The notes under the pieces: generated by a model
The model's database searches: none
Seen by the model: only the letters and a program-made list of their open reading frames with translations
Told to the model about the DNA's origin: nothing
Part shown: positions 1 through 64,000 of the stretch, piece by piece
Layout: each line of letters opens with the position of its first letter
How positions within the stretch are numbered: position 1 is the stretch's first letter
Program-made: the position numbers and the translations under genes
NCBI RefSeq assembly: GCF_021352225.1
Contig: NZ_JAAUVI010000008.1
Span: forward strand, 120,573-184,572
Direction: 5' to 3'
Length of the DNA stretch: 64,000 bases
Source: Methylobacterium sp. C25
Lineage (GTDB): Bacteria > Pseudomonadota > Alphaproteobacteria > Rhizobiales > Beijerinckiaceae

Positions 1-1
1 G

Positions 2-442
2 CATTGCCACCAGAAATCCTTCGGGGCGATGGGGGCCGTCGAGACCGTCCTGCGCTCCGTGCCTGGGCTCGACGTGCGGGTGATCGAGTCGAGCTGCTGC
101 GGCATGGCCGGGGCCTTCGGCTACCGGGCGGAGACCATCGACGTGTCCTTCGCCATGGCCGAGCTCTCGCTGTTCCCGGCGCTCCGCAAGGCCGGCCCCG
201 ACGACCTCGTCGTCGCCGACGGCACCAGCTGCCGCCACCAGATCCACGACGGCGTCCAACGCGACGCCGAGCACGTCGCAAGGGTGCTCGACAGGGCGCT
301 GCTACCGGCGGCCGCGACCAAGCTGCGGACCCTGCCGGCGAGGCCACCCGTCAGGCTGGCCGCCCGCCTCCCCGAGGCCGTCTCACGGGTGCTGCTCGCC
401 TGCCTCATGCCGTGGGGGCGTCGGCAGGCTCGCCGCCCGTAA
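2..442 (+). CDS. Fe-S oxidoreductase / FAD-linked oxidase, C-terminal fragment
   Basis: The gene is cut by the window start; the visible 146 codons are the C-terminus. It carries the cysteine-rich signature of the CCG domain of glycolate-oxidase-like and D-lactate-dehydrogenase-like iron-sulfur proteins: HCHQKSFGAMG at the edge, then SSCCGMAGAFGY and VVADGTSCRHQIHDG. In this family the CCG domain binds a non-cubane cluster or transfers electrons for a linked FAD oxidase, so this is probably the end of a fused FAD-binding oxidase/Fe-S protein. Its last 60 bases overlap the convergent LysR gene. The substrate cannot be told from this piece. Confidence 0.8.
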   Translation, partial: HCHQKSFGAMGAVETVLRSVPGLDVRVIESSCCGMAGAFGYRAETIDVSFAMAELSLFPALRKAGPDDLVVADGTSCRHQIHDGVQRDAEHVARVLDRALLPAAATKLRTLPARPPVRLAARLPEAVSRVLLACLMPWGRRQARRP

Positions 443-1294
443 CTGCGCGATGAAGGCGCGTGTCGCCGGTCCGGCCTCGCTGCGCCGGAACGCCACCGCG
501 ATCTCTGACAGGATCTGCGAGTCCATCAGCGGCCGGTAGACGACGCCCGCGATGTGCAGCGCCTTCGACACGGAACTCGGCAGGATCGATACGCCCGCTC
601 CCAGCGAGACATGCACCACGACGGAGGTGAGATTGCCCGGCTGCTCGGCGAGCTTCGGCACGAACTGGCCGAGCCGTCCCACTTCCAGCACGCCGGCGAT
701 CTGCTCGGGCAGGACGAAGGTCTCGTTCGCCAGGTCTGCGGGAGCGATCTCCGCCTTCGCGCTCAACGCGCTGTTCTCGTGGCAGGCGACGATGAAGGGG
801 TCGCGCACGAGCGTCGCGGAGACGATGCCGGGCGGGTAATCCATGGGCGGCCGCAGGAAGGCGACGTCGAGCCGCCGCGTGTCCAGCATCTCCGGAAGCA
901 GGTCCATCGCGACTTCGCGGCAGCGCATGTCCACGCCCGGATGCGCCGTCTTGAAGGCGGTGATCTGCTGCTGCAGCACGCCCGAATAGGCGGTCGAGGC
1001 TACGTAACCGATCTCGATCCGGCCCAGCTCGCCCCGGCCCGCGAGCCTCGCTGTCTCCACCGCGCGCTCCGCCTGGTGGACCGCGCGGCGGGCATCGTCC
1101 AGCAGCATTGCGCCGGCCGCCGTCAGGCCGACGGAGCGCTTCGTGCGGTTGAAGAGGCGCACGCCGAGCTCGCGTTCGATCTCCTGGATCTGCTTCGTCA
1201 GCGACGGTGGGGTGATGCCCAGCAGGTCGGCCGCCTTGGCGAAATGAAGCTGCTCCGCGACCGCGATGAAGTAGCGAAACTGGCGGATGTCCAT
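383..1294 (-). CDS. LysR-family transcriptional regulator
   Basis: This 303-residue protein has the standard LysR layout: an N-terminal winged helix-turn-helix (MDIRQFRYFIAVAEQLHFAK followed by the typical TPPSLTKQIQEIERELG recognition region) and a C-terminal periplasmic-binding-like effector domain. I chose the ATG at 1294 because the family almost always starts five to ten residues before this motif; an in-frame upstream extension to 1381 has no family counterpart. It lies convergent to the Fe-S oxidoreductase and downstream of malic enzyme on the same strand. The regulated gene and inducer are not evident from the context. Confidence 0.9.
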   Translation of the reverse strand: MDIRQFRYFIAVAEQLHFAKAADLLGITPPSLTKQIQEIERELGVRLFNRTKRSVGLTAAGAMLLDDARRAVHQAERAVETARLAGRGELGRIEIGYVASTAYSGVLQQQITAFKTAHPGVDMRCREVAMDLLPEMLDTRRLDVAFLRPPMDYPPGIVSATLVRDPFIVACHENSALSAKAEIAPADLANETFVLPEQIAGVLEVGRLGQFVPKLAEQPGNLTSVVVHVSLGAGVSILPSSVSKALHIAGVVYRPLMDSQILSEIAVAFRRSEAGPATRAFIAQLRAASLPTPPRHEAGEQHP

Positions 1295-1522
1295 GCGTTC
1301 ACATCCGGTGCGAGGGCGATGCGCCTGCAGCTTCGCAAATGTCGTGATCCCTCGGCAACCGCGTCCGACCCGGTCGAACAACAGTCCGTTTCAAAGATCG
1401 ACCGAGATCGCTCTCCCCCTCTCAGCAACCGCGGTGACGACCGCCGTCGACGCTATGGCAAAATCCCGCAGACCGCCCCCCAAGCAAATCGATAAGCACA
1501 GTTCTACTGCCAGCCTCGGCAG

Positions 1523-3577
1523 TTACGCTGCCGCGAGCTGCGGGCTCGACTGGGCTTCGACCACGGCCGCCGCGGTGACGTTGACGATGCCGCGGGCGGT
1601 CACCGAGGGGGTCAGGATGTGGGCGGGCTTCGCCGGGCCGATCAGCAGGGGGCCGACCGGCAGGGCATCGGCCAGCACCTTCGCGAACTGGAAGGCGATG
1701 TTGGCCGCATCGAGGTTCGGGAAGGCCAGCGTCATGTCGGCGATCTCCTCCGCGCTCGGATCCTTGCGGACATGCGTGTCGGCGAGGAAGAACGCGCCCT
1801 TCTTCGTGACGATCAGGCTCATCGCCGCTAGATCACGCACGCCCGGCGCCAGGCCGATGATGTCGCGAATCACGCGAAGCCGCGTGTCGAAGCGGCCTTC
1901 GAGGCCGCAGATCAGCGCGTCGGCCTCGCCGCGGCGCACGGCGAGCGCGCCGATCACCGTGGAGTTCGTGCGCACCAGCGTGCGGGCGAGATCGGGCGTG
2001 ATGCCCTTGCGGCCGGCCACGTCGAGATAGGTGGCGACGTAATCGCGGTAGCGCGGATCGTCATCGGGATCGATCAGGTCGAAATGCTCGCCCTGGCGCA
2101 GCGACAGGCCGAAGCGCTTGACGCGCACTTCGATCACCCGCGGGCGGCCCACCAGGATCGGACGCGCGACGCCGTCCTCGACGATGGCCTGCGCGGCGCG
2201 CAGCACGCGCTCGTCCTCGCCCTCGGCATAGATCACGCGCTTCGGATCGGCCTTCGCCTTCGAGAAGAGCGGCTTCATGATGAAGCCCGAGCGGTGCACG
2301 AACCGGTCGAGCGACTCGGCATAGGCCTCGATGTTCTCCACCGGGCGGCCGGCCACGCCGGAATCCATTGCCGCCTTGGCCACCGCCGGGGCGATGCGCA
2401 GGATCAGGCGCGGATCGAACGGGCTCGGGATCAGCGATTTCGGTCCGAAGGGACGCACCTCGCCGCCATAGGCGCGGGCGACGACGTCGGAGGTGGTCTC
2501 GTGCGCGAGCGCCGCGATGGCCTTCACCGCCGCCTTCTTCATCTCCTCGTTGATCGCCGTGGCGCCGACATCGAGGGCGCCGCGGAAGATGTAGGGGAAG
2601 CAGAGGACGTTGTTGACCTGGTTCGGGAAGTCCGAGCGCCCGGTGCAGATCATCGCGTCGGGACGCTTCTCCTCGGCGAGGTCCGGCATGATCTCAGGGT
2701 ACGGGTTGGCGAGCGCCATGATCAGCGGCTTCTCAGCCATCTTCTCCAGGTATTCGGGCTTCAGCACGCCACCGGCGGAGAGGCCAATGAACACGTCGGC
2801 GCCGGGGATGACGTCGGCGAGGGTCCGCGCCGCGGTCTCCTGGGCGTAGACGTCCTTCCAGCGGTCCATCAGCTCGGTGCGGCCCTTGTAGACCACGCCC
2901 TTGATGTCGGTGACGGTGATGTTCTCGACCCGCACGCCGAGGGCGACCAGCAGGTTGAGGCAGGCGATGGCCGCGGCACCCGCGCCCGAGGTCACGATGC
3001 GGACGTCCTCGAGCTTCTTGCCCGCGAGCTCCATGCCGTTGAGCACCGCCGCCGCGACGATGATCGCCGTGCCGTGCTGGTCGTCATGGAAGACCGGGAT
3101 GTTCATCCGCGCCCGGCACTGCTCCTCGACCTCGAAGCACTCGGGCGACTTGATGTCCTCGAGGTTGATGCCGCCGAAGGTCGGCTCCAGGGCGCAGACC
3201 ACGTCGACGAGCTTGGAGACGTCCTTCTCACCGACCTCGATGTCAAAGACGTCGATACCGGCGAATTTCTTGAACAGGACGGCCTTGCCCTCCATCACCG
3301 GCTTCGAGGCCAGCGGGCCGATATCGCCGAGGCCGAGCACGGCCGTGCCGTTCGAGAGCACGGCGACGAGGTTCTGGCGGATGGTGAGGGTGGCGGCTTC
3401 CTGCGGATCCTCGTGGATCGCCATGCAGGCGGCGGCGACGCCGGGGGAATACGCCAGCGCCAGATCGCGCTGGTTGCCAAGCGGCTTCGTCGCCTGGATC
3501 TCAAGCTTCCCTGGTCGCGGCAGGCGGTGATAGACGAGCGCTCCGGCCTTCAGATCTTCGGACATAGTATCGGCCAT
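1523..3577 (-). CDS. maeB: NADP-dependent malic enzyme with phosphotransacetylase-like C-terminal domain (shortened)
   Basis: This enzyme oxidatively decarboxylates malate to pyruvate. The 684-residue protein begins with the malic enzyme N-terminal and NAD(P)-binding domains (about residues 10-420; [23 protein letters not shown] and HDDQHGTA motifs) and continues into a phosphotransacetylase-like domain. Start chosen at ATG 3577 with a GGAAGGAAA ribosome site. MaeB proteins are normally about 750-760 residues. Here the stretch EEIADMTL is joined directly to [12 protein letters not shown] (junction near residues 617-618, bases 1724-1729), so roughly 75-80 residues of the phosphotransacetylase-like domain, including the usual SHSNFGS-type motif, are absent while the frame is intact. 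The malic enzyme half looks complete. Confidence 0.93.
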
Positions 3578-3618
3578 GGCTTTCCTTCCCACTGCCTTGC
3601 GGTCTTGCCGCGCCACGC

Positions 3619-4272
3619 GTGCCTGAGCCGCGTCGTTCTCGTCTTGCCGATGTGGTGCACCGCCTGCGGCAAGGGCGCAACCCGCACAACGAAACGAGAC
3701 TTCACCTGCAGAAGCTGGCGAGGCGTTGGCATTACTCGATCGGCGCGTATTCCTACGGCCGGCCCCGGGTGCGCTACCCGGAATCGGGTCACCCGCTGAC
3801 AATCGGTCGATACTGTTCCATCGCCAGCAACGTCCAGCTTCTGATGGGTGGCAATCACAGACATGATTGGGTGACCACCTATCCCTTCGCCGCCATGCGG
3901 GGGCTCTGGCCGGATGCAGAAGCGCCCGAGGATTACGAGCATTCGCGCGGCGGCATCACCATCGGGCACGACGTGTGGCTGGGAACCGGCTGCCTGATCC
4001 TGCCGGGGATCACCATCGGGCACGGCGCGGTGATCGGGGCCAACGCCGTCGTCACCCGCGACGTGCCGCCCTACGCGATCGTCGCAGGCAATCCGGCGCG
4101 GGTCCTGCGCAGACGCTTCGACGATGCGACCGTGGACGCGCTGCTCGACGCGGCCTGGTGGGATCTCCCGCACGAAGACGTGAATCGGCTGGTGCCGCTT
4201 CTCTCCAGTGGACGGGTCGCGGAGCTGGTCGCGGCGGCTCGGGCGGCGCGCGGCGTTGCGGTCGGGGGCTGA
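3619..4272 (+). CDS. CatB-type hexapeptide-repeat acetyltransferase
   Basis: This 217-residue protein is a left-handed beta-helix acyltransferase of the xenobiotic/CatB (VatD-like) type. Hexapeptide repeats run from about residue 60 ([19 protein letters not shown]) and again near 110-150 ([38 protein letters not shown]), followed by the family's usual C-terminal helix (PARVLRRRF...WWDLP). The NHRHDW segment supplies the probable catalytic histidine. GTG start. It is divergent from maeB with only 41 bases between the start codons, so the two promoters must overlap. The substrate is unknown; most such enzymes acetylate sugars or small amines, and drug resistance should not be assumed. Confidence 0.85.
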
Positions 4273-4313
4273 ATCTCCTACGCCGGGCCGAGACGATCAA
4301 TTCGAGCCCTCCG

Positions 4314-4568
4314 ATGTCCGACACGCCTCCCGTGACCTTGCCCGACCGCCTCTCGGTCAATCCGAACAGCCCCTACTACGACGAGGCCTTGCTGGAGCGC
4401 GGGATCGGCATCCGCTTCAAGGGCGTCGAGAAGACCAATGTCGAGGAATACTGCGTGAGCGAGGGTTGGGTGCGGCTCTCCGCCGGCAAGACCCTCGACC
4501 GTGCCGGGAACCCGATGACCGTGAAGCTGAAAGGCCCGGTCGAGCCCTATCTGCGCGACGCGGAATAG
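4314..4568 (+). CDS. DUF3297 family protein
   Basis: This 84-residue soluble protein resembles the DUF3297 family: a proline-rich start, then NPNSPYYDEALLERGIGIRF and a conserved glycine-containing tail (GWVRLSAGKTLDRAGNPMTV). Proteins of this family are short, widely distributed in proteobacteria and have no established function. It sits 41 bases after the acetyltransferase and 6 bases before the YdeI-like gene on the same strand, so the three may be cotranscribed. The start is ATG 4314; a longer upstream frame is only a shadow of the acetyltransferase gene. Confidence 0.8.
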   Translation: MSDTPPVTLPDRLSVNPNSPYYDEALLERGIGIRFKGVEKTNVEEYCVSEGWVRLSAGKTLDRAGNPMTVKLKGPVEPYLRDAE

Positions 4569-4574
4569 GGCTTC

Positions 4575-5174
4575 ATGCCGACGCCCGAGGAGCGGGCCGG
4601 GCTGCCGATCCTCGCCTTCGCCTCGCTCGCCGAGTGGGAGATCTGGCTCGCGCAAGCGCCGCGCACCATGACGGGCATCTGGCTCAAGCTCGCCAAGAAG
4701 GGCTCCGGGCTCGCCGGCCTGACCCAGCCGGAAGCCGTCGAGGGCGCGCTCTGTCATGGCTGGATCGACGGCCAGTCCGCTCCCTTCGACGAGAGCTGCT
4801 GGCTGATCCGCTTCACGCCACGCCGTGCGCGCTCGAAATGGTCCCTGGTCAACCGCGAGAAGGCCGAGGCGTTGATGGCTGCCGGCCGGGTAGGGAGGGC
4901 AGGTCTCGCCGAGATCGAGGCGGCCCGCGGTGACGGACGCTGGGACGCCGCCTATGCGCCGTCGAGCCGCATCGAGGTGCCCGCCGACCTCACCGCTGCC
5001 CTCGATGCTGTGCCGGACGCGAAACGCCAGTTCGAGAACCTCGACCGGCAGAACCGCTACGCGATCCTCTACCGCATCCACGACGCGAAAAGGCCGGAGA
5101 CCCGCGCCAAGCGCGTCGCCGGCTTCGTCGCCATGCTGGAGCGGGGCGAGACGCCCTATCCGAAGAAGGCGTAG
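4575..5174 (+). CDS. YdeI/OmpD-associated family protein
   Basis: A 199-residue cytoplasmic protein of the YdeI/OmpD-associated family. Recognisable features are the N-terminal SLAEWEIWLAQ region, the GALCHGWIDGQ segment, the FTPRRARSKWS motif and a C-terminal helical domain with KAKRVAGF-like sequence (here ETRAKRVAGFVAMLERGE). Family members have been linked to antimicrobial peptide or bacteriocin tolerance in enterobacteria, but the biochemical role is unknown and I do not infer one. It follows the DUF3297 gene with a 6-base gap, suggesting translation from one transcript. Confidence 0.85.
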   Translation: MPTPEERAGLPILAFASLAEWEIWLAQAPRTMTGIWLKLAKKGSGLAGLTQPEAVEGALCHGWIDGQSAPFDESCWLIRFTPRRARSKWSLVNREKAEALMAAGRVGRAGLAEIEAARGDGRWDAAYAPSSRIEVPADLTAALDAVPDAKRQFENLDRQNRYAILYRIHDAKRPETRAKRVAGFVAMLERGETPYPKKA

Positions 5175-5180
5175 CGCCCG

Positions 5181-5486
5181 TCACGCCGACGCATTGGCGC
5201 GCCGCTCGCGCTCGATCCTGAACACCCGCAGGCTTCGCGTCACCATGGCCTCGATCTGGGCCGGCGTCGTCGAGCCGTGGAGCACGAGGCTGGTCAGCAC
5301 CTCCGGATGCTTCGCGCGCTGCTTCGGTGTTCGGGCATGGTTGGAGACGCGGAGCGCAAACGTGTCGCGCGGAGGCGAGAGGTACACACTGTCGCCGCGC
5401 TCGTTCCGCGCCGTGACGACGAAGCCCTCGGCCTCCAGAAGCCGAACGGCCAAGGCGATGGCCGCAGGAGACGGGAGCCCGCTCAC
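5181..5486 (-). CDS. small protein of unknown function, last gene of the aspS unit
   Basis: A 101-residue soluble protein I do not recognise. It has an N-terminal helix (PSPAAIALAVRLLEAEGFVV), a short beta region (GDSVYLSPPRDTFALRVSNHA) and a basic C-terminal helix (RVFRIERERR). I chose the GTG at 5486 because it overlaps the acyltransferase stop codon in a GTGA arrangement, indicating translational coupling; the longer upstream frame is a shadow of the acyltransferase. The RVSNHA segment is weakly reminiscent of small phage-type proteins, but that is not enough for a call. Confidence 0.65.
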   Translation of the reverse strand: MSGLPSPAAIALAVRLLEAEGFVVTARNERGDSVYLSPPRDTFALRVSNHARTPKQRAKHPEVLTSLVLHGSTTPAQIEAMVTRSLRVFRIERERRANASA

Positions 5487-6559
5487 GGCCCCGCCGGCTC
5501 GATGGTGCCGATGGCGCGCCGCCCCATGGCGCGCGCCTTCAGCCTCAGGGCAGGCTTCTCGATCGCGTACCAGGACACGGCAGCGACGGCGAGCGAAAGC
5601 ACGAGCGAGGCCGCCAGCAGCACCGGCAGCGAGGTGTGAGGCCAGAGCGTGTAGAGTGTCTGCTGGATCGGCCAGCCGTAGAGATAGACTCCGTAAGAGA
5701 GGTCGGCCGGCAGGTCGAGGGCAGGGCGCGCGAGCGCAGGCGCGACGGCGACCCAGATCGCCGCGTAGCATTCGGCCAGGAACAGGACGGTGCGATAGAG
5801 CAGCGTTTCCCGGAGCAGCACCGCCAGGGCGAGACCCAGGAGCGGCCAGGCTGAGAGCCGGATCCGATCACGCCAGAGGTAGAGCGCGGCGCCTCCGGCG
5901 AAGATCAGCGGCAGCCGCAGGGCCGTCTCGACGCCCTTGGGCATGACCGGGTTCACGGCCGCGACAGCGATCAGCGAGACGGACAGGCCTGCGACCAGAG
6001 TGAAGGCCAGCCAACGCCAGCGCAGAAGCCTCAGCGCTCCGGCCAGAAAAACGCCAAGATAGCAGAGCGTCTCGTATTTCAGGGTCCAGACGGTGCCGAG
6101 CGGGCTGCGGATCGGGTTGTCCTCGAACACGCCGGGCAGGCTCGCATGGCTCTTGAAGCTCGTAAGCGTGCGCAGAATGAGCCGCCAGAGATCCGGCGAG
6201 CCGTAATACTCGGCGAGCGGCAAGCGGGTCAGCGCCGCGCCGAGTGCCAGAGAGACGACGAGCGTCGCCGCGACGAGGCCAGGCAGGATACGCAGCGTGC
6301 GAGCGAGCGCGTAGTCGCGCAGGGCCCGGCGATCGAGGCTCATCGTGACGAGGAAGCCGGACACGGCAAAGAAGCCGTTCACCGCGTGCTCGCCGAGGGT
6401 GAAGCCGGTCAGGCCGAACAGCGGCTCGTCTCCGAGCCGCCCGGTCGAAAGGCTGAAGGCATGAGAAACCACCACGGCCACGGCCAGGGCGAGGCGCAGA
6501 ATCGAGAAGGCGTTGTGCGGGCGCGCCAACGCCTCGGCGAGGGTCGGCGTGGGACTCAT
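5483..6559 (-). CDS. membrane acyltransferase, OafA/YrhL (acyltransferase 3) family
   Basis: A 358-residue multi-pass membrane protein with the acyltransferase-3 signature: an N-terminal NAFSILRLALAVAVVVSHAF helix holding the R/H pair typical of OafA-like enzymes, then about ten hydrophobic helices. These enzymes transfer acetyl or other acyl groups to sugars of surface polysaccharides. Start chosen at ATG 6559, which overlaps the stop of the upstream glycosyltransferase by four bases (ATGA). With the glycosyltransferase and the downstream 101-residue gene it forms a tightly coupled unit, so it probably decorates the same glycan the glycosyltransferase builds. Confidence 0.9.
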   Translation of the reverse strand: MSPTPTLAEALARPHNAFSILRLALAVAVVVSHAFSLSTGRLGDEPLFGLTGFTLGEHAVNGFFAVSGFLVTMSLDRRALRDYALARTLRILPGLVAATLVVSLALGAALTRLPLAEYYGSPDLWRLILRTLTSFKSHASLPGVFEDNPIRSPLGTVWTLKYETLCYLGVFLAGALRLLRWRWLAFTLVAGLSVSLIAVAAVNPVMPKGVETALRLPLIFAGGAALYLWRDRIRLSAWPLLGLALAVLLRETLLYRTVLFLAECYAAIWVAVAPALARPALDLPADLSYGVYLYGWPIQQTLYTLWPHTSLPVLLAASLVLSLAVAAVSWYAIEKPALRLKARAMGRRAIGTIEPAGP

Positions 6560-7437
6560 GACGGCTCGTCCCGCGTGAGGCCTTCCCGAGCGAGGGCGGC
6601 TTGCCCACGCATTGCGGCCAATGCTCCGGCCGCCGAGCCGCCATAGCGTTCCATTCCCGAGCGCCGCAGGAGGAGAGCCGAGAGCGCGGCCTTCGGCGCG
6701 TTCATCGCGAGCATCCTCAGGTTCGGATCGGGCAGCCCGTATTTGCGGGAGACGTAGGCGCGCGACCACGCCTGGTGCCAGCGCGTGCGGAAGACGCGCC
6801 CCGGCTCCGGCGACGAGGATTTTCCGCGGCCGTGCAAAGCCACCGCGTCGTGGACGTGGATGAGCGCCCGGCCAGCATCCGCAACCCGCCGGCAGAGATC
6901 GTCGTCCTCGAAGAACAGGAAGATGTTCGGATCGAAGCCTCCGAACTCGAGAAAGAAGGCGCGCTCGGCCATCAGACAGGCGCCCATCAGAAAGGGCGCG
7001 CAGGCATCCCCCTCGGGCAGGGAGCGGATGCCCCTGGGATTGTGGAGATAGGGCGAGAGCAGCGAGCGCGGCTGGAAGAAGAAGCGCCCGTCGGCCTCCA
7101 TGATGCGCGGCGAGAACAGGCCGGCATCGGGGTAGGCCGCGACCGCCGCCATCAGGGCGCGCGCGGCTCCGGGCTGCAGGATCAGGTCGGGGTTGAGGAT
7201 GACGACGTGGCTCGCCCCCTCCGCCGCCCGCACGCCGCGATTGTTGGCCCGGCCGTAGCCCTCGTTACGCGCGTTGCGCAGCACACGGGCGCCAGACGCC
7301 TCGGCGACCCGGACCGTGGCGTCGCGGCTGGCATTGTCGACGACAATGGCCGGGATCTGCTCGCGTGCCAGGGCCGCGAGGCAATCCGGCAGCACCTCGG
7401 CGCTGTCATGCGTGACGACGATGGCGGTAAGGGTCAC
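6556..7437 (-). CDS. glycosyltransferase family 2 protein
   Basis: A 293-residue GT-A fold enzyme of family 2. The N-terminus has the nucleotide-sugar binding start (TAIVVTHDSAEVLPDCL, VVDNASRDAT), followed by LRNARNEGYGRANNRGV and an NPDL metal-binding position, then GACLMAERAFFLEFGGFD and the FFEDDDLCRRV catalytic-base region. The pattern resembles rhamnosyltransferase-like GT2 proteins that extend surface polysaccharides. It starts 24 bases after the aspS stop on the same strand and is followed, with overlap, by an acyltransferase gene, which suggests a short glycan-modification module read through from aspS. Confidence 0.9.
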   Translation of the reverse strand: MTLTAIVVTHDSAEVLPDCLAALAREQIPAIVVDNASRDATVRVAEASGARVLRNARNEGYGRANNRGVRAAEGASHVVILNPDLILQPGAARALMAAVAAYPDAGLFSPRIMEADGRFFFQPRSLLSPYLHNPRGIRSLPEGDACAPFLMGACLMAERAFFLEFGGFDPNIFLFFEDDDLCRRVADAGRALIHVHDAVALHGRGKSSSPEPGRVFRTRWHQAWSRAYVSRKYGLPDPNLRMLAMNAPKAALSALLLRRSGMERYGGSAAGALAAMRGQAALAREGLTRDEPS

Positions 7438-7461
7438 GCCGTGCCCGCCGCCGCCCAGCCC

Positions 7462-9276
7462 TCAGGCCTTCTTCTCGGGCAGGTTCAGCCGGATATGGAG
7501 CTCGCGCAGCTGCTTCGGCGTGGCCTCCGACGGCGCACCGAGCAGCAGATCCTCGGCCCGCTGGTTCATCGGGAACAGCGTCACCTCGCGCAGGTTGATC
7601 GCGCCGACGAGCAGCATCACCAGCCGGTCGATGCCGGCCGCCATGCCGCCGTGCGGCGGCGCGCCGTACTGGAAGGCGCGGTACATGCCGCCGAAGCGGG
7701 CATGGACATCCGCCTCGCCGTAGCCGGCGATCTCGAAGGCCTTCACCATCGCGTCGGGGCGGTGGTTACGGATCGAGCCGGAGGCGACCTCGTAGCCGTT
7801 GCAGACCATGTCGTACTGCACGGCCTTGAGCTTCAACACCGCCTCGGTGTCGGCCGGGTCGAGCGCCAGGAACTCTTCGTGGCTCACGTTCGGGCCCGAG
7901 AACGGGTTGTGCGAGAAGTCGACCTTCTTCTCGTCCTCGTTCCACTCGTACATCGGGAAGTCGGTGATCCAGCAGAACGCATAGCGGTCGCGGTCGACGA
8001 GGCCGAGCTCGTCGGCGATGCGGTTGCGCGCCTTGCCGGCGAGCGCGGCCGCCTTGCCCTCGGTACCGGCCGAGAAAAACACCGCGTCGCCGGCCTTCAC
8101 GCCGGCCTTCTCGGCGATGATCGCCTGGACCTCTGCAGGGATGAACTTCGCGATCGGGCCCTTGCCGGTGAGCGTGCCGCCCTCGTCCTCAAACACGACG
8201 TAGCCGAGGCCCGGCGCACCCTCGGAGCGGGCCCAGTCGTTCAGCTTGTCGAAGAACGAGCGCGGCTGGCCGGCGGCACCCGTTGCCGGGATCGCGCGCA
8301 CGACACCGCCGGACTTGATCACGCCCTTGAACGCCTTGAACTCGACCTCGTCGCGGGCGAACTCGTCCGACACGTCGGCAATGATCAGCGGGTTGCGCAG
8401 GTCCGGCTTGTCCGAGCCGTATTTCAGCATCGCCTCGGCATAGGGGATGCGCGGGAAGGTCTGCGTGACGGGCTTGCCCTCGGCGAATTCCACGAACATG
8501 TCGCGGACGACCGGCTCCATCGTCGCGTAGACGTCCTGCTCCGTGACGAAGCTCATCTCGACGTCGAGCTGGTAGAACTCGCCGGGCAGACGGTCGGCGC
8601 GCGGGTCCTCGTCGCGGAAGCAGGGCGCGATCTGGAAGTAGCGGTCGAAGCCCGCGATCATCGTGAGCTGCTTGAACTGCTGCGGGGCCTGCGGCAGCGC
8701 GTAGAACTTGCCGGGATGCAGGCGCGAGGGCACCAGGAAGTCGCGCGCGCCTTCCGGCGAGGAGGCCGTCAGGATCGGCGTCTGGAACTCGAAGAAGCCG
8801 CTCTCGCGCATGCGGCGGCGCAAGGAGTCGATGATCGCGCCGCGCTTCATGATGTTGGCGTGAAGCTTCTCGCGGCGCAGGTCGAGGAAGCGATAGGCGA
8901 GGCGGGTCTCTTCGGGGTATTCCTGGTCACCGAAGACCGGCAGCGGCAGCTCGCCGGCGGGGCCGAGCACCTCGATATCGTCGATATAGACCTCGATGGC
9001 GCCGGTCGGCAGCTCGGCATTCTCGGTGCCGGCGGGGCGCGTGCGCACGCGGCCGTCGAGACGGATCACCCATTCCGAACGCACGGTCTCGGCCAGCTTG
9101 AACGCCTTGGAATCGGAATCCACCACGCACTGCGTTAGGCCGTAATGGTCGCGCAGATCGATGAACAGCACGCCGCCATGGTCGCGGATGCGATGGCACC
9201 AGCCCGACAGACGCGTGGTCTGCCCGACATCGGACGGGCGAAGCGCCCCGCAGGTGTGCGAACGGTAACGGTGCAT
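7462..9276 (-). CDS. aspS: aspartyl-tRNA synthetase, probably non-discriminating (Asp/Asn)
   Basis: Class II aminoacyl-tRNA synthetase of 604 residues charging tRNA(Asp). The N-terminal OB-fold anticodon domain begins [13 protein letters not shown]; class II motifs follow ([46 protein letters not shown]) and the bacterial GAD insertion lies between motifs 2 and 3. Histidine 33 in RIRDHGG occupies the position that in Pseudomonas-type enzymes relaxes tRNA recognition, so the enzyme may also make Asp-tRNA(Asn) for the GatCAB amidotransferase; this is inference. Start at ATG 9276; an upstream 12-codon extension is not family-like. It is first gene of the minus-strand unit with the glycosyltransferase. 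Confidence 0.97.
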
Positions 9277-9434
9277 GACGGGCTCTTGGGAATGAAGGCC
9301 GGCACCATTCACGCGGTGCCGGGCAAGTCAAGGCGCAGAGCTTGGCCAAGACGCATCCGCCCCGCCAGACGTCCACCTCGTATTGGCGGACTTCGCCTCG
9401 CAAGAGGCCGGAACCTTCGATATAGCCATCGGGG

Positions 9435-10586
9435 ATGGACCTGATCTCGACCACGTCGGAACTCGCCGACGCCTGTACCCGCTTCGCCGCGCAACCCTTC
9501 GTCACCGTCGACACGGAGTTCATGCGCGAGACGACCTATTATCCGAAGCTCTGCCTCATCCAGATGGCAGCGCCGGACGGCTTCGCGGCGCTGGTCGACC
9601 CGCTCGCCAAGGATCTGGACCTGAAGCCCTTCGTCGACCTGATGGCCGATGAGAGCGTGGTGAAGGTCTTCCACTCGGCCCGCCAGGATCTCGAGATCAT
9701 CTGGCTGATGGGCGAGTTGCTGCCGCACCCCTTCTTCGACACCCAGGTCGCGGCCATGGTCTGCGGCTACGGCGACAGCGTCTCCTACGAGCAGCTCGTC
9801 AACGACCTCGCCAAGGCGAAGATCGACAAGTCCTCGCGCTTCACGGATTGGTCGCGCCGGCCGCTCTCGGATGCCCAGCTCACCTACGCGCTCTCGGACG
9901 TGACGCATCTCGTGAAGGTCTACGAGGCGCTGGCCAAGCAACTCATCGAGACCGATCGCGGCGCCTGGCTCGACGACGAGATGGCGGTGCTGACCTCGCC
10001 CGACACCTACCGGGCCGATCCGGCCCAGGCCTGGCGCCGCCTCTCGGGACGGATGCGCAAGCCGCGCGAGATCGCGGTGCTGATGGAGGTCGCGGCCTGG
10101 CGCGAGCGCGAGGCGCAGACCCGCAACGTGCCGCGCGGGCGCATCCTCAAGGACGAGGCGGTGATCGACATCGCCTCTTCGGCGCCGCGCAGCGTCGAGG
10201 CGCTCGGCCGCCTGCGCACGATTCCGAGCGGGTTCGAACGCTCGCGCACTGGCACCGACATTCTCGCCGCAGTCGAGCGGGGCTTCGCGCGCGAGACTGC
10301 CGATATCAAGCTTCCGGAGCGCGGACGCTCGCGCGGGGGCAACGCCGCCGTCGTGGAACTGCTCAAGGTGCTGCTCAAGGCCGTAGCGGAGGCGGAGGGC
10401 ATCGCCCCGAAGATCATCGCCACCGTAGACGATCTCGAAGCGATCGCGGATGACGACCACGCCGATGTGCCGGTGCTTCAGGGCTGGCGCCGCAGCCTGT
10501 TCGGCGAAAAGGCGCTGGCGCTCAAGACAGGCCGTCTGGCGCTCTCGACGGAGCACGGCCGCGTCGTCGTGCGCGAACTGGGCTGA
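9435..10586 (+). CDS. rnd: ribonuclease D
   Basis: A 383-residue 3'-5' exoribonuclease of the DEDDy family that trims tRNA and other stable RNA 3' ends. The exonuclease domain shows its motifs in order: VDTEF (Exo I, near residue 25), HSARQDLE (Exo II, near 80) and the tyrosine-containing [11 protein letters not shown] (Exo III, near 155), preceded by DWSRRPLS. An HRDC domain follows from about residue 205 ([18 protein letters not shown]). Length matches the family. It is divergent from aspS with 158 bases between starts; both act in tRNA metabolism, a common pairing in alphaproteobacteria. Confidence 0.95.
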
Positions 10587-10715
10587 GGAACCCGCCCGCG
10601 AGGCGCGGTGCGCGCCTTTCGCAATACTGCGCCATAGCAATGACGATGGGGCTACCCTAACTCGGGATTAAGCGGCAAAGTGCTTGCCGAAACATCCCGG
10701 TGCCCATCGCCCTTC

Positions 10716-11003
10716 ATGTTCGAGCCGAACGAAGTCCTGCACACCCTGACCGGACGCGGCCATGTCTCGGCGGAAGGGATCGAGGCCGTTCGCGTGCGGT
10801 ACCGCGTCGTGATCGAACGGCGCGAGGGGGCTATCGTCGCTACTGGCACGCTGACGGGCAGCCACGCCAACCTGATGCCGATCTGGCTGATCCCCGACTC
10901 GACGCTGCGCCTCAAGAACGGAAAGCGGATCGACATCTCGATCACCGACCTCGTCGGCGACGTCGCGGAGTTCGAGAGCACCGGCACGGTCTCGCCTCCA
11001 TAG
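10716..11003 (+). CDS. hypothetical protein
   Basis: A 95-residue protein without an obvious signal peptide or membrane segment. It looks like a small beta-rich fold (RVRYRVVIERREGAIVATG, ISITDLVGDVAEFESTG). I do not recognise a family. Start chosen at ATG 10716; an in-frame GTG lies 12 codons upstream but adds nothing family-like. It stands alone between rnd and the molybdenum hydroxylase genes, about 130 bases behind rnd. Codon use matches its neighbours, which supports a real gene. Confidence 0.6.
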   Translation: MFEPNEVLHTLTGRGHVSAEGIEAVRVRYRVVIERREGAIVATGTLTGSHANLMPIWLIPDSTLRLKNGKRIDISITDLVGDVAEFESTGTVSPP

Positions 11004-11078
11004 GCTGCCGGTGCCGAGAGAAGAGCGCCGTCAGCACGCTTGACGGCAGCGGGGATCGGTCCAGACTTCCAATCTGAA

Positions 11079-11094
11079 TCAAGAATAATTCTGA
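11079..11094. promoter_or_regulatory. imperfect AT-rich dyad upstream of the molybdenum hydroxylase genes
   Basis: TCAAGAATAATTCTGA is a near-palindrome in a short AT-rich stretch (about 11068-11098) within GC-rich flanks. It lies 17-32 bases before the start codon at 11111 and is followed by a strong GGAGGAG ribosome site. It could be an operator or part of a promoter; the binding protein is unknown. Confidence 0.35.
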
Positions 11095-11110
11095 TCAGAC
11101 GGAGGAGAGC

Positions 11111-11581
11111 ATGGGCGAATCCCGTTCGCTGACCATCAACGGCCGCTCGCACAGCGTGAGCCCGGAGGATCCCGAAACGCCGCTCCTCTACGTGCTGCGA
11201 AACGAATTCGGTCTGCACGGGCCACGCTTCGGCTGCGGGCTCGGTCAGTGCGGGGCCTGCACGGTCCACATCGATGGGCAGGCCGTGCGCTCCTGCGTGA
11301 TCCCGCTCTCCTCGCTCAAGCCCGACGCGAAGATAGTCACGCTCGAAGGCCTCGGTACGCCGGAGGCGCCGCACCCGGTCCAGGCGGCCTTCGTCGAGGA
11401 GCAGGCCGCGCAGTGCGGCTACTGCATCAACGGGATGATCATGACCTCGGCGGCTTTCCTGAAGGACAAGCAGAAACCGAGCGAGGCCGAGATCCGTCAG
11501 GCGCTCGCCGGCAATCTCTGTCGATGCGGCACCCATGCCCGGATCGTGCGCGCCGTCCAGCGCGCCGCGGCCAGCCTGTGA
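11111..11581 (+). CDS. [2Fe-2S] subunit of a molybdenum hydroxylase (isoquinoline 1-oxidoreductase alpha-like)
   Basis: This 156-residue protein is the small iron-sulfur subunit of a xanthine-oxidase-family hydroxylase. The N-terminal plant-ferredoxin-type domain carries GCGLGQCGACTVHIDGQ, and the C-terminal helical domain carries QCGYCINGMIM and GNLCRCGTHARI; together they ligate two [2Fe-2S] clusters that pass electrons away from the molybdenum site. It has no signal peptide of its own and would be co-exported with the TAT-tagged large subunit encoded 14 bases downstream. A strong GGAGGAG ribosome site precedes it. The FAD subunit of classical three-subunit enzymes is absent here. Confidence 0.93.
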   Translation: MGESRSLTINGRSHSVSPEDPETPLLYVLRNEFGLHGPRFGCGLGQCGACTVHIDGQAVRSCVIPLSSLKPDAKIVTLEGLGTPEAPHPVQAAFVEEQAAQCGYCINGMIMTSAAFLKDKQKPSEAEIRQALAGNLCRCGTHARIVRAVQRAAASL

Positions 11582-11595
11582 GCGGGGAGGGGATC

Positions 11596-13812
11596 ATGCC
11601 TGCCACCCAATTCTCCCGCCGCAGCCTCCTGCAGGGCGGCGCCATCGTCGTCGGCTTCTCGCTGAGCCGCGCGCTTCCCGTCGCGGCCGCCTCGGGCACC
11701 GCTCCCTCGAAGCCGGTCGCACTCGACCAGGTCGACAGCTATCTTTCCCTGGAGCGCGACGGCTCGGCCATCGTCTATTCGGGCAAGGTCGATCTCGGCA
11801 CCGGTGTCCGGACTGCGCTGACCCAGATGGCGGCCGACGAGCTCGACCTGCCGCTCGCCCGTGTGCGCGTGATCCAGGGCGACACCGCCCTGACCCCGGA
11901 CCAGGGGCCGACCTATGGCAGCCTCTCGATCCAGAACGGTGGCACGCAGATCCGCGCCGCGGCGGCGACCGCACGGCGGCAGTTGCTTCAGCTCGCTTCC
12001 GAACGACTCGGAACGCCAACCGATACGCTCGCCACCAGGGACGGTCGCGTGATCCCTGCCGCCGGCGGCGAGGGGATCGCCTATGCCGACCTGCTCAAGG
12101 ACGGCCATTTCTCGCTGAAGCTCGACAAGGACGCGCCGAGCAAGAACCCCGACGCGTTCAGTTTCGTCGGCAAGCCGGTGGCGCGCCTCGACATCCCAGC
12201 CAAGATCTACGCCAGCTTCACCTACATGCAGGACGTGACGCTGCCCGGCATGCTGCACGGGCGCGTGATCAGGCCGCCGGCCATCGAGGCGCGGTTGACG
12301 AGCGTCGACGAAGCCTCGGTCGCCGGCATTCCCGGCCTCGTGAAAGTCGTGCGCGAAGGCGACTTTCTGGGCGTCGTCACCACCAGCGAATGGGCCGCGA
12401 TCAAGGCTGCGGAGAAACTCTCGGCGACCTGGTCCAAGGCCGAGACGTTGCCGGAGCAGAGCCAGCTCTGGGAGCATGTCCGCGCCACACCGGTGGTGAA
12501 GGAAGACATCACCTCCAATGTCGGGGACGCGGACGGCGCCATGGCCAATGCCGCGCGGAAACTGAAGGCGACCTACGACTTCGCAATCCATACCCATGGC
12601 TCGATCGGCCCATCCTGCGCGGTGGCGCAGCCGGAAGGCGACGCGCTCACCGTGTGGACCGCCTCGCAGATGACCCACGCCCTGCGCACGCAGCTCTCGG
12701 CGATGTTCTCGCTGCCGCCGGAAAAAGTGCGCTGCATCTATGTCGAAGGCTCGGGCTGCTACGGCCGAAACGGCCACGAGGACGCGGCCGGCGACGCGGC
12801 GATCCTCGCCCGTGCCGTCGGCAAGCCGGTGAGAGTCCAGTGGTCGCGCGCCGACGAGCATGGCTGGGACCCCAAGGGACCACCGACGCTGATCGATCTC
12901 GCGGCGGGACTCGACGACAAGGGCGCAGTGACGGCCTGGTCCTCGCAATTCCACATCCCCATGGGAGCCGCTGGCAGCGTGCCGCTGGTGGCGGCGACCC
13001 TCGCCGGCCTGCCGCACGAGACGGCGCTCGCGCCAGGCAATATCGTCCATAACTCGGCGATCCCCTACGGCTTCCCGAACGTGAAGACGGTCTGCCGTCG
13101 CCTCGCCACGACGCCGTTGCGGCCCTCCTGGATCCGGACGCCGGGACGCATGCAGAACACCTTCGCCAACGAGGCGTTCGTCGACGAATGCGCCGCAGCG
13201 GCCGGCATCGACCCGCTGGAATATCGGCTGCGATCGATGAACGATCCGCGCGGGATCGAGGTCCTCAAGCGGCTGGCCACCCTCGCGAAATGGGAGAGCC
13301 GGCCTTCGCCCAAGGGCGATGGCAGGGAGGCGGGAGGCGGCGTGCAGACCGGCCGCGGGCTCTCCTACGTGAAGTACGAACTCTACCGGACCTATGTCGC
13401 GGCTTTGGCCGAGGTCGAGGTCGAGCGCAGCTCCGGAATGATCCGTGCCAAGCGGGTCTTCGTGGTCCAGGATTGCGGGCAGATCATCAACCCGGACGGC
13501 GTGCGCAACCAGATCGAGGGCAACGTCATCCAAACCGTGAGCCGCGTGCTCAAGGAAGAGGTGATGTTCGACCGCTCACGGGTGACGAGCACCGACTGGG
13601 CGAGCTACCCGATCCTGACCTTCCCGGAGGTGCCGGAGATCGTGATGGAGCTGATCGACCGCCCCCGCGAAAAGCCCTGGGGCGCTGGAGAGCCCTCGGC
13701 CGCCGTGATCCCGGCGGCCATCTCCAACGCCGTCTACGACGCCATCGGTCTGCGCCTGCGCTCGGTCCCGTTCACGCCGGAGAAGGTGAAGACGGCGCTC
13801 CAGCGCACCTGA
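11596..13812 (+). CDS. TAT-exported molybdopterin subunit of a xanthine dehydrogenase-family hydroxylase (IorB-like)
   Basis: A 738-residue large subunit that binds the molybdenum cofactor and hydroxylates a carbon next to a ring nitrogen or an aldehyde. The N-terminus (FSRRSLLQGG, then a hydrophobic run to VAAASG) is a twin-arginine signal, so the enzyme works in the periplasm. The C-terminal GAGEPSAAVIPAAI contains the probable catalytic Glu699. The overall layout is that of isoquinoline 1-oxidoreductase beta or periplasmic aldehyde/nicotinate hydroxylases. Start ATG 11596 follows GGGGAGGGG. No cytochrome c subunit, FAD subunit or XdhC-like maturation gene is adjacent, so its electron acceptor and substrate are open. 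Confidence 0.9.
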   Translation: MPATQFSRRSLLQGGAIVVGFSLSRALPVAAASGTAPSKPVALDQVDSYLSLERDGSAIVYSGKVDLGTGVRTALTQMAADELDLPLARVRVIQGDTALTPDQGPTYGSLSIQNGGTQIRAAAATARRQLLQLASERLGTPTDTLATRDGRVIPAAGGEGIAYADLLKDGHFSLKLDKDAPSKNPDAFSFVGKPVARLDIPAKIYASFTYMQDVTLPGMLHGRVIRPPAIEARLTSVDEASVAGIPGLVKVVREGDFLGVVTTSEWAAIKAAEKLSATWSKAETLPEQSQLWEHVRATPVVKEDITSNVGDADGAMANAARKLKATYDFAIHTHGSIGPSCAVAQPEGDALTVWTASQMTHALRTQLSAMFSLPPEKVRCIYVEGSGCYGRNGHEDAAGDAAILARAVGKPVRVQWSRADEHGWDPKGPPTLIDLAAGLDDKGAVTAWSSQFHIPMGAAGSVPLVAATLAGLPHETALAPGNIVHNSAIPYGFPNVKTVCRRLATTPLRPSWIRTPGRMQNTFANEAFVDECAAAAGIDPLEYRLRSMNDPRGIEVLKRLATLAKWESRPSPKGDGREAGGGVQTGRGLSYVKYELYRTYVAALAEVEVERSSGMIRAKRVFVVQDCGQIINPDGVRNQIEGNVIQTVSRVLKEEVMFDRSRVTSTDWASYPILTFPEVPEIVMELIDRPREKPWGAGEPSAAVIPAAISNAVYDAIGLRLRSVPFTPEKVKTALQRT

Positions 13813-13821
13813 CGGGGCGCC

Positions 13822-15672
13822 TCACTCCGCCGAGGCGTTCACCTCGAGCTTGTCGAGCACGGCGCCGGGGCTCGTCGCCGTGCTGAAATCGACGACACCG
13901 AGGCCGGCATCGCCCTTCGCCTTGGCGCTGATCGACAGCGTGCCGGGTTTGGCGGCGAATTTGCCCATGGCGGCGCCGATCGTCTTGGCGGCCGGCGAGT
14001 TGCCGAGGATCACCGGGATACCGATCAGGCAAGCGGTGACGTATTCCTTGCGCAGCTCGTCCGGCTTCAGGCTGAGCGACTTGGACGTCGCGTCGATGAA
14101 GCGGTCGTAGAGCCCGCCATTCTCGACCTTGATGTCGAGGGTCTTGGCGGTGGCCGAAAGCATGGCGAAACCGGAGGTGGCCGCATCCGGGTCGAAGATC
14201 TCCGGGCCGATCCCTCCGAGCGTGGCGTTGAGGTGCAGCGTGCCCATATCCTTGCCCGAGACCGAGACCTCGCGCAGAGCCAGTTCCTTCGCGCTCTCGT
14301 CCCAGGCGGAATCGGCCACGATGTTCAGGTCGAGGTCGCGATAGCCGTAAAGGCCGAGCGAGCTGAGGACGGGGAAACCCGACACGGCCGAGGCCGGCAT
14401 GGTCAGACCCGAGAGCGACAGCCGGCTTGCCGTCGGCACGCCGTCCTTCGGCGGTCCGAAGGTCATACTGGCATCCCGCAGGCCGACATGAACCGTGCCG
14501 TTACCCGACTTGGCGAGGGGATCGGCGGGCGAGGGCGCCTTGCCGGGGGCCTGGTCGCTCGGGACATCGACGCTCAGCCCGGAGAGCAGCAGCGTGCCGA
14601 TCAGCGGGGTCAGGCGGCGCATGTCGGCGTCCGTCACGGTCGCCGTCGCGCCGGGCTTCGACAGCCGGCGCAAGGTGGCGATGGTCGGCTCCAGCGAGAA
14701 GCCGCTCAGCGACAGCTTGGCGATGGTCGAACGCGTACCGGTGCCGGCGAAGCCGATGCCGCTCAGCGAGATCCCGGCCTCCGGGCCCGCCGCAGCGTAG
14801 GCGAGACGGTCGATGGTCAGGTCGAGCGGCTTGTCGGCCTTGGTCTCCTGCACCCGCAATCCGGTCGCCTCGACGCTGCCGACCGAAACGGCCTCGATCA
14901 GGTCCGCCGCGTTGGCCGCGGCCTTCGCGCGTGCATTCGCATCGCTGGTGGTGAGATCGAGGCCCTTGAAGGCATCGAAGGCGCCACTCCACGTGGTGGG
15001 GACCTGGCGGCCGGAGAAATCGCGCCCGGCGAGACGGGCGAAGCTGACCTGTGTGCCGCGCTCGTCCTTGAAGGCGATGCTCTCGATGGAGAAGGCGGCG
15101 TAGAGCCGCTGCCACGGCCCCTTGCCGTCGCCCGGCTCGGTGGAGAGGCGGGCGAGCGCGGCGAGATCGACATCCTCGGCCCGGAGCTTCCCGTAGGTTC
15201 CGTCGCCGTTGGCGGACTTGCCGTCCATGGCGCCGGCCACGGAAATGGCCGCGCCGGACGAGGTCAGCTCGGCGATGCGGCCGGCATGGACGCCGCGGGC
15301 GACGACGTCGCGATAGGTCGCGGATTGCCGCATCCCGCCGGTGGTCTGCTCGATACGCAGTTCAGGGATGGCGAGGCTGCCGGCATCGAGCCGGGCGAGG
15401 CGCGCCGCCCATGGCTCCTTGCCGTCGGCCGCGAGGATCGCCAGCAGCTCATCCTTCGAGAGGCGCGTGCCACTCGCCGTCATCTGCGGAGCGATCACCC
15501 GCGTGCTGCCGAAGCTCAGCACGACGTCCTGCAGCGCCACGTCCTGTACCGCGGACGCCGCCTCCTGGGCGCGGACCGGTCCGGCTGTCGGCACCGCGCA
15601 AAGCACGGCGAGACTGCAGACCGACGCGAGCACCGCCTGCCTGAGGCCGCGGCGACCGGAGGATGAAATCAT
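13822..15672 (-). CDS. large exported protein of unknown function
   Basis: A 616-residue protein with a clear Sec-type signal peptide (basic start RRGLRQ, hydrophobic core, cleavage near PVRAQE). The mature part is rich in small residues, serine, threonine and leucine, with repeated beta-strand-like segments such as SFGSTRVIAPQMTASG and TLHLNATLGGIG, and no catalytic motif or cysteine pattern that I recognise. Start at ATG 15672 fits the signal peptide; an upstream extension does not. It follows erpA on the minus strand after about 190 bases. The repetitive alternation suggests a beta-helical or lipid-transfer-like periplasmic protein, but that is only a guess. Confidence 0.75.
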   Translation of the reverse strand: MISSSGRRGLRQAVLASVCSLAVLCAVPTAGPVRAQEAASAVQDVALQDVVLSFGSTRVIAPQMTASGTRLSKDELLAILAADGKEPWAARLARLDAGSLAIPELRIEQTTGGMRQSATYRDVVARGVHAGRIAELTSSGAAISVAGAMDGKSANGDGTYGKLRAEDVDLAALARLSTEPGDGKGPWQRLYAAFSIESIAFKDERGTQVSFARLAGRDFSGRQVPTTWSGAFDAFKGLDLTTSDANARAKAAANAADLIEAVSVGSVEATGLRVQETKADKPLDLTIDRLAYAAAGPEAGISLSGIGFAGTGTRSTIAKLSLSGFSLEPTIATLRRLSKPGATATVTDADMRRLTPLIGTLLLSGLSVDVPSDQAPGKAPSPADPLAKSGNGTVHVGLRDASMTFGPPKDGVPTASRLSLSGLTMPASAVSGFPVLSSLGLYGYRDLDLNIVADSAWDESAKELALREVSVSGKDMGTLHLNATLGGIGPEIFDPDAATSGFAMLSATAKTLDIKVENGGLYDRFIDATSKSLSLKPDELRKEYVTACLIGIPVILGNSPAAKTIGAAMGKFAAKPGTLSISAKAKGDAGLGVVDFSTATSPGAVLDKLEVNASAE

Positions 15673-15863
15673 GGCGTGGTCCGGAAAGCTGGATCGCGAG
15701 GAACATGCAGTCCATCGCGGCCCGCTCTCACGGGCACCATGCACTGCCGCAGAACGCTAGAGCAGGCAATTGCGCCGATGACACGGCAAAGCCCAGCTCG
15801 CCATATCGTCATCCTCGAGCACCGCGGCAGACCGGAATGACGGAGTGGTCGCCGTCCGGGCGA

Positions 15864-16190
15864 TCAGAGCGAGAACGACGTCCCGCACCCACAGGACGAG
15901 GTCGCCTGAGGGTTTTCGATCTTGAAGGACTGGCCGATGAGATCGTTGGCGAAATCGATCACCGAGCCGCCCATGTATTCGATGGAGACCGGGTCGACGA
16001 GAACGGTGGCGCCGTCCTTCTCGATCACGAGGTCTTCCTCGGTGCGGACCTGCTCGATGTCGAATGCGTAGGAGAAGCCCGAGCAGCCACCGCCATTCAC
16101 GCTGATGCGCAGCGAGCTGCCGGGCGGCTCCTGGCTCATGATCTCGTTGATGCGCTTGGCGGCGCGGGCAGTCAGCTGGATGTCGGCCAT
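15864..16190 (-). CDS. erpA: A-type iron-sulfur cluster carrier/insertion protein
   Basis: A 108-residue A-type carrier that receives Fe-S clusters from the scaffold and inserts them into target enzymes. The three conserved cysteines are present: one in [12 protein letters not shown] (near residue 40) and two in the C-terminal SSCGCGTSF. Start at ATG 16190 ([14 protein letters not shown]) matches the family. It is divergent from the dgt gene with 109 bases between starts, the standard arrangement in alphaproteobacteria. ErpA is the usual name in this context; the alternatives IscA or SufA cannot be excluded from sequence alone. Confidence 0.92.
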
Positions 16191-16299
16191 GGCGAGCTCG
16201 GCTTCGTTGCTCGATCCCGTGCGACCGCGCTGTGCGATTGTCGGACGAGACCTATGGACAAGATATGGGGTAGGCCGACACACCGCAACGCAGCGCGGC

Positions 16300-17586
16300 A
16301 TGGGGGCGGTGCAGGACGTGGTGCAGGACACATCGACGACACGACGGCCGGGCGAACGCTGGAGGGCGGCCTACGCCACCGATCCGGCCGCGACGCGCGG
16401 GCGGCTGATCCCCGAACCGTCCTCGCCAACGCGCAGCGACTTTCAGCGCGACCGCGACCGCATCATCCATTCGAGCGCCTTCCGGCGCCTCAAGCACAAG
16501 ACGCAAGTCTTCGTGCATCACGAGGGTGACCATTACCGCACCCGGCTCACGCACACGCTGGAGGTCAGCCAGATCGCCCGCGCCCTGGCCCGGGCGCTAG
16601 GCCTCGACGAGGATCTCGCCGAGGCGCTCGCCCTTTCGCACGACCTCGGCCATACCTGTTTCGGGCATACCGGCGAAGACGCGCTCGGCGCCTGTATGGC
16701 CGATTTCGGCGGCTTCGATCACAACGCCCAGGCGCTGCGCATCGTTACCCGTCTGGAGCGGCGCTACGCCGAGTTCGATGGACTCAACCTGAGCTGGGAG
16801 ACCCTCGAGGGGCTGGTCAAGCATAACGGCCCGCTGCTCGAACAGGGTGGTCAGCCGACGCCGCGCTACCGCCGGGCCGGCATTCCGGTGGCGATCCTCG
16901 AATACAATGCCCTGAACGATCTCGAACTCGCACGGTATGCGGGCGCCGAGGCGCAGGCGGCGGCGCTCGCCGACGACATCGCCTACGATGCGCACGATCT
17001 CGACGATGGCCTGCGGGCGGGTCTGTTCGAGCTCGAAGACCTGCGCACGGTCCCGTTCCTGGCCGCACTGCTCGACGAGATCGAGTCCCGCCATCCGGGC
17101 CTCGAAAGCGCACGGGCGATTCACGAACTGGCGCGGCGGATCATCACGCGTTTTGTCGAGGACCTGATCGGCGAGAGCGAGCGGCGGCTGGCGGCGCTCG
17201 ACCCGCGCAGCGTCGACGAGATCCGGGGGGCGCAGGCGCCGGTGGTCGCCTTCTCCGACCGGATCGTGGCGGCGGATGCCGAGATCAAGGCGTTCCTGTT
17301 CGCCAGGATGTACCGCAATCCCGATGTCATGGCGGTGCGCGAGAAGGCCAGTGCCATCGTCGCCGATCTGTTCGCCGCCTTCATTGCCGATCCGCGCCGG
17401 ATGCCGGCCGAGTGGCATGCCGGTCTCGATGGAGCGGATGACGGCCGGCGGGCGCGCCGCGTCGCCGACTACATCGCCGGGATGACCGACACCTATGCCG
17501 TCCTGGAGCACGGAAAGTTCTATGCGACGACGCCGAGCCTGCACTGGCGCCCGGCGACCCGCGGCTTGCCGCTGGCGGAGTCTTGA
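16300..17586 (+). CDS. dgt: deoxyguanosinetriphosphate triphosphohydrolase-like protein (type 2)
   Basis: A 428-residue HD-domain nucleotide hydrolase that removes triphosphate from dNTPs (dGTPase family, type 2). The metal-binding HD motif is visible: [18 protein letters not shown], then [15 protein letters not shown], with a later aspartate in [15 protein letters not shown]. The N-terminal [20 protein letters not shown] region is diagnostic. I chose ATG 16300 after comparing the usual start (about 30 residues before RSDFQRD). In many alphaproteobacteria dgt lies directly before argS; here two unrelated genes intervene. It probably controls dNTP pools. Confidence 0.93.
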
Positions 17587-17624
17587 GGGGTTCGGGGCGG
17601 ACCAAGTCCGCCCCGATGCCTGAT

Positions 17625-18104
17625 TCAGTAACCGCAGGGCGAGCGATAGGCGTAGCTGTAGCCGCAATGGCCGCAGCCGCCGTAGCTCACGCTCGGCACG
17701 TAGCTGTAGCCGCAGCCACCACCGTAGCCGTAGCTGGTCGGAGCGTAGCCGCCGTAACCGTAGGACGAGCCATAGCCGTATCCGCCATAGCCACCGTAGC
17801 CGTAGCCGCCATAGGCGCCGGCCGTGGCGAGGCCGAGACCCAGGCCGAGCCCGGCGCCGGCGAGACCGTAGCCGAGGCCGCGACCGTAGCCGTAGCCACG
17901 ACCGTATCCACGACCGCCGTAGAAGCCGCGATGGCCCGCGAAGCCGCCGCGATACCCAGCGAACCCGCCATGATGGCCGCCGAAGCCACCGCGTCCATAA
18001 CCACCGTGACCGTAGCCGCCACGTCCGAACCCGCCTGCTTCGGCGCTCGCCGGAATCAGGGTCAGAGCAGCGAGCGCCGCGCCCGCAACAAGAAGTGCCT
18101 TCAT
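17625..18104 (-). CDS. exported glycine/tyrosine-rich repeat protein
   Basis: A 159-residue protein with a signal peptide (MKALLVAGAALAALTLIPAS followed by AEAGG) and a mature region made almost entirely of Gly, Tyr, Arg and His: RGGYGHGGYGRGG-type repeats first, then GYGGYGGYGYG-type repeats, ending in a cysteine-containing CGYSYVPSVSYGGCGHCGY tail. The composition suggests a disordered or surface-associated protein; no enzymatic role is visible. Start at ATG 18104 with a GGGAG ribosome site; the longer frame is not signal-like. It lies convergent to dgt and interrupts the usual dgt-argS order. Confidence 0.75.
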   Translation of the reverse strand: MKALLVAGAALAALTLIPASAEAGGFGRGGYGHGGYGRGGFGGHHGGFAGYRGGFAGHRGFYGGRGYGRGYGYGRGLGYGLAGAGLGLGLGLATAGAYGGYGYGGYGGYGYGSSYGYGGYAPTSYGYGGGCGYSYVPSVSYGGCGHCGYSYAYRSPCGY

Positions 18105-18243
18105 CGAAAACTCCCGGGATCGACCAGATTGCCCGGCCCGATCAGGGCTATCGGCAACGTCCATCTTCAATGCGGCGCTCTACTGAGATGCCGACTCATC
18201 CCCCACGAAGCGACGTCATGATGAATTGCGGAGGCTGCAGATC

Positions 18244-18723
18244 ATGAGTGGTCAGGACCGTCCGGCCCAGGCAACGCGTGCCGACTTCGCCCATTTCCGA
18301 CCAATCGCGACGCGTTGGGGGGACAACGACGTCTACGGCCACGTCAACAACGTCGTGTATTACTCATTCTTCGACACGGTCGTGGCCGGCTATCACGTCG
18401 AGACGGGCCTTCTCGACTTCGAGACCGGCCCCGTCATCGGCCTCGTCGTCGAGACCGGCTGCCGATACTTCGCGCCGATCGCCTTTCCCGACCGGGTCGA
18501 GGCAGGCCTGCGGGTGGCGCATCTCGGCCGGTCGAGCGTGCGCTACGAAATCGGCATCTTTCGCGGCGACGAGACCGAGGCCTCCGCACAGGGGCACTTC
18601 GTCCACGTCTACGTCGATCGGGAGAGCCGGCGGCCGGTGCCGCTTCCCGACAACTGGCGCGAAGGCCTGACGAAACTGCTGGTACCCGGACGGGACGAGA
18701 CCGAGGCCAGCCGTTCTCCGTGA
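18244..18723 (+). CDS. acyl-CoA thioesterase, 4HBT/FadM-like hotdog family
   Basis: A 159-residue hotdog-fold thioesterase. The N-terminal WGDNDVYGHVNNVVYY motif carries the catalytic aspartate of the 4-hydroxybenzoyl-CoA thioesterase/FadM group, and RYFAPIAFPDRVEAGLRV plus SVRYEIGIFRGD follow as in the family. These enzymes hydrolyse acyl-CoA thioesters; chain preference cannot be read from sequence. Start at ATG 18244 rather than the upstream in-frame start at 18226, because the family motif usually begins 20-30 residues in. It precedes argS by about 80 bases on the same strand. Confidence 0.9.
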   Translation: MSGQDRPAQATRADFAHFRPIATRWGDNDVYGHVNNVVYYSFFDTVVAGYHVETGLLDFETGPVIGLVVETGCRYFAPIAFPDRVEAGLRVAHLGRSSVRYEIGIFRGDETEASAQGHFVHVYVDRESRRPVPLPDNWREGLTKLLVPGRDETEASRSP

Positions 18724-18801
18724 CACCCCGGACGCACGTTGCTATGCCGCCGCGCTGAGACAGGCGGCCAGAAAACGGCTGCACCAGCGGACATCGATTT
18801 C

Positions 18802-20559
18802 ATGAACATCTTCGCCCAGTTCGAGGCGCGCGTGCGCGAGGCCCTCGAAGCCCTGGTTCGATCCGGCAAGCTGCCGGAGGGATTGGACTTTTCCCGCGTC
18901 GTGGTCGAGCCGCCGCGCGATCCCTCCCACGGCGATCTCGCCACCAACGCCGCTCTGGTGCTCGCCAAGGAAGCCAAGGCCAACCCGAAGGCGTTGGGCG
19001 AGGCTCTGGCCGAGGAATTGCGGAGTGATCCGCGCGTCACCGAGGCGAGCGTCGCCGGCCCCGGCTTTATCAACCTCCGGCTGGTCCCGGACGTCTTCCA
19101 CGACGTGGTGCGTACCGCGCTCAGCGACGCCGAATTCGGCCGCGCCAGACTGCCGGGTGGCCCGGTGAACATCGAGTACGTCTCGGCCAACCCGACCGGC
19201 CCGATGCATGTCGGCCATGGACGCGGCGCTGTGTTCGGTGATGCGCTCGCCAACCTGCTCGTCGCCGCCGGCCGCAAGGTGACGCGGGAATATTACATCA
19301 ACGATGCCGGCGCGCAGGTCGACGTGCTCGCCCGCTCCGCCTACCTGCGCTACCGCGAGGCGCTCGGCGAGGAGATCGGCGCGATCCCCGAGGGCCTGTA
19401 TCCGGGCGACTATCTGAAACCCGTCGGCCTGCAGCTCAGCCACGAGCACGGCCGCGACCTGCTCGACATGCCCGAGCAAGAATGGCTGCCGATCGTCCGC
19501 GAGGCGGCGATCCAGGCAATGATGGCGATGATCCGCGAAGATCTCGCTGCCATTGGCATCCGCCACGATGTCTTCTTCTCCGAGCGCACGCTGCAGGGCG
19601 CGAATGGCGGCAAGGTCGCCGAGTTGCTCGACGAGCTTCGCTCGAAGGGCCTCGTCTACGAGGGCCGGTTGCCGCCGCCGAAGGGGCAGCTCCCGGAGGA
19701 TTGGGAGGACCGCGAGCAGACACTGTTCCGGGCCACCCAGTTCGGCGACGACGTCGACCGCCCGCTGCTCAAGTCCGATGGCAGCTTCACCTACTTCGCC
19801 TCCGACATCGCCTATCACCGCGAGAAGTGGCTGGCCGGCGCCTCGGAACTGATCGACGTGCTCGGCGCCGACCATGGCGGCTACGTGAAACGCATGCAGG
19901 CGGCAGTGAAGGCCGTCAGCGACGGCCAAGCCGTGCTCGACGTAAAGTTGTGCCAGCTCGTGCGGCTTCTGCGGAACGGCGAGCCTGTGAAGATGTCGAA
20001 GCGCGCCGGCGAGTTTGTCACTCTCCGCGAGGTGATCGACGAAGTCGGCCGTGACGCGATTCGCTTCATGATGCTCTACCGGAAGAACGACGCGACGCTG
20101 GATTTCGACCTCGCCAAGGTGGTCGAGAAGTCCAAGGACAATCCGGTCTTCTACGTCCAGTACGGCCACGCCCGCTGTTTTTCCGTGCGGCGTCAGGCGC
20201 TTGAGGCTTTCCCGAACGAGGATCTGTCCAAGGCCGCACTGGCGGCCGATGCCGACTTCTCGATCCTCACCGATCCCGGCGAGATCGAGATGATGCGGCT
20301 GATCGCGCAGTACCCGCGTGTGCTGGAATCAGCAGCCGTTGCACACGAACCACATCGAATTGCCTTCCATCTCTATGAAACCGCGAGTTCGCTGCATAGT
20401 TTTTGGAATAAGGGCAAAGACTTGCCGCAATTACGGATTGTTAATCCAACCGACCGAAAATCCACTCGTGCCCGCTTGGCCCTCGTGGAAGCCCTCGGAG
20501 GCGTCCTGGCCTCTGGGCTTGCGGTTCTGGGTGTCACCGCACCGGACGAAATGCGGTGA
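18802..20559 (+). CDS. argS: arginyl-tRNA synthetase
   Basis: Class I synthetase of 585 residues charging tRNA(Arg). The N-terminal Arg-specific domain (about residues 1-100), the HIGH-type motif as [13 protein letters not shown] (near residue 130), the KMSKRAG signature (near residue 395) and a C-terminal DALR anticodon-binding domain are all present. Start ATG 18802 gives the family start ([11 protein letters not shown]). Oddly, about 20320-20470, inside the DALR domain, is clearly AT-richer than the rest and uses rare codons such as TTA, ATT, AGT and AAT, although the protein sequence there is conserved-looking. It leads a long plus-strand block ending in the LytM factor. Confidence 0.97.
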
Positions 20560-20586
20560 GCTGGCCGGGTTGGAAAGGAAGCGACA

Positions 20587-22005
20587 ATGACGACGAACGC
20601 TCCGCGAGCGGCGATCGATTTCGACGCGTTCGAGCGTGATTTGCGTCAGACGTCTCTCGCCAGCACCGAAGCGGCGGCCCCGTCGCCGTCGCGGGCCGAC
20701 CCGCTCGCCGAGCTCGCGCGCATCGTCGGCCAGGACGATCCTTTCCGTGCCCTTCTCGCCTCGCGCGGTGATCAGGCTGCCGCTCGGTCCGCGGGCGGCC
20801 GGATCGAACCGTCATTCTTCGAAAACGGCCCTGGCCAGCCCGAGGCCACTGCACAGAATTCTCCCGCCGACGCCTTCGACCACTATCTCGCCAGCGTCGA
20901 GCAGGGCGCATATGCCGACGAAATGCGCGGCGACCAGCAGGACCCGGCCGCCTTCGACGATTCGGGCGCCGGCTACCGCGCTCCCGCCAGCAAGCGGCCG
21001 AGCCGTCGGCTCGTGCAGGTCGGAGCCGGAATCGGCGTGCTCACCCTTTGCGTGACCGGCGCGCTCGGCATGAAGCTGCTGCGCTCGCACGGCTCCAACG
21101 GCGAGCCTGTGACCGTTCTCGCCGACAAGACCCCCCTCAAGATCGCCCCGCCGACGGCCGACGGGCTCGAGATCCCAGACCAGAAGAAGCAGATCTACGA
21201 GCGCAACGCCAAGGACGGCCAGATCAAGGTCGTCAACCGCGAGGAGCAGCCCCTCGACGTGGCCCAGGCCGCGCGCGCGGCAAGCGGCAACGGCGCGACC
21301 GGCACGACGCCGGGCAACACGGCTCTGCTGACCGATTCGCTCGGCGAGCCACGCCGCGTGCGGACCGTGTCTGTGAAGCCGGACACGCCGGTGACCGCCG
21401 CCTCGCAGGCCCAGGCTCAGGGCCAGCCCCAACAGCAGCAGCCCCAGCGCGTCGCCTCAGCCGATGCCGGACCGGCCTCTCCGATCCCGACCATGATGAT
21501 GCCGGATGCTTCGCCCAGCACTCCGTCGCAGACGCCGGCAGCCCAGCCGCGCAGCGTGACACGCAGTCTCGCCTCGAAGCCGGTGCAGACGGCCGACGCC
21601 TCCGGCGCGACCCCTGCTATGCCCGCAGCCGAGCCAGCGGCGCCGCCCGCCCCGCCGGCCCACAAGGCGCCGCAGCGCGTCGCCTCGGTCGCGCCCGAGA
21701 CCACCTCCTCCACTGACGCAGCGCCTGCCGCTGCTCCGAAGGCGACCCCGTCGACCGCCTCCGTTGGCGGCTTCTCGGTCCAGATCGGCGTGCGCGCCAG
21801 CGAGAGCGACGCTCGCGCGGCCTTCCGCCAGATGCAGGGCAAGTTCAGCCAGCTCTCGGGCAAGCCCGAACTGATCCAGCAGGCCGAGGTCGGCGGCAAG
21901 TCGATCTACCGCGTCCGCGTCGGGCCTCTGGCCAAGAATGACGCGACGAGCCTCTGCACGGAGCTCAAGGGCGCCGGCGGCCAGTGCTTCGTATCGAAGA
22001 ACTGA
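20587..22005 (+). CDS. SPOR domain-containing inner-membrane protein
   Basis: A 472-residue protein with a cytoplasmic N-terminus (about residues 1-135), one transmembrane helix (VQVGAGIGVLTLCVTGALGM, near 140-160), a long Pro/Ala/Gln-rich periplasmic linker and a C-terminal SPOR domain (from about residue 395, GGFSVQIGVRASESDARAAF to the end). SPOR domains bind denuded septal peptidoglycan, so the protein probably acts at the division site. It follows argS by 27 bases and precedes nagZ, the conserved alphaproteobacterial order, linking it with cell-wall turnover. Confidence 0.9.
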   Translation: MTTNAPRAAIDFDAFERDLRQTSLASTEAAAPSPSRADPLAELARIVGQDDPFRALLASRGDQAAARSAGGRIEPSFFENGPGQPEATAQNSPADAFDHYLASVEQGAYADEMRGDQQDPAAFDDSGAGYRAPASKRPSRRLVQVGAGIGVLTLCVTGALGMKLLRSHGSNGEPVTVLADKTPLKIAPPTADGLEIPDQKKQIYERNAKDGQIKVVNREEQPLDVAQAARAASGNGATGTTPGNTALLTDSLGEPRRVRTVSVKPDTPVTAASQAQAQGQPQQQQPQRVASADAGPASPIPTMMMPDASPSTPSQTPAAQPRSVTRSLASKPVQTADASGATPAMPAAEPAAPPAPPAHKAPQRVASVAPETTSSTDAAPAAAPKATPSTASVGGFSVQIGVRASESDARAAFRQMQGKFSQLSGKPELIQQAEVGGKSIYRVRVGPLAKNDATSLCTELKGAGGQCFVSKN

Positions 22006-22178
22006 GCGGCGCGATTTCGGCTCTCATCACCTGATTCTCGAAAGCCACACCGATCGGCAGCGTGAGCGCTTCCGGTCGGTTTCGTCTTGCGACGACTCAG
22101 AGTGAAGCCAATTCTCAATTGTTATCGTTGACGATTCGACACTTCGGCCGTTCCAAGGCTCAGGATCTCCCGCAAGTC

Positions 22179-23186
22179 ATGACCTGCCGTGCTCTGATCC
22201 TCGGCTGTTCCGGCAAGACGCTCACGGCGCGCGAGGTCGCGTTCTTCCGCGACGCGCAGCCGTGGGGCTTCATCCTGTTCAAACGCAACATCGGCACGCC
22301 CGACGAGGTGCGCGCCCTGACCGCGGCTTTGCGCGAGACCGTCGGCCGTGCCGACGCGCCGGTGCTGATCGACCAGGAAGGCGGCCGCGTGCAGCGCATG
22401 GGACCGCCGTTCTGGCCGAAATATCCGGCGGGCGCCCGCTTCGGCCGGCTCAACGGCTCGGCCAAGGCCATGGCCTGGCTCGGCGCGCGGCTGATGGCGC
22501 ACGATCTGGCTGAGGTCGGCATCAACATCGATTGCGCGCCGATGCTCGACGTGCCGGTCGAGGGCACTCACGAGATCATCGGCGATCGGGCCTATGCCCA
22601 TGACGCCGTCTCGGTCGCCGAGATCGGTCGCGCCGTGGCGGAAGGCCTGATGGCCGGCGGCGTGCTGCCGGTGATCAAGCACATTCCCGGGCATGGCCGC
22701 GCCACCAGCGACAGCCACATGCAGCTCCCTGTGGTCGATGCCGACCGCGCCAGTCTCGAGGCGACCGACTTCCGTCCCTTCCAGGCGCTCGCCGACATGC
22801 CGCTCGCGATGAGCGCACACGTGGTCTACCCGCATCTCGACCCGAAGAAGCCGGCGACGCTGTCGCGCATCATCGTCGAAGACATCATCCGCGAGACGAT
22901 CGGATTCGACGGACTGCTGATGACCGACGACCTCTCGATGAAGGCGCTCAAGGGCTCCTACCGCAAGCGGGCAGAAGCCGCCTTTACGGCCGGCATCGAC
23001 GTCGCGCTTCACTGCAACGGCCAGGCACGGCAGATGCGCAGCGTGGTCGAGGGGACGCCCGTTCTCGCCGGGAAGTCCCTGGAGCGGGCGCAGGCTGCCC
23101 TGGCCCGGCTTTCCGCGCATAAGGACGCGTTCGACGTGGCCGAGGCGCGCAGCCGATTCGAGGCGGGTCTCGCCGCCGCGGCCTGA
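22179..23186 (+). CDS. nagZ: beta-N-acetylhexosaminidase
   Basis: A 335-residue glycoside hydrolase family 3 enzyme that removes N-acetylglucosamine from muropeptides during peptidoglycan recycling in the cytoplasm. Motifs: GFILFKRNIGTP, LIDQEGGRVQRM, the mobile catalytic-loop KHIPGHGRATSDSH (histidine near residue 172) and MTDDLSMKAL holding the nucleophile aspartate. Start at ATG 22179; a longer frame from 22062 lacks homologous character. It lies between the SPOR gene and tatA. In related genomes scpA and scpB normally follow nagZ; they are missing here. Confidence 0.95.
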   Translation: MTCRALILGCSGKTLTAREVAFFRDAQPWGFILFKRNIGTPDEVRALTAALRETVGRADAPVLIDQEGGRVQRMGPPFWPKYPAGARFGRLNGSAKAMAWLGARLMAHDLAEVGINIDCAPMLDVPVEGTHEIIGDRAYAHDAVSVAEIGRAVAEGLMAGGVLPVIKHIPGHGRATSDSHMQLPVVDADRASLEATDFRPFQALADMPLAMSAHVVYPHLDPKKPATLSRIIVEDIIRETIGFDGLLMTDDLSMKALKGSYRKRAEAAFTAGIDVALHCNGQARQMRSVVEGTPVLAGKSLERAQAALARLSAHKDAFDVAEARSRFEAGLAAAA

Positions 23187-23334
23187 CGCCGCGAGACGGC
23201 GCTTCAACAGCGATTTGTAACCGCCGGACCGCACGAGCGAACTTGTGTTCGCACGGGCCGATCCCTAGGTTGGCGCCAACTCTTCGAACAGGACAAGCAT
23301 CGCGTCGGCAGCGGCGCGGTGCGGGATATGCGCC

Positions 23335-23583
23335 ATGGGCAGCTTGAGTATCTGGCACTGGATCGTCGTGGCGGTGATCGTCATGATGCTGTTCGGCCGC
23401 GGCAAGGTCTCCGAGTTGATGGGCGACGTCGCCAAGGGCATCAAGGCCTTCAAGAAGGGCATGGCCGAGGACGACGAGGCGCCCAAATCGACCTCCACCC
23501 CGGTCGAGCCGGTCCGCACCATTCCGCATCAGGCCGAGCCGACCGCTGCGCCGGCGCAATCGGTCGATCGCCGCACGAGCTGA
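23335..23583 (+). CDS. tatA: twin-arginine translocase subunit TatA
   Basis: An 82-residue protein with one N-terminal transmembrane helix ([14 protein letters not shown]), the FGRGK hinge and an amphipathic helix ([19 protein letters not shown]), then a disordered acidic/proline-rich tail. TatA multimers form the protein-conducting element of the Tat pathway for folded proteins such as the molybdenum hydroxylase encoded in this window. The order tatA-tatB-tatC is intact. The 148-base gap to nagZ contains a small hairpin (GCGAAC/GTTCGC near 23237-23252) and probably the tat promoter. Confidence 0.96.
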
Positions 23584-23639
23584 GGCTTCGAGCCCCTCCG
23601 CAGACCTGATCGGCCGCGCAAGGCGGGACGGACGTCGTC

Positions 23640-24158
23640 ATGCTGGACATGAGTTGGGGCGAGGTGATGCTGATCGGCGGCGTCGCCCTGATCGTCATCG
23701 GGCCGAAAGACCTGCCGAAGGCCCTGCGCACCCTGGGCCAGATCACGAGCAAGGTCCGCCGCATGGCGGGCGAGTTCCAGCACCAGTTCAACGAAGCGAT
23801 CCGCGAGGCGGAACTCGACGAGATCAAGCGGGACGTCGAGGGTGTGAAGCGTCAGGCCGAGAGCTTTCGGCCGAGCTTCAACCCCGTCGACACGATCCGT
23901 AACGAACTGAAGAGCGCCGTCGAGGGCCGCAACGCTGCGAAGTCCGCCGATCCGTCGCAGGGCCTGATGCAGAGCACGGCGCAGGGCGCCATCGCGAGTG
24001 TGGGCGAAGAGGCCACCGAGCGCCTCTCGCAGGGCGGAAGTTACGACGTCCCGCGACCGACCGAGCTTTCGGACGTCGTGCAGACAGAGATTGCGGAAGT
24101 TTCGCCACCGCACGCTCGAGCCAGCGAACAGAAACCTTCGGACGGCCAGCCTTCATGA
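23640..24158 (+). CDS. tatB: Sec-independent translocase subunit TatB
   Basis: A 172-residue protein with a short N-terminal membrane helix (MLDMSWGEVMLIGGVALIV), the IGPKDLPKALRTLGQ hinge/amphipathic region and a long charged helical tail. TatB works with TatC as the receptor for twin-arginine signal peptides. Its stop overlaps the tatC start by four bases (ATGA), indicating translational coupling. Length agrees with alphaproteobacterial TatB proteins. Confidence 0.95.
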   Translation: MLDMSWGEVMLIGGVALIVIGPKDLPKALRTLGQITSKVRRMAGEFQHQFNEAIREAELDEIKRDVEGVKRQAESFRPSFNPVDTIRNELKSAVEGRNAAKSADPSQGLMQSTAQGAIASVGEEATERLSQGGSYDVPRPTELSDVVQTEIAEVSPPHARASEQKPSDGQPS

Positions 24159-24955
24159 AGACCGAGCAGGACGAGGCCGAGATCGAGGCTTCGCGCGCGC
24201 CGCTGCTCGAACATCTGATCGAGCTGCGCGCACGGCTGATCAAGTCGCTGATCGCCTTCGTGGTGATGTTCTTCGGGTGCTTCTACTTCTCCCGGAGCAT
24301 CTACAACGTGCTGCTCCACCCCTACGTCTCGGTGGTCGGTGCGGCCAATGCCGAGCTGATCGCGACGCATTTCCTCGAACAGATCTTCACCAACATCAAA
24401 CTCAGCGTCTTCGGCGCCGGCTTCCTCGCCTTCCCGGTCATCGCCACGCAGATCTATGCCTTCGTCGCACCGGGCCTCTACCGCAACGAGCGCCAGGCCT
24501 TCCTGCCGTATCTGATCGCGACGCCGATCTTCTTCATCCTCGGCGCGCTCGTCGTCTATTTCCTGGCGATGCCGCTGCTGATCTCGTTTTCGGTGTCGCT
24601 GCAGCAGGTCGGCGTGGCTGGCGAGCCGACGATCAAGCTGCTGCCGAAGGTCGACGAGTATCTCTCGCTGATCATGACGTTGATCTTCGCCTTCGGCCTC
24701 GCCTTCCAGATGCCGGTCATCCTGACCCTGCTCGGGCAGGTCGGGATCATCGACCAGGCCTTCCTCAAGGAGAAGCGCCGCTACGCCATCGTGCTGGTCT
24801 TCGTCGCTGCCGCCGTGCTGACGCCGCCCGACGTGATCTCGCAACTGTCTCTCGCGCTGCCGATGCTGCTGCTCTACGAGGCCTCCGTGTTCTCGGTGGG
24901 CCGTGTCGAGAAGCGGCGCAAGGCGCAGCGGGTGGAGGCGGGGTTGGAGCCGTAG
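24155..24955 (+). CDS. tatC: Sec-independent translocase subunit TatC
   Basis: A 266-residue inner-membrane protein with six hydrophobic segments. The N-terminal APLLEHLIELRARLIKS is the TatC signature that contacts the twin-arginine motif; the first periplasmic loop and the FAFGLAFQMPVILTLL and LTPPDVISQL segments are also typical. It forms the signal-recognition core of the Tat translocase with TatB. It overlaps tatB by four bases and is followed by serS after 63 bases. Confidence 0.96.
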   Translation: MKTEQDEAEIEASRAPLLEHLIELRARLIKSLIAFVVMFFGCFYFSRSIYNVLLHPYVSVVGAANAELIATHFLEQIFTNIKLSVFGAGFLAFPVIATQIYAFVAPGLYRNERQAFLPYLIATPIFFILGALVVYFLAMPLLISFSVSLQQVGVAGEPTIKLLPKVDEYLSLIMTLIFAFGLAFQMPVILTLLGQVGIIDQAFLKEKRRYAIVLVFVAAAVLTPPDVISQLSLALPMLLLYEASVFSVGRVEKRRKAQRVEAGLEP

Positions 24956-25018
24956 GGCCGCCCTTGTGATGCCGGGGGCGATGCTGCAAAGCGTGCGCGA
25001 CCAGGATCAGAGCGACCC

Positions 25019-26302
25019 ATGCACGACATCCGCGCCATCCGCGAGAACCCGGACGCCTTCGACGACGACCTCGCGCGGCGAGGCCTGGAGCCGCTCAGCG
25101 CCTCACTGATCGCCCTCGACGATGCGCGGAAGGCCGCGACCTCGGCGGCGCAGGCCAATCAGGAACGGCGCAACGCGCTCTCCAAGGAGGTCGGCGGCGC
25201 GAAGAAGGCCAAGGACGAGGCCCGCGCCAACGAATTGATGGCCGAGGTCGCACGGCTCAAGGAGGACGCTTCCCGTCTGGAGACCGAGCAGACCCAGGCC
25301 GGCAAGACCCTCGACGCGGAACTGGCGAAGATCCCGAACCGCCCGAAGGCCGACGTACCCCCGGGCGCCGACGAGCACGGCAACGTCGAATATCGCCGCC
25401 ACGATTCCGAGCGCGAGCGCCTCAGCGAGGGCCGCCAGCATTTCGAACTCGGCGAAGCCACCGGCCTGATGGATTTCGAGGCGGCGGCGAAGCTGTCCGG
25501 CTCACGCTTCGTGGTGCTGAAGGGCCAGCTCGCGCGACTGGAGCGCGCGCTCGGCCAGTTCATGCTCGACCTGCACACGACCGAGCACGGTTATACCGAG
25601 GTGGCGCCCCCAATCTTGGTGCGCGACGAGGCCATGTTCGGCACGGCGCAGCTACCGAAGTTCCGGGACGATCAGTTCGCCGCCGGAGATGGTTTCTGGC
25701 TCGTCCCCACCGCCGAAGTCCCTCTGACCAACCTCGTCCGCGAAAGCATCCTATCCGAGGACGAACTCCCGCTCCGCTTCACCGCGCTCACGCCCTGCTT
25801 CCGCGCGGAGGCCGGGGCGGCGGGTCGCGACACACGCGGCATGCTGCGCCAGCACCAATTCAACAAGGTCGAGCTGGTCTCGATCACGTCGCCCGAGAAC
25901 TCGGCGGAAGAGCACGAGCGCATGCTCGCCTGCGCCGAGACCGTCCTGAAGAAGCTGGACCTCACCTACCGGGTCATGACGCTGTGCACCGGTGACATGG
26001 GATTTGCATCGCAAAAAACCTACGACATCGAGGTCTGGGTGCCCGGCCAGCAAACCTATCGCGAGATCTCGTCCTGCTCGGACTGCGGCGACTTCCAGGC
26101 CCGGCGGATGAACGCTCGCTACCGGGGTAAGGACGGCAAGCCAGCCTTCGTGCACACGCTGAACGGCTCGGGCATCGCGGTCGGCCGCGCCTTGATCGCG
26201 GTGATGGAAAACTACCAGAATCCCGACGGGAGCGTCACGATCCCGTCCGTGCTCCAGCCCTATATGGGCGGCCTCAACCGGATCGAAGGACCCTCGGCCT
26301 GA
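25019..26302 (+). CDS. serS: seryl-tRNA synthetase
   Basis: A 427-residue class II synthetase that charges tRNA(Ser) and the selenocysteine tRNA if present. It begins [15 protein letters not shown], followed by the long antiparallel coiled-coil arm (about residues 25-105, [19 protein letters not shown] onward) that grips the tRNA variable arm. The catalytic domain has the class II motifs [30 protein letters not shown] and [19 protein letters not shown]. The stop codon shares one base with the surE start (TGATG), so the two are coupled. Confidence 0.97.
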
Positions 26303-27066
26303 TGCGCATTCTCGTCACCAACGACGACGGCATCCATGCGCCGGGCCTCGAGACTCTGGAGGGCATCGCCCGCCAGATCAGCGACGACGTCTGGGTGGTC
26401 GCGCCCGAGCACGATCAGTCCGGCGTCTCGCACTCGCTCTCGCTGAACGACCCGCTGCGCCTGCGACAGATTTCGGAAAAGCGTTTTGCCGTGAAGGGCA
26501 CCCCGTCCGACTGCGTGATCATGGGCATCGCCCACATCCTCGCGGAGCAGAAGCCCGATCTCGTGCTGTCCGGCGTCAATCGCGGCCAGAACGTCGCAGA
26601 GGACGTGACCTATTCGGGCACCATTGCCGCGGCAATGGAGGGCACGATCCTCGGTGTCCCCTCGATCGCTCTGAGCCAGGCTTACGGTCATGCCGGCCGC
26701 GCCGGCATCAAGTTCCACTGCGCCGCCGAGCATGGCGCGCGCGTCGTACGCAAGGTCATCGAGACGGGCATCGAGCCTGGCATCGTGATCAACGTCAATT
26801 TTCCGGATTGCGAGCCGGGCGACGTGCAGGGCACCACCGTCACGGCGCAGGGCCAGCGCAACCAGGCGCTCCTGCGGATCGACGCCCGCCACGACGGTCG
26901 CGGCAACCCGTATTTCTGGCTTGCCTTCGCCAAGGCGCGGTTCGAGCCCGGCAACGGCTCGGACCTCAAGGCGATTGCCGAGAACCGGATCTCGGTGACG
27001 CCGCTGCGGCTCGATCTCACCGACGAGCCGACGCTGACGCGCTTCGCCAAGGCCTTCGAGAACTGA
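26302..27066 (+). CDS. surE: 5'/3'-nucleotidase SurE
   Basis: A 254-residue metal-dependent nucleotidase/exopolyphosphatase acting on nucleoside monophosphates. The acidic metal-binding start [16 protein letters not shown], the SGVSHSLSLNDPLR segment, SGVNRGQNVAEDVTYSGT and NVNFPD are all family signatures. It is a stationary-phase survival protein in many proteobacteria. It overlaps serS by one base and precedes pcm, the usual surE-pcm pairing. Confidence 0.96.
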   Translation: MRILVTNDDGIHAPGLETLEGIARQISDDVWVVAPEHDQSGVSHSLSLNDPLRLRQISEKRFAVKGTPSDCVIMGIAHILAEQKPDLVLSGVNRGQNVAEDVTYSGTIAAAMEGTILGVPSIALSQAYGHAGRAGIKFHCAAEHGARVVRKVIETGIEPGIVINVNFPDCEPGDVQGTTVTAQGQRNQALLRIDARHDGRGNPYFWLAFAKARFEPGNGSDLKAIAENRISVTPLRLDLTDEPTLTRFAKAFEN

Positions 27067-27086
27067 CGGCGGGGCGCAGGCCGATC

Positions 27087-27205
27087 CGTCATTCCGGGGT
27101 CCGCCGCAGGCGAGAACCCGGAATTCATCCATGATGCGATAGGTTTGGCTGCCGGCTTGGCCAGTCGCGGAATTCCGGTCCCGTTGCGTGGTCCCGGAAT
27201 GACGG
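27087..27205. repeat. dispersed palindromic repeat, copy A
   Basis: The outer arms CCGTCATTCCGGG (27087-27099) and CCCGGAATGACGG (27193-27205) are perfect inverted complements. An inner pair (CCCGGAATTC near 27117 and GGAATTCCGG near 27169) also pairs. The whole unit is about 119 bases and fills the surE-pcm intergenic space. A second unit with the same arms but an unrelated loop lies at 63774-63890, so this is a repetitive REP/MITE-like element, not a gene-specific terminator. Confidence 0.8.
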
Positions 27206-27243
27206 GGCAGGGTCGAGCGAAATCCGAGCGAGGAATCAGCACC

Positions 27244-27912
27244 ATGCCAGTCGCGGGGGAGGGAGAGGACGCCTCTGCGATCGGCGATGCGGCCTTCGTT
27301 CTGCTCCTGCGCGAGCACGGTACGCGCGAGACCGCGGTCCTGCGCGCCATGGAGCTGGTGCCGCGCGAGTGGTTCGTCCCTCCGCCGCTTCTGGCCCATG
27401 CCCGACGGGACATCGCCCTACCAATCCCTTGCGGGCAGAGCATGACGGCGCCGACGACGGTCGCTGCGATGCTCGGCCTGCTGAACGTCCAGTCCGGCAG
27501 CCGCGTCCTCGAGATCGGCACGGGCTCGGGCTACGTCACGGCGCTGCTCGTCTATCTCGGCAGCAGCCGGGTGCGCAGCATCGAGCGCTACGAAGGGCTC
27601 GCCCGCGCGGCGCGAGACCGCCTCGGCGAGGATCACGCCGGCACGACGGTCGAGACTGGCGATGGGCTCGACGCCGCGACGATCGGGGAGGGCGGCTTCG
27701 ACCGCATCCTCGTCAACGGCGCCTGCGCGGACGTTCCCGCGCATCTCGCCCGCGCCCTCGCGCCGGGAGGCCGCCTCGTCGGCGCCGTCGCGACGGAACG
27801 GGGGATGCGCATCGCCGTCGTCGATCGAGCCATGGATGGCGGCTTCGGCAGACGTTTGGAGATGACCTGTCGCCTGCCCTCCCTGACCGCAGGTCGAGCG
27901 AGTGTGCTCTAG
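27244..27912 (+). CDS. pcm: protein-L-isoaspartate O-methyltransferase
   Basis: A 222-residue SAM-dependent methyltransferase that repairs isoaspartyl residues in damaged proteins. The motif I SAM-binding loop is VLEIGTGSGYVTALL (near residue 90), preceded by the substrate-binding IPCGQSMTAPTTVAAML region, and the later motifs ILVNGACADVP and LAPGGRLVGAV follow. Start at ATG 27244; the longer frame runs through the palindromic repeat. It lies between surE and the LytM-factor gene, as in related genomes. Confidence 0.93.
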   Translation: MPVAGEGEDASAIGDAAFVLLLREHGTRETAVLRAMELVPREWFVPPPLLAHARRDIALPIPCGQSMTAPTTVAAMLGLLNVQSGSRVLEIGTGSGYVTALLVYLGSSRVRSIERYEGLARAARDRLGEDHAGTTVETGDGLDAATIGEGGFDRILVNGACADVPAHLARALAPGGRLVGAVATERGMRIAVVDRAMDGGFGRRLEMTCRLPSLTAGRASVL

Positions 27913-28045
27913 CGGTCTCTTCGCTGCCGCGACAGGTTCCCGGTTTGCGCGAATACGCTGCAATCTTGGTGAACGGGAACGGTTGTTTAACCTGAATCCC
28001 TTTTGAATGAGGTCATCAAGTTTGCGTCTGTAAGCGGGTGCGTCG

Positions 28046-29254
28046 ATGCGTGTGCGAGGGGCGAGTCTGGGGTGGAAGACGCTATCGCGTCTCGCCCTCA
28101 TCGGAATGATCGGCGGCGGCACCGCCGCCTGCTCGTCGGACGCGTCGCGCCTCAGCGACCCGTTCACCAACCCCTTCTCGTCGAACGAGCCTGCCGCCAC
28201 CGGCAGCCTCGGCGAGAACGGCGAGTCCATGACATCGGCCCCGGCCATCCGCACCCCGCGCATCCAGTCGCAGGAGCTCGCCGCTCCCGGCGCGAAGATG
28301 TCCTCTCGCCCGCTCCCCGCCCCCCGCGTCGCCGCGGCCGAGCCCGTGATGAGCGCCGGCGGCAGCGTCGACGGCATGAACCCGAGCGCCGGCAAGGCCA
28401 TGACGCCCCGCGTCTCGCCGACCGCTCCGCAGCCGAAGCTCGTCTTCGGCAAGGGCGCACCCGCTCAGAAAACCGAGAAGGTCATCGAGACCAAGCGCGA
28501 GGCCGAGTCCAAGAAGGCCGTCGAAGCGCGCAAGGAGGCCGAGGCCCGCAAGGAAGCCGAAATCCGCAAGGCCGCCGAGGCGAAGAAGGCTGCCGAGGCG
28601 GAAGCCAAGAAGAAGCACAGCGCTAAGGCAGAGACCAAGCCGGACGCGAAGGCCGACACCCGTCGCGAGGCCGAGGCGAAGGCCGCCAAGGCCGAGGCCG
28701 CGAAGAAGGTTGCCGAGGCGAAGGCTGCCGAGACCGCCGCGAAGGCCTCCGCCAAGGAGACCAAGCAGGCTGCCGCCAAGCCGGTCGTGAAGGAAGCGCC
28801 CGTCGTCAAGGAAGCCGAGAAGCCGGCTCCCACCAAGGTTGCCAGCGCCGATCCCGCCACCACCGCCTCGGTGAAGGCCGATTCCAACGAATCCTTCCGC
28901 TGGCCTGCGAAGGGCCGCGTGATCAATGGCTACGGCACCTCGGGCAACGAAGGCATCAACATCGCCGTGCCGGAGGGCACTCCGGTGAAGGCCGCCGAGG
29001 ACGGCACCGTCGCCTATGCCGGCTCAGAGGTGAAGGGCTACGGTAAGCTCGTCCTAGTGCGCCACGCCAATGGCTACGTCTCGGCCTACGCCCATAACGG
29101 CGAGCTCGACGTGAAGCCCGGCGACAAGGTGAAACGCGGCCAGACCATCGCGAAGTCCGGCGCCACCGGCAACGTGACCTCGCCGCAGCTGCACTTCGAG
29201 ATCCGCAAGGGCGCGACCCCGGTCGATCCGATCCCGCACCTCGCCAGCAACTGA
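28046..29254 (+). CDS. lipoprotein with coiled-coil and degenerate LytM (M23) domain, NlpD/EnvC-like
   Basis: A 402-residue envelope protein. The N-terminus is a lipoprotein signal ending in a GGTAAC lipobox; a low-complexity region and a long Lys/Glu/Ala-rich coiled coil (about residues 150-250) follow, then a LytM domain from about residue 290. The zinc-binding HxxxD of active M23 peptidases is replaced (Asn301 and Asn305 in SGNEGINIAVPEGTP), while the later histidines His350 (YAHN) and His383 (LHFEIR) remain. It is therefore probably an amidase activator of the NlpD/EnvC type and not an active endopeptidase. It ends the long block and is followed by a strong terminator. Confidence 0.88.
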   Translation: MRVRGASLGWKTLSRLALIGMIGGGTAACSSDASRLSDPFTNPFSSNEPAATGSLGENGESMTSAPAIRTPRIQSQELAAPGAKMSSRPLPAPRVAAAEPVMSAGGSVDGMNPSAGKAMTPRVSPTAPQPKLVFGKGAPAQKTEKVIETKREAESKKAVEARKEAEARKEAEIRKAAEAKKAAEAEAKKKHSAKAETKPDAKADTRREAEAKAAKAEAAKKVAEAKAAETAAKASAKETKQAAAKPVVKEAPVVKEAEKPAPTKVASADPATTASVKADSNESFRWPAKGRVINGYGTSGNEGINIAVPEGTPVKAAEDGTVAYAGSEVKGYGKLVLVRHANGYVSAYAHNGELDVKPGDKVKRGQTIAKSGATGNVTSPQLHFEIRKGATPVDPIPHLASN

Positions 29255-29270
29255 ACGTATTGCAGCTCAA

Positions 29271-29313
29271 ACGAAAACGGCGGCTCCGAGAGGAGCCGCC
29301 GTTTTCGTTTCTC
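29271..29313 (+). terminator. strong intrinsic terminator after the LytM-factor gene
   Basis: A 17-bp perfect stem (29271-29287 with 29292-29308) with a GAGA loop. The arms begin and end in ACGAAAACGG/CCGTTTTCGT, and the 3' arm continues into a T-rich tail (TTTCGTTTCT). It lies 17 bases after the stop codon and closes the argS-to-LytM block. Confidence 0.9.
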
Positions 29314-29383
29314 GGCCAGTTGTCCCTGGGCCGTCATCGCGGACCATCGCAGGCGAACACGGAAAATACCGTGTTGATGCAAT

Positions 29384-29755
29384 TCAAGCCGCGTGGCCGC
29401 CTTCCGGCGCGGGCGGCTGCAACTGGCCGTTCGGGCTGTGCTGGTCGACGGCCTGGGGCAGCACCTTCGCGAGCGTCTCGAGCACCTGGTCGTAGGGGAT
29501 GCCGAGCTTGTCCGCGATCTCCTTAGTGTGAGAGTCGTTCAGCGCGTTGCGCAGGTCGTCGGTGGTGATCGGCTGGTTCTCGCCGCGGCCGAGCCAGGAA
29601 TTCACCTGCTTGCCGTAGCCGGACTGCGAGAGCTGGTTGAGCACGCCCTGCAATCCGCCGGGATAGACCCGCTCGATGATGCCGGGCAGCGCCGCGGCCG
29701 CCGCCGATCCCAGCACGCCGCCGAGAGATCCCTTGATGCTGTCGAACAAGCTCAT
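29384..29755 (-). CDS. DUF937 / YidB family protein
   Basis: A 123-residue protein of the YidB-like DUF937 family: MSLFDSIKGSLGGVLGSAA at the start, a glycine/alanine-rich helix, QLSQSGYGKQVNSWLGRGEN in the middle, and DLRNALNDSHTKEIADKLGI near the end. The function of this family is not established. Start at ATG 29755 matches relatives; the longer frame upstream is not family-like. It follows the DUF815 ATPase gene by 95 bases on the same strand. Confidence 0.87.
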   Translation of the reverse strand: MSLFDSIKGSLGGVLGSAAAAALPGIIERVYPGGLQGVLNQLSQSGYGKQVNSWLGRGENQPITTDDLRNALNDSHTKEIADKLGIPYDQVLETLAKVLPQAVDQHSPNGQLQPPAPEGGHAA

Positions 29756-29850
29756 CGCGCACGTCCTTCCGTGACCGGCCGCCGATGGCGGCGGTACAGT
29801 ATCGGACGGCCAGATTACACGCAGGCGACGGTTTCGCCAGCAGGTTGCGC

Positions 29851-30729
29851 TCAACTCACCAATCGCTGACCCAGGCGTCCCGCGAGATCCTGGATGAACT
29901 GGAAGGCTGTGCGGCCCGAACGCGAGCCGCGCGTCGTCGCCCATTCCAGCGCCTCGGCGCGCAGCCGGTCGGGCTCGACCTCGAGGCCGTAGCGCTCGAC
30001 ATACCCCCGGATCATCGCGAGGTACTCGTCCTGGCTACACTTGTGGAAGCCGAGCCAGAGGCCGAAGCGGTCCGACAGCGAGACCTTCTCCTCGACGGCC
30101 TCGCCGGGATTGATCGCGGTGGAGCGCTCGTTCTCGACCATCTCTCGGGCGAGCAGGTGGCGGCGGTTGGAGGTGGCGTAGAACAGCACGTTGTCCGGCC
30201 GCCCCTCGATGCCGCCGTCGAGTGCCGTCTTCAGCGACTTGTACGACGTGTCGTCGGCATCGAAGGAGAGATCGTCGCAGAAGACCAGCCAGCGATGCGG
30301 GTCGGGGCGCAGCACCGCCATCAGGTCGGGCAGCGCCTCGATGTCTTCGCGATGAATCTCGACGAGCTTCATCGGCAGCACGCCCTCGGCCCGGCGCCCA
30401 TTGATCTCGGCCTGGGCCGCCTTGACGAGCGAGGACTTGCCCATGCCGCGCGCGCCCCAGAGCAGGGCGTTGTTGGCCGGCAGCCCCTTGGCGAAACGCT
30501 CGGTGTTCTCGACGAGCATGTCGCGCATCCGGTCGATGCCCGTGAGCAGGCCGATCTCGACCCGGTTGACCTTCGGCACCGGGATCAGCCGGCGCTCGGG
30601 CCCCCACAGGAACGCATCGGCTGCGGTGGTATCGGTCTTCGGCACAGCCGGCGGGGCGGCGCGCTCCAGGGCCGTGGCGATCCGCTCCAGGAGCGGCATG
30701 AGGGTGCGGAGGTTCGGTTCGTCGGTCAT
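29851..30729 (-). CDS. DUF815 family AAA-type ATPase
   Basis: A 292-residue P-loop ATPase of the DUF815 family. The Walker A motif is GARGMGKSS and the Walker B LVFCDDLSF; between them lies VEIHREDIEALPDLMAVLR, and later ATSNRRHLLAREM acts as the sensor-like asparagine region. The C-terminus carries WATTRGSRSGRTAFQFIQDLAG, strongly conserved in this family. Its cellular role is unknown, though the fold suggests a chaperone-like or loader ATPase. Start at ATG 30729; longer frames are shadows of the aminotransferase. Confidence 0.88.
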   Translation of the reverse strand: MTDEPNLRTLMPLLERIATALERAAPPAVPKTDTTAADAFLWGPERRLIPVPKVNRVEIGLLTGIDRMRDMLVENTERFAKGLPANNALLWGARGMGKSSLVKAAQAEINGRRAEGVLPMKLVEIHREDIEALPDLMAVLRPDPHRWLVFCDDLSFDADDTSYKSLKTALDGGIEGRPDNVLFYATSNRRHLLAREMVENERSTAINPGEAVEEKVSLSDRFGLWLGFHKCSQDEYLAMIRGYVERYGLEVEPDRLRAEALEWATTRGSRSGRTAFQFIQDLAGRLGQRLVS

Positions 30730-30764
30730 GGATGTTGCGGCTGCCGTCGGTTTCCTGCGCAGTA

Positions 30765-32156
30765 TCAAGCCGCCGGCATCGCCTCCAGTCCCTCCTGCGC
30801 AATCCAGCCGGCCGTTCGGTCGAGGGCGCGGGTCAGGCGCTCGAACAGGGTGTCGATCTCGTCGAGCTCGATGACGAGCGGCGGGCAGACTGCGATGCGG
30901 TCGCCGGCGAGGAATCGCACGATCAGCCCCTCCGCCTGGCAGAAGGCAACGCAACGTGCCGCAACGCCGGCCTTCGGGTCGTATTGCCGCTTCGAGACCT
31001 TGTCGGCGACGATCTCGATGCCGCCGATCAGGCCGATTCCGCGCGCCTCGCCGATCATCGGGTGCTCGGCGAGGGCGGTCAGGCGCGCCTGGAAGTGTGG
31101 CGCCTTCTCCGCGGCACGCTCGATGATGCGGTCGCGGCGATAGATCGCGAGGGTCTTGTTGGCGACGGCGCAGGCGACCGGGTGCCCGGAATAGGTCGTG
31201 CCGTGACCGAAGCCGCCGAGCTTGGCGCTCTCGTCGAGCATCGCCTTGTAGAGCGGCTCGTCGACCGAGATGCCGCCGAGCGGCAGGTAGCCCGAGGTCA
31301 CGGCCTTGGCGAAGGAGATCGTGCTCGGCCGCATGCCGAGTGACTGGCTGCCGAACCAGTTTCCGGTGCGCCCGAAGCCGCAGATGATTTCGTCCGCGAC
31401 GAGCCGGATGTCGTAGCGGTCGAGCACCGTCTGGATCGCCTCGAAATATCCGGCGGGCGGCAGGATCGCGCCGCCGGCGCCCATCACCGGCTCGGCGAAG
31501 AAGGCCGCGACGGTGTCGGGGTCCTCGGCGAGGATCTGCGCTTCGAGCGCGTCGGCGAGCCGCTGCGAGAACGCCGCCTCGCTCTCGCCGGGCTCCGCAC
31601 CACGGTAGTGATGGGGGCATGCGACATGCAAAAAGCCGGGGAGCGGCAGGTCCCAGTCGGCATGATTGGCGGGCAATCCGGTCAGCGAGGCGGTAGCCAC
31701 CGTGACCCCGTGATAGCCCTTGCGATGAGAAAGAATCTTTTTCTTACGAGGGCGTCCGAGCGCGTTGTTCATGTACCAGATGAGCTTCACCTGGGTGTCG
31801 TTCGCCTCCGATCCCGACGAGGTGAAGAAGATCTTGGAGGTCGGGACCGGCATCAGTTCCTTGAGCGTCTCGGCCAGCTCGATCGCCGGATCATGACTGC
31901 GGCCGGAGAAGAGATGCGTGAAGGGCAGGCGCGCCATCTGCTCGGTGGCGGCCTCGACCAGTTCTTCGTTCGAATAGCCGAGGGCCGTGCACCACAGGCC
32001 GGCCATGCCTTCGAGATAGGGCCGCCCATCCGTATCGCAGACCCAGACGCCGTGGCCGCGCTCCAGCACCAGCGGCCCGGTTTCCCGGAAGGTCGCGAGG
32101 TTGGTGTAGGGGTGGATGAGCGTCTCGACGTCCCGAGCGGCGATGTTCGAGAGCAT
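30765..32156 (-). CDS. class III pyridoxal-phosphate aminotransferase (omega-amino acid transaminase type)
   Basis: A 463-residue PLP enzyme of aminotransferase class III. It shows YLEGMAGLWCTALGY near the N-terminus, the cofactor-binding FFTSSGSEANDTQVKL, LVADEIICGFGRTGNWF (cofactor aspartate) and the SFAKAVTSGYLPLGG segment with the Schiff-base lysine. The pattern matches putrescine/beta-alanine/omega-amino acid:pyruvate transaminases, but the substrate is not decided by these motifs. Start ATG 32156 (MLSNIAARDVETLIHPYTN) fits the family. It is divergent from the YkgJ-like gene by about 100 bases. Confidence 0.92.
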   Translation of the reverse strand: MLSNIAARDVETLIHPYTNLATFRETGPLVLERGHGVWVCDTDGRPYLEGMAGLWCTALGYSNEELVEAATEQMARLPFTHLFSGRSHDPAIELAETLKELMPVPTSKIFFTSSGSEANDTQVKLIWYMNNALGRPRKKKILSHRKGYHGVTVATASLTGLPANHADWDLPLPGFLHVACPHHYRGAEPGESEAAFSQRLADALEAQILAEDPDTVAAFFAEPVMGAGGAILPPAGYFEAIQTVLDRYDIRLVADEIICGFGRTGNWFGSQSLGMRPSTISFAKAVTSGYLPLGGISVDEPLYKAMLDESAKLGGFGHGTTYSGHPVACAVANKTLAIYRRDRIIERAAEKAPHFQARLTALAEHPMIGEARGIGLIGGIEIVADKVSKRQYDPKAGVAARCVAFCQAEGLIVRFLAGDRIAVCPPLVIELDEIDTLFERLTRALDRTAGWIAQEGLEAMPAA

Positions 32157-32257
32157 GGCTGGCGGTCTCGTCGGCAAAGATGGGGGCCGCCACACTAACG
32201 GCCCGATGCACGGTCAGTAACCCGAGCATCTGCCCTTCTGCCAAAACACCGCACGCG

Positions 32258-32797
32258 ATGCTCGATCCCGCCACCATCGTTGCCACGCCCGCCACCGGGC
32301 GCGCCTGTGGCGCCTGCACGCTGTGCTGCAAGGTCTACGACGTGCCGGCCGTGGAGAGCGTCGCCGGTCAATGGTGCCGCCATACCAGGACCGGCAAGGG
32401 CTGCGGCATTCACGCGACGCGGCCCGACCATTGCCGCAACTTCCATTGTCTCTGGATGACCGAGAGCTGGCTCGGCCCGGAATGGAAGCCGGACCGCGCC
32501 AAGATGGTGCTGACGCTCGATCCGGTTACCCGCTTCATGAACGTGCAGGTCGACCCCGGCCAGCCGAACGGCTGGAAGCGCGAACCGTATTACGGCCAGT
32601 TGCGGCGCTGGGCCGCGGCTTCGCTGCCGCTCAAGCGCCACGTCCTGGTTCACGTGAACAAGATCACGACGGTGGTTCTGCCCGACCGAGACGTGCTGCT
32701 CGGGACCTTCGCCGACGGCGACCGCCTGGTCGCGCGCGAGCGGATGACGCCCTCCGGGCTGACGGCCGATGTCGAGAAGGTCGGCCTGTCCGCCTGA
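32258..32797 (+). CDS. YkgJ-like cysteine-cluster protein
   Basis: A 179-residue cytoplasmic protein with a metal-binding cysteine cluster at its N-terminus: CGACTLCCKVYDVP (near residues 18-31), WCRHTRTGKGCGIHATRPDHCRNF (split here as WCRHTRTG and CGIHATRPDHCRNF). This resembles the zinc/iron-chelating YkgJ family. The remainder has no catalytic motif that I recognise. Start ATG 32258 gives the typical short leader before the cluster. Function unknown; the conserved cysteines suggest a Zn or Fe-S site. Confidence 0.75.
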   Translation: MLDPATIVATPATGRACGACTLCCKVYDVPAVESVAGQWCRHTRTGKGCGIHATRPDHCRNFHCLWMTESWLGPEWKPDRAKMVLTLDPVTRFMNVQVDPGQPNGWKREPYYGQLRRWAAASLPLKRHVLVHVNKITTVVLPDRDVLLGTFADGDRLVARERMTPSGLTADVEKVGLSA

Positions 32798-32806
32798 AGC
32801 CGGGCG

Positions 32807-33187
32807 TCAGACCATGCAGCGGCCGGGCACCATGCGGCGTGCCTCGGGGCCGACGAGCGAGCTGAGCGGCGCCTCACAGCCTTCGCGTGTCATACGGCGG
32901 GGCTTCGGCAGCATCTCACGCTCGCTGGCGCTCTGCCCGACATTCGCAGGAGTGGTGCGCGGGGCAGGGCGCGCCTGTGACGTCTCGGAGGCCGTCTCGC
33001 GATGGATCGGGCTGATGGCCAGCGACGCCGGACGCGTGCCGGGAAGCGAGGTCGCGAGCCGGGCGGCGGCCGCAGCAGCCTGCGGAACGACCAGCCTGTC
33101 GGCGCTTGCACGCACCGAGGGAAGCACGAGGAGCGTGAGGATCGCTGCCGGTCCACCAACGCCGAGAAGGAAGCCAGACCGGAGCAT
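32807..33187 (-). CDS. small exported protein of unknown function
   Basis: A 126-residue protein with a signal peptide (MLRSGFLLGVGGPAAILTLL, cleavage near VRASA), a disordered middle rich in Ala, Pro and Ser, and a compact C-terminal segment (MTREGCEAPLSSLVGPEARR then MVPGRCMV) with two cysteines that could form a disulfide. Start chosen at ATG 33187 with TTGGAG upstream; an in-frame TTG lies five codons earlier. It is convergent to the YkgJ-like gene. A weak sigma-EcfG-like element lies 42 bases upstream. Confidence 0.7.
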   Translation of the reverse strand: MLRSGFLLGVGGPAAILTLLVLPSVRASADRLVVPQAAAAAARLATSLPGTRPASLAISPIHRETASETSQARPAPRTTPANVGQSASEREMLPKPRRMTREGCEAPLSSLVGPEARRMVPGRCMV

Positions 33188-33228
33188 CGCGATGCACTCC
33201 AAAAGAGAGCTTGACAGGTTGTCATTAC

Positions 33229-33253
33229 AACTCCGGTGCGTCGGCTCGGTTCC
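33229..33253 (-). promoter_or_regulatory. weak sigma-EcfG-like promoter (GGAAC-N16-AGTT)
   Basis: Read on the minus strand, GGAAC (33253-33249) is followed after 16 bases by AGTT (33232-33229), one base away from the CGTT consensus. It is about 42 bases from the start of the small exported protein gene. A matching -35 with a three-of-four -10 is suggestive only. Confidence 0.35.
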
Positions 33254-33398
33254 TCGACTGTTACGTTTCCGTTAAGCTTTCGTTTTCCGACCGTTTCGAC
33301 TTGATACCTGTAGTCTCTCCGAGCCCGGTTATCCCCGCTCTGCGCGTTGCAAAAATGCCGCGTCGATCAAAAATTTTGCGCAGCGGCTATCCATGGGA

Positions 33399-33423
33399 GG
33401 AACCGGCCGCGCCCGGTACCGTT
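33399..33423 (+). promoter_or_regulatory. perfect sigma-EcfG promoter of the putative stress sRNA
   Basis: GGAAC (33399-33403), 16 bases, CGTT (33420-33423): exactly the general stress response consensus found for phyR and nepR 1 kb away. No convincing ORF starts downstream; transcription would begin near 33430 and run into the terminator at 33488-33516. Confidence 0.75.
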
Positions 33424-33429
33424 GTGTCA

Positions 33430-33516
33430 TCACCCGGCCACCTGGTCCTCCCCGCATTCCCCTTGTGCATCGGCCGGAACCTCATCGACGGGCTGGAGAT
33501 TTCCAGCCCGTTTTTT
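33430..33516 (+). ncRNA. putative sigma-EcfG-dependent small RNA, GsrN-like
   Basis: A transcription unit of roughly 87 nt bounded by a perfect sigma-EcfG promoter and an intrinsic terminator. Its 5' half folds as a perfect 6-bp stem (CCGGCC 33434-33439 with GGCCGG 33472-33477) closing a 32-nt loop that is C-rich and unpaired, containing CCTCCCC (33447-33453) and TTCCCC (33457-33462). A short linker and the terminator hairpin follow. This layout (stress-sigma promoter, exposed C-rich loop, location next to phyR) is that of GsrN, the Caulobacter general stress response sRNA. Homology is inferred from architecture and synteny, not from alignment. Confidence 0.65.
33488..33516 (+). terminator. 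intrinsic terminator of the putative stress sRNA
   Basis: ACGGGCTGG (33488-33496) pairs with CCAGCCCGT (33503-33511) around an AGATTT loop and runs into six T residues (33511-33516). It points away from phyR, has no coding gene just upstream on the plus strand, and therefore marks a non-coding transcript. Confidence 0.85.
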
Positions 33517-33546
33517 CGTGCGCGCTGAGCGGCACACGGCATAACG

Positions 33547-33578
33547 AAAAGCCCCGGCGGATGATCCGCCGGGGCTTT
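33547..33578 (-). terminator. intrinsic terminator of phyR
   Basis: A 14-bp stem (33548-33561 with 33565-33578, AAAGCCCCGGCGGA and its complement) with a three-base loop. On the minus strand it follows the phyR stop by 35 bases and ends in a run of T residues. The symmetric A/T flanks could also let it work on the plus strand. Confidence 0.85.
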
Positions 33579-33613
33579 ATATGTCGAAGGAAACGTGGCG
33601 ACGCCCAAACGGC

Positions 33614-34417
33614 TCAGGCCGACTTCGCCTCGCGGCGGCGGGCGCTCTGCTGGAAGAACAGCGCCTGGCTGATCACCGCAGAGACGTTGGCGGGCTGGAA
33701 CGGCTTGGCGATGAGGAAAGCCGGCTCCGGGCGCTCGCCGGTGAGGAAGCGCTCGGGATAGGCGGTGATGAAAATCACCGGCACCTCGAAGGTCTTCAGG
33801 AGATCGTTGACGGCGTCGAGGCCCGAGGAGCCGTCGGCGAGCTGGATGTCGGCCAGGATCAGCCCGGGACGCTTGCCGTCGGATGCGAGCTTCACGGCCT
33901 CGGTACGGGTGCGGGCAACGCCGATCACGTTATGGCCGAGACCCTCGACGAGCGCCTCCAGATCCATGGCGATCAGCGGCTCGTCCTCGATGATGAGGAT
34001 GTCGGTGGCCATGTCGGCGGCGAGTTCGCGGCCGGCCTCGTCGACCAATTCGCGCACCTCGGTGACGTCCACGTCGAGGATGATCGCCGCGTCTTCCTCG
34101 GAGAAGCCCTCGAGGCAGGAGAGCAGGAAGGCCTGGCGCGGCAGCGGCGTGATCTGCCCGAGACGGATCTCGGCCGGAAGATCGTGCTGGACCTGCTCAC
34201 TGCTTCCGTTGACGGAGAGCGAGTTCCAGATGCGGGTGAAGACCCGGAAGAGATCGGCCTTGACGTTGGTGCTGCGTCCGAGCGTTTCCGGCTCGTTGAC
34301 CAGCGTTTCGAGCGTGGCGGCCACGTAGGCATCGCCGGCGACCTGACTGCCGGTGAGCGCCCGGGCGTAGCGGCGCAGATACGGCAGATGCTGCACGACG
34401 AGTTGTGCTGTCGACAT
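33614..34417 (-). CDS. phyR: general stress response regulator PhyR
   Basis: A 267-residue response regulator with the diagnostic PhyR fusion: an N-terminal ECF-sigma-like domain (about residues 1-130, beginning LVVQHLPYLRRYARALTGS) and a C-terminal receiver domain (about 138-255). The receiver has acidic residues 144-146 (IEDEP), phosphoacceptor Asp190 (LILADIQL) and Lys238 (IAKPF). When phosphorylated, PhyR binds the anti-sigma factor NepR through its sigma-like domain and frees sigma-EcfG. It is divergent from nepR with a 187-base shared region containing two back-to-back sigma-EcfG promoters, so it is under positive feedback. No sensor kinase gene is adjacent. Confidence 0.97.
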   Translation of the reverse strand: MSTAQLVVQHLPYLRRYARALTGSQVAGDAYVAATLETLVNEPETLGRSTNVKADLFRVFTRIWNSLSVNGSSEQVQHDLPAEIRLGQITPLPRQAFLLSCLEGFSEEDAAIILDVDVTEVRELVDEAGRELAADMATDILIIEDEPLIAMDLEALVEGLGHNVIGVARTRTEAVKLASDGKRPGLILADIQLADGSSGLDAVNDLLKTFEVPVIFITAYPERFLTGERPEPAFLIAKPFQPANVSAVISQALFFQQSARRREAKSA

Positions 34418-34461
34418 GAGTTCCCCTGAGCCTTCGCCGCTCTTCGTGTTGCTTCCGCCCT

Positions 34462-34486
34462 AACGCGAACCGCCGCGCTCCGTTCC
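34462..34486 (-). promoter_or_regulatory. sigma-EcfG promoter of phyR
   Basis: On the minus strand GGAAC (34486-34482), 16 bases, then CGTT (34465-34462). This is the exact general stress response promoter consensus, 45 bases before the phyR start, which has an AGGGGAAC ribosome site. Confidence 0.85.
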
Positions 34487-34496
34487 GCGCCCCAGC

Positions 34497-34521
34497 GGAA
34501 CTCGCGCCGAACCGAGGCGTT
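34497..34521 (+). promoter_or_regulatory. sigma-EcfG promoter of nepR
   Basis: GGAAC (34497-34501), 16 bases, CGTT (34518-34521). It is back-to-back with the phyR promoter, its -35 element only 10 bases from the phyR -35, and gives a leader of about 77 bases before the nepR start. Confidence 0.85.
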
Positions 34522-34604
34522 TCCGCACGAGCCATGACTCAAGTTCAGCCGTAAAACAATCACGGCCGACGCCGCTTCAGAAGGCGTCCAGGGGATCGAA
34601 CCGG

Positions 34605-34829
34605 ATGACGGAAGACAAGAAGGCCGGCGGCCTCCGCGCAGGAGGTTCGTTGACGGCCTCGCCTATGCCGGAGCCAGTCCGCCCACTCGGAAAACAGGCC
34701 CACCGGCGGATCGGTGTCCATTTGCGTTCGATGTACGAGTCCGTCGTTCAACAGCCGATCCCGAGCCGCTTCACCGATCTCATCGCCCAACTCGAGGACG
34801 GCCCGGCAGAGGCCTCGGATCAGCCGTGA
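34605..34829 (+). CDS. nepR: anti-sigma factor NepR
   Basis: A 74-residue anti-sigma factor. After a disordered N-terminus it has the diagnostic NepR helix pair: IGVHLRSMYESVVQQPIPSR followed by FTDLIAQLE. NepR sequesters sigma-EcfG in unstressed cells and is itself captured by phosphorylated PhyR. In most alphaproteobacteria nepR is followed by ecfG; here the next gene downstream is on the opposite strand and encodes a DUF1328 protein, so sigma-EcfG must be encoded elsewhere. Start ATG 34605 with GGGGA upstream. Confidence 0.93.
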   Translation: MTEDKKAGGLRAGGSLTASPMPEPVRPLGKQAHRRIGVHLRSMYESVVQQPIPSRFTDLIAQLEDGPAEASDQP

Positions 34830-34837
34830 CGACGGGA

Positions 34838-34853
34838 CCTCTCCTCGGAGAGG
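34838..34853. terminator. small hairpin between nepR and the DUF1328 gene
   Basis: CCTCTC pairs with GAGAGG around a CTCG loop, between the convergent nepR and DUF1328 genes. There is no T-run, so termination would be weak. Confidence 0.3.
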
Positions 34854-34880
34854 CCCCGGCAGTCTCGGGCGCGGTACGAC

Positions 34881-35057
34881 CTACAGGGTCGGCGAGCGCC
34901 CGCGCATCAGGCCGATGACGGCCGAAATCGCGAACAGAACGATCGCGACGAAGAAGACGAGCTTGGCGGCTTCCATGGCCGTACCGGCGATCCCGCCGAA
35001 CCCGAGCAGGGCGGCGACCAGGGCGACCACGAGGAATGTTACGGCCCAACCGAGCAT
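34881..35057 (-). CDS. DUF1328 (YtjA-like) small membrane protein
   Basis: A 58-residue protein with two hydrophobic helices ([20 protein letters not shown] and [19 protein letters not shown]) linked by the [11 protein letters not shown] turn, the DUF1328 family layout. Function unknown; members are often induced by general stress in alphaproteobacteria. Start at ATG 35057; the longer frame lacks homologous character. A sigma-EcfG promoter lies at 35116-35141, and it is convergent with nepR, so it belongs to the stress neighbourhood. Confidence 0.9.
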
Positions 35058-35115
35058 GTGCTGGTTCCTTCTTGAATAGTCGGCGCGGCACGGACCGCGT
35101 CCTCTTGAAGGAAAT

Positions 35116-35141
35116 AACGTCAAGGTTCGAGATACAGTTCC
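35116..35141 (-). promoter_or_regulatory. sigma-EcfG promoter of the DUF1328 gene
   Basis: On the minus strand GGAAC (35141-35137), 17 bases, CGTT (35119-35116). The spacing differs by one base from the phyR and nepR promoters but is within the reported range. It lies about 60 bases before the start codon. Confidence 0.75.
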
Positions 35142-35314
35142 TCTGCTGGCAATGATGCGCGAGGATTGTTTACGTAGTGGTCAGCCTCTAATCGCCGCGG
35201 ACGGCTCGCACGAAGGCACGGGCAAGAGGCCGAGGTGCCTCGCAGGCGGCGTCTCTTGATCTTGCTGTGGTCCTCTGGCCTATCATGTGTTCGGCGCAAA
35301 TCACGGCTGCAGCC

Positions 35315-35340
35315 GGAACCGACTGGCACGGAGCCGGGTT
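35315..35340 (+). promoter_or_regulatory. near-consensus sigma-EcfG promoter (GGAAC-N17-GGTT)
   Basis: GGAAC (35315-35319), 17 bases, GGTT (35337-35340), 39 bases before the 55-residue gene. The -10 differs from CGTT in one base; the same GGTT variant occurs before the KGG-protein gene. Confidence 0.5.
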
Positions 35341-35378
35341 CGTCACCATCTCGGGAAGGACACGTTGTGGGAGCCGTG

Positions 35379-35546
35379 ATGAAGCAGACCCGATCAGCCT
35401 CCGCGAAGCGCCAGCCCAGCATCGGCAAGTGGATCGATGCCGCGGCCGAAGGTCTCGGACGCCTGCTCGAGGCGCTCGGTCCTCAGCCGCAGCTCAAGCC
35501 GATCCCGGTCAAGGTGCGTTCGGGGCGCACACCGGGCGGCCGCTGA
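35379..35546 (+). CDS. 55-residue basic protein, putative stress-regulated orphan
   Basis: A 55-residue protein with a basic N-terminus, a single amphipathic helix (IGKWIDAAAEGLGRLLEALG) and a basic, proline-containing tail (LKPIPVKVRSGRTPGGR). No family recognised. Support for it as a real gene: a GTGGGAG ribosome site, a near-consensus sigma-EcfG promoter 39 bases upstream and a good terminator 31 bases downstream. It sits in the stress cluster and may be a small stress protein or membrane-surface peptide. Confidence 0.65.
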   Translation: MKQTRSASAKRQPSIGKWIDAAAEGLGRLLEALGPQPQLKPIPVKVRSGRTPGGR

Positions 35547-35577
35547 GCGCCGTCCCGATGTTTCGAATGAGCTTCGA

Positions 35578-35610
35578 CGCCGCTGGAGAGACCAGCGGCG
35601 TTTTTGTTTT
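35578..35610 (+). terminator. intrinsic terminator of the 55-residue gene
   Basis: CGCCGCTGG (35578-35586) pairs with CCAGCGGCG (35592-35600) around AGAGA and is followed by TTTTTGTTTT. It is 31 bases after the stop codon. Confidence 0.88.
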
Positions 35611-35863
35611 CTGAGCCGAGATCTCGAGGAGTGCGGGCCGTCAAGCGGCCGAGCAGGCGCGCCTGCGCAATCTTCCGGGTACGTGAGCGGCAGCAGACCC
35701 GAGTTTTTCACCACATCCGGTCCGCTCCCTGATTGCAGCCGCGCTTTGCGCTCGACTAAGCCTGCACGGAGCAGCTCGCGGTCGAGGGAGGGCAGACCGC
35801 TGTTGCGGTCCACCGGCCTCAGGTCCCCGATCGAACGACCTGCCGGCGCGGAGTCTCGTCCAG
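35611..35863. other. intergenic stretch without a recognisable gene
   Basis: Between the terminator and the DUF2865 gene I see no supported ORF, RNA motif or repeat. It presumably holds the DUF2865 promoter. Confidence 0.5.
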
Positions 35864-36928
35864 ATGGAATTCGGCAAGCGTAGGCAGCCCGACTGTCCGG
35901 CGGCCCTCGTGTCGGGCGGCAAACCCGCTCAACGCCAGCGCATCGTCCGAACGGCTCTGGCCGGCCTGATCCTCGGCTTCGGCGGCGTCACTGCGGGCAC
36001 GAGCCTCGTCCAGGCGTCTGATCGGGGCGGCGTGTTCGACTTCTTCGGCCAGCTCTTCGGTGCACCACAACGCCAGGTCGAAGCCTACCCGGCGGAGATC
36101 CGCCCCGCGCCCCGTCGCTATTCGTCGCTGCCGGATGCCCGCCGCGTGACCGAGACGCGCCAGCGCCATTATTCGCCGCGGCCGGTCTCCCTCGTCGATC
36201 TGGACGGGCGGTCGAAGCGAGCCCAGGCCCGGCGCAAGGGCAAGCCCATGGCCGCCGGTCTATCGGACAGGCCCGTCTCTGCGAGCGGTCCCCTGAGCGT
36301 ATGCGTACGCACCTGCGACGGCTACATGTTCCCGCTCGGTGCCCGCCACTCCCAGCAGGAGGTGCCGACGCATGAGGCCGCCTGCGCCGCCGCCTGCCCG
36401 GACGCGCCGACCGCCCTCTACACGCTGCCCTGGGGCAAGACCGAGCTCGACCAGGTCGTCAGCCTCAAGGGCCAACCCTATCTCGCGGCAGCCTGGGCGA
36501 ACGTCTACAAGACGAAGCGGGTGGAGAGCTGCAACTGCCGCGCCCCAGGCAGCACCGCGGCCCCACTCTCCATCGAGCACGATCCCACCATTCGACCCGG
36601 CGACATCGTCGCCACCGAGACCAGCGCTGCCGTGGTGACGCGCCTGTCGAAAGGCGACGTCGAGGTCGAAGACTATCGCAGCACGAAACGGCTGAGCCCG
36701 GCCGGGCGCCGCTTCGTCGAGTTGCGTATCGGCGCCCTGCGGCGGGACGCCGCCGAGCGCTCGTTCCGGCGCTCCATGCGGACGGTCACGGCCGCGAACG
36801 ACCGCGTCCGCGTCGCAGACGCCTCGGGCGCCCAGGTCCGCATCGGATCGGCAGAGGGCGAGCCGGCGCTGAAGACAACCGGTTTCGCGCCCGTGCGGGT
36901 GCTGGTCCCGTCTCCCTTCGTGTACTGA
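35864..36928 (+). CDS. DUF2865 domain exported protein
   Basis: A 354-residue protein with an N-terminal membrane/signal segment (TALAGLILGFGGVTAGTSLV), a disordered Arg/Pro-rich stretch, and the DUF2865 domain from about residue 140 (LSVCVRTCDGYMFPLG), with cysteines in CAAACPDAPTALYTLP and VESCNCRAPG. DUF2865 is typical of Hyphomicrobiales; the function is unknown. The domain's paired cysteines suggest disulfides and a periplasmic location. ATG 35864 gives a 25-residue lead before the hydrophobic segment. Confidence 0.82.
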   Translation: MEFGKRRQPDCPAALVSGGKPAQRQRIVRTALAGLILGFGGVTAGTSLVQASDRGGVFDFFGQLFGAPQRQVEAYPAEIRPAPRRYSSLPDARRVTETRQRHYSPRPVSLVDLDGRSKRAQARRKGKPMAAGLSDRPVSASGPLSVCVRTCDGYMFPLGARHSQQEVPTHEAACAAACPDAPTALYTLPWGKTELDQVVSLKGQPYLAAAWANVYKTKRVESCNCRAPGSTAAPLSIEHDPTIRPGDIVATETSAAVVTRLSKGDVEVEDYRSTKRLSPAGRRFVELRIGALRRDAAERSFRRSMRTVTAANDRVRVADASGAQVRIGSAEGEPALKTTGFAPVRVLVPSPFVY

Positions 36929-37005
36929 GCGCGACCGGGCGATTTGTGGTTCGCCGCGGTCTGTCGTAGGCGGCCGGCGACCCGTTCCCAACCTCCGCGA
37001 CAGAC

Positions 37006-37941
37006 ATGGCGACGACCGACACGACCGGCACAGCAGCGCCGGAACCGGCTTTCGATCCGGCTCTTCCGGCCAGCGGCACGCTCGAGCAGCTGACGCCTCT
37101 CGTGCGCCGCCGGATCTGCGCCAATGGCGGCCCGTTCACGGCGAGCGGCACCTGCAGCTATATCGTCGGGCGAGGCGAGGTCGCGGTGATCGATCCCGGC
37201 CCGGACGATGCGGACCACGTCGCCGCGCTGGTCTCCGCCACCAAGGGCGAGAGGGTCTCGGCCATCGTCGTCACGCATACCCATCGCGACCACTCACCGG
37301 GCGCGCGCCGCCTCCAGTCGCTGACCGGGGCGCCGATCGTCGGATGCGGACCTCATCGCGCCGCACGCGAGCTGGCGGAGGGAGAGTTCCCGCATCTCGA
37401 CGCCAGCGCAGACCGCGAGCATCGGCCGGACCGCGAACTCGGCGATGGCAGCACCGTCACCGGCGAGGGCTGGACACTGACGGCGCTCGCCACGCCGGGC
37501 CACACGATGAATCATCTGGCCTTTGCGCTCGCCGAGGAAAACGCCCTGTTCTCCGGCGACCACGTCATGGCATGGTCGACGACTGTGGTGGCGCCGCCCG
37601 ACGGGTCGATGCGCGCCTATATGAGTTCCCTCGACAAGCTGCGCGACCGGCCCGAAACGATCTTCTGGCCCGGCCATGGCGGCCCGGTGCGCGATCCACG
37701 TCGCTTCGTCCGCGGCCTCGCCGGCCATCGGCGGCAGCGCGAGGCGGCGATCCGCGCACGCATCGCGGCCGGGGACCGCGACATCCGCGCGATCGTGCTC
37801 GCCGTGTACCAGGGGCTTGCCCCGGCCCTGCGCGGCGCGGCCGCGCTCTCCGTCTTCGCGCATCTCGAGGACATGGTCGCCCGTGGTCTCGTGCGCAGCG
37901 ACGGGCCGCCTCGCCTCGATGGGGTTTTCGAGCCGGCGTGA
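37006..37941 (+). CDS. metallo-beta-lactamase fold hydrolase (LACTB2-like)
   Basis: A 311-residue hydrolase of the metallo-beta-lactamase superfamily. The HxHxDH zinc site is VVTHTHRDHSPGA (near residue 90), followed by ATPGHTMNHLAFAL, LFSGDHVMAWSTTVV and WPGHGGPVRDPRR, which complete the dinuclear site. A C-terminal winged-helix-like tail (AALSVFAHLEDMVARGLVR) matches the LACTB2-like group, whose mammalian member is a ribonuclease. The bacterial substrate is unknown. It precedes map by 27 bases and may be coexpressed. Confidence 0.9.
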   Translation: MATTDTTGTAAPEPAFDPALPASGTLEQLTPLVRRRICANGGPFTASGTCSYIVGRGEVAVIDPGPDDADHVAALVSATKGERVSAIVVTHTHRDHSPGARRLQSLTGAPIVGCGPHRAARELAEGEFPHLDASADREHRPDRELGDGSTVTGEGWTLTALATPGHTMNHLAFALAEENALFSGDHVMAWSTTVVAPPDGSMRAYMSSLDKLRDRPETIFWPGHGGPVRDPRRFVRGLAGHRRQREAAIRARIAAGDRDIRAIVLAVYQGLAPALRGAAALSVFAHLEDMVARGLVRSDGPPRLDGVFEPA

Positions 37942-37968
37942 GTCCGCGTCTCGACGAAGGGAAAAAGC

Positions 37969-38721
37969 ATGACGGTGTCGAGCGACGACGAGCTGACGGC
38001 GCTGAAGCTGATCGGGCGGATCGTGGCCGATGCGCTGGCAACGATGGGCAAGGCCATCGAGCCGGGCATGACCACCCGCGAGCTCGACGCGATCGGGCGG
38101 CGGGTCATGGAGGCGGCCGGGGCGCGGCCGGCCCCGGAACTGGTCTACGGCTTTCCCGGGGCGACCTGCATCAGCGTCAACGAGGAGGTGGCCCACGGCA
38201 TCCCCGGGGATCGCCGGATCATGCAGGGAGACCTCGTCAATATCGACGTCTCCGCGGAGAAGGACGGTTATTTCTCGGATACCGGCGCATCCTTCGCGGT
38301 GCCGCCCGTGACGCGAAAGGTCGAGCGGCTCTGCAAGGACGGTCGCCGGGCGATGTGGACCGGCCTGCGCGAGGTCGGTGCCGGCAAGCCGCTGGCCGGC
38401 ATCGGCAGGGCCGTCGGCGCCTTCGCCAAGAAGAACGGCTATACGCTGGTGCGCAACCTCGCGAGCCACGGCGTCGGCCTGTCGCTCCACGAAGAGCCCA
38501 CCGAGATCGCGACCTGGCCCGATGCCTCCGAGCGCCGTCTCATGGAGGAGGGGCTGGTCTTCACCGTCGAGCCGTTCCTGTCGCTCGGCGCTACCTTTGC
38601 CGAGGACGGCGACGATCCCTGGACCCTCTACAGCCAGCCCAACGCGCTCACCGTCCAGTACGAGCATACCGTCGTCGCCACGCGCAATGGGCCGCTGATC
38701 CTGTCGATGCCCAGCCAATAG
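37969..38721 (+). CDS. map: methionine aminopeptidase type I
   Basis: A 250-residue enzyme that removes the initiator methionine. The five metal ligands are in place: two aspartates in NIDVSAEKDGYFSDTGASF, a histidine in NLASHGVGLSLHEEP, and glutamates in FTVEPFLS and VQYEHTVV. The upstream CISVNEEVAHGIPG is also characteristic. It lacks the N-terminal zinc-finger extension of other MetAPs. This sequence is somewhat divergent from the main bacterial map, so a second methionine aminopeptidase elsewhere is possible. Confidence 0.92.
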   Translation: MTVSSDDELTALKLIGRIVADALATMGKAIEPGMTTRELDAIGRRVMEAAGARPAPELVYGFPGATCISVNEEVAHGIPGDRRIMQGDLVNIDVSAEKDGYFSDTGASFAVPPVTRKVERLCKDGRRAMWTGLREVGAGKPLAGIGRAVGAFAKKNGYTLVRNLASHGVGLSLHEEPTEIATWPDASERRLMEEGLVFTVEPFLSLGATFAEDGDDPWTLYSQPNALTVQYEHTVVATRNGPLILSMPSQ

Positions 38722-38737
38722 GGCAGGGGCTCGTCGT

Positions 38738-39517
38738 CTACTTCAAGGCGATGGCGAGGTTGGCGACCTCGTCGAGATAGGCGCGGATACGGTCGGCGTT
38801 GTCGCCGAGGTCGCGCGCGCCGAGGCGCGTCGCCGAACGCACGTCGATGCGCGCCCCGTCGGCCCGCGGGCGGACCCGCACGGTGATGTCGGCGGGAAGG
38901 TTGAGGACCCGGCTGCGCGCGATCGCCTCGATCCGTCCGTTGCCGACGCGGCCTCCCGGACGGATTGCCTCCACGATCTGCCACTTGCGGTTCACCGCCG
39001 CCTTGCGGGCTAGCTCGAAGGCCTCGTCGGGTTCGACATCGAGGGTCAGCGGCGCGATCTGCGTATACGCGGCGCGCTGGGCCTCGCGCGCTTGCGGGCC
39101 GGGATCGGGCGGATAGCGCCCATCACGCGCCGCGAAGGCCACCCGCGAACGGGAGAAGGCCGGGGGCTGGTCGAGATCGGTGGAGACGTCGGTGATGGCC
39201 GGCAGGCGCAGGCCACGCAGGGCGGCATAGGCGGGATAGGCCAGCACCAGGGCGGCGATGAAGACGCCGAGGATGGCAGCGCCGATGCCGCGCGCCCCCT
39301 CGCGCCAGCCCCGCACGAAGGCGAATCCGGCAAAGACGAGGGCCAGCCCCGCCAGCACGACGCCGCTGCCGAGAACTGCCAGCGCCGGACCCGGTTCCGC
39401 GCGCTGGCTGCGCACCATCACGAGGGCGATGACGCTCACCAGGGCAGCGAAAAAGGCCATGCTTCGGGCATAGCCGCCGGCGCGGGTGACGGGATCCTGG
39501 ATGGGCTGTCGGCGCAT
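38738..39517 (-). CDS. DUF1499 domain membrane protein
   Basis: A 259-residue protein with three hydrophobic helices in its first 110 residues (SMAFFAALVSVIALVMV, LAVLGSGVVLAGLALVFAG, GIGAAILGVFIAALVLAYP) and a C-terminal DUF1499 domain (IAPLTLDVEPDEAFELARKA onward). The domain is found in bacterial and plant chloroplast proteins; no role is established. Start at ATG 39517 (MRRQPIQDP); the upstream extension is poor. It is convergent with map and divergent from the MarR gene. Confidence 0.82.
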   Translation of the reverse strand: MRRQPIQDPVTRAGGYARSMAFFAALVSVIALVMVRSQRAEPGPALAVLGSGVVLAGLALVFAGFAFVRGWREGARGIGAAILGVFIAALVLAYPAYAALRGLRLPAITDVSTDLDQPPAFSRSRVAFAARDGRYPPDPGPQAREAQRAAYTQIAPLTLDVEPDEAFELARKAAVNRKWQIVEAIRPGGRVGNGRIEAIARSRVLNLPADITVRVRPRADGARIDVRSATRLGARDLGDNADRIRAYLDEVANLAIALK

Positions 39518-39647
39518 GTGGCGGAGTCGGCTGTGGATCCGAGGCCTGTCGAAACTCGGACGCACGCTACAGGGCGGTGAACACCCACGCCAGTGAGCAA
39601 GGCTGCGACTGCCGCGCCCGAATGGGCTCTGCTACAAGCCGGAGATC

Positions 39648-40130
39648 ATGCCGAGCCAGAACGCCCCCATCGATCACCCCGCCGAGACGTCGGCGACCGA
39701 TCCGATGCGGGTTTGGTTCCGTTTCGTCCGGCTGCACCGCCGGGTCACGGCCGCGGTCGGCGCAGAGCTGCGCGCGCTCGGATTGTCGATCCCCCAGTTC
39801 GACGTGCTTTCGACCCTCACGGAGCAGGAGGGCCTGACCCAGCAGGATCTCGCCGGCCGGCTCTATGTCACGAAGGGGAACGTCTCGGGGCTGATCGACC
39901 GGCTCGTCGAAGCCGGTATGGTCGAGCGACGCGCCATTCCAGGCGACCGACGCTCCCACGCACTGCATCTCACCGAGGTGGGATCGAAACTGGCGAAACA
40001 GGGGCTCGCCGTGCAGACCGCCTATGTCGGCCGCACGCTCGGCCGGCTCGATTCCGGCAGTATCGCGGAGCTCGAACGACTCGTGCTGCTCTGGCGCGAA
40101 CACGCACGCAGCGACACTTCGGCAGCCTGA
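39648..40130 (+). CDS. MarR family transcriptional regulator
   Basis: A 160-residue winged-helix regulator. It has an N-terminal dimerisation helix (FRFVRLHRRVTAAVGAELRA), a helix-turn-helix (LTQQDLAGRLYVTKGNVSGL), and the wing with the conserved DRRSHALHLTE motif. MarR proteins usually bind aromatic or oxidative ligands and repress a nearby gene; the divergent DUF1499 gene is the only close candidate. Start ATG 39648 gives a 20-residue disordered lead. Confidence 0.92.
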   Translation: MPSQNAPIDHPAETSATDPMRVWFRFVRLHRRVTAAVGAELRALGLSIPQFDVLSTLTEQEGLTQQDLAGRLYVTKGNVSGLIDRLVEAGMVERRAIPGDRRSHALHLTEVGSKLAKQGLAVQTAYVGRTLGRLDSGSIAELERLVLLWREHARSDTSAA

Positions 40131-40221
40131 TCAGTCAGGCCAACCCAAGTCGCAAGGCATCATCCGCGAACTGGAGACCAGCAGGCGTTAGGCCGGCCCC
40201 AGCTTCACGGGTCTGACAACA

Positions 40222-40407
40222 TCATTCGCCGGCGCGGCCGGTCGACTGACCTCCCTTGCGACCGGCTGTCGAGGCAAGCTCGCGGTCCTGGGAGAATGAG
40301 CGCTTGTCGGCGGGCACCGACCGACCGCCCTTGCTGGCGATTTCACGCTGCCGCTCTGCGTTCATCGACGCAAAGCCTCGCTTCGAGGTGGAATTACCGG
40401 ATGCCAT
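40222..40407 (-). CDS. KGG-motif stress-induced small protein
   Basis: A 61-residue, highly charged, glycine-containing protein with two KGG motifs (REIASKGGRSV and TAGRKGGQS), like YciG/con-10-type stress-induced proteins. Such hydrophilic proteins accumulate in stationary or desiccation stress. Start at ATG 40407 with a strong GAGGAGG ribosome site; the 12-codon upstream extension is not conserved-looking. A near-consensus sigma-EcfG promoter lies 35 bases upstream. Confidence 0.9.
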   Translation of the reverse strand: MASGNSTSKRGFASMNAERQREIASKGGRSVPADKRSFSQDRELASTAGRKGGQSTGRAGE

Positions 40408-40441
40408 CAGCGCCTCCTCGGCTAAGTTTTCACAACCGGAC

Positions 40442-40466
40442 AACCGGCAGCCAATTCGATGGTTCC
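40442..40466 (-). promoter_or_regulatory. near-consensus sigma-EcfG promoter of the KGG gene (GGAAC-N16-GGTT)
   Basis: On the minus strand GGAAC (40466-40462), 16 bases, GGTT (40445-40442), 35 bases before the start codon. KGG-type stress proteins are commonly under the general stress sigma factor, which supports the call despite the single -10 mismatch. Confidence 0.6.
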
Positions 40467-40757
40467 TTGGCTGTATCCGTGCCCGAGACCCGAAACTCAG
40501 TACCGTTCACTCGTTTGGCGGGTCGCCAAGCTTGGGACATAGGAAGTCAAGCGTGAGCGGAAACCGGCAGATTGCAAAAAAGTGCATGTTCGCGCGAAGT
40601 TGAGGTGCATAACCTCACATACCGGGCGCAGCGGAGCGGATCTGGCGGTGTTCGAGATTTTTGACAGGCAGGACGTCAGCCGCTACGCGCCGCATGATCG
40701 GCCGGCCGGAGCGCATCGTGACGCGCGGCTGTCGGCAGGGGATCATCCAGACAGATC
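40467..40757. other. intergenic stretch, probably promoter of the cNMP-binding gene
   Basis: No supported gene. It contains a TTGACA hexamer near 40670 that could be a -35 element, with no convincing -10. The stretch near 40500-40620 is slightly AT-richer than the surroundings. Confidence 0.35.
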
Positions 40758-41210
40758 ATGACGCTCGACACCGAGGTCTCATCCCTCAAGCAGGTGCCGC
40801 TGTTTCGCGAGGTTGAGCCGTCGCGGCTGAAGCTCCTCGCCTTCACCAGCGAGCGCGTGAATTTCGAGAGCGGGCAGCGGTTCTTCTCGCAGGGCGACGA
40901 ATCCGACGCGGCCTTCCTGATCCTGGAAGGCTCGGCGGCCGTGTCCCTGGACGGCCCGCAGGGCGCCGTTCAGCTCGCCCTGCTGGGCGCGGATGCGCTG
41001 GTCGGAGAAATGGGCATCCTCGCCGACCAGCCGCGCTCGGCAACGGTGATCGCCGAGAGCGCCGTGACGGCGTTGCGCATCGACCGCGGCGTGTTTCTGG
41101 AATTGCTGGCCCAGTTTCCGCAGATCGGCATCGCGGTCATGCGCGAACTGGCTCTGCGGCTCGAGCAGACGAACCGCCAACTCGCCAGCCGACCGGGCGG
41201 CGACCGGTAA
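40758..41210 (+). CDS. cyclic nucleotide-binding domain protein without DNA-binding domain
   Basis: A 150-residue stand-alone CNB domain. It shows FFSQGDESDAAFLILEGSAAV and the phosphate-binding cassette GEMGILADQPRSATVIAE, with the arginine in QPRSA that contacts the nucleotide phosphate. After residue 110 only a terminal helix follows (MRELALRLEQTNRQLA); there is no Crp-type helix-turn-helix. It may bind cAMP/cGMP and act through protein contacts. Its target is unknown; neighbouring genes give no clear hint. Confidence 0.88.
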   Translation: MTLDTEVSSLKQVPLFREVEPSRLKLLAFTSERVNFESGQRFFSQGDESDAAFLILEGSAAVSLDGPQGAVQLALLGADALVGEMGILADQPRSATVIAESAVTALRIDRGVFLELLAQFPQIGIAVMRELALRLEQTNRQLASRPGGDR

Positions 41211-41222
41211 GCAGGCCGGCAA

Positions 41223-41660
41223 TCACTCGTAACTGATGAATTCCATCAGCGAGCCGTCCGGATCGCGAAAATAGACGCTGCTTCCTGGACCCGCCGCCCC
41301 GTTGCGGTCCACCGGCCCGAGTTCGACCGGAACACCGTGCCGGGCAAGATGCGCCATGGCCTCCTCGATCGGGCCGGACCAGCGAAAGCAGAGATCGCTG
41401 CCGCCGGGCTCAACCGGCTTCGCAGCGACGGGATCGCCGATCTGCCCCGGACCATGCACGTTGAGCTGGATTCCGCCGAAGCGGAACCGCACACCCTTGC
41501 GGAACGGCACGACCTCGGCGCCGAGCACGTCGCGATAGAAGGCCGTGGACCGCTCCCAGTCCGAAACGTGGATCACGCAATGGTCGAGATGGATCGCCGG
41601 GCTGAGGCCGGCCACCGGCGCGGGGCCGGATTCATCGAGGAAAGTCTGTGGGTCGGCCAT
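41223..41660 (-). CDS. VOC (glyoxalase/bleomycin resistance-like) family protein
   Basis: A 145-residue vicinal oxygen chelate protein with two beta-alpha-beta-beta-beta modules: AIHLDHCVIHVSDWERSTAF (first metal-ligand region) with FRFGGIQLNVHGPG, and GPIEEAMAHLARHGVPVELG with VYFRDPDGSLMEFISYE (second). Metal-ligand histidines and glutamate are at the expected ends. The pattern resembles small dioxygenases or fosfomycin-thiol-transferase-like proteins, but no substrate can be assigned. Start at ATG 41660; longer frames are shadows. Confidence 0.88.
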   Translation of the reverse strand: MADPQTFLDESGPAPVAGLSPAIHLDHCVIHVSDWERSTAFYRDVLGAEVVPFRKGVRFRFGGIQLNVHGPGQIGDPVAAKPVEPGGSDLCFRWSGPIEEAMAHLARHGVPVELGPVDRNGAAGPGSSVYFRDPDGSLMEFISYE

Positions 41661-41852
41661 GCCTGTCCTGCTCCCGCTTTTCACATCGAAATCGTCGTCG
41701 CTGCGCTCTGCCACGAGACGAAATAGGGCAGCCGCCGCCGCAATTGCGCGCCCTCTTCCCCGGTCCCTGAGGCCTCGAAGACACAACCTCCTGGGTCGAG
41801 GCCGGGTATCGAAGGGGCCCGAGACCGACCCGCAAAGGCTCCGAACCGATCG

Positions 41853-42494
41853 ATGCGCGCCAGCCGGATCCTCTTCGCCCTCCTCGCCATCGTGCCACTG
41901 GCGGCGTGCCAGTCCCGCATGCAGAGCGCAGGCCTTGACGACGAATCGGCCTGGTACACCGGCACGATGCCGGACAAGCCCTATGACGTTCCCCTCGTCG
42001 ATACGTCGCGGCTCGATCCGAAATTCCGCCGCCAGACCGTCCGCTACACCGGCGCCGAGAAGCCCGGCACCATCGTGGTCGACATCGACAAGCGCCAGCT
42101 CCAGCTCGTGCAGGAAGATGGTTCGGCGCTCCAATACGGCGTCGGCGTCGGCAAGCAGGGCTTTTCCTGGAAGGGCGAGGCCCGCGTCGGCCGCAAGGGC
42201 GTGTGGCCGGATTGGAGCCCGACCACGACCATGGTCTCGCTCAATCCCGACCTGCCGCGCACCCTCAAGGGCGGCATCGACAACCCTCTCGGCGCGCGCG
42301 CGCTCTACCTCTACCAGGGCAACCGCGACATTCTCTTCCGCATCCACGGCACCAACGAGCCCTGGAGCATCGGCGAGCAGATGTCGTCCGGCTGCGTGCG
42401 CATGCTGAACGAGGACATCGTCGATCTCTACCAGCGCGTGCCAGTCGGAACGACGGTGCTGATCAAGCGCAGCGGCAAGTACCGCGGCGCGTAG
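41853..42494 (+). CDS. L,D-transpeptidase, YkuD family lipoprotein
   Basis: A 213-residue peptidoglycan cross-linking enzyme. The N-terminus is a lipoprotein signal (FALLAIVPLAAC, lipobox LAAC). The YkuD domain follows from about residue 70 (TIVVDIDKRQLQLVQ) with the catalytic HGTNEPWSIG and SSGCVRMLNED motifs, including the active-site cysteine near residue 190. It forms 3-3 cross-links or anchors proteins to the wall. Several paralogues are usual in Methylobacterium. Stand-alone gene. Confidence 0.94.
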   Translation: MRASRILFALLAIVPLAACQSRMQSAGLDDESAWYTGTMPDKPYDVPLVDTSRLDPKFRRQTVRYTGAEKPGTIVVDIDKRQLQLVQEDGSALQYGVGVGKQGFSWKGEARVGRKGVWPDWSPTTTMVSLNPDLPRTLKGGIDNPLGARALYLYQGNRDILFRIHGTNEPWSIGEQMSSGCVRMLNEDIVDLYQRVPVGTTVLIKRSGKYRGA

Positions 42495-43259
42495 CGCCCC
42501 GACGCGTCTTCGCCAGGCGAGACGCCCGCGCATTGGACCAAAGGGACCGGCGCGCCCGAATACAGGGCCGCCCCACCATGCTCATGCATGGCTTCCTTCG
42601 CTCGAAGGAAGAATACGGCCGTCCTAAGCCTTGACAAAAATCCTATTTTGTGATTGATGTCTGAAACCAACCTCCCGTCACCATCGGGGGAGCACCGCGG
42701 GGTCGAGGGCGGGGCTCCTGGGAGATTTGGGCGATGCCCGCGTCGGCAGTCTCACCCGCTGCCGCCCCGGGCGGGAAAGGTCGACGCAAGGTCTGCCCGG
42801 GTCGTGGCGGGGTTCGGCGAGGAAATGCGCCGGGCTTTGGCCGACCCCTCCTGGGCGACACCGAGATGCTGTCGGCACCGTCCATTACGAGGCGGTGCGC
42901 ACGGAAGGAGGTGCCACGCAACGGTTCGGGGATGGGGGCTTCTCAGGGAGCCCGGCACCCGAACGAGTTGAGCGACAGGTCGACATCACCGAAGAGCATC
43001 GCGACGTAAAACCGGCCCGGCAGCCTCTCACGAAGGGCTCTCGGACCGCGGGACGCCGGGGACCCCCGCCTCTCGTGATCACGCGTGTCGACATGGGTCC
43101 GCGGCGTCCCGCGTCTCCCCGATCCGACACTTTTCGGGCCATGCCTCCGGCGGAAAGCCGCGCGGGGACGAGAGCGCCTGCGCGGTCCCTTGGCGGGGAA
43201 CCAGACGAGCATCCATGCGTCTTCCAAGGCGGCCAAGCTTGGCCGCGCGGAGCCTTTCG
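42495..43259. other. 765-base GC-rich intergenic region with inverted repeats and no convincing gene
   Basis: Several long frames exist, but their composition (Arg/Gly/Pro-rich) and the lack of any homologous character argue against coding. Visible elements: a TTGACA at 42631-42636 followed by an AT-rich stretch (possible promoter), an 11-bp inverted repeat (CGCGGGACGCC near 43048 with GGCGTCCCGCG near 43107) and an 18-bp perfect palindrome GCGGCCAAGCTTGGCCGC (about 43230-43247) just before the DUF3096 gene. It could be decayed DNA or host a structured RNA. Confidence 0.45.
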
Positions 43260-43412
43260 ATGACCATCACCGTCGCTCATCTGCAGCCGATCATCGCGAT
43301 CCTGGCCGGCATCCTGATCCTCGTCATGCCGCGGCTGCTCAATTACATCGTCGCGATCTACCTGATCGCAGTCGGCGTCATCGGCCTCGGCCTGTTCCGG
43401 CATCTGTCCTGA
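43260..43412 (+). CDS. DUF3096 small membrane protein
   Basis: A 50-residue protein with two hydrophobic helices (LQPIIAILAGILILVMP and YIVAIYLIAVGVIGLGLF), the DUF3096 layout. No function is known for this family; such two-helix proteins are often stress-linked. Start at ATG 43260, preceded by GCGGAG. An 18-bp perfect palindrome ends about 12 bases before the start and may be an operator. Confidence 0.85.
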   Translation: MTITVAHLQPIIAILAGILILVMPRLLNYIVAIYLIAVGVIGLGLFRHLS

Positions 43413-43553
43413 GCGGCGACATCGGGGGAAAACCGTTACTGGATCGGGCCGGGACGCGAGCCGTTCATCTTGCATTGCATCATGAGGTGGTCCAACCCCC
43501 GCAACGAGGCCAAGCCCTTTGCCGGCGACACCACGATCTGACGGACGAGACAG

Positions 43554-46217
<2,664 letters not shown>

Positions 46218-46231
46218 GGAGCTGCCGTTTT

Positions 46232-46248
46232 CAGGCGCAGAACGCCTG
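46232..46248 (+). terminator. weak hairpin after ppdK
   Basis: CAGGCG pairs with CGCCTG around CAGAA, 15 bases after the ppdK stop. No strong T-run follows. Confidence 0.3.
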
Positions 46249-46460
46249 GACTTTAGGCAAGCGGCGACGGGCGATTGTGCAACGGCGCAAGGCGGTTAAC
46301 GCTGCCTTAAGCCTGTTTCGCGCTTCGCCGTGGAAGCTTTGCAATATTTTTTGTTCGGCACCGTCGAACCCCTGTCGCTGCGGCACGTTAACTGCTAGCG
46401 AAGCCGCGTGCGCGAGCGCACTTGTCGGCTGTCCGACCGGGGCTCGCGGGACCTCCTACG

Positions 46461-46718
46461 ATGTCTGATCCGACCTCGACTTCCGCGATCCTCGACGGTC
46501 GCGTACCCGACGGCAGCCGCGCGATGCAGACCGCCTGTCTCTTGGCGCTGGGCTGCTTCGCCACGGCACTCACAATCTTCGTAGTGACCCTGCTGGTCTG
46601 GGATCACAACGACCGTATGGCCGGGCGCATGATCATCGGCATGCAGAAGGGCAATGGCTATCTTCCGATGGTCGCCTCTCAGTTCATCGCCACGCACGGG
46701 CAGCCCAAGGGCTTTTGA
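46461..46718 (+). CDS. small single-pass membrane protein of unknown function
   Basis: An 85-residue protein with a polar N-terminus, one transmembrane helix (ACLLALGCFATALTIFVVTL, about residues 27-48) and a C-terminal segment (MIIGMQKGNGYLPMVASQFI). No recognised family. Start at ATG 46461; an in-frame TTG at 46422 is less likely. The upstream 240 bases contain an AT-rich stretch (TTTGCAATATTTTTTGTTCGG near 46339) that could be its promoter. Confidence 0.65.
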   Translation: MSDPTSTSAILDGRVPDGSRAMQTACLLALGCFATALTIFVVTLLVWDHNDRMAGRMIIGMQKGNGYLPMVASQFIATHGQPKGF

Positions 46719-46850
46719 GCACGCGTCTGCTCCCGAGCCTTAACCTCACCTCAACCATGACGAGCGATATCTGGGCGACTGCCCAAATGATCGCGTGGTC
46801 TCGTTCGATCCTGCGCGCGGGCTATGAATTCCTGACGCGGGTCTTGTGGC

Positions 46851-47807
46851 GTGGCGACGAGGCGGGTTCGAGGCGGGCGTAGACGCCAATCGGGACTAGG
46901 CTGGCTGGCGGCCGCGATGATCCCGTGGGCGGCCGGGGCCGGTCTTCTGATCTCCTTCACGGCTTCCGCCGGCACCGACCACATGTTCGGCCTGCGCCCC
47001 AGCAACCTGTTCGAGCGCGATGCCCGCTTGGCGCAACGACCGCCGCAGGGCGTCACGCCGGGCGGAAATGCCGGGCGTGCGGCCTGGAGCCGCGACCAGG
47101 CACCCGACGGCTTCATTCCCGTCCCTGACCTCGGACTGGGCGACCCGCAGAACGGCCTCGAGGCGGATGTTGAAGCCCTGGAGGAATCCGACGGCGCCAC
47201 CCCGGCAGTTCCGAGGGCCGTCGCCCTGTCCTCGGTGACGCCGGCTCCGGCGGATGCGGTGCCTATCGAGGTCGCCGCGGCCAGCCTCGCATTGCCCGGC
47301 TTCTCGCCGCGGCTCGACCACGAAGCGGCTCCCGCGCAGACGCCCGGGGAGGCCGAAGCCTCGCAGCATCGCTACGCAGACCTGATCCAGCCCGATGCGA
47401 TGGACCGCGAGCAGCGCTGCCTCGCCGAGGCGGTGTATTTCGAGGCCCGCAGCGAGCCAGAGGAAGGGCAGGCCGCCGTGGCGCAGGTCGTGCTCAACCG
47501 CGTGAAGAGCGGGCTCTATCCGAGCAATGTCTGCGGCGTCGTCTATCAGAACCGGCACCGCTACATGGGCTGCCAATTCTCCTTCGCCTGCGAGGGCAAG
47601 TCGCTGCGCATCACCGATGCCGCCTCCTGGCAGACCGCCACCCGCATCGCCGGCGCCGTGATCGAAGGAAAGACCTATCTCAGCGAGGTCGGCGGCGCGA
47701 CGCATTATCACGCGAACTACGTCCGCCCGGGCTGGTCGCGTCGGCTCAAGAAGATGGACGTGATCGGCCGGCACATCTTCTATCAGCTCAAGCGCGGGCA
47801 GACCTGA
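46851..47807 (+). CDS. cell wall hydrolase, SleB family
   Basis: A 318-residue envelope protein: an N-terminal membrane anchor/signal (WLAAAMIPWAAGAGLLISF), a long disordered Pro/Ala linker and a C-terminal SleB/hydrolase_2 domain (from about residue 185: EQRCLAEAVYFEARSEPEEG, QAAVAQVVLNRV, ATHYHANYVRPGW). SleB-type enzymes are lytic transglycosylases; the catalytic glutamate is in EAVYFEAR. GTG start at 46851. Its role in non-spore-formers is probably peptidoglycan remodelling. Confidence 0.9.
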   Translation: MATRRVRGGRRRQSGLGWLAAAMIPWAAGAGLLISFTASAGTDHMFGLRPSNLFERDARLAQRPPQGVTPGGNAGRAAWSRDQAPDGFIPVPDLGLGDPQNGLEADVEALEESDGATPAVPRAVALSSVTPAPADAVPIEVAAASLALPGFSPRLDHEAAPAQTPGEAEASQHRYADLIQPDAMDREQRCLAEAVYFEARSEPEEGQAAVAQVVLNRVKSGLYPSNVCGVVYQNRHRYMGCQFSFACEGKSLRITDAASWQTATRIAGAVIEGKTYLSEVGGATHYHANYVRPGWSRRLKKMDVIGRHIFYQLKRGQT

Positions 47808-48035
47808 GTCTCGTCCGCCGCATTTAGCTTGCCGAATGCGTAAAATGCCGAAGTTTTCCGTAGGGAATACGCAAGTTTTCGATACCTGCGTAGTCCTGGC
47901 CATAGGTTAATTTTACCGTCTTCCGCAATAGAACTTGCCGTGACTGCAACTTGACCGCTTCCTGCGCGTCGAGGACCGCGAGCTGCCCACAGCCGCACCC
48001 CGTATCGCGCAGCGTATCAGATCGAGGATGCCGTC
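47808..48035. other. AT-richer intergenic region before the repeat protein
   Basis: About 228 bases with lower GC than its neighbours (for example AGGTTAATTTTACCG near 47904). It probably contains the promoter of the four-repeat protein; no RNA or repeat family recognised. Confidence 0.4.
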
Positions 48036-48632
48036 ATGACCGCGTCGGTCAGCCGTACCACCACACTAGCCACGACCTTCGCCGCAGCCCTGGCCGGCGC
48101 CGCATTCTTCGCTGCTCCGGCTGCAGCCGGCGGCTGCTACGGCACGGAATGCTACCGCCGGGTCACCACCCCGCCGGTCTTCGACACCGTCTCCGAGCAG
48201 CGCCTCGTGCGCCCGGCCCGCACCGTCTATCGCACCACGCCGCCGGTCTATGACACCGTGTCCGAGCGCGTGATGGTCTCGCCGGGCGGCCGCCACTGGC
48301 AGACGAGCTACGACGCCTACGGCCAGCTCGTCGGCTGCTGGATCAGCACGCCGCCGCGCTTCGCCGTGCAGACCCGTCGCGTCCTCGTCCGTCAGGCCGA
48401 GGTGATCCCCGAGACGCTCCCGCCGGTCTATGCCAATTATTCGCGCCGCGTGATGGTGCAGCCCGCCAGCTCGCAATGGGTGCCGGCCGGCGGCGGATAT
48501 GGTGGCGGTTTCGCTCCGGTTGGCCTGCGCGTCGGCTCGATCCCGGATGCCGTCGGCATCACCGGCGCATCCTCGGCGGATGTCGGCGTCGGCCTCGGCT
48601 TCTCGTCGGGCAGCATCTACGACGGCTACTGA
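48036..48632 (+). CDS. exported protein with four degenerate 17-residue repeats
   Basis: A 198-residue secreted protein with a signal peptide (to about AAPAAAGG, residue 33). The mature region contains four related units: residues 45-61 (TPPVFDTVSEQRLVRPA), 68-84 (TPPVYDTVSERVMVSPG), 105-121 (TPPRFAVQTRRVLVRQA) and 128-144 (LPPVYANYSRRVMVQPA), with three cysteines (34, 39, 101). The tail is Gly/Ser-rich. I recognise no named family. The proline-led beta-like repeats suggest a periplasmic or surface structural protein. Confidence 0.75.
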   Translation: MTASVSRTTTLATTFAAALAGAAFFAAPAAAGGCYGTECYRRVTTPPVFDTVSEQRLVRPARTVYRTTPPVYDTVSERVMVSPGGRHWQTSYDAYGQLVGCWISTPPRFAVQTRRVLVRQAEVIPETLPPVYANYSRRVMVQPASSQWVPAGGGYGGGFAPVGLRVGSIPDAVGITGASSADVGVGLGFSSGSIYDGY

Positions 48633-48745
48633 GCCTCGCACACACCAAGCCTCGATGCGGCCTCGGCGCGTTCCCCCTCCGGGGCCGTCTTGATTCGGGC
48701 TCAGTGCGCCGTACCTCCAGACCCGCTGCTAGCGGGAGACGAGCA

Positions 48746-49732
48746 ATGGCGACGTTCAAGGCCTGGGTGGTTGAGAAGAGCGAGGGCGGCCAGAGCCTGA
48801 GCTTCCAGGATTTCGACGAATCCGGGCTCATGGACGGCGACGTCACCGTGCGCATCACCCATTCGGGCCTGAACTACAAGGACGACCTCGCCATGACCAG
48901 CAAGATGCCGGTGGTGCGCCGTTTCCCGATGATCCCCGGCATCGATTTCTGCGGCGTCATCGAAGGCTCGAACGACCCGGCCTGGAAATCGGGCGACACC
49001 GTGGTGCTGACCGGCTGGGGCGTCGGGGAGACGCATCTCGGCGGCTTCGCCGAGCGCGCCCGCGTCAAGGGCGGCTGGCTGGTGCCGCTGCCCGACGGCC
49101 TGTCGCCGGCCCAGGCCATGGCCATCGGCACTGCCGGCTACACCGCCATGCTCTCGATGATCGTGCTGGAGAAGCACGGTCTGACGCCTCAGACCGGTCC
49201 CGCCATCGTCACCGGCGCCTCTGGCGGCGTCGGATCGGTTGCGGTCTCGCTGCTGAAGCGAGCTGGCTGGCACGTCATCGCCGCGACCGGTCGTGAAGGT
49301 GAAACGGATTACCTCAAGAGGCTCGGCGCCGCCGAGATCCTCGACCGGGCCGAGCTGGCCGGTGATCCGAAACCGTTGGCCAAGGAGCGCTGGGCCGCCG
49401 GCATCGATGCAGTCGGCTCGAAGACACTCGCCAACCTGCTGGCCATGACGAAGGGCGGCGGTGCCATCGCGGCCTGCGGCAATGCGGGCGGCATGGACCT
49501 GCCCTCGTCGGTCGCGCCGTTCATCCTGCGCGGCGTCTCGCTCATCGGGATCAATAGCGTGACGACGCCGCAGCAGCCCCGTCGCGAGGCCTGGGCGCGG
49601 CTCGCCAAGGAACTCGACCTCGATGCGCTAGCCGAGATGACCGAGACGGTGGGCCTGAAGGATGTCGGCGATCTGGCCGAGACCATTCTGGCCGGACAGA
49701 CACGAGGCCGCACAGTCGTCGAGATCGGCTGA
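48746..49732 (+). CDS. acuI: acrylyl-CoA reductase-like MDR family oxidoreductase (AcuI/YhdH)
   Basis: A 328-residue zinc-independent medium-chain reductase. The N-terminal THSGLNYKDDLAMTSKMPVV and IPGIDFCGVIEGS motifs are typical of AcuI/YhdH, and the NADPH site is VTGASGGVGSVAVSLL. AcuI reduces acryloyl-CoA to propionyl-CoA, a step in 3-hydroxypropionate assimilation and acrylate detoxification. Close homologues called YhdH are generic quinone oxidoreductases, so the symbol is a best estimate. Start ATG 48746. It precedes the GreA-like gene by 43 bases. Confidence 0.87.
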   Translation: MATFKAWVVEKSEGGQSLSFQDFDESGLMDGDVTVRITHSGLNYKDDLAMTSKMPVVRRFPMIPGIDFCGVIEGSNDPAWKSGDTVVLTGWGVGETHLGGFAERARVKGGWLVPLPDGLSPAQAMAIGTAGYTAMLSMIVLEKHGLTPQTGPAIVTGASGGVGSVAVSLLKRAGWHVIAATGREGETDYLKRLGAAEILDRAELAGDPKPLAKERWAAGIDAVGSKTLANLLAMTKGGGAIAACGNAGGMDLPSSVAPFILRGVSLIGINSVTTPQQPRREAWARLAKELDLDALAEMTETVGLKDVGDLAETILAGQTRGRTVVEIG

Positions 49733-49775
49733 GCGCAAGCGGAACTGTTAGGGCTGCCCGCGCATTGCACGTCTC

Positions 49776-50240
49776 ATGAGTGTAGCATTCGTTCGCGAGA
49801 AAGAGGGTGGCGAGGCGTTCGAGGATCTTCCCGATCGCCCGATCTCCCCACACACCAACTTCGTGACCAAGGAAGGCCTCGCCCAGATCGAGGCCGAGGT
49901 CGCGCGGCTGGAGGCCGAGAGCGCCAAGCTCGACCACGACGACAAGGCGGAGACCGCCCGCGTCTCGCGCGACCTTCGGTATTGGTCGTCCCGTAAGAAT
50001 TCGGCGCAGCTAGTGGAGAAGGTCGAGGGCGACACCGTGCATTTCGGTTCGACCGTGACCGTGGTTCGCGAGGACGATACGAAACAGGTCTTCCACATCG
50101 TCGGCGAGGACGAGGCCGACCCGGCCAAGGGCTCGATCTCCTATGTCGCGCCGCTCGCGCGCGCGATCACCGGAAAGTCGGTCGGCGACACCGTCGAGGT
50201 GAACGGCCACGAGGTCGAGATCGTCAAGGTGTCGGCTTAG
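49776..50240 (+). CDS. GreA/GreB-like transcription elongation factor
   Basis: A 154-residue protein with the Gre layout: a coiled coil (about residues 30-75, TKEGLAQIEAEVARLEAESA) and a C-terminal FKBP-like domain (VHFGSTVTVVREDD, GSISYVAPLARAITGKSVGD). Gre factors rescue backtracked RNA polymerase by stimulating transcript cleavage. The N-terminal extension (VREKEGGEAFEDLPDRP) is not part of canonical GreA, so this is probably a divergent paralogue. Its stop overlaps the convergent LysR gene by 17 bases. Confidence 0.85.
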   Translation: MSVAFVREKEGGEAFEDLPDRPISPHTNFVTKEGLAQIEAEVARLEAESAKLDHDDKAETARVSRDLRYWSSRKNSAQLVEKVEGDTVHFGSTVTVVREDDTKQVFHIVGEDEADPAKGSISYVAPLARAITGKSVGDTVEVNGHEVEIVKVSA

Positions 50241-51132
50241 TCGGCTCCGCTGGAGCGTCGAGACGCCCCTCGAAGGCGCGGCGCATCGGCAGAATCGCGT
50301 CCGCCATGAAATCCATGAAGGCGCGCACGCGCATGGCGTGGCGCAGGTCGGGATGCGTGAGCAGCCAGAGATCCGATGCATTGGCCGGCTCGGGCTCTTC
50401 GAGTCGGCAGAGATCCGGACACCGGTCACCGATATAGCAAGGCAGAATGCCGATCCCGATACCGGCCAGCACTGCCTCGCGCAGGCCCGTCACGGCGTTG
50501 AGCTGCAAGGCGATCTCGCGCACATCGGATCGGTCGCGCAGCATGCGGGTGAAGCGTCCATCCGCCACCTGCGCGCCCAGTGCCACCCACCGCGTACGGT
50601 AGGCGTTGTCCTGTAGACGATCGTGCCGCCCATAGACGGCCCAGGCAATGCCGGACAGTCGCCGCCCCACGAGGTTCGCAGGGGGATTGCTGGTCGCACG
50701 GATCGCCACATCGGCATCGCGGCGCGACAGGTTCAGCGCCTCCTCGGACATCACGACGTCGAGTCGCACGTCCGGATAAGCCTCCCGGAACCGCGCGAGA
50801 AACGGCATCAGCAGGTCGGTGACGAAGCCGGCCGGCGCTGTGATGCGCAGCTCGCCCGAGGGCGTCAGCGTGCGGCCGAGCACCTCCCGGCCGAAGCGCG
50901 CCACATCGGTCTCCATGCGCTCCGCTGCCTCGACCATAGCGAGGCCAGCCGGCGTCGGCGCGTAGCCCGAGCGCGAGCGTTCGAAGAGCTGGGCGTCGAC
51001 GGCGGCCTCCACGGCAGCCAATCGGCGGAAGGCCGTGGAATGATTGATGCCGAGATGGGCCGCGGCATGGGTCAGGCCGCCGCGATCCGCGATGGCCTTG
51101 ACGAGGCGAAAGTCATCCCAGGCGAGGCTCAT
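50224..51132 (-). CDS. LysR-family transcriptional regulator
   Basis: A 302-residue LysR protein: the N-terminal helix-turn-helix [20 protein letters not shown] with [15 protein letters not shown], then the effector domain. It is divergent from wrbA across a 158-base region, the classical arrangement for a LysR regulator and its target. A perfect 6-bp-arm dyad (CTGCAA-N8-TTGCAG, 51163-51182) lies just upstream of its start and is the best candidate binding site. Start ATG 51132. The recognition sequence HSTAFRRL is typical of the D-aminopeptidase/transcription-activator-like subgroup. Confidence 0.92.
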
Positions 51133-51162
51133 TGGACGGGCTTCGACAGCTGATCGGCAATT

Positions 51163-51182
51163 CTGCAAACGACTTCTTGCAG
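51163..51182. promoter_or_regulatory. dyad between lysR and wrbA, candidate LysR operator
   Basis: CTGCAA (51163-51168) and TTGCAG (51177-51182) are perfect inverted complements 8 bases apart, located 31-50 bases before the LysR start and about 110 bases before wrbA. LysR proteins typically bind such interrupted dyads near the promoters of a divergent pair. Confidence 0.55.
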
Positions 51183-51290
51183 ATCAGGGCATTTTCGCAA
51201 TCGCCGAGCGGGGCGATGTATCCCGTCAAGCAGGCGTCCGCGCAGCGCGGACGACCCGGATCCGTTCGAGACACGACAGGAGTTCGCGCG

Positions 51291-51890
51291 ATGGCAAAGG
51301 TTCTGGTGCTCTACTACTCGTCCTGGGGCCATGTGGAGGCTCTGGCTCATGCGGCAGCCGAAGGGGCCCGCGAAGCCGGTGCCGAGGTGACCGTGAAGCG
51401 CGTGCCCGAACTGGTGCCCGACGAGGTCGCCAAGCAGTTCCACTACAAGCTCGACCAGGCGGCGCCGATCGCCACGCCGGATGAGCTCGCCAACTACGAT
51501 GCGATCATCTTCGGCACCCCCACCCGCTATGGCAACATGGCCGCCCAGATGAAGCAGTTCCTCGACCAGACCGGTGGTCTGTGGGCGCAGGGCAAGCTCG
51601 TCGGCAAGGTCGGCTCGGTCTTCGCATCGACCGGCTCGCAGCATGGCGGGCAGGAAACCACGATCACGAGCTTCCACACCGTGCTCCTGCATCACGGCAT
51701 GGTCATCGTCGGGTTGCCCTACGCCTTCCAGGGGCAGATGGGCGTTGAAGAGGTGAAGGGCGGCACGCCCTACGGCGCCACCACGATCGCCGGGGCCGAT
51801 GGCAGCCGTGCGGTCAGCCCGATCGAACTCGACGGTGCCCGCTTCCAGGGCAAGCACGTCGCCGGCATTGCAGCCAAGCTCTCCGCCTGA
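51291..51890 (+). CDS. wrbA: NAD(P)H:quinone oxidoreductase WrbA
   Basis: A 199-residue flavodoxin-like enzyme that reduces quinones by two electrons and protects against oxidative stress. The FMN-binding loop is [15 protein letters not shown], followed by [20 protein letters not shown] and [19 protein letters not shown], all WrbA hallmarks, and the final [16 protein letters not shown]. Start ATG 51291 with ACAGGAG upstream. Divergent from the LysR gene, which probably controls it in response to a quinone-like signal. Confidence 0.95.
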
Positions 51891-51900
51891 CGAAGCCAAG

Positions 51901-51928
51901 AAAAAAGGCTCGCATTGCTGCGAGCCTT
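51901..51928 (-). terminator. intrinsic terminator of the Sua5 gene
   Basis: AAGGCTCGCA (51905-51914) pairs with TGCGAGCCTT (51919-51928) around TTGC. On the minus strand it ends in a T-run (complement of the A-run from 51901). It lies about 90 bases after the Sua5 stop and also faces the end of wrbA. Confidence 0.75.
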
Positions 51929-52019
51929 GGGAAGGAAAAAGGCCATTGGGGGCTGAACTGGCCTTCGTGATTGGACAACAGCCTTTCCAGGAAACGGTTC
52001 CGCGAAAGTTCGAAAAAAA

Positions 52020-53027
52020 TCAGCGAGGCGCAGCGGCCCGGCTCAGGCGGTCGTTGATAGCCTCGCCGAGACCCTTCGACGGGATCGGCGCCACGGCGAT
52101 CGTGGCAGCGCCCGATGCATCCAAACGACGCAGCATTTCGAAGAGCTGTGCAGCCGCTTCGGCGAGATCGCTTGCAAGACTCAGGTTCTCGACGGCCGTG
52201 GCGGCGGCGAGGCCATCGGGCCGGAATGCTCCGAACAGCAGCGCGGCTTCACCAGCAGAGACGAGCTCGGCATCCAGCCGCACGGCGGCACGCGGCGCGT
52301 AGTGCGAGGCAAGGAGACCCGGTCCGATCGGACGACCCTCGTCGGACGCCGCGAAGACGGGATCGACGCCGAGGACGCGCCGCAGCTCTTCACGCGTGAT
52401 TCCGCCTGGCCGCAGCAGGCGAGGCTGGCCGCCGAGACAGGCAATCACCGTCGACTCGATTCCGATCGGGCAGGGGCCGCCATCGAGCACCGCGGCGATG
52501 CGGCCATCGAGATCCCCCAGCACGTGCTCGGCAGAGGTCGGGCTGACGCGCCCGGAGCGATTGGCTGATGGCGCGGCAATCGGCCGGCCGACGCGCGATA
52601 AGACCTCGCGCGCGACCAGATCTCCCGGAACCCGCAAAGCCACGCTCGGCAGCCCGGCGCGGGCGAGATCACAGACCGAGCCGCCAGCCGCGACCGGCAG
52701 CACGAGTGTCAGCGGCCCAGGCCAGAAGGCCTCTGCCAAGGCCGAGGCGGATTCGTCGAACACGCCCTCCCGTCGAGCCGAGGCTGCGTCGGGCAGATGC
52801 GAGATCAGCGGATTGAAGCGGGGCCGATCCTTGGCCGCGTAGATCGCGGCGACGGCCTTCGGATCGGAGGCGTCGGCGCCGAGCCCGTACACGGTCTCGG
52901 TAGGGATCGCGACGACTTGCCCGGCGCCGAGCAGCCGCGCCGCCTCGGCGATCCCGTCTGCGTCCGCTGCAAGGCGCGACGTCGTCCGCGTGGCCTCCGA
53001 CAAGCCGATTGATCCGTGATCGTTCAT
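52020..53027 (-). CDS. tsaC: L-threonylcarbamoyladenylate synthase (Sua5/YwlC type)
   Basis: A 335-residue enzyme that makes threonylcarbamoyl-AMP for t6A modification of tRNA. The N-terminal YrdC domain has VAIPTETVYGLGADASDP, KDRPRFNPLISHL and PSANRSGRVSPTSAEHV; the C-terminal Sua5 domain (from about residue 230: GPGLLASHYAPRAAVRL) distinguishes the two-domain Sua5 form from short TsaC. Start ATG 53027. It ends in a terminator before wrbA and is divergent from the acyl-CoA dehydrogenase operon. Confidence 0.94.
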   Translation of the reverse strand: MNDHGSIGLSEATRTTSRLAADADGIAEAARLLGAGQVVAIPTETVYGLGADASDPKAVAAIYAAKDRPRFNPLISHLPDAASARREGVFDESASALAEAFWPGPLTLVLPVAAGGSVCDLARAGLPSVALRVPGDLVAREVLSRVGRPIAAPSANRSGRVSPTSAEHVLGDLDGRIAAVLDGGPCPIGIESTVIACLGGQPRLLRPGGITREELRRVLGVDPVFAASDEGRPIGPGLLASHYAPRAAVRLDAELVSAGEAALLFGAFRPDGLAAATAVENLSLASDLAEAAAQLFEMLRRLDASGAATIAVAPIPSKGLGEAINDRLSRAAAPR

Positions 53028-53156
53028 ATGTAAACTATCTGCGCAAGGCAGCCCGCCTGTGGCCGCCCCGCAGCTTCGGTCGTAAGAGGTGGCCGTAGCC
53101 GTCCTCAGTCGCGGACGTCAAATCAGCGCCGAGCCAACCGGCGCCGGAGGAACTCG

Positions 53157-54920
53157 ATGAGCTATCGCGCGCCGGTCGAGGACATGGTGTTCACCCTGCG
53201 CCACGTCGCAGGGCTCGACGGCGTCCTGGCTCAGGGCGGCCACGAGATGGCATCCGAGGACATCTCCGCCATCCTCGAGGAAGCCGGCAAGTTCGCGAGC
53301 GGCGTGATCGCTCCCCTAAACCGCACTGGCGACCGTGAGGGCGCCCGCTTGCAGGACGGTGTGGTGACGACCGCACCGGGTTGGCGCGCGGCCTATCGCG
53401 CCTTCGTCGACGGTGGCTGGAACGGCCTCGGCGCCTCGGCCGAGCATGGCGGTCAGGGCCTGCCGAACCTGATGGCGGCGGCCTGCACGGAGATGTGGAA
53501 CGGCGCCAACGTCAGTTTCAGCCTCTGCCCGCTTCTGACCGCCGGCGGCATCGAGGCGCTTGCCCAGCACGGCTCGGCCGAGCTGAAGGAGCGCTACCTC
53601 GAAAAGCTCGTCTCCGGCGAGTGGACCGCGACCATGAACCTGACCGAGCCGCAGGCGGGCTCGGACCTCGCGCTCCTGCGCACCCGCGCCGAGCCGGACG
53701 GGGAGGGGCGTTACCGGATCACCGGCGCCAAGATCTTCATCACCTACGGCGAGCACGATCTCACCGACAACATCTGCCATCTGGTCCTCGCGCGCCTCAA
53801 GGACGCGCCGGCCGGCACCCGCGGCATCTCCCTCTTCCTCGTGCCGAAAGTCCTGCCGGACGGGACGCAGAACGACCTTCGCTGCTCCGGCCTGGAGCAC
53901 AAGCTCGGCATCCACGCCTCTCCGACCTGCTCGATGGCGTTCGGAGACCAGGGCGGCGCCATCGGCTGGCTGATTGGTGAGGAGAATCGCGGCCTCGCCT
54001 GCATGTTCACGATGATGAACTCGGCCCGGCTCAATGTCGGCCTGCAGGGCGTCGGCGTCGCCGAGGCCGCCTACCAGCAGGCGCTCGGTTATGCCCGCGA
54101 TCGGCGACAGGGCAGGGCGCCCGGCGATTCCGCACCGACCAGCGCCATTATCGGCCATCCCGACATCCAGCGCATGCTCCTGACCATGAAGGCCTCGACG
54201 GCGGCCGCGCGCGCCATCTGCTACCTCACCGCCCAAGCGCTCGATGCCGCCGAAGGCCCGGAGGGCAAAGCCGCCAACGACCGCGCATCGCTGCTGACGC
54301 CCGTCGCCAAGGCCTTTTCAACGGACATCGCCAACGAGGTGACCTCGCTCGGCGTCCAGGTGCATGGCGGCATGGGCTTCATCGAGGAGACCGGCGCGGC
54401 CCAGCTGATGCGCGATGCCCGCATCCTCGGCATCTACGAGGGCACCAACGGGATCCAGGCGATCGACCTCGTCACCCGCAAGCTGCCGCTCAATGGTGGC
54501 GCCACCGTCCACGCCCAAATCGCAACGATGCGACGGGTCGCGGAAGGACTGCTCAAGGATGGCTCGGAGGCCTTCGGCACCTCGGTGTCCCGGCTGCGCG
54601 AGGGCATCGGCAGCCTCGACCGCGCGACCAGCTACCTGTTGAAGATCGTCGCCTCCAATCGGCCGGAGGCCGCACTCGCAGGCGCCACGCCGTATCTGCG
54701 CCTGTTCGGCCTCGTCCAGGGGGCTGCCTGCCTGGCACAGGCGGGCCTTGCCGCGAATGCCGCGCTCAAGGCCGGCGACACCGATCCCGCCCATGCCGGC
54801 CGCATCGCGCTGGCGCGATTCTTCGCAGAGAACCTGCTGCCGGCGGCGGGCAGCCTGGAGCAGACCGTCATCGGCGGCGGGTCCTTCCTGGATGATGCCA
54901 CCTCGGCGCTGGCGAGTTGA
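53157..54920 (+). CDS. acyl-CoA dehydrogenase with C-terminal extension
   Basis: A 587-residue flavoprotein that introduces the alpha-beta double bond into acyl-CoA. The core domains (about residues 40-440) include WTATMNLTEPQAGSDLALLR, TGAKIFITYGEHDL, and VHGGMGFIEETGAAQL; an extra C-terminal domain (about 460-587) marks the longer subfamily. The likely catalytic glutamate is in the segment YEGTNGIQAIDL. It leads a tight operon with enoyl-CoA hydratase (12 bases later) and two SDRs, so the cluster degrades a fatty or branched acyl-CoA. Confidence 0.94.
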   Translation: MSYRAPVEDMVFTLRHVAGLDGVLAQGGHEMASEDISAILEEAGKFASGVIAPLNRTGDREGARLQDGVVTTAPGWRAAYRAFVDGGWNGLGASAEHGGQGLPNLMAAACTEMWNGANVSFSLCPLLTAGGIEALAQHGSAELKERYLEKLVSGEWTATMNLTEPQAGSDLALLRTRAEPDGEGRYRITGAKIFITYGEHDLTDNICHLVLARLKDAPAGTRGISLFLVPKVLPDGTQNDLRCSGLEHKLGIHASPTCSMAFGDQGGAIGWLIGEENRGLACMFTMMNSARLNVGLQGVGVAEAAYQQALGYARDRRQGRAPGDSAPTSAIIGHPDIQRMLLTMKASTAAARAICYLTAQALDAAEGPEGKAANDRASLLTPVAKAFSTDIANEVTSLGVQVHGGMGFIEETGAAQLMRDARILGIYEGTNGIQAIDLVTRKLPLNGGATVHAQIATMRRVAEGLLKDGSEAFGTSVSRLREGIGSLDRATSYLLKIVASNRPEAALAGATPYLRLFGLVQGAACLAQAGLAANAALKAGDTDPAHAGRIALARFFAENLLPAAGSLEQTVIGGGSFLDDATSALAS

Positions 54921-54932
54921 AGGGCCTCGACC

Positions 54933-55697
54933 ATGAGCGACTTCGTCAAGATCCAGGATAGCGCCGGCGGCGTTCGCATCATCGGGCTCGACCGAGCGCA
55001 GAAGAAGAACGCGCTCACCGGCGTCATGTACGACGCCATGTTCGACGCGCTCGCGGGTGCGGACGCATCGGCCGAGATCGGCGCCGTGGTTTTCGCCGGG
55101 CTGCCCGGTGTGTTCTCGGCCGGCAACGACCTTGCCGATTTCGTCGAGGGCGCGCGCAAGGCCTTCTCCGAGGCACCGGCCTTGCGCTTCATCCGTCAGC
55201 TCGCCCGGACGAAAACGCCGATGGTGGCGGCGGTGGACGGCATCGCCGTCGGCATCGGCACGACGCTGACCCTGCATTGCGACCTCGTCTACGTCTCCGA
55301 CAAGGCGCGTTTCCGGATGCCCTTCGTCGAGCTCGGCCTCGTGCCGGAGGCGGCCTCGAGCTACCTGCTGCCGCGCCGGGTCGGCCTGCTGAAGGCGACC
55401 GAATTCCTGCTGCTCTCCGAGCCCTTCGACGGCGCGACGGCCGTGAGCCTCGGACTGGCGAACGCGCTCATGCCCTCAGACATGCTGGTCGAGCACGCCG
55501 TCGCGCAGGCCTCGCGCCTGGCCGCGCTGCCACGCGGGGCGGTCGAGGCCTCCCGCAGGCTGATCCGCGGCAATCAGGCCGAGGTCGAAGGCGCCCTCGA
55601 GGCGGAGGCCGAGGCCTTCGAGACGCGGCTGCGCTCGCCGGAGGCGCAGGCCGCCTTCAAGAGCTTTCTCGACCGCGCCCCGAAGCCCGCCGCGTGA
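54933..55697 (+). CDS. enoyl-CoA hydratase/isomerase
   Basis: A 254-residue crotonase-fold enzyme. The oxyanion-hole segments are AGLPGVFSAGNDLADFVEG and VAAVDGIAVGIGTTLTLHCD, with FRMPFVELGLVPEAASSYLL containing the usual catalytic-acid region. It hydrates or isomerises enoyl-CoA made by the upstream dehydrogenase. The stop overlaps the following SDR start (GTGA), so they are coupled. It could be an isomerase instead of a hydratase. Confidence 0.9.
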   Translation: MSDFVKIQDSAGGVRIIGLDRAQKKNALTGVMYDAMFDALAGADASAEIGAVVFAGLPGVFSAGNDLADFVEGARKAFSEAPALRFIRQLARTKTPMVAAVDGIAVGIGTTLTLHCDLVYVSDKARFRMPFVELGLVPEAASSYLLPRRVGLLKATEFLLLSEPFDGATAVSLGLANALMPSDMLVEHAVAQASRLAALPRGAVEASRRLIRGNQAEVEGALEAEAEAFETRLRSPEAQAAFKSFLDRAPKPAA

Positions 55698-56563
55698 CCA
55701 AGCCCAACCTGCGCGGCAAGGTCTGCCTCGTCGCCGGGGCCTCGCGTGGTGTCGGGCGTGGCATCGCGCGAGGGCTCGGCGAGGCCGGTGCGACGGTGAT
55801 CGTCACGGCGCGGTCGAGCGAGACCGGACCGCGTACCGAAACCCGGCCGGAGACCATCGAGGATACCTCGCGCGAGGTCGACGCAGCCGGTGGCGAGGGC
55901 CACCACTACATCTGCGACCACCGCAGCGAGCGCGCGGTCGACGAGTTGGTGCATTGGTGCGTGCGCCGCTTCGGCCGCATCGATGTCGCGGTCTCCAGTG
56001 TCTGGGGCGGCAACGAGGGCTTCGATGGCGAGCGCTACGCCGATGGCGTCGCCTGGGGCACGCCGTTCTGGCGCCGCTCCGCCGAACTCTTCGCCGGCCA
56101 TCTCATGAGCGGGCCCTATCCCGGCCTCCTGCTGGCGCGGGCGGTCGCGCCGGCGATGATCTCCGCCAGGAACGGCCTCATCGTCCTGGTCTCGTTTGGG
56201 ACCGAGGAAAGCTATCTCGGCGACATCTATTACGACCTCGCCAAGGCGACGACGAACCGCCTCGCCTTTGCCTGCGCCGCTGATCTCGCTCCCCACGGCA
56301 TCGCCTGTCTCGGCCTCTCGCCGGGCTTCGTGCGCACCGAGCGCGTGCTCGATCTCGGCCAGACCGAGCTGGCGACAGAAACCGCGCTCTATGCGGGGCG
56401 GGCCGTCGCGGCGCTCGCGGGTGACGCGGCGGTATCGACCCGCAGCGGGCAGGTTCTGCACGTGGCCGATCTCGCCCGCACCTACGGCTTCACCGACGCC
56501 GACGGCACCCAACCCGAACGTTTCCGGATCGGACCAGAGGAACACAGCGATGGCCAACCTTAG
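55694..56563 (+). CDS. short-chain dehydrogenase/reductase (DHRS1-like)
   Basis: A 289-residue SDR. The NAD(P)-binding motif is CLVAGASRGVGRGIARGL, the active-site YDLAKATTNR supplies Tyr-x-x-x-Lys, and AADLAPHGIACLGLSPGFVR follows as in DHRS1-type enzymes. GTG start at 55694, overlapping the enoyl-CoA hydratase stop; a longer frame is a shadow. It probably oxidises a 3-hydroxyacyl-CoA or related alcohol in this operon. Its end overlaps the next SDR by 14 bases. Confidence 0.9.
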   Translation: MTKPNLRGKVCLVAGASRGVGRGIARGLGEAGATVIVTARSSETGPRTETRPETIEDTSREVDAAGGEGHHYICDHRSERAVDELVHWCVRRFGRIDVAVSSVWGGNEGFDGERYADGVAWGTPFWRRSAELFAGHLMSGPYPGLLLARAVAPAMISARNGLIVLVSFGTEESYLGDIYYDLAKATTNRLAFACAADLAPHGIACLGLSPGFVRTERVLDLGQTELATETALYAGRAVAALAGDAAVSTRSGQVLHVADLARTYGFTDADGTQPERFRIGPEEHSDGQP

Positions 56564-57407
56564 CGGCAAGACGCTCTTCATCACCGGCGCGTCGCGCGGC
56601 ATCGGCCTCGCCATCGGCCTGCGCGCAGCCCGCGACGGTGCCAACGTCGCCATCGCGGCCAAGACCGATCAGCCACATCCGAAGCTGGAGGGCACGATCC
56701 ACACGGCTGCGGAGGCGATCGAAGCGGCCGGCGGTCGGGCCCTCCCGCTGCTCGTCGACGTGCGCGACGAGGATGCGGTCAAGGATGCCCTCGACCGGAC
56801 GGCCCAGACCTTCGGCGGCGTCGACATCGTCGTGAACAATGCCAGCGCGATCTCGCTGACGCGCACGCCGCAGACCGAGATGAAGCGCTTCGACCTGATG
56901 CACCAGATCAATGCGCGCGGCACCTACATGGTCAGCAAATACGCGATCCCGTACCTGCAGAAGTCGGGGAACCCGCATATCCTGATGTTGTCGCCGCCCC
57001 TCGACATGGCGGAGAAGTGGTTCGCACCGCACCTCGCCTACACGATGGCCAAGTTCGGCATGTCGCTCTGTGTGCTCGGGCTCGCGGGTGAGCTGCGCAA
57101 GAGCGGGGTTGCGGTCAACGCCCTGTGGCCACGCACCACCATTGCTACGGCGGCGGTCCGCAACATCCTCGGGGGCGAGGCGCTCATCGAAGCGAGCCGC
57201 ACGCCGGAGATCCTGGCGGACGCGGCGCATGCGGTCTTCCTCAAGCCGGCACGCGAATTCTCCGGCCAATTCCTGATCGACGACACCTTCCTGGCTGGCG
57301 AAGGTGTCACGGACTTTTCAAAATACCGCGTCACACCCGGCGTCCCTCTTGCGCCGGACTTCTTCGTGCCGGATGCGAGCGTAGCTCCTCCCGATGCGTT
57401 GGCCTGA
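56550..57407 (+). CDS. short-chain dehydrogenase/reductase (HSDL2-like)
   Basis: A 285-residue SDR with TGASRGIGLAIGLRAARDGA (cofactor site), VNNASAISLT, and catalytic LAYTMAKFGMSLCV. The subsequent VNALWPRTTIATAAVRNILG is typical of hydroxysteroid-dehydrogenase-like protein 2 relatives without the SCP2 domain. It starts inside the preceding SDR (14-base overlap), the last gene of the acyl-CoA operon. It probably carries out the second redox step; the precise substrate is unknown. Confidence 0.9.
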   Translation: MANLSGKTLFITGASRGIGLAIGLRAARDGANVAIAAKTDQPHPKLEGTIHTAAEAIEAAGGRALPLLVDVRDEDAVKDALDRTAQTFGGVDIVVNNASAISLTRTPQTEMKRFDLMHQINARGTYMVSKYAIPYLQKSGNPHILMLSPPLDMAEKWFAPHLAYTMAKFGMSLCVLGLAGELRKSGVAVNALWPRTTIATAAVRNILGGEALIEASRTPEILADAAHAVFLKPAREFSGQFLIDDTFLAGEGVTDFSKYRVTPGVPLAPDFFVPDASVAPPDALA

Positions 57408-57416
57408 GTTCAGCCC

Positions 57417-58421
57417 TTGATCTTCATTCATCAGCCGGTCCCCGGCGCCGCCCAGATGATCCTGGAACGGCGCCCGCTCGAACTGCAGGACGTCATCCCC
57501 GAGGACACCCTCTGGCTCGACATGGTCCGGCCGACCCGCGAGGAGGACCTCAAGGTCGAATCCTTCATGGGCATCTCCGTGCCGACGCGCGAGGAGATGA
57601 AGGACATCGAGCCGTCCGAGTTGCTCTACGTGGAGGAGGGCGCCCGCTACATGACGGGCCGCGTGCTCTCGAAGGTCGAGGATTCCGAGGAGCCGGGCCT
57701 CGCCGGCATTACCTTCATCCTGCGCGGCAATCGGCTGGTCACCGTGCGCTACGAAGAGCCGCAGGCCTTCCGGATGTACACGCAGCGGGCCGGCCGCAGC
57801 ACCGGCAATGGACCCTCCGTATCGTCCTCCGGCGAGACCATCCTCGCCGGTCTGATCGAGGCTGTGATCGACCGGGCTGCGGACGTGCTCCAGCTCCAGG
57901 GCGAGCGCATCGACCGCCTGTCGCGAAAGATCTTCGAGGAGAAGAGCGATCCGAGCGCCCGCAACACGGCGCTGCAGGACACCCTGCGGGCGCTCGGCCG
58001 TCACGGCGATCTGATTTCGAAGCAGCGCGAGAGCCTCGTCTCGATGGAGCGCATCCTGCTCTCGCTTTCGGCAACATATCGCACCGCCAAGGCCCCCAGG
58101 GAACTGCGCGAGGACGTCCGCTCGACACTGCGAGATCTCCAGTCTCTTGAAGAGCACGCGACGTTCCTCTCGACCAAGATCCAGTTCCTGCTCGACGCCA
58201 CGCTCGGATTGGTCAATCTCGAGCAGAACAACATCATCAAGTTGTTTTCGGTTATGGCGGTTGTGTTCATGCCGCCGACTCTGATCGCCTCGATCTACGG
58301 AATGAACTTCAAGTCTATGCCGGAGCTCGAATGGCCCTACGGCTATCCTCTGGCCGTGTGCATGATGGTGGTGGCAGCGGTGCTACCTTACGTCTTCTTC
58401 CGATGGAAGAAATGGCTCTAG
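57417..58421 (+). CDS. corA: CorA-family magnesium transporter
   Basis: A 334-residue inner-membrane protein for Mg2+ (or Ni2+/Co2+) uptake. The long cytoplasmic funnel domain ends in a stalk helix, then two transmembrane helices (IKLFSVMAVVFMPPTLIASI and PLAVCMMVVAAVLPYVFF) flank the pore motif YGMNFKSMPEL (Gly-Met-Asn signature). The frame starts with TTG at 57417; the ATG at 57456 (MILERRPLELQDV) is an alternative start. It follows the SDR operon by 9 bases and could be transcribed with it. Confidence 0.93.
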   Translation: MIFIHQPVPGAAQMILERRPLELQDVIPEDTLWLDMVRPTREEDLKVESFMGISVPTREEMKDIEPSELLYVEEGARYMTGRVLSKVEDSEEPGLAGITFILRGNRLVTVRYEEPQAFRMYTQRAGRSTGNGPSVSSSGETILAGLIEAVIDRAADVLQLQGERIDRLSRKIFEEKSDPSARNTALQDTLRALGRHGDLISKQRESLVSMERILLSLSATYRTAKAPRELREDVRSTLRDLQSLEEHATFLSTKIQFLLDATLGLVNLEQNNIIKLFSVMAVVFMPPTLIASIYGMNFKSMPELEWPYGYPLAVCMMVVAAVLPYVFFRWKKWL

Positions 58422-58506
58422 CGCACAACCCTCGGAAGTATTGCTGACAACACGCCAGCGGCGGCCGTGTTGAGACAGGTATATTGTATTCGTACGGCAA
58501 TGGAAT

Positions 58507-58518
58507 TTTAACGTTAAA
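58507..58518. promoter_or_regulatory. 12-bp perfect palindrome upstream of the chemoreceptor
   Basis: TTTAACGTTAAA lies in a short AT-rich stretch (about 58440-58530) 54 bases before the chemoreceptor start. It may be an operator or promoter part; no regulator known. Confidence 0.3.
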
Positions 58519-58571
58519 GATGAAAATTCGCTGCAATGCCGCCCGCTCGGGATGCGGCTGCGGGATTTTTC

Positions 58572-60257
58572 ATGCGCCTCACCCTCAAAGCCATCCTCGC
58601 CGGCTCGATCACCTGCCTTGCGCTCGCGGCGACGGGGCAGGGCATCGTCAGCATCGTTCGGCTTTCGTCGATCGAGCATAGCGCCGTCGACGTCAGCACG
58701 AACTGGCTTCCTTCCGTGAACAAGCTCGGCGCCATGAACACGGCCACACGCGACGCGCGGGTGAAGCTCTATCGGCTCGCCACCGCCTCCGACGACGCGG
58801 CATTGCTGGCCGACAATCGCAAGAGCCTCGAGGTCAGCCTCAAGAAGTTGGCGGATCTCCGCGCCGAGTACGAGCCGCTGATCAGCTCCCCCGAGGAGAA
58901 GCGGATCTACAGCGAATTCCAGACAACCTGGGCGACCTACGAGGAGATGCAGCGCCGCGCCGTCGCGCTCATGGTCGATGACAAGAAGACCGAGGCCTTC
59001 GCGATGGTGAAGAGCGCCGAGATGGCTGCCCTGAACAACAAGGCCACCCAGGCGCTGCAGAAGACCGTCGAGCTGAACCGCGACGGCGCCGTGAACACCA
59101 TCGCCTCGGTCGTCGAGGCCACCAGCTCCGCCAAGCTCTCCGCCTACATCGCGATGGCCATCGCCATCATGGCGGCCATCGGAACCATGCTGTTCGCCCT
59201 TTTCGGCATCTCGCGACCGCTCGCCGGGATGACGGGGGCGATGGGTCGGCTGGCCGAGGGTCGGCTGGAGACCGGGATTCCCGGCATGGGCCGCCAGAAC
59301 GAGATCGGCGAGATGGCTGCCGCCGTCCAGGTCTTCAAGGAGAATCTCATCCGCACCAAGGCCCTGGAAGAGGAGACGGCTCTCGCCCGCGCCGGCGCCG
59401 AGGCCCAGCGCAAGGCCGCGATGCGCGACATGGCGGACGGGTTCGAGCAGGCGGTCGGCGGCATCGTCGGCACCGTCACCTCGGCTGCGACCGAGCTGCA
59501 GGCGACTGCCCAGAGCATGACCGCCACCGCGACCCAGACCGCGAACCAGTCGACCTCGGCCGCCGCTGCCGCCGAGGAGGCCGCGACCAACGTCAATACG
59601 GTGGCCGCCGCCGCGGAAGAACTCGGCTCGTCGGTCCTGGAGATCAGCCGTCAGGTCGACGGCTCGGCCGATCTCGCCCAGGCCGCCGTGAGCGAGGCCG
59701 CGCAGACGGCGCAGCTCGTCCAGGAACTCAGCACCGCCGCCTCGCGCATCGGCGACGTCGTCAAGCTGATCTCGGACATCGCCGGCCAGACCAACCTGCT
59801 GGCGCTCAATGCGACCATCGAGGCGGCACGCGCCGGAGAGGCCGGCCGCGGCTTCGCCGTGGTTGCCGCGGAAGTGAAAGAGCTGGCCTCGCAGACCGCC
59901 AAGGCGACCGACGAAATCGCCGGACAGATCGAGAAGATCCGCGGCGCCACCGACAAGAGCGTCCAGGCGATCGACGGCATCGCCGGCCGCATCCGCGAAA
60001 TCAGCAACGTCGCCACGTCGATCGCCGCCGCCGTGGAAGAGCAAGGCGCCGCGACCCAGGAGATCGTGCGCAACGTCTCACAAGCGGCCATGGGCACGGC
60101 GGAGGTCACCACGAACATCAGCGGCGTCGCCGGCGCTGCCGAGGAGACCGGTGCATCGGCCGGTCAGGTCCTTTCGGCAGCTTCGGAGCTGTCGCGCCAG
60201 TCCGAGCATCTCGGCGCCGAAGTCCGGCGCTTCCTCGACAACGTGCGCGCCGCCTGA
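58572..60257 (+). CDS. methyl-accepting chemotaxis protein
   Basis: A 561-residue chemoreceptor: an N-terminal transmembrane helix (LTLKAILAGSITCLALAA), a periplasmic four-helix-bundle sensor (about residues 35-185), a second transmembrane helix (AYIAMAIAIMAAIGTMLFAL), a HAMP domain (GAMGRLAEGRLETGIPG) and the cytoplasmic signalling domain with the hairpin IAGQTNLLALNATIEAARAG. It signals to CheA/CheW. No C-terminal NWETF-type tether for CheR is visible. ATG 58572 is preferred because it gives a short basic lead; another ATG lies at 58536. Confidence 0.92.
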   Translation: MRLTLKAILAGSITCLALAATGQGIVSIVRLSSIEHSAVDVSTNWLPSVNKLGAMNTATRDARVKLYRLATASDDAALLADNRKSLEVSLKKLADLRAEYEPLISSPEEKRIYSEFQTTWATYEEMQRRAVALMVDDKKTEAFAMVKSAEMAALNNKATQALQKTVELNRDGAVNTIASVVEATSSAKLSAYIAMAIAIMAAIGTMLFALFGISRPLAGMTGAMGRLAEGRLETGIPGMGRQNEIGEMAAAVQVFKENLIRTKALEEETALARAGAEAQRKAAMRDMADGFEQAVGGIVGTVTSAATELQATAQSMTATATQTANQSTSAAAAAEEAATNVNTVAAAAEELGSSVLEISRQVDGSADLAQAAVSEAAQTAQLVQELSTAASRIGDVVKLISDIAGQTNLLALNATIEAARAGEAGRGFAVVAAEVKELASQTAKATDEIAGQIEKIRGATDKSVQAIDGIAGRIREISNVATSIAAAVEEQGAATQEIVRNVSQAAMGTAEVTTNISGVAGAAEETGASAGQVLSAASELSRQSEHLGAEVRRFLDNVRAA

Positions 60258-60361
60258 CGGCCCGTGGCGCGATGCGGTCGTCCTGAACCGCATCGCGCGC
60301 CGACCGCGCAACGATCGATCCCGCTCTTGGCCGCAACGGGCGAGGTGTCCATATCCGGCAT

Positions 60362-61108
60362 ATGTGCGGCCGCTACGTCATCGCCCTGACGCCCGAGCTG
60401 TTTCGACGGGCCTATGGCTATGTCGAGACGCCGAATTTTCCCGCACGTTACAACGTGGCGCCGACTCAGCCGGTCCCGATCGTCACCAATGACCACGGCA
60501 CGCGGCATTTCCTGCTGGTGCGCTGGGGCTTCTGGCCGAGCTGGCTCAAGGACCCCGCCGACTTTCCGCTGATCTTTAACGCGCGCGTCGAAACCCTCGC
60601 CGAGAAGCCGACGTTTCGCGGAGCACTGAGGCATCGACGCTGCGTCTTCCTCGCCGACGGGTTCTACGAGTGGCGACGCGAGGGCAAGGGGAAGACGGCG
60701 GTAAAGACGCCCTATCTCATCCGCCACGCAGACGGTGGTCCGATGGCGCTGGCTGGCCTCTGGGAGACCTGGTCGAGCCCCGACGGCTCGGAGGTCGACA
60801 CCGCGACGATCGTCACCTGCGGCGCCAACGGGACGCTGTCGGCAATCCACGAGCGGATGCCGGCGATCCTGTCGCCCGAGGCTGTGGGGGACTGGCTCGA
60901 TACGGTGGGCAACGAGCCGCGTGACGTGATCGAGCTTTGCCGGCCCTGCCCGGACGAGTGGCTGACCATGAGCGAAGTCGGCGACCGCGTGAACAATGCC
61001 CGGAACGACGATGCCGGGCTCGTCGAGCCCGTCGGCAAGCCGATGGCCGCCCCGAAGCCTGCCGAGCCCCGAAGGAACGCGGGCGGCGAGCAGGGCAGCC
61101 TGCTCTAG
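60362..61108 (+). CDS. SOS response-associated peptidase (SRAP/YedK family)
   Basis: A 248-residue SRAP domain protein that crosslinks to abasic sites in single-stranded DNA. The N-terminal Met-Cys gives catalytic Cys2 (MCGRYVI). Asn73 (FNARVET), Glu103 (GFYEWRR) and His163 (AIHERMP) complete the active site known in YedK/HMCES. The C-terminal 30 residues (VEPVGKPMAAPKPAEPRR onward) form a disordered tail beyond the core. No lexA-type site is evident upstream, although the name implies SOS association. Confidence 0.95.
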   Translation: MCGRYVIALTPELFRRAYGYVETPNFPARYNVAPTQPVPIVTNDHGTRHFLLVRWGFWPSWLKDPADFPLIFNARVETLAEKPTFRGALRHRRCVFLADGFYEWRREGKGKTAVKTPYLIRHADGGPMALAGLWETWSSPDGSEVDTATIVTCGANGTLSAIHERMPAILSPEAVGDWLDTVGNEPRDVIELCRPCPDEWLTMSEVGDRVNNARNDDAGLVEPVGKPMAAPKPAEPRRNAGGEQGSLL

Positions 61109-61112
61109 GCGC

Positions 61113-62363
61113 TCAACGGAGTCGTCTGCGCTTCGGGGTCGCCTCGCGCCGGAACACGCCGACCAGCTCGACATGGCCGGAATAGCGGAACTGATCGACC
61201 GGCGTGACCTGTTCCAGCCGGTAGCCACCTGCGATCAGCGTGGCGGCGTCGCGGGCAAAGGTGCCGGGATCGCAGGAGATGCCGACGACCAGCGGCACCT
61301 TCGATTCCGCGATCCAGCGCGCCTGGGCCTGGGCGCCGGCGCGGGGCGGATCGAACACCACGGCATCGAAGCGGTCGAGTTCAAGCGGCAGGAGCGGGCG
61401 GCGGAAGAGGTCGCGGCGCTCCGTGGTGAGTGTGCGCAGGCCCGTGGTGGCGCGGGCGGCCCGGTCGAGGCTGCGCAGGGCGGCCTCGTCGCCCTCAACG
61501 GCCAGCACGTCGGCGCTGCGGGCAAGAGCGAGAGAGAAGGGGCCGCATCCGGCGAAGAGGTCGGCGACGCGCTTCACGCGCTTGTCCATCGCGCCGAGCA
61601 CGAGAGCGGTTAGCGCGGCCTCGCCGGCTTGCGTCGCCTGCAGGAAGCCGCCGGGCGACGGCATCAGGCGCGCCTCGCCGGAGGCCAGGGTCGGCGGCCG
61701 GCGCTCGACGACGATGTCGCCGTGGAGCGCGAGGCGCGCCAGATCGAGCTCGCCGGCGAGCCGGGTGAGCGCGGCGCGCGCCTTGTCGCTGACCGGACCA
61801 TGGCCGCGGACGTCGACGTCGAGACCGGATTCGGTCGCGGTCGCCTGCACGTCGAGGGGCTTCGAGCCGCGGCCGAGATACTCGGCCAGCGCCTCGGCCA
61901 CCTGTGGCGCGCGGTGGAGGGCCGGCACCGTGATCGGGCAATGCTCGATCGGGACGAGGGCGTGGCTGCGCGCGGCCATCAGGCCGGCGCGCGCAGTGTC
62001 CTCGATGCGGCGCACGTGCAGGGTGATGCGGCGCCGCCCGGCGCCATGCGCCTCGACGAGGGGCAGCAACGGCGTCTCGATATGCGCCTGGGCCAGAGCC
62101 TGGTCGACGATACCGCGCTTCCAGGCAGCATAGGGATCGGGCGCGAGATGCTGCACCGCGCAGCCGCCGCAGGCCTCGTAATATGGACAGAACGGGTTGA
62201 TCCGGTCGGGGGAGGGCGTCTCGATCGCGAGGAGCCGACCGCGGCCGCCCTCGCGCTCGATCATGATGCGCTCGCCCGGCAGGGCGCCGGCCACGGCGAG
62301 GCCGTCGGCGGTGAGCCCGTCGCCGCGCGCGCCGAGCCGGGTGATGGTGACACTCTCGCTCAA
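61113..62363 (-). CDS. class I SAM-dependent RNA methyltransferase (RlmD/TrmA family)
   Basis: A 416-residue RNA (uracil-5-)methyltransferase-like protein. It has an N-terminal TRAM-like segment (ITRLGARGDGLTADGLAVAG), an Fe-S cluster motif (CPYYEACGGCAVQHL), the SAM-binding VADLFAGCGPFSLALA and the family's VFDPPRAGAQAQ and VVGISCDPGTFARDA motifs with the catalytic cysteine. It probably methylates a uridine in 23S rRNA or tRNA. TTG start at 62363 overlaps the tlyA stop (TTGA), so the two methyltransferases are coupled. Confidence 0.92.
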   Translation of the reverse strand: MSESVTITRLGARGDGLTADGLAVAGALPGERIMIEREGGRGRLLAIETPSPDRINPFCPYYEACGGCAVQHLAPDPYAAWKRGIVDQALAQAHIETPLLPLVEAHGAGRRRITLHVRRIEDTARAGLMAARSHALVPIEHCPITVPALHRAPQVAEALAEYLGRGSKPLDVQATATESGLDVDVRGHGPVSDKARAALTRLAGELDLARLALHGDIVVERRPPTLASGEARLMPSPGGFLQATQAGEAALTALVLGAMDKRVKRVADLFAGCGPFSLALARSADVLAVEGDEAALRSLDRAARATTGLRTLTTERRDLFRRPLLPLELDRFDAVVFDPPRAGAQAQARWIAESKVPLVVGISCDPGTFARDAATLIAGGYRLEQVTPVDQFRYSGHVELVGVFRREATPKRRRLR

Positions 62364-63106
62364 CGGATGCCGCCCTTGCGCGCGCCGATCAGGAATTCGC
62401 GGTTGCCGTCGCCGCCTTCGACCGGCGAGGGCGCCAGTCCGAGAATGTCGAGCCCGAGCCCTTCGAGCGCGGTCCTCACCTCGTCGCAGACGGCTGCGTG
62501 AACGGCCTCGTCGCGCACGATGCCGCCGCGCCCGACGCGCTCGCGCCCGGCCTCGAATTGCGGCTTGATCAGTGCCGCCAAAGCGGCCCCCTCGGCCATC
62601 AGCGCGACGGCGGCGGGCAGGACGAGGCGCAGGGCGATGAAGCTCACGTCGATCGTGACGAGATCCGGTGGCTCGGCGAGCGCATCGGCGGCGAGCTCGC
62701 GGATGTCGGTGCCCTCGAGGCTCGTCACCCGAGCATCGGCCCGCAGCGAGGCGTGGAGCTGGTCGCGGCCGACATCGAGCGCGGTGACGTGGCGTGCGCC
62801 GCGCCGGAGCAGGACGTCGGTGAAGCCGCCGGTCGAGGCGCCGATATCGAGACAGACCCTGCCGCTCGGATCGAGCCCGAAGGCGTCGAGCGCCGCTGCC
62901 AGCTTGAGGCCTCCACGGGAGACATAGGGGTGCGGCGCGCTCGCCTCGATCCGGGCATCCGCCGCCACGAGGTCGGCGGGCCGCGCAACCGGCCGCCCGT
63001 CGGCACTGACCAGCCCGGCGCGGATCGCGGCAACGGCGCGGGCGCGGCTCTCGAACACGCCGCGGTCCACAAGCAATCGGTCGGCGCGCAGTCGTTCGGC
63101 CGTCAT
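62360..63106 (-). CDS. tlyA: TlyA-family 16S/23S rRNA 2'-O-methyltransferase
   Basis: A 248-residue protein with an N-terminal S4-like RNA-binding domain (RADRLLVDRGVFESRARAVA) and a FtsJ-type methyltransferase domain (VCLDIGASTGGFTDVLL SAM motif; VTIDVSFIALRLVLPAA; ALIKPQFEAGRERVG). TlyA enzymes methylate cytidines of 16S and 23S rRNA and can act as hemolysin-like proteins when first named. ATG 63106 is used; an in-frame GTG three codons upstream (63115) is also possible. It overlaps the RNA methyltransferase gene. Confidence 0.93.
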   Translation of the reverse strand: MTAERLRADRLLVDRGVFESRARAVAAIRAGLVSADGRPVARPADLVAADARIEASAPHPYVSRGGLKLAAALDAFGLDPSGRVCLDIGASTGGFTDVLLRRGARHVTALDVGRDQLHASLRADARVTSLEGTDIRELAADALAEPPDLVTIDVSFIALRLVLPAAVALMAEGAALAALIKPQFEAGRERVGRGGIVRDEAVHAAVCDEVRTALEGLGLDILGLAPSPVEGGDGNREFLIGARKGGIR

Positions 63107-63213
63107 TGCGGGCACGTCGTTCGGTCCGGAGTTGATGAAGGTGTGATAGGCCGCCCCTGTCTGCGGGGTGCCCAGCCCCCTAACTAGCCCGTCGGATGGA
63201 GGAGAGTCACCCG

Positions 63214-63753
63214 ATGAGATGCATACCGGCCGCCCTCGTGCTTGCGGGCCTCGCGATGCCCGCGCTCGCGCAGGAGAAGAAGGACGAGGCCCCCGCCACC
63301 GCCGTCCAGACCTACGAGAGCCCGATCACGAACAACAAGGGCGAGCCGATCGGCCAGATCCAGATCCGCGACGGCGCGAATGCGTTGGTTCTGCGCGTGA
63401 CGGTCAAGGCCGGCGGCCTCACGCCCGGCTGGCATGGGCTGCATTTCCACGCGGTCGGCGATTGCTCGGACACCGAAAAGTTCGAGAAGTCGAAGGCGCA
63501 CGTCAATCACGACAAGCGCTCGCACGGCCTCCTGAACGGCGATGGCCCGGACGAGGGCGACCTGCCCAACCTCTTCGCCAATGCCGACGGCTCGGCCAAT
63601 GGCGAGATGACCAGCGAAATGGCGCTGACCGGCGAGGAAAGCCTGAAGGACGGCGACGGCTCGGCCCTGATCATCCACGCCAACGAGGACGACCACGCGA
63701 GCCAGCCCATCGGTGGTGCGGGCGCGCGGGTGGCGTGCTCGGTGATCAAGTAG
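63214..63753 (+). CDS. sodC: Cu/Zn superoxide dismutase (periplasmic), zinc site altered
   Basis: A 179-residue exported enzyme with a signal peptide (cleavage near ALAQ, residue 20). Copper ligands His77, His79 (LHFHA), the bridging His96 (AHVNH) and His155 (IIHANED) are present, with the disulfide pair Cys84/Cys175 and Arg172 (GARVACSVI). Zinc ligands His104 and Asp116 remain, but the position of the third zinc histidine is Asp113 (GPDEGDLPNL). The enzyme probably detoxifies superoxide in the periplasm; the zinc site may be weakened. Start ATG 63214 with GGAGGAG; the upstream in-frame start at 63196 lies in the ribosome site. Confidence 0.93.
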   Translation: MRCIPAALVLAGLAMPALAQEKKDEAPATAVQTYESPITNNKGEPIGQIQIRDGANALVLRVTVKAGGLTPGWHGLHFHAVGDCSDTEKFEKSKAHVNHDKRSHGLLNGDGPDEGDLPNLFANADGSANGEMTSEMALTGEESLKDGDGSALIIHANEDDHASQPIGGAGARVACSVIK

Positions 63754-63773
63754 GGCTGATTAAACCCTCCGTT

Positions 63774-63890
63774 GTCATTCCGGGGCTCGCGTCAGCGAGA
63801 ACCCGGAATCCAGACACGCAGGTTCCTCTAAGCCGAGCACCGTCGGCGGCTCTGGATTCCGGGTTCCGCTTCGCGGCCCCGGAATGACGG
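63774..63890. repeat. dispersed palindromic repeat, copy B
   Basis: Outer arms GTCATTCCGGGG (63774-63785) and CCCCGGAATGAC (63877-63888) are perfect inverted complements, and inner arms CCCGGAATCCAG (near 63802) and CTGGATTCCGGG (near 63852) also pair. The same arms occur in copy A at 27087-27205 with a different loop. The unit lies just after sodC and could act as its terminator as well as being a repeat element. Confidence 0.8.
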
Positions 63891-63908
63891 CTCAGGCCGA
63901 GGGGCCGC

Positions 63909-64000
63909 TCAGCGGCGGCGGCTCAGGCTGACGACCTCGGCCTCGCCGGTCCCCTTGCGGGTCGGCAGTGCGCCCTTCACCGTTGCGATGATGCCCTCGG
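63909..64000 (-). CDS. C-terminal fragment of an unrecognised protein
   Basis: The minus strand is open from the window end to a TGA at 63909-63911; the last 30 residues end EGIIATVKGALPTRKG then TGEAEVVSLSRRR. Codon use matches the neighbours, so this is probably the end of a real gene that continues beyond the window. The product cannot be identified from this tail. Confidence 0.55.
   Translation of the reverse strand, partial: EGIIATVKGALPTRKGTGEAEVVSLSRRR

Follow-up and report, generated by a model that had tools for sequence, protein, structure and literature searches.

A conserved small-RNA gene beside phyR in Methylobacterium and its possible feedback on the PhyR-NepR switch

A small-RNA gene convergent with phyR

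We analyzed a 64,000-nucleotide (nt) stretch of Methylobacterium sp. C25 DNA, referred to below as the window. It carries phyR and nepR, each with an EcfG-type promoter, and a small-RNA gene that is a convergent neighbor of phyR (Table 1). On sequence grounds, the segment 33399-33516 of the + strand holds the gene for a small RNA, which confirms, above chance, what an initial annotation of this DNA had noticed. The 5' half of the RNA is made up of a GC stem and a C-rich loop, and the 3' half of the terminator.

The elements named in the initial annotation were all recovered: the promoter GGAAC-N16-CGTT, the 6-bp stem CCGGCC/GGCCGG around a 32-nt loop with CCTCCCC and TTCCCC, and the terminator with six T residues. 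Its length estimate of about 87 nt needed a slight correction: the small RNA stood, but conservation places its 5' end near ACCC at 33432, giving about 85 nt. The phyR stop codon (ending at 33614), thought to be about 100 bases away, lies at a distance of 97 nt. The initial annotation saw no plausible open reading frame, and none is kept across 142 copies of the RNA: counted from the GTG of the core, the T-run lies in the three phases in 54, 45, and 43 copies.

Table 1. Features of the small-RNA gene and of the phyR-nepR locus, in window positions
Feature	Position	Strand	Basis
EcfG-type promoter GGAAC-N16-CGTT of the small RNA	33399..33423	+	motif at this place, kept in relatives
GGAAC box; 16-nt spacer; CGTT box	33399-33403; spacer; 33420-33423	+	read in the window
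Small RNA, about 85 nt, noncoding	33432..33516	+	conserved block; 5' end placed by conservation
Stem P1, 5' arm CCGGCC	33434..33439	+	pairs with 33472-33477; compensatory changes in relatives
C-rich loop, 32 nt, core UCCUCCCCGCAUUCCCCU	33440..33471	+	nearly invariant across four genera
First C-run of the loop, CCUCCCCGC	33447..33455	+	alignment
Second C-run of the loop, UUCCCCU, proposed phyR/nepR seed	33457..33463	+	complementarity to AGGGGAA (phyR) and AGGGGA (nepR)
Stem P1, 3' arm GGCCGG	33472..33477	+	folding and compensatory changes
Intrinsic terminator: hairpin from 33487 and TTTTTT at 33511-33516	33487..33516	+	covariation in relatives
phyR, convergent neighbor	33614..34417	-	Pfam PhyR_sigma2, PhyR_sigma-like, Response_reg
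phyR Shine-Dalgarno AGGGGAA, proposed target	34421..34427	-	AGGGG conserved in the clade with the RNA
EcfG-type promoter of phyR	34462..34486	-	promoter pattern match
EcfG-type promoter of nepR	34497..34521	+	promoter pattern match
nepR Shine-Dalgarno AGGGGA, proposed target	34590..34595	+	AGGGG conserved in the clade with the RNA
nepR	34605..34829	+	Pfam NepR, E 1e-14

The RNA is predicted to fold with -36.6 kcal/mol (z = -4.4 against shuffled sequences). No Rfam family scored above threshold in the window; 26 sub-threshold matches fell in 33200-33620, the best ones on terminator hairpins. No + strand gene was seen to end just upstream of the RNA. The nearest plausible one is at 32180-32797 and is followed by a - strand reading frame. 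The latter (32807-33202) encodes 131 amino acids (aa) and has no Pfam match. At many loci its relatives have an EcfG-type promoter approximately 40 bases before the start, and a near-match was seen by eye in the window.

The promoter pattern was matched four times in the window, against 0.90 matches expected, and four or more matches occurred in 3 of 100 shuffles. One match belongs to the small RNA; the other three precede phyR, nepR, and a small DUF1328 gene (ATG at 35057), whose promoter is at 35116-35141 (-). The consensus reported for M. extorquens is GAAC-N16,17-C/GGTT (PMC4814048). Among distinct copies of the RNA, which were found by their loop, GGAAC is present in 123 of 123 and is separated by 16-17 nt from a -10 box that reads CGTT in 115 copies, GGTT in 4, TGTT in 3, and CATT in 1. 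In an alignment of 50 copies, the two boxes stand out against a variable spacer. The promoter motif supports the view that an EcfG-type stress sigma factor drives the small RNA.

Conservation of the stem and loop

The initial annotation had proposed a comparison across Methylobacterium genomes. Of the 111 genomes of this genus covered by a DNA search, 110 have a match to the RNA body, with the stem and the C-rich loop conserved. Together with the promoter found in every distinct copy, this conservation is decisive for the reality of the gene.

In the first 50 sequences, the six pairs of stem P1 never vary, so their invariance proves nothing there about the stem. Across genera, the stem changes by compensation while the loop is kept: one genus has CUGGCC/GGCCAG, and a second copy in Microvirga has CGGCCCG/CGGGCCG. 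Among 135 rows (copies with a promoter-like box and enough flanking sequence), 127 have the standard stem and 4 a changed one; in the remaining 4 the script chose another pairing. The terminator helix is 100% paired over 48 distinct rows, with two pairs changed on both sides. We also considered an inner hairpin within the loop (GCAU/GUGC) and dropped it. This pairing is lost in one genus, so the C-rich loop, as judged from the alignment, is probably open and single-stranded.

The conserved 5' domain of the RNA measures approximately 51 nt, and conservation of the loop spans about 18-30 nt. In the 50-copy alignment, the sequence hardly varies from ACCCGGCC through GGCCGGAACCT; downstream of this stretch mainly the terminator is kept. 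Most copies contain two C-runs of four C each; the first run reaches up to six C in a few copies and is altered from CCUCCCCGC to CUCAACCGC in 2 of 50.

A loop scan of named genomes returned at least 117 stretches. The 80 stretches listed come from Methylobacterium, Methylorubrum, Microvirga, one Rhizobiales bacterium YIM 77505, and one Rhizobiaceae bin. When a 21-base loop was searched with up to two mismatches, it was found in at least 79 of 397 genomes of the family, a lower bound because copies with an extra C escape the search pattern; the hits fall into 5 of the 43 genera. One of these genera is represented by a lone two-mismatch match, which we take for chance; this leaves Methylobacterium, Microvirga, and two more. 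We also searched with a covariance model (R2), covering 397 genomes of the order and 289 of the class. Outside the genus there were only weak matches, and the loci inspected yielded no credible homolog beyond the family. The 31 weak loci inspected beyond the genus are terminator-like, and none of them has phyR or nepR nearby; three further weak R2 matches had no locus, and the searches concerned used stricter filters.

The place of the gene is kept as well. The RNA converges with phyR at a distance of 700 nt or less in 250 of the 251 fetched stretches that hold both, a redundant set with several stretches per genome. The exception (L419) is the second Microvirga copy, where the phyR match is confined to a receiver domain. 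No phyR was seen in a further 15 stretches that carry the RNA, some of them short or cut.

Two genomes deserve separate mention. In one Methylobacterium genome (G064; L394, L122), the RNA lies approximately 18 kb from phyR and still has its promoter (with the -10 box GGTT) and its loop. The second Microvirga copy (L389/L419; genome G1087, contig C8, - strand) has an EcfG-type promoter of its own; its stem is entirely different, and its loop core is unchanged. No PhyR-length match was found within the 10 kb read around it; a response regulator and a small heat-shock-type protein were noted by eye a few kb away.

Candidate targets of the loop

The initial annotation had suggested the leader of a molybdenum hydroxylase as a target. 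This candidate proved weak and was rejected: of 16 genomes, 7 have a homolog, and among the five closest leaders, the window's own included, two preserve the 9-nt complement GCGGGGAGG in full. A long target for the first C-run was also rejected. Allowing one mismatch, a search of six genomes with GGGGAGGACCAGG gave 119 matches, and the reversed control gave 89; six of the 119 are the RNA gene itself, exact matches are the RNA gene only, and the excess is at most weak.

The best candidate sites were found in front of phyR and nepR, an idea that arose after the data were seen. AGGGG is the reverse complement of CCCCU, part of the second C-run of the loop, and precedes the phyR start at the usual distance. 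In the clade with the RNA, all 100 distinct phyR leaders contain AGGGG and 99 contain AGGGGA (95 of 96 in a first count), whereas in other lineages the numbers are 8 and 2 of 37. For nepR, AGGGG is present in 108 of 117 distinct leaders of this clade versus 1 of 21 elsewhere, with nepR loci lacking any phyR match counted in the outside group. Here the clade was delimited by PhyR identity of at least 83%, not by an RNA found at each locus. Background genes of the same loci, called crudely by frame, GC content, and an SD-like motif, have AGGGG in 24 of 413 cases, despite more start codons tried per gene.

With gene calls of the same crude kind, restricting the count to genes with an EcfG-type promoter in these loci gave AGGGG for 45 of 45 phyR genes, 109 of 114 nepR genes, and 9 of 223 others, one of which is probably a misread phyR. 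The others mostly use GGAG (172 of 223), so the AGGGG site is no mark of the regulon at large. The extended AGGGGA is found in 77 of 114 nepR leaders; about 30% do not have the A after AGGGG.

We then considered the RNA and the phyR leader as pairs read in one locus. Among 88 distinct pairs, the perfect complement is at least 6 nt long in all and at least 7 nt in 67; the longest measures 6-9 nt in 87 pairs and 11 nt in one. In the window, it comprises 7 nt for phyR and only 6 nt for nepR. Opening of the two partners at the phyR site is predicted to cost 2.7 and 1.6 kcal/mol, compared with about -10 kcal/mol for the 7-nt duplex. Mean duplex energies for phyR leaders were -19.6 with the RNA and -15.8 without it, but the method allows long loops, and these values are hence no evidence. 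Since the RNA-bearing genomes form one clade, they are not independent, and the link between site and RNA is largely one event. AGGGG may be kept for its own sake as a ribosome-binding site. Natural loop variants in two genomes (G168 and G091) showed no compensating change in the phyR site.

Alphaproteobacteria depend on PhyR, NepR, and EcfG for their general stress response. We propose, giving it an even chance, that the RNA is EcfG-driven and acts back on the PhyR-NepR switch, with a block of translation as the probable means. Under stress, PhyR would capture NepR and EcfG would be freed; EcfG would then transcribe phyR, nepR, and the small RNA. Because all three carry EcfG-type promoters, the level of the RNA would increase in step with those of phyR and nepR. 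Its second C-run UUCCCCUU would pair with the AAGGGGA-type ribosome-binding sites of both mRNAs. As the proposed site is a Shine-Dalgarno sequence, we infer repression as the sign. By limiting translation of phyR and nepR, the pairing would act as a post-transcriptional brake on the partner switch or as a setter of the ratio of the two proteins.

If this is true, the response itself would produce a conserved RNA that fits the ribosome-binding sites of both phyR and nepR, and this RNA would constitute a direct feedback arm. The proposal is testable in Methylobacterium, since the RNA is present in nearly all searched genomes of this widely used genus.

The RNA could instead be an EcfG-driven effector of the GsrN type whose C-rich loop acts on numerous G-rich leaders among the stress genes downstream of the switch, with no feedback on the switch itself, in which case the AGGGG of phyR and nepR would be incidental. 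Promoter class, locus, stem, and C-rich loop are as in GsrN and its Rhizobiaceae relatives (PMC5869019), the two C-runs and the near-invariant core suggest several targets, and in Caulobacter GsrN reportedly has no feedback effect on stress-response transcription (PMC5869019). Against this stands, besides the lack of recognizable sequence homology beyond the family at the inspected loci, the behavior of katG, a GsrN target. It exceeded the cut-off in 10 of 16 genomes and is missing from 5 of 16. In 100-nt leaders, its longest complement to the loop is 4-6 nt in five genomes (5 nt in the window's own) and 6-8 nt in the other five, and AGGGGA is present at a possible katG start in 2 of 10. As a target, katG is doubtful: complementarity is mixed rather than conserved, and the window species' leader offers no more than 5 nt. 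Neither the molybdenum hydroxylase gene nor the other genes with EcfG-type promoters at these loci keep a site, whereas phyR and nepR do. What speaks for this alternative is that the five katG leaders with 6-8 nt of complement, which lies no more than 100 nt from possible starts, belong to a second type of katG. Overall, we regard the GsrN-type alternative as rather unlikely.

The second katG type itself (L402-L406) is 52-54% identical to the first and has G-rich leaders; an example of its complement is GGGGAATG in L406.

According to another view, the RNA activates translation of an ecfG paralog. This would explain the PhyR-dependent rise of EcfG3 in M. extorquens, which is reported at the protein level only and for which a small RNA was suggested as a possible cause (PMC4814048). 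We examined 30 ECF sigma loci, of 36 matches in three genomes. A ribosome-binding site complementary to the loop was found in 1 of the 30. On this count of ribosome-binding sites, the ecfG paralogs were dropped as targets, and we consider this explanation improbable.

The ecfG paralogs are numerous. In one genome (G000), nine matches with 52-100% identity to one EcfG-like core were found, which points to many paralogs; published counts are six for M. extorquens AM1 and as many as eleven within the genus (PMC4814048).

It is quite improbable, in our view, that the loop chiefly binds a protein or the ribosome as a C-rich decoy rather than specific mRNAs: its conservation does extend beyond the usual length of a seed, but such a function leaves unexplained why AGGGG sites are special to phyR and nepR. 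Finally, although terminators are common and a crude 122-aa reading frame overlaps the gene, we give practically no credence to the idea that this is only a terminator plus a chance promoter match, or else a short coding gene, given the promoter boxes, stem, and loop conserved in 123 copies, the lack of a kept frame, and the lack of a plausible + strand gene just upstream.

Relation to GsrN and similar RNAs

The initial annotation had called the RNA the Methylobacterium counterpart of GsrN. This holds for the promoter, the place, and the C-rich loop in a GC stem, so that the RNA is, by its sequence features, GsrN-like in promoter, locus, and build. It may or may not hold for descent: the covariance model, built on the RNA described here, gave nothing credible beyond the family at the inspected loci and no credible hit in the 289 genomes of the class.

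RNAs of the same build were sought at 40 phyR loci of other lineages, by scanning for an EcfG-type promoter with a C-rich stretch and then a terminator downstream of it. Six candidates were obtained. One was dropped because it runs into the phyR start (L204) and another because it looks coding (L231). The four kept, from two phyR copies of G119, from G404, and from G357, have the same build and unrelated sequences; the terminator in G357 is poor. Likeness of build is therefore no proof of descent. This result fits the literature, in which GsrN-like RNAs are seen as recurring at the phyR locus (PMC5869019).

At these loci in other genera (L203, L225, L210, L227), an EcfG promoter, a GC stem, a loop with 5-6 C in a row, and a terminator (poor in L227) were seen at phyR. 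At the second phyR copy of G119, the loop AACGCCCCC of the local RNA is a 9-nt complement of GGGGGCGTT, which lies directly before the phyR start, nearer than a usual Shine-Dalgarno sequence. At the first copy the match to the local RNA is 6 nt. No loop match was found at phyR in G404 and G357, where the start codons are less sure.

More broadly, the EcfG-driven RNA may represent a further arm of the partner switch that sets translation of the activator and the anti-sigma factor together, and RNAs of other sequence may co-evolve with their own phyR sites; we hold this wider reading tentatively, at a little short of an even chance.

Loops of a related kind are known from alphaproteobacteria. 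CcsR and the cuckoo RNAs expose a C-rich, anti-Shine-Dalgarno-like CCUCCUCCC loop; the likeness to the RNA described here is by description only, and their locus and sigma factors are different.

GsrN-like RNAs have been predicted at phyR of Rhizobium, Sinorhizobium, Brucella, Rhodopseudomonas, and Bradyrhizobium, those of the Rhizobiaceae on the basis of locus, promoter, and transcription (PMC5869019). They share the locus, the EcfG promoter, and the C-rich loop with our RNA. Methylobacterium, Methylorubrum, and Microvirga do not appear in the main text of that paper, and no publication naming the RNA was found in the open-access literature. Judged by these sequence features, the RNA joins the stress-sigma-driven RNAs with C-rich loops located beside phyR and forms a separate loop family, set apart from the GsrN-like predictions by their description rather than by published sequences. 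Measured against the descriptions in PMC5869019, the predicted target pair phyR/nepR is new for this group of RNAs.

The comparison with Caulobacter GsrN is the closest (PMC5869019). GsrN is approximately 100 nt long and the RNA described here approximately 85 nt; both are driven by the stress sigma factor, here as judged from the promoter motif, and both have a C-rich loop in the 5' half. GsrN lies near phyR in most Caulobacteraceae, and our RNA is likewise located at phyR. GsrN is stabilized by Hfq and cut to a 5' isoform; its stable 5' piece measures 51-54 nt, similar to the conserved 5' domain found here. The loops differ: GsrN has six C in a row, a trait not seen in most of our copies, which have two shorter C-runs instead. 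The wiring would differ as well. GsrN is reported without feedback on stress-response transcription, whereas phyR and nepR are the best candidate targets of the Methylobacterium RNA; if the proposed feedback is real, it sets this RNA apart from Caulobacter GsrN.
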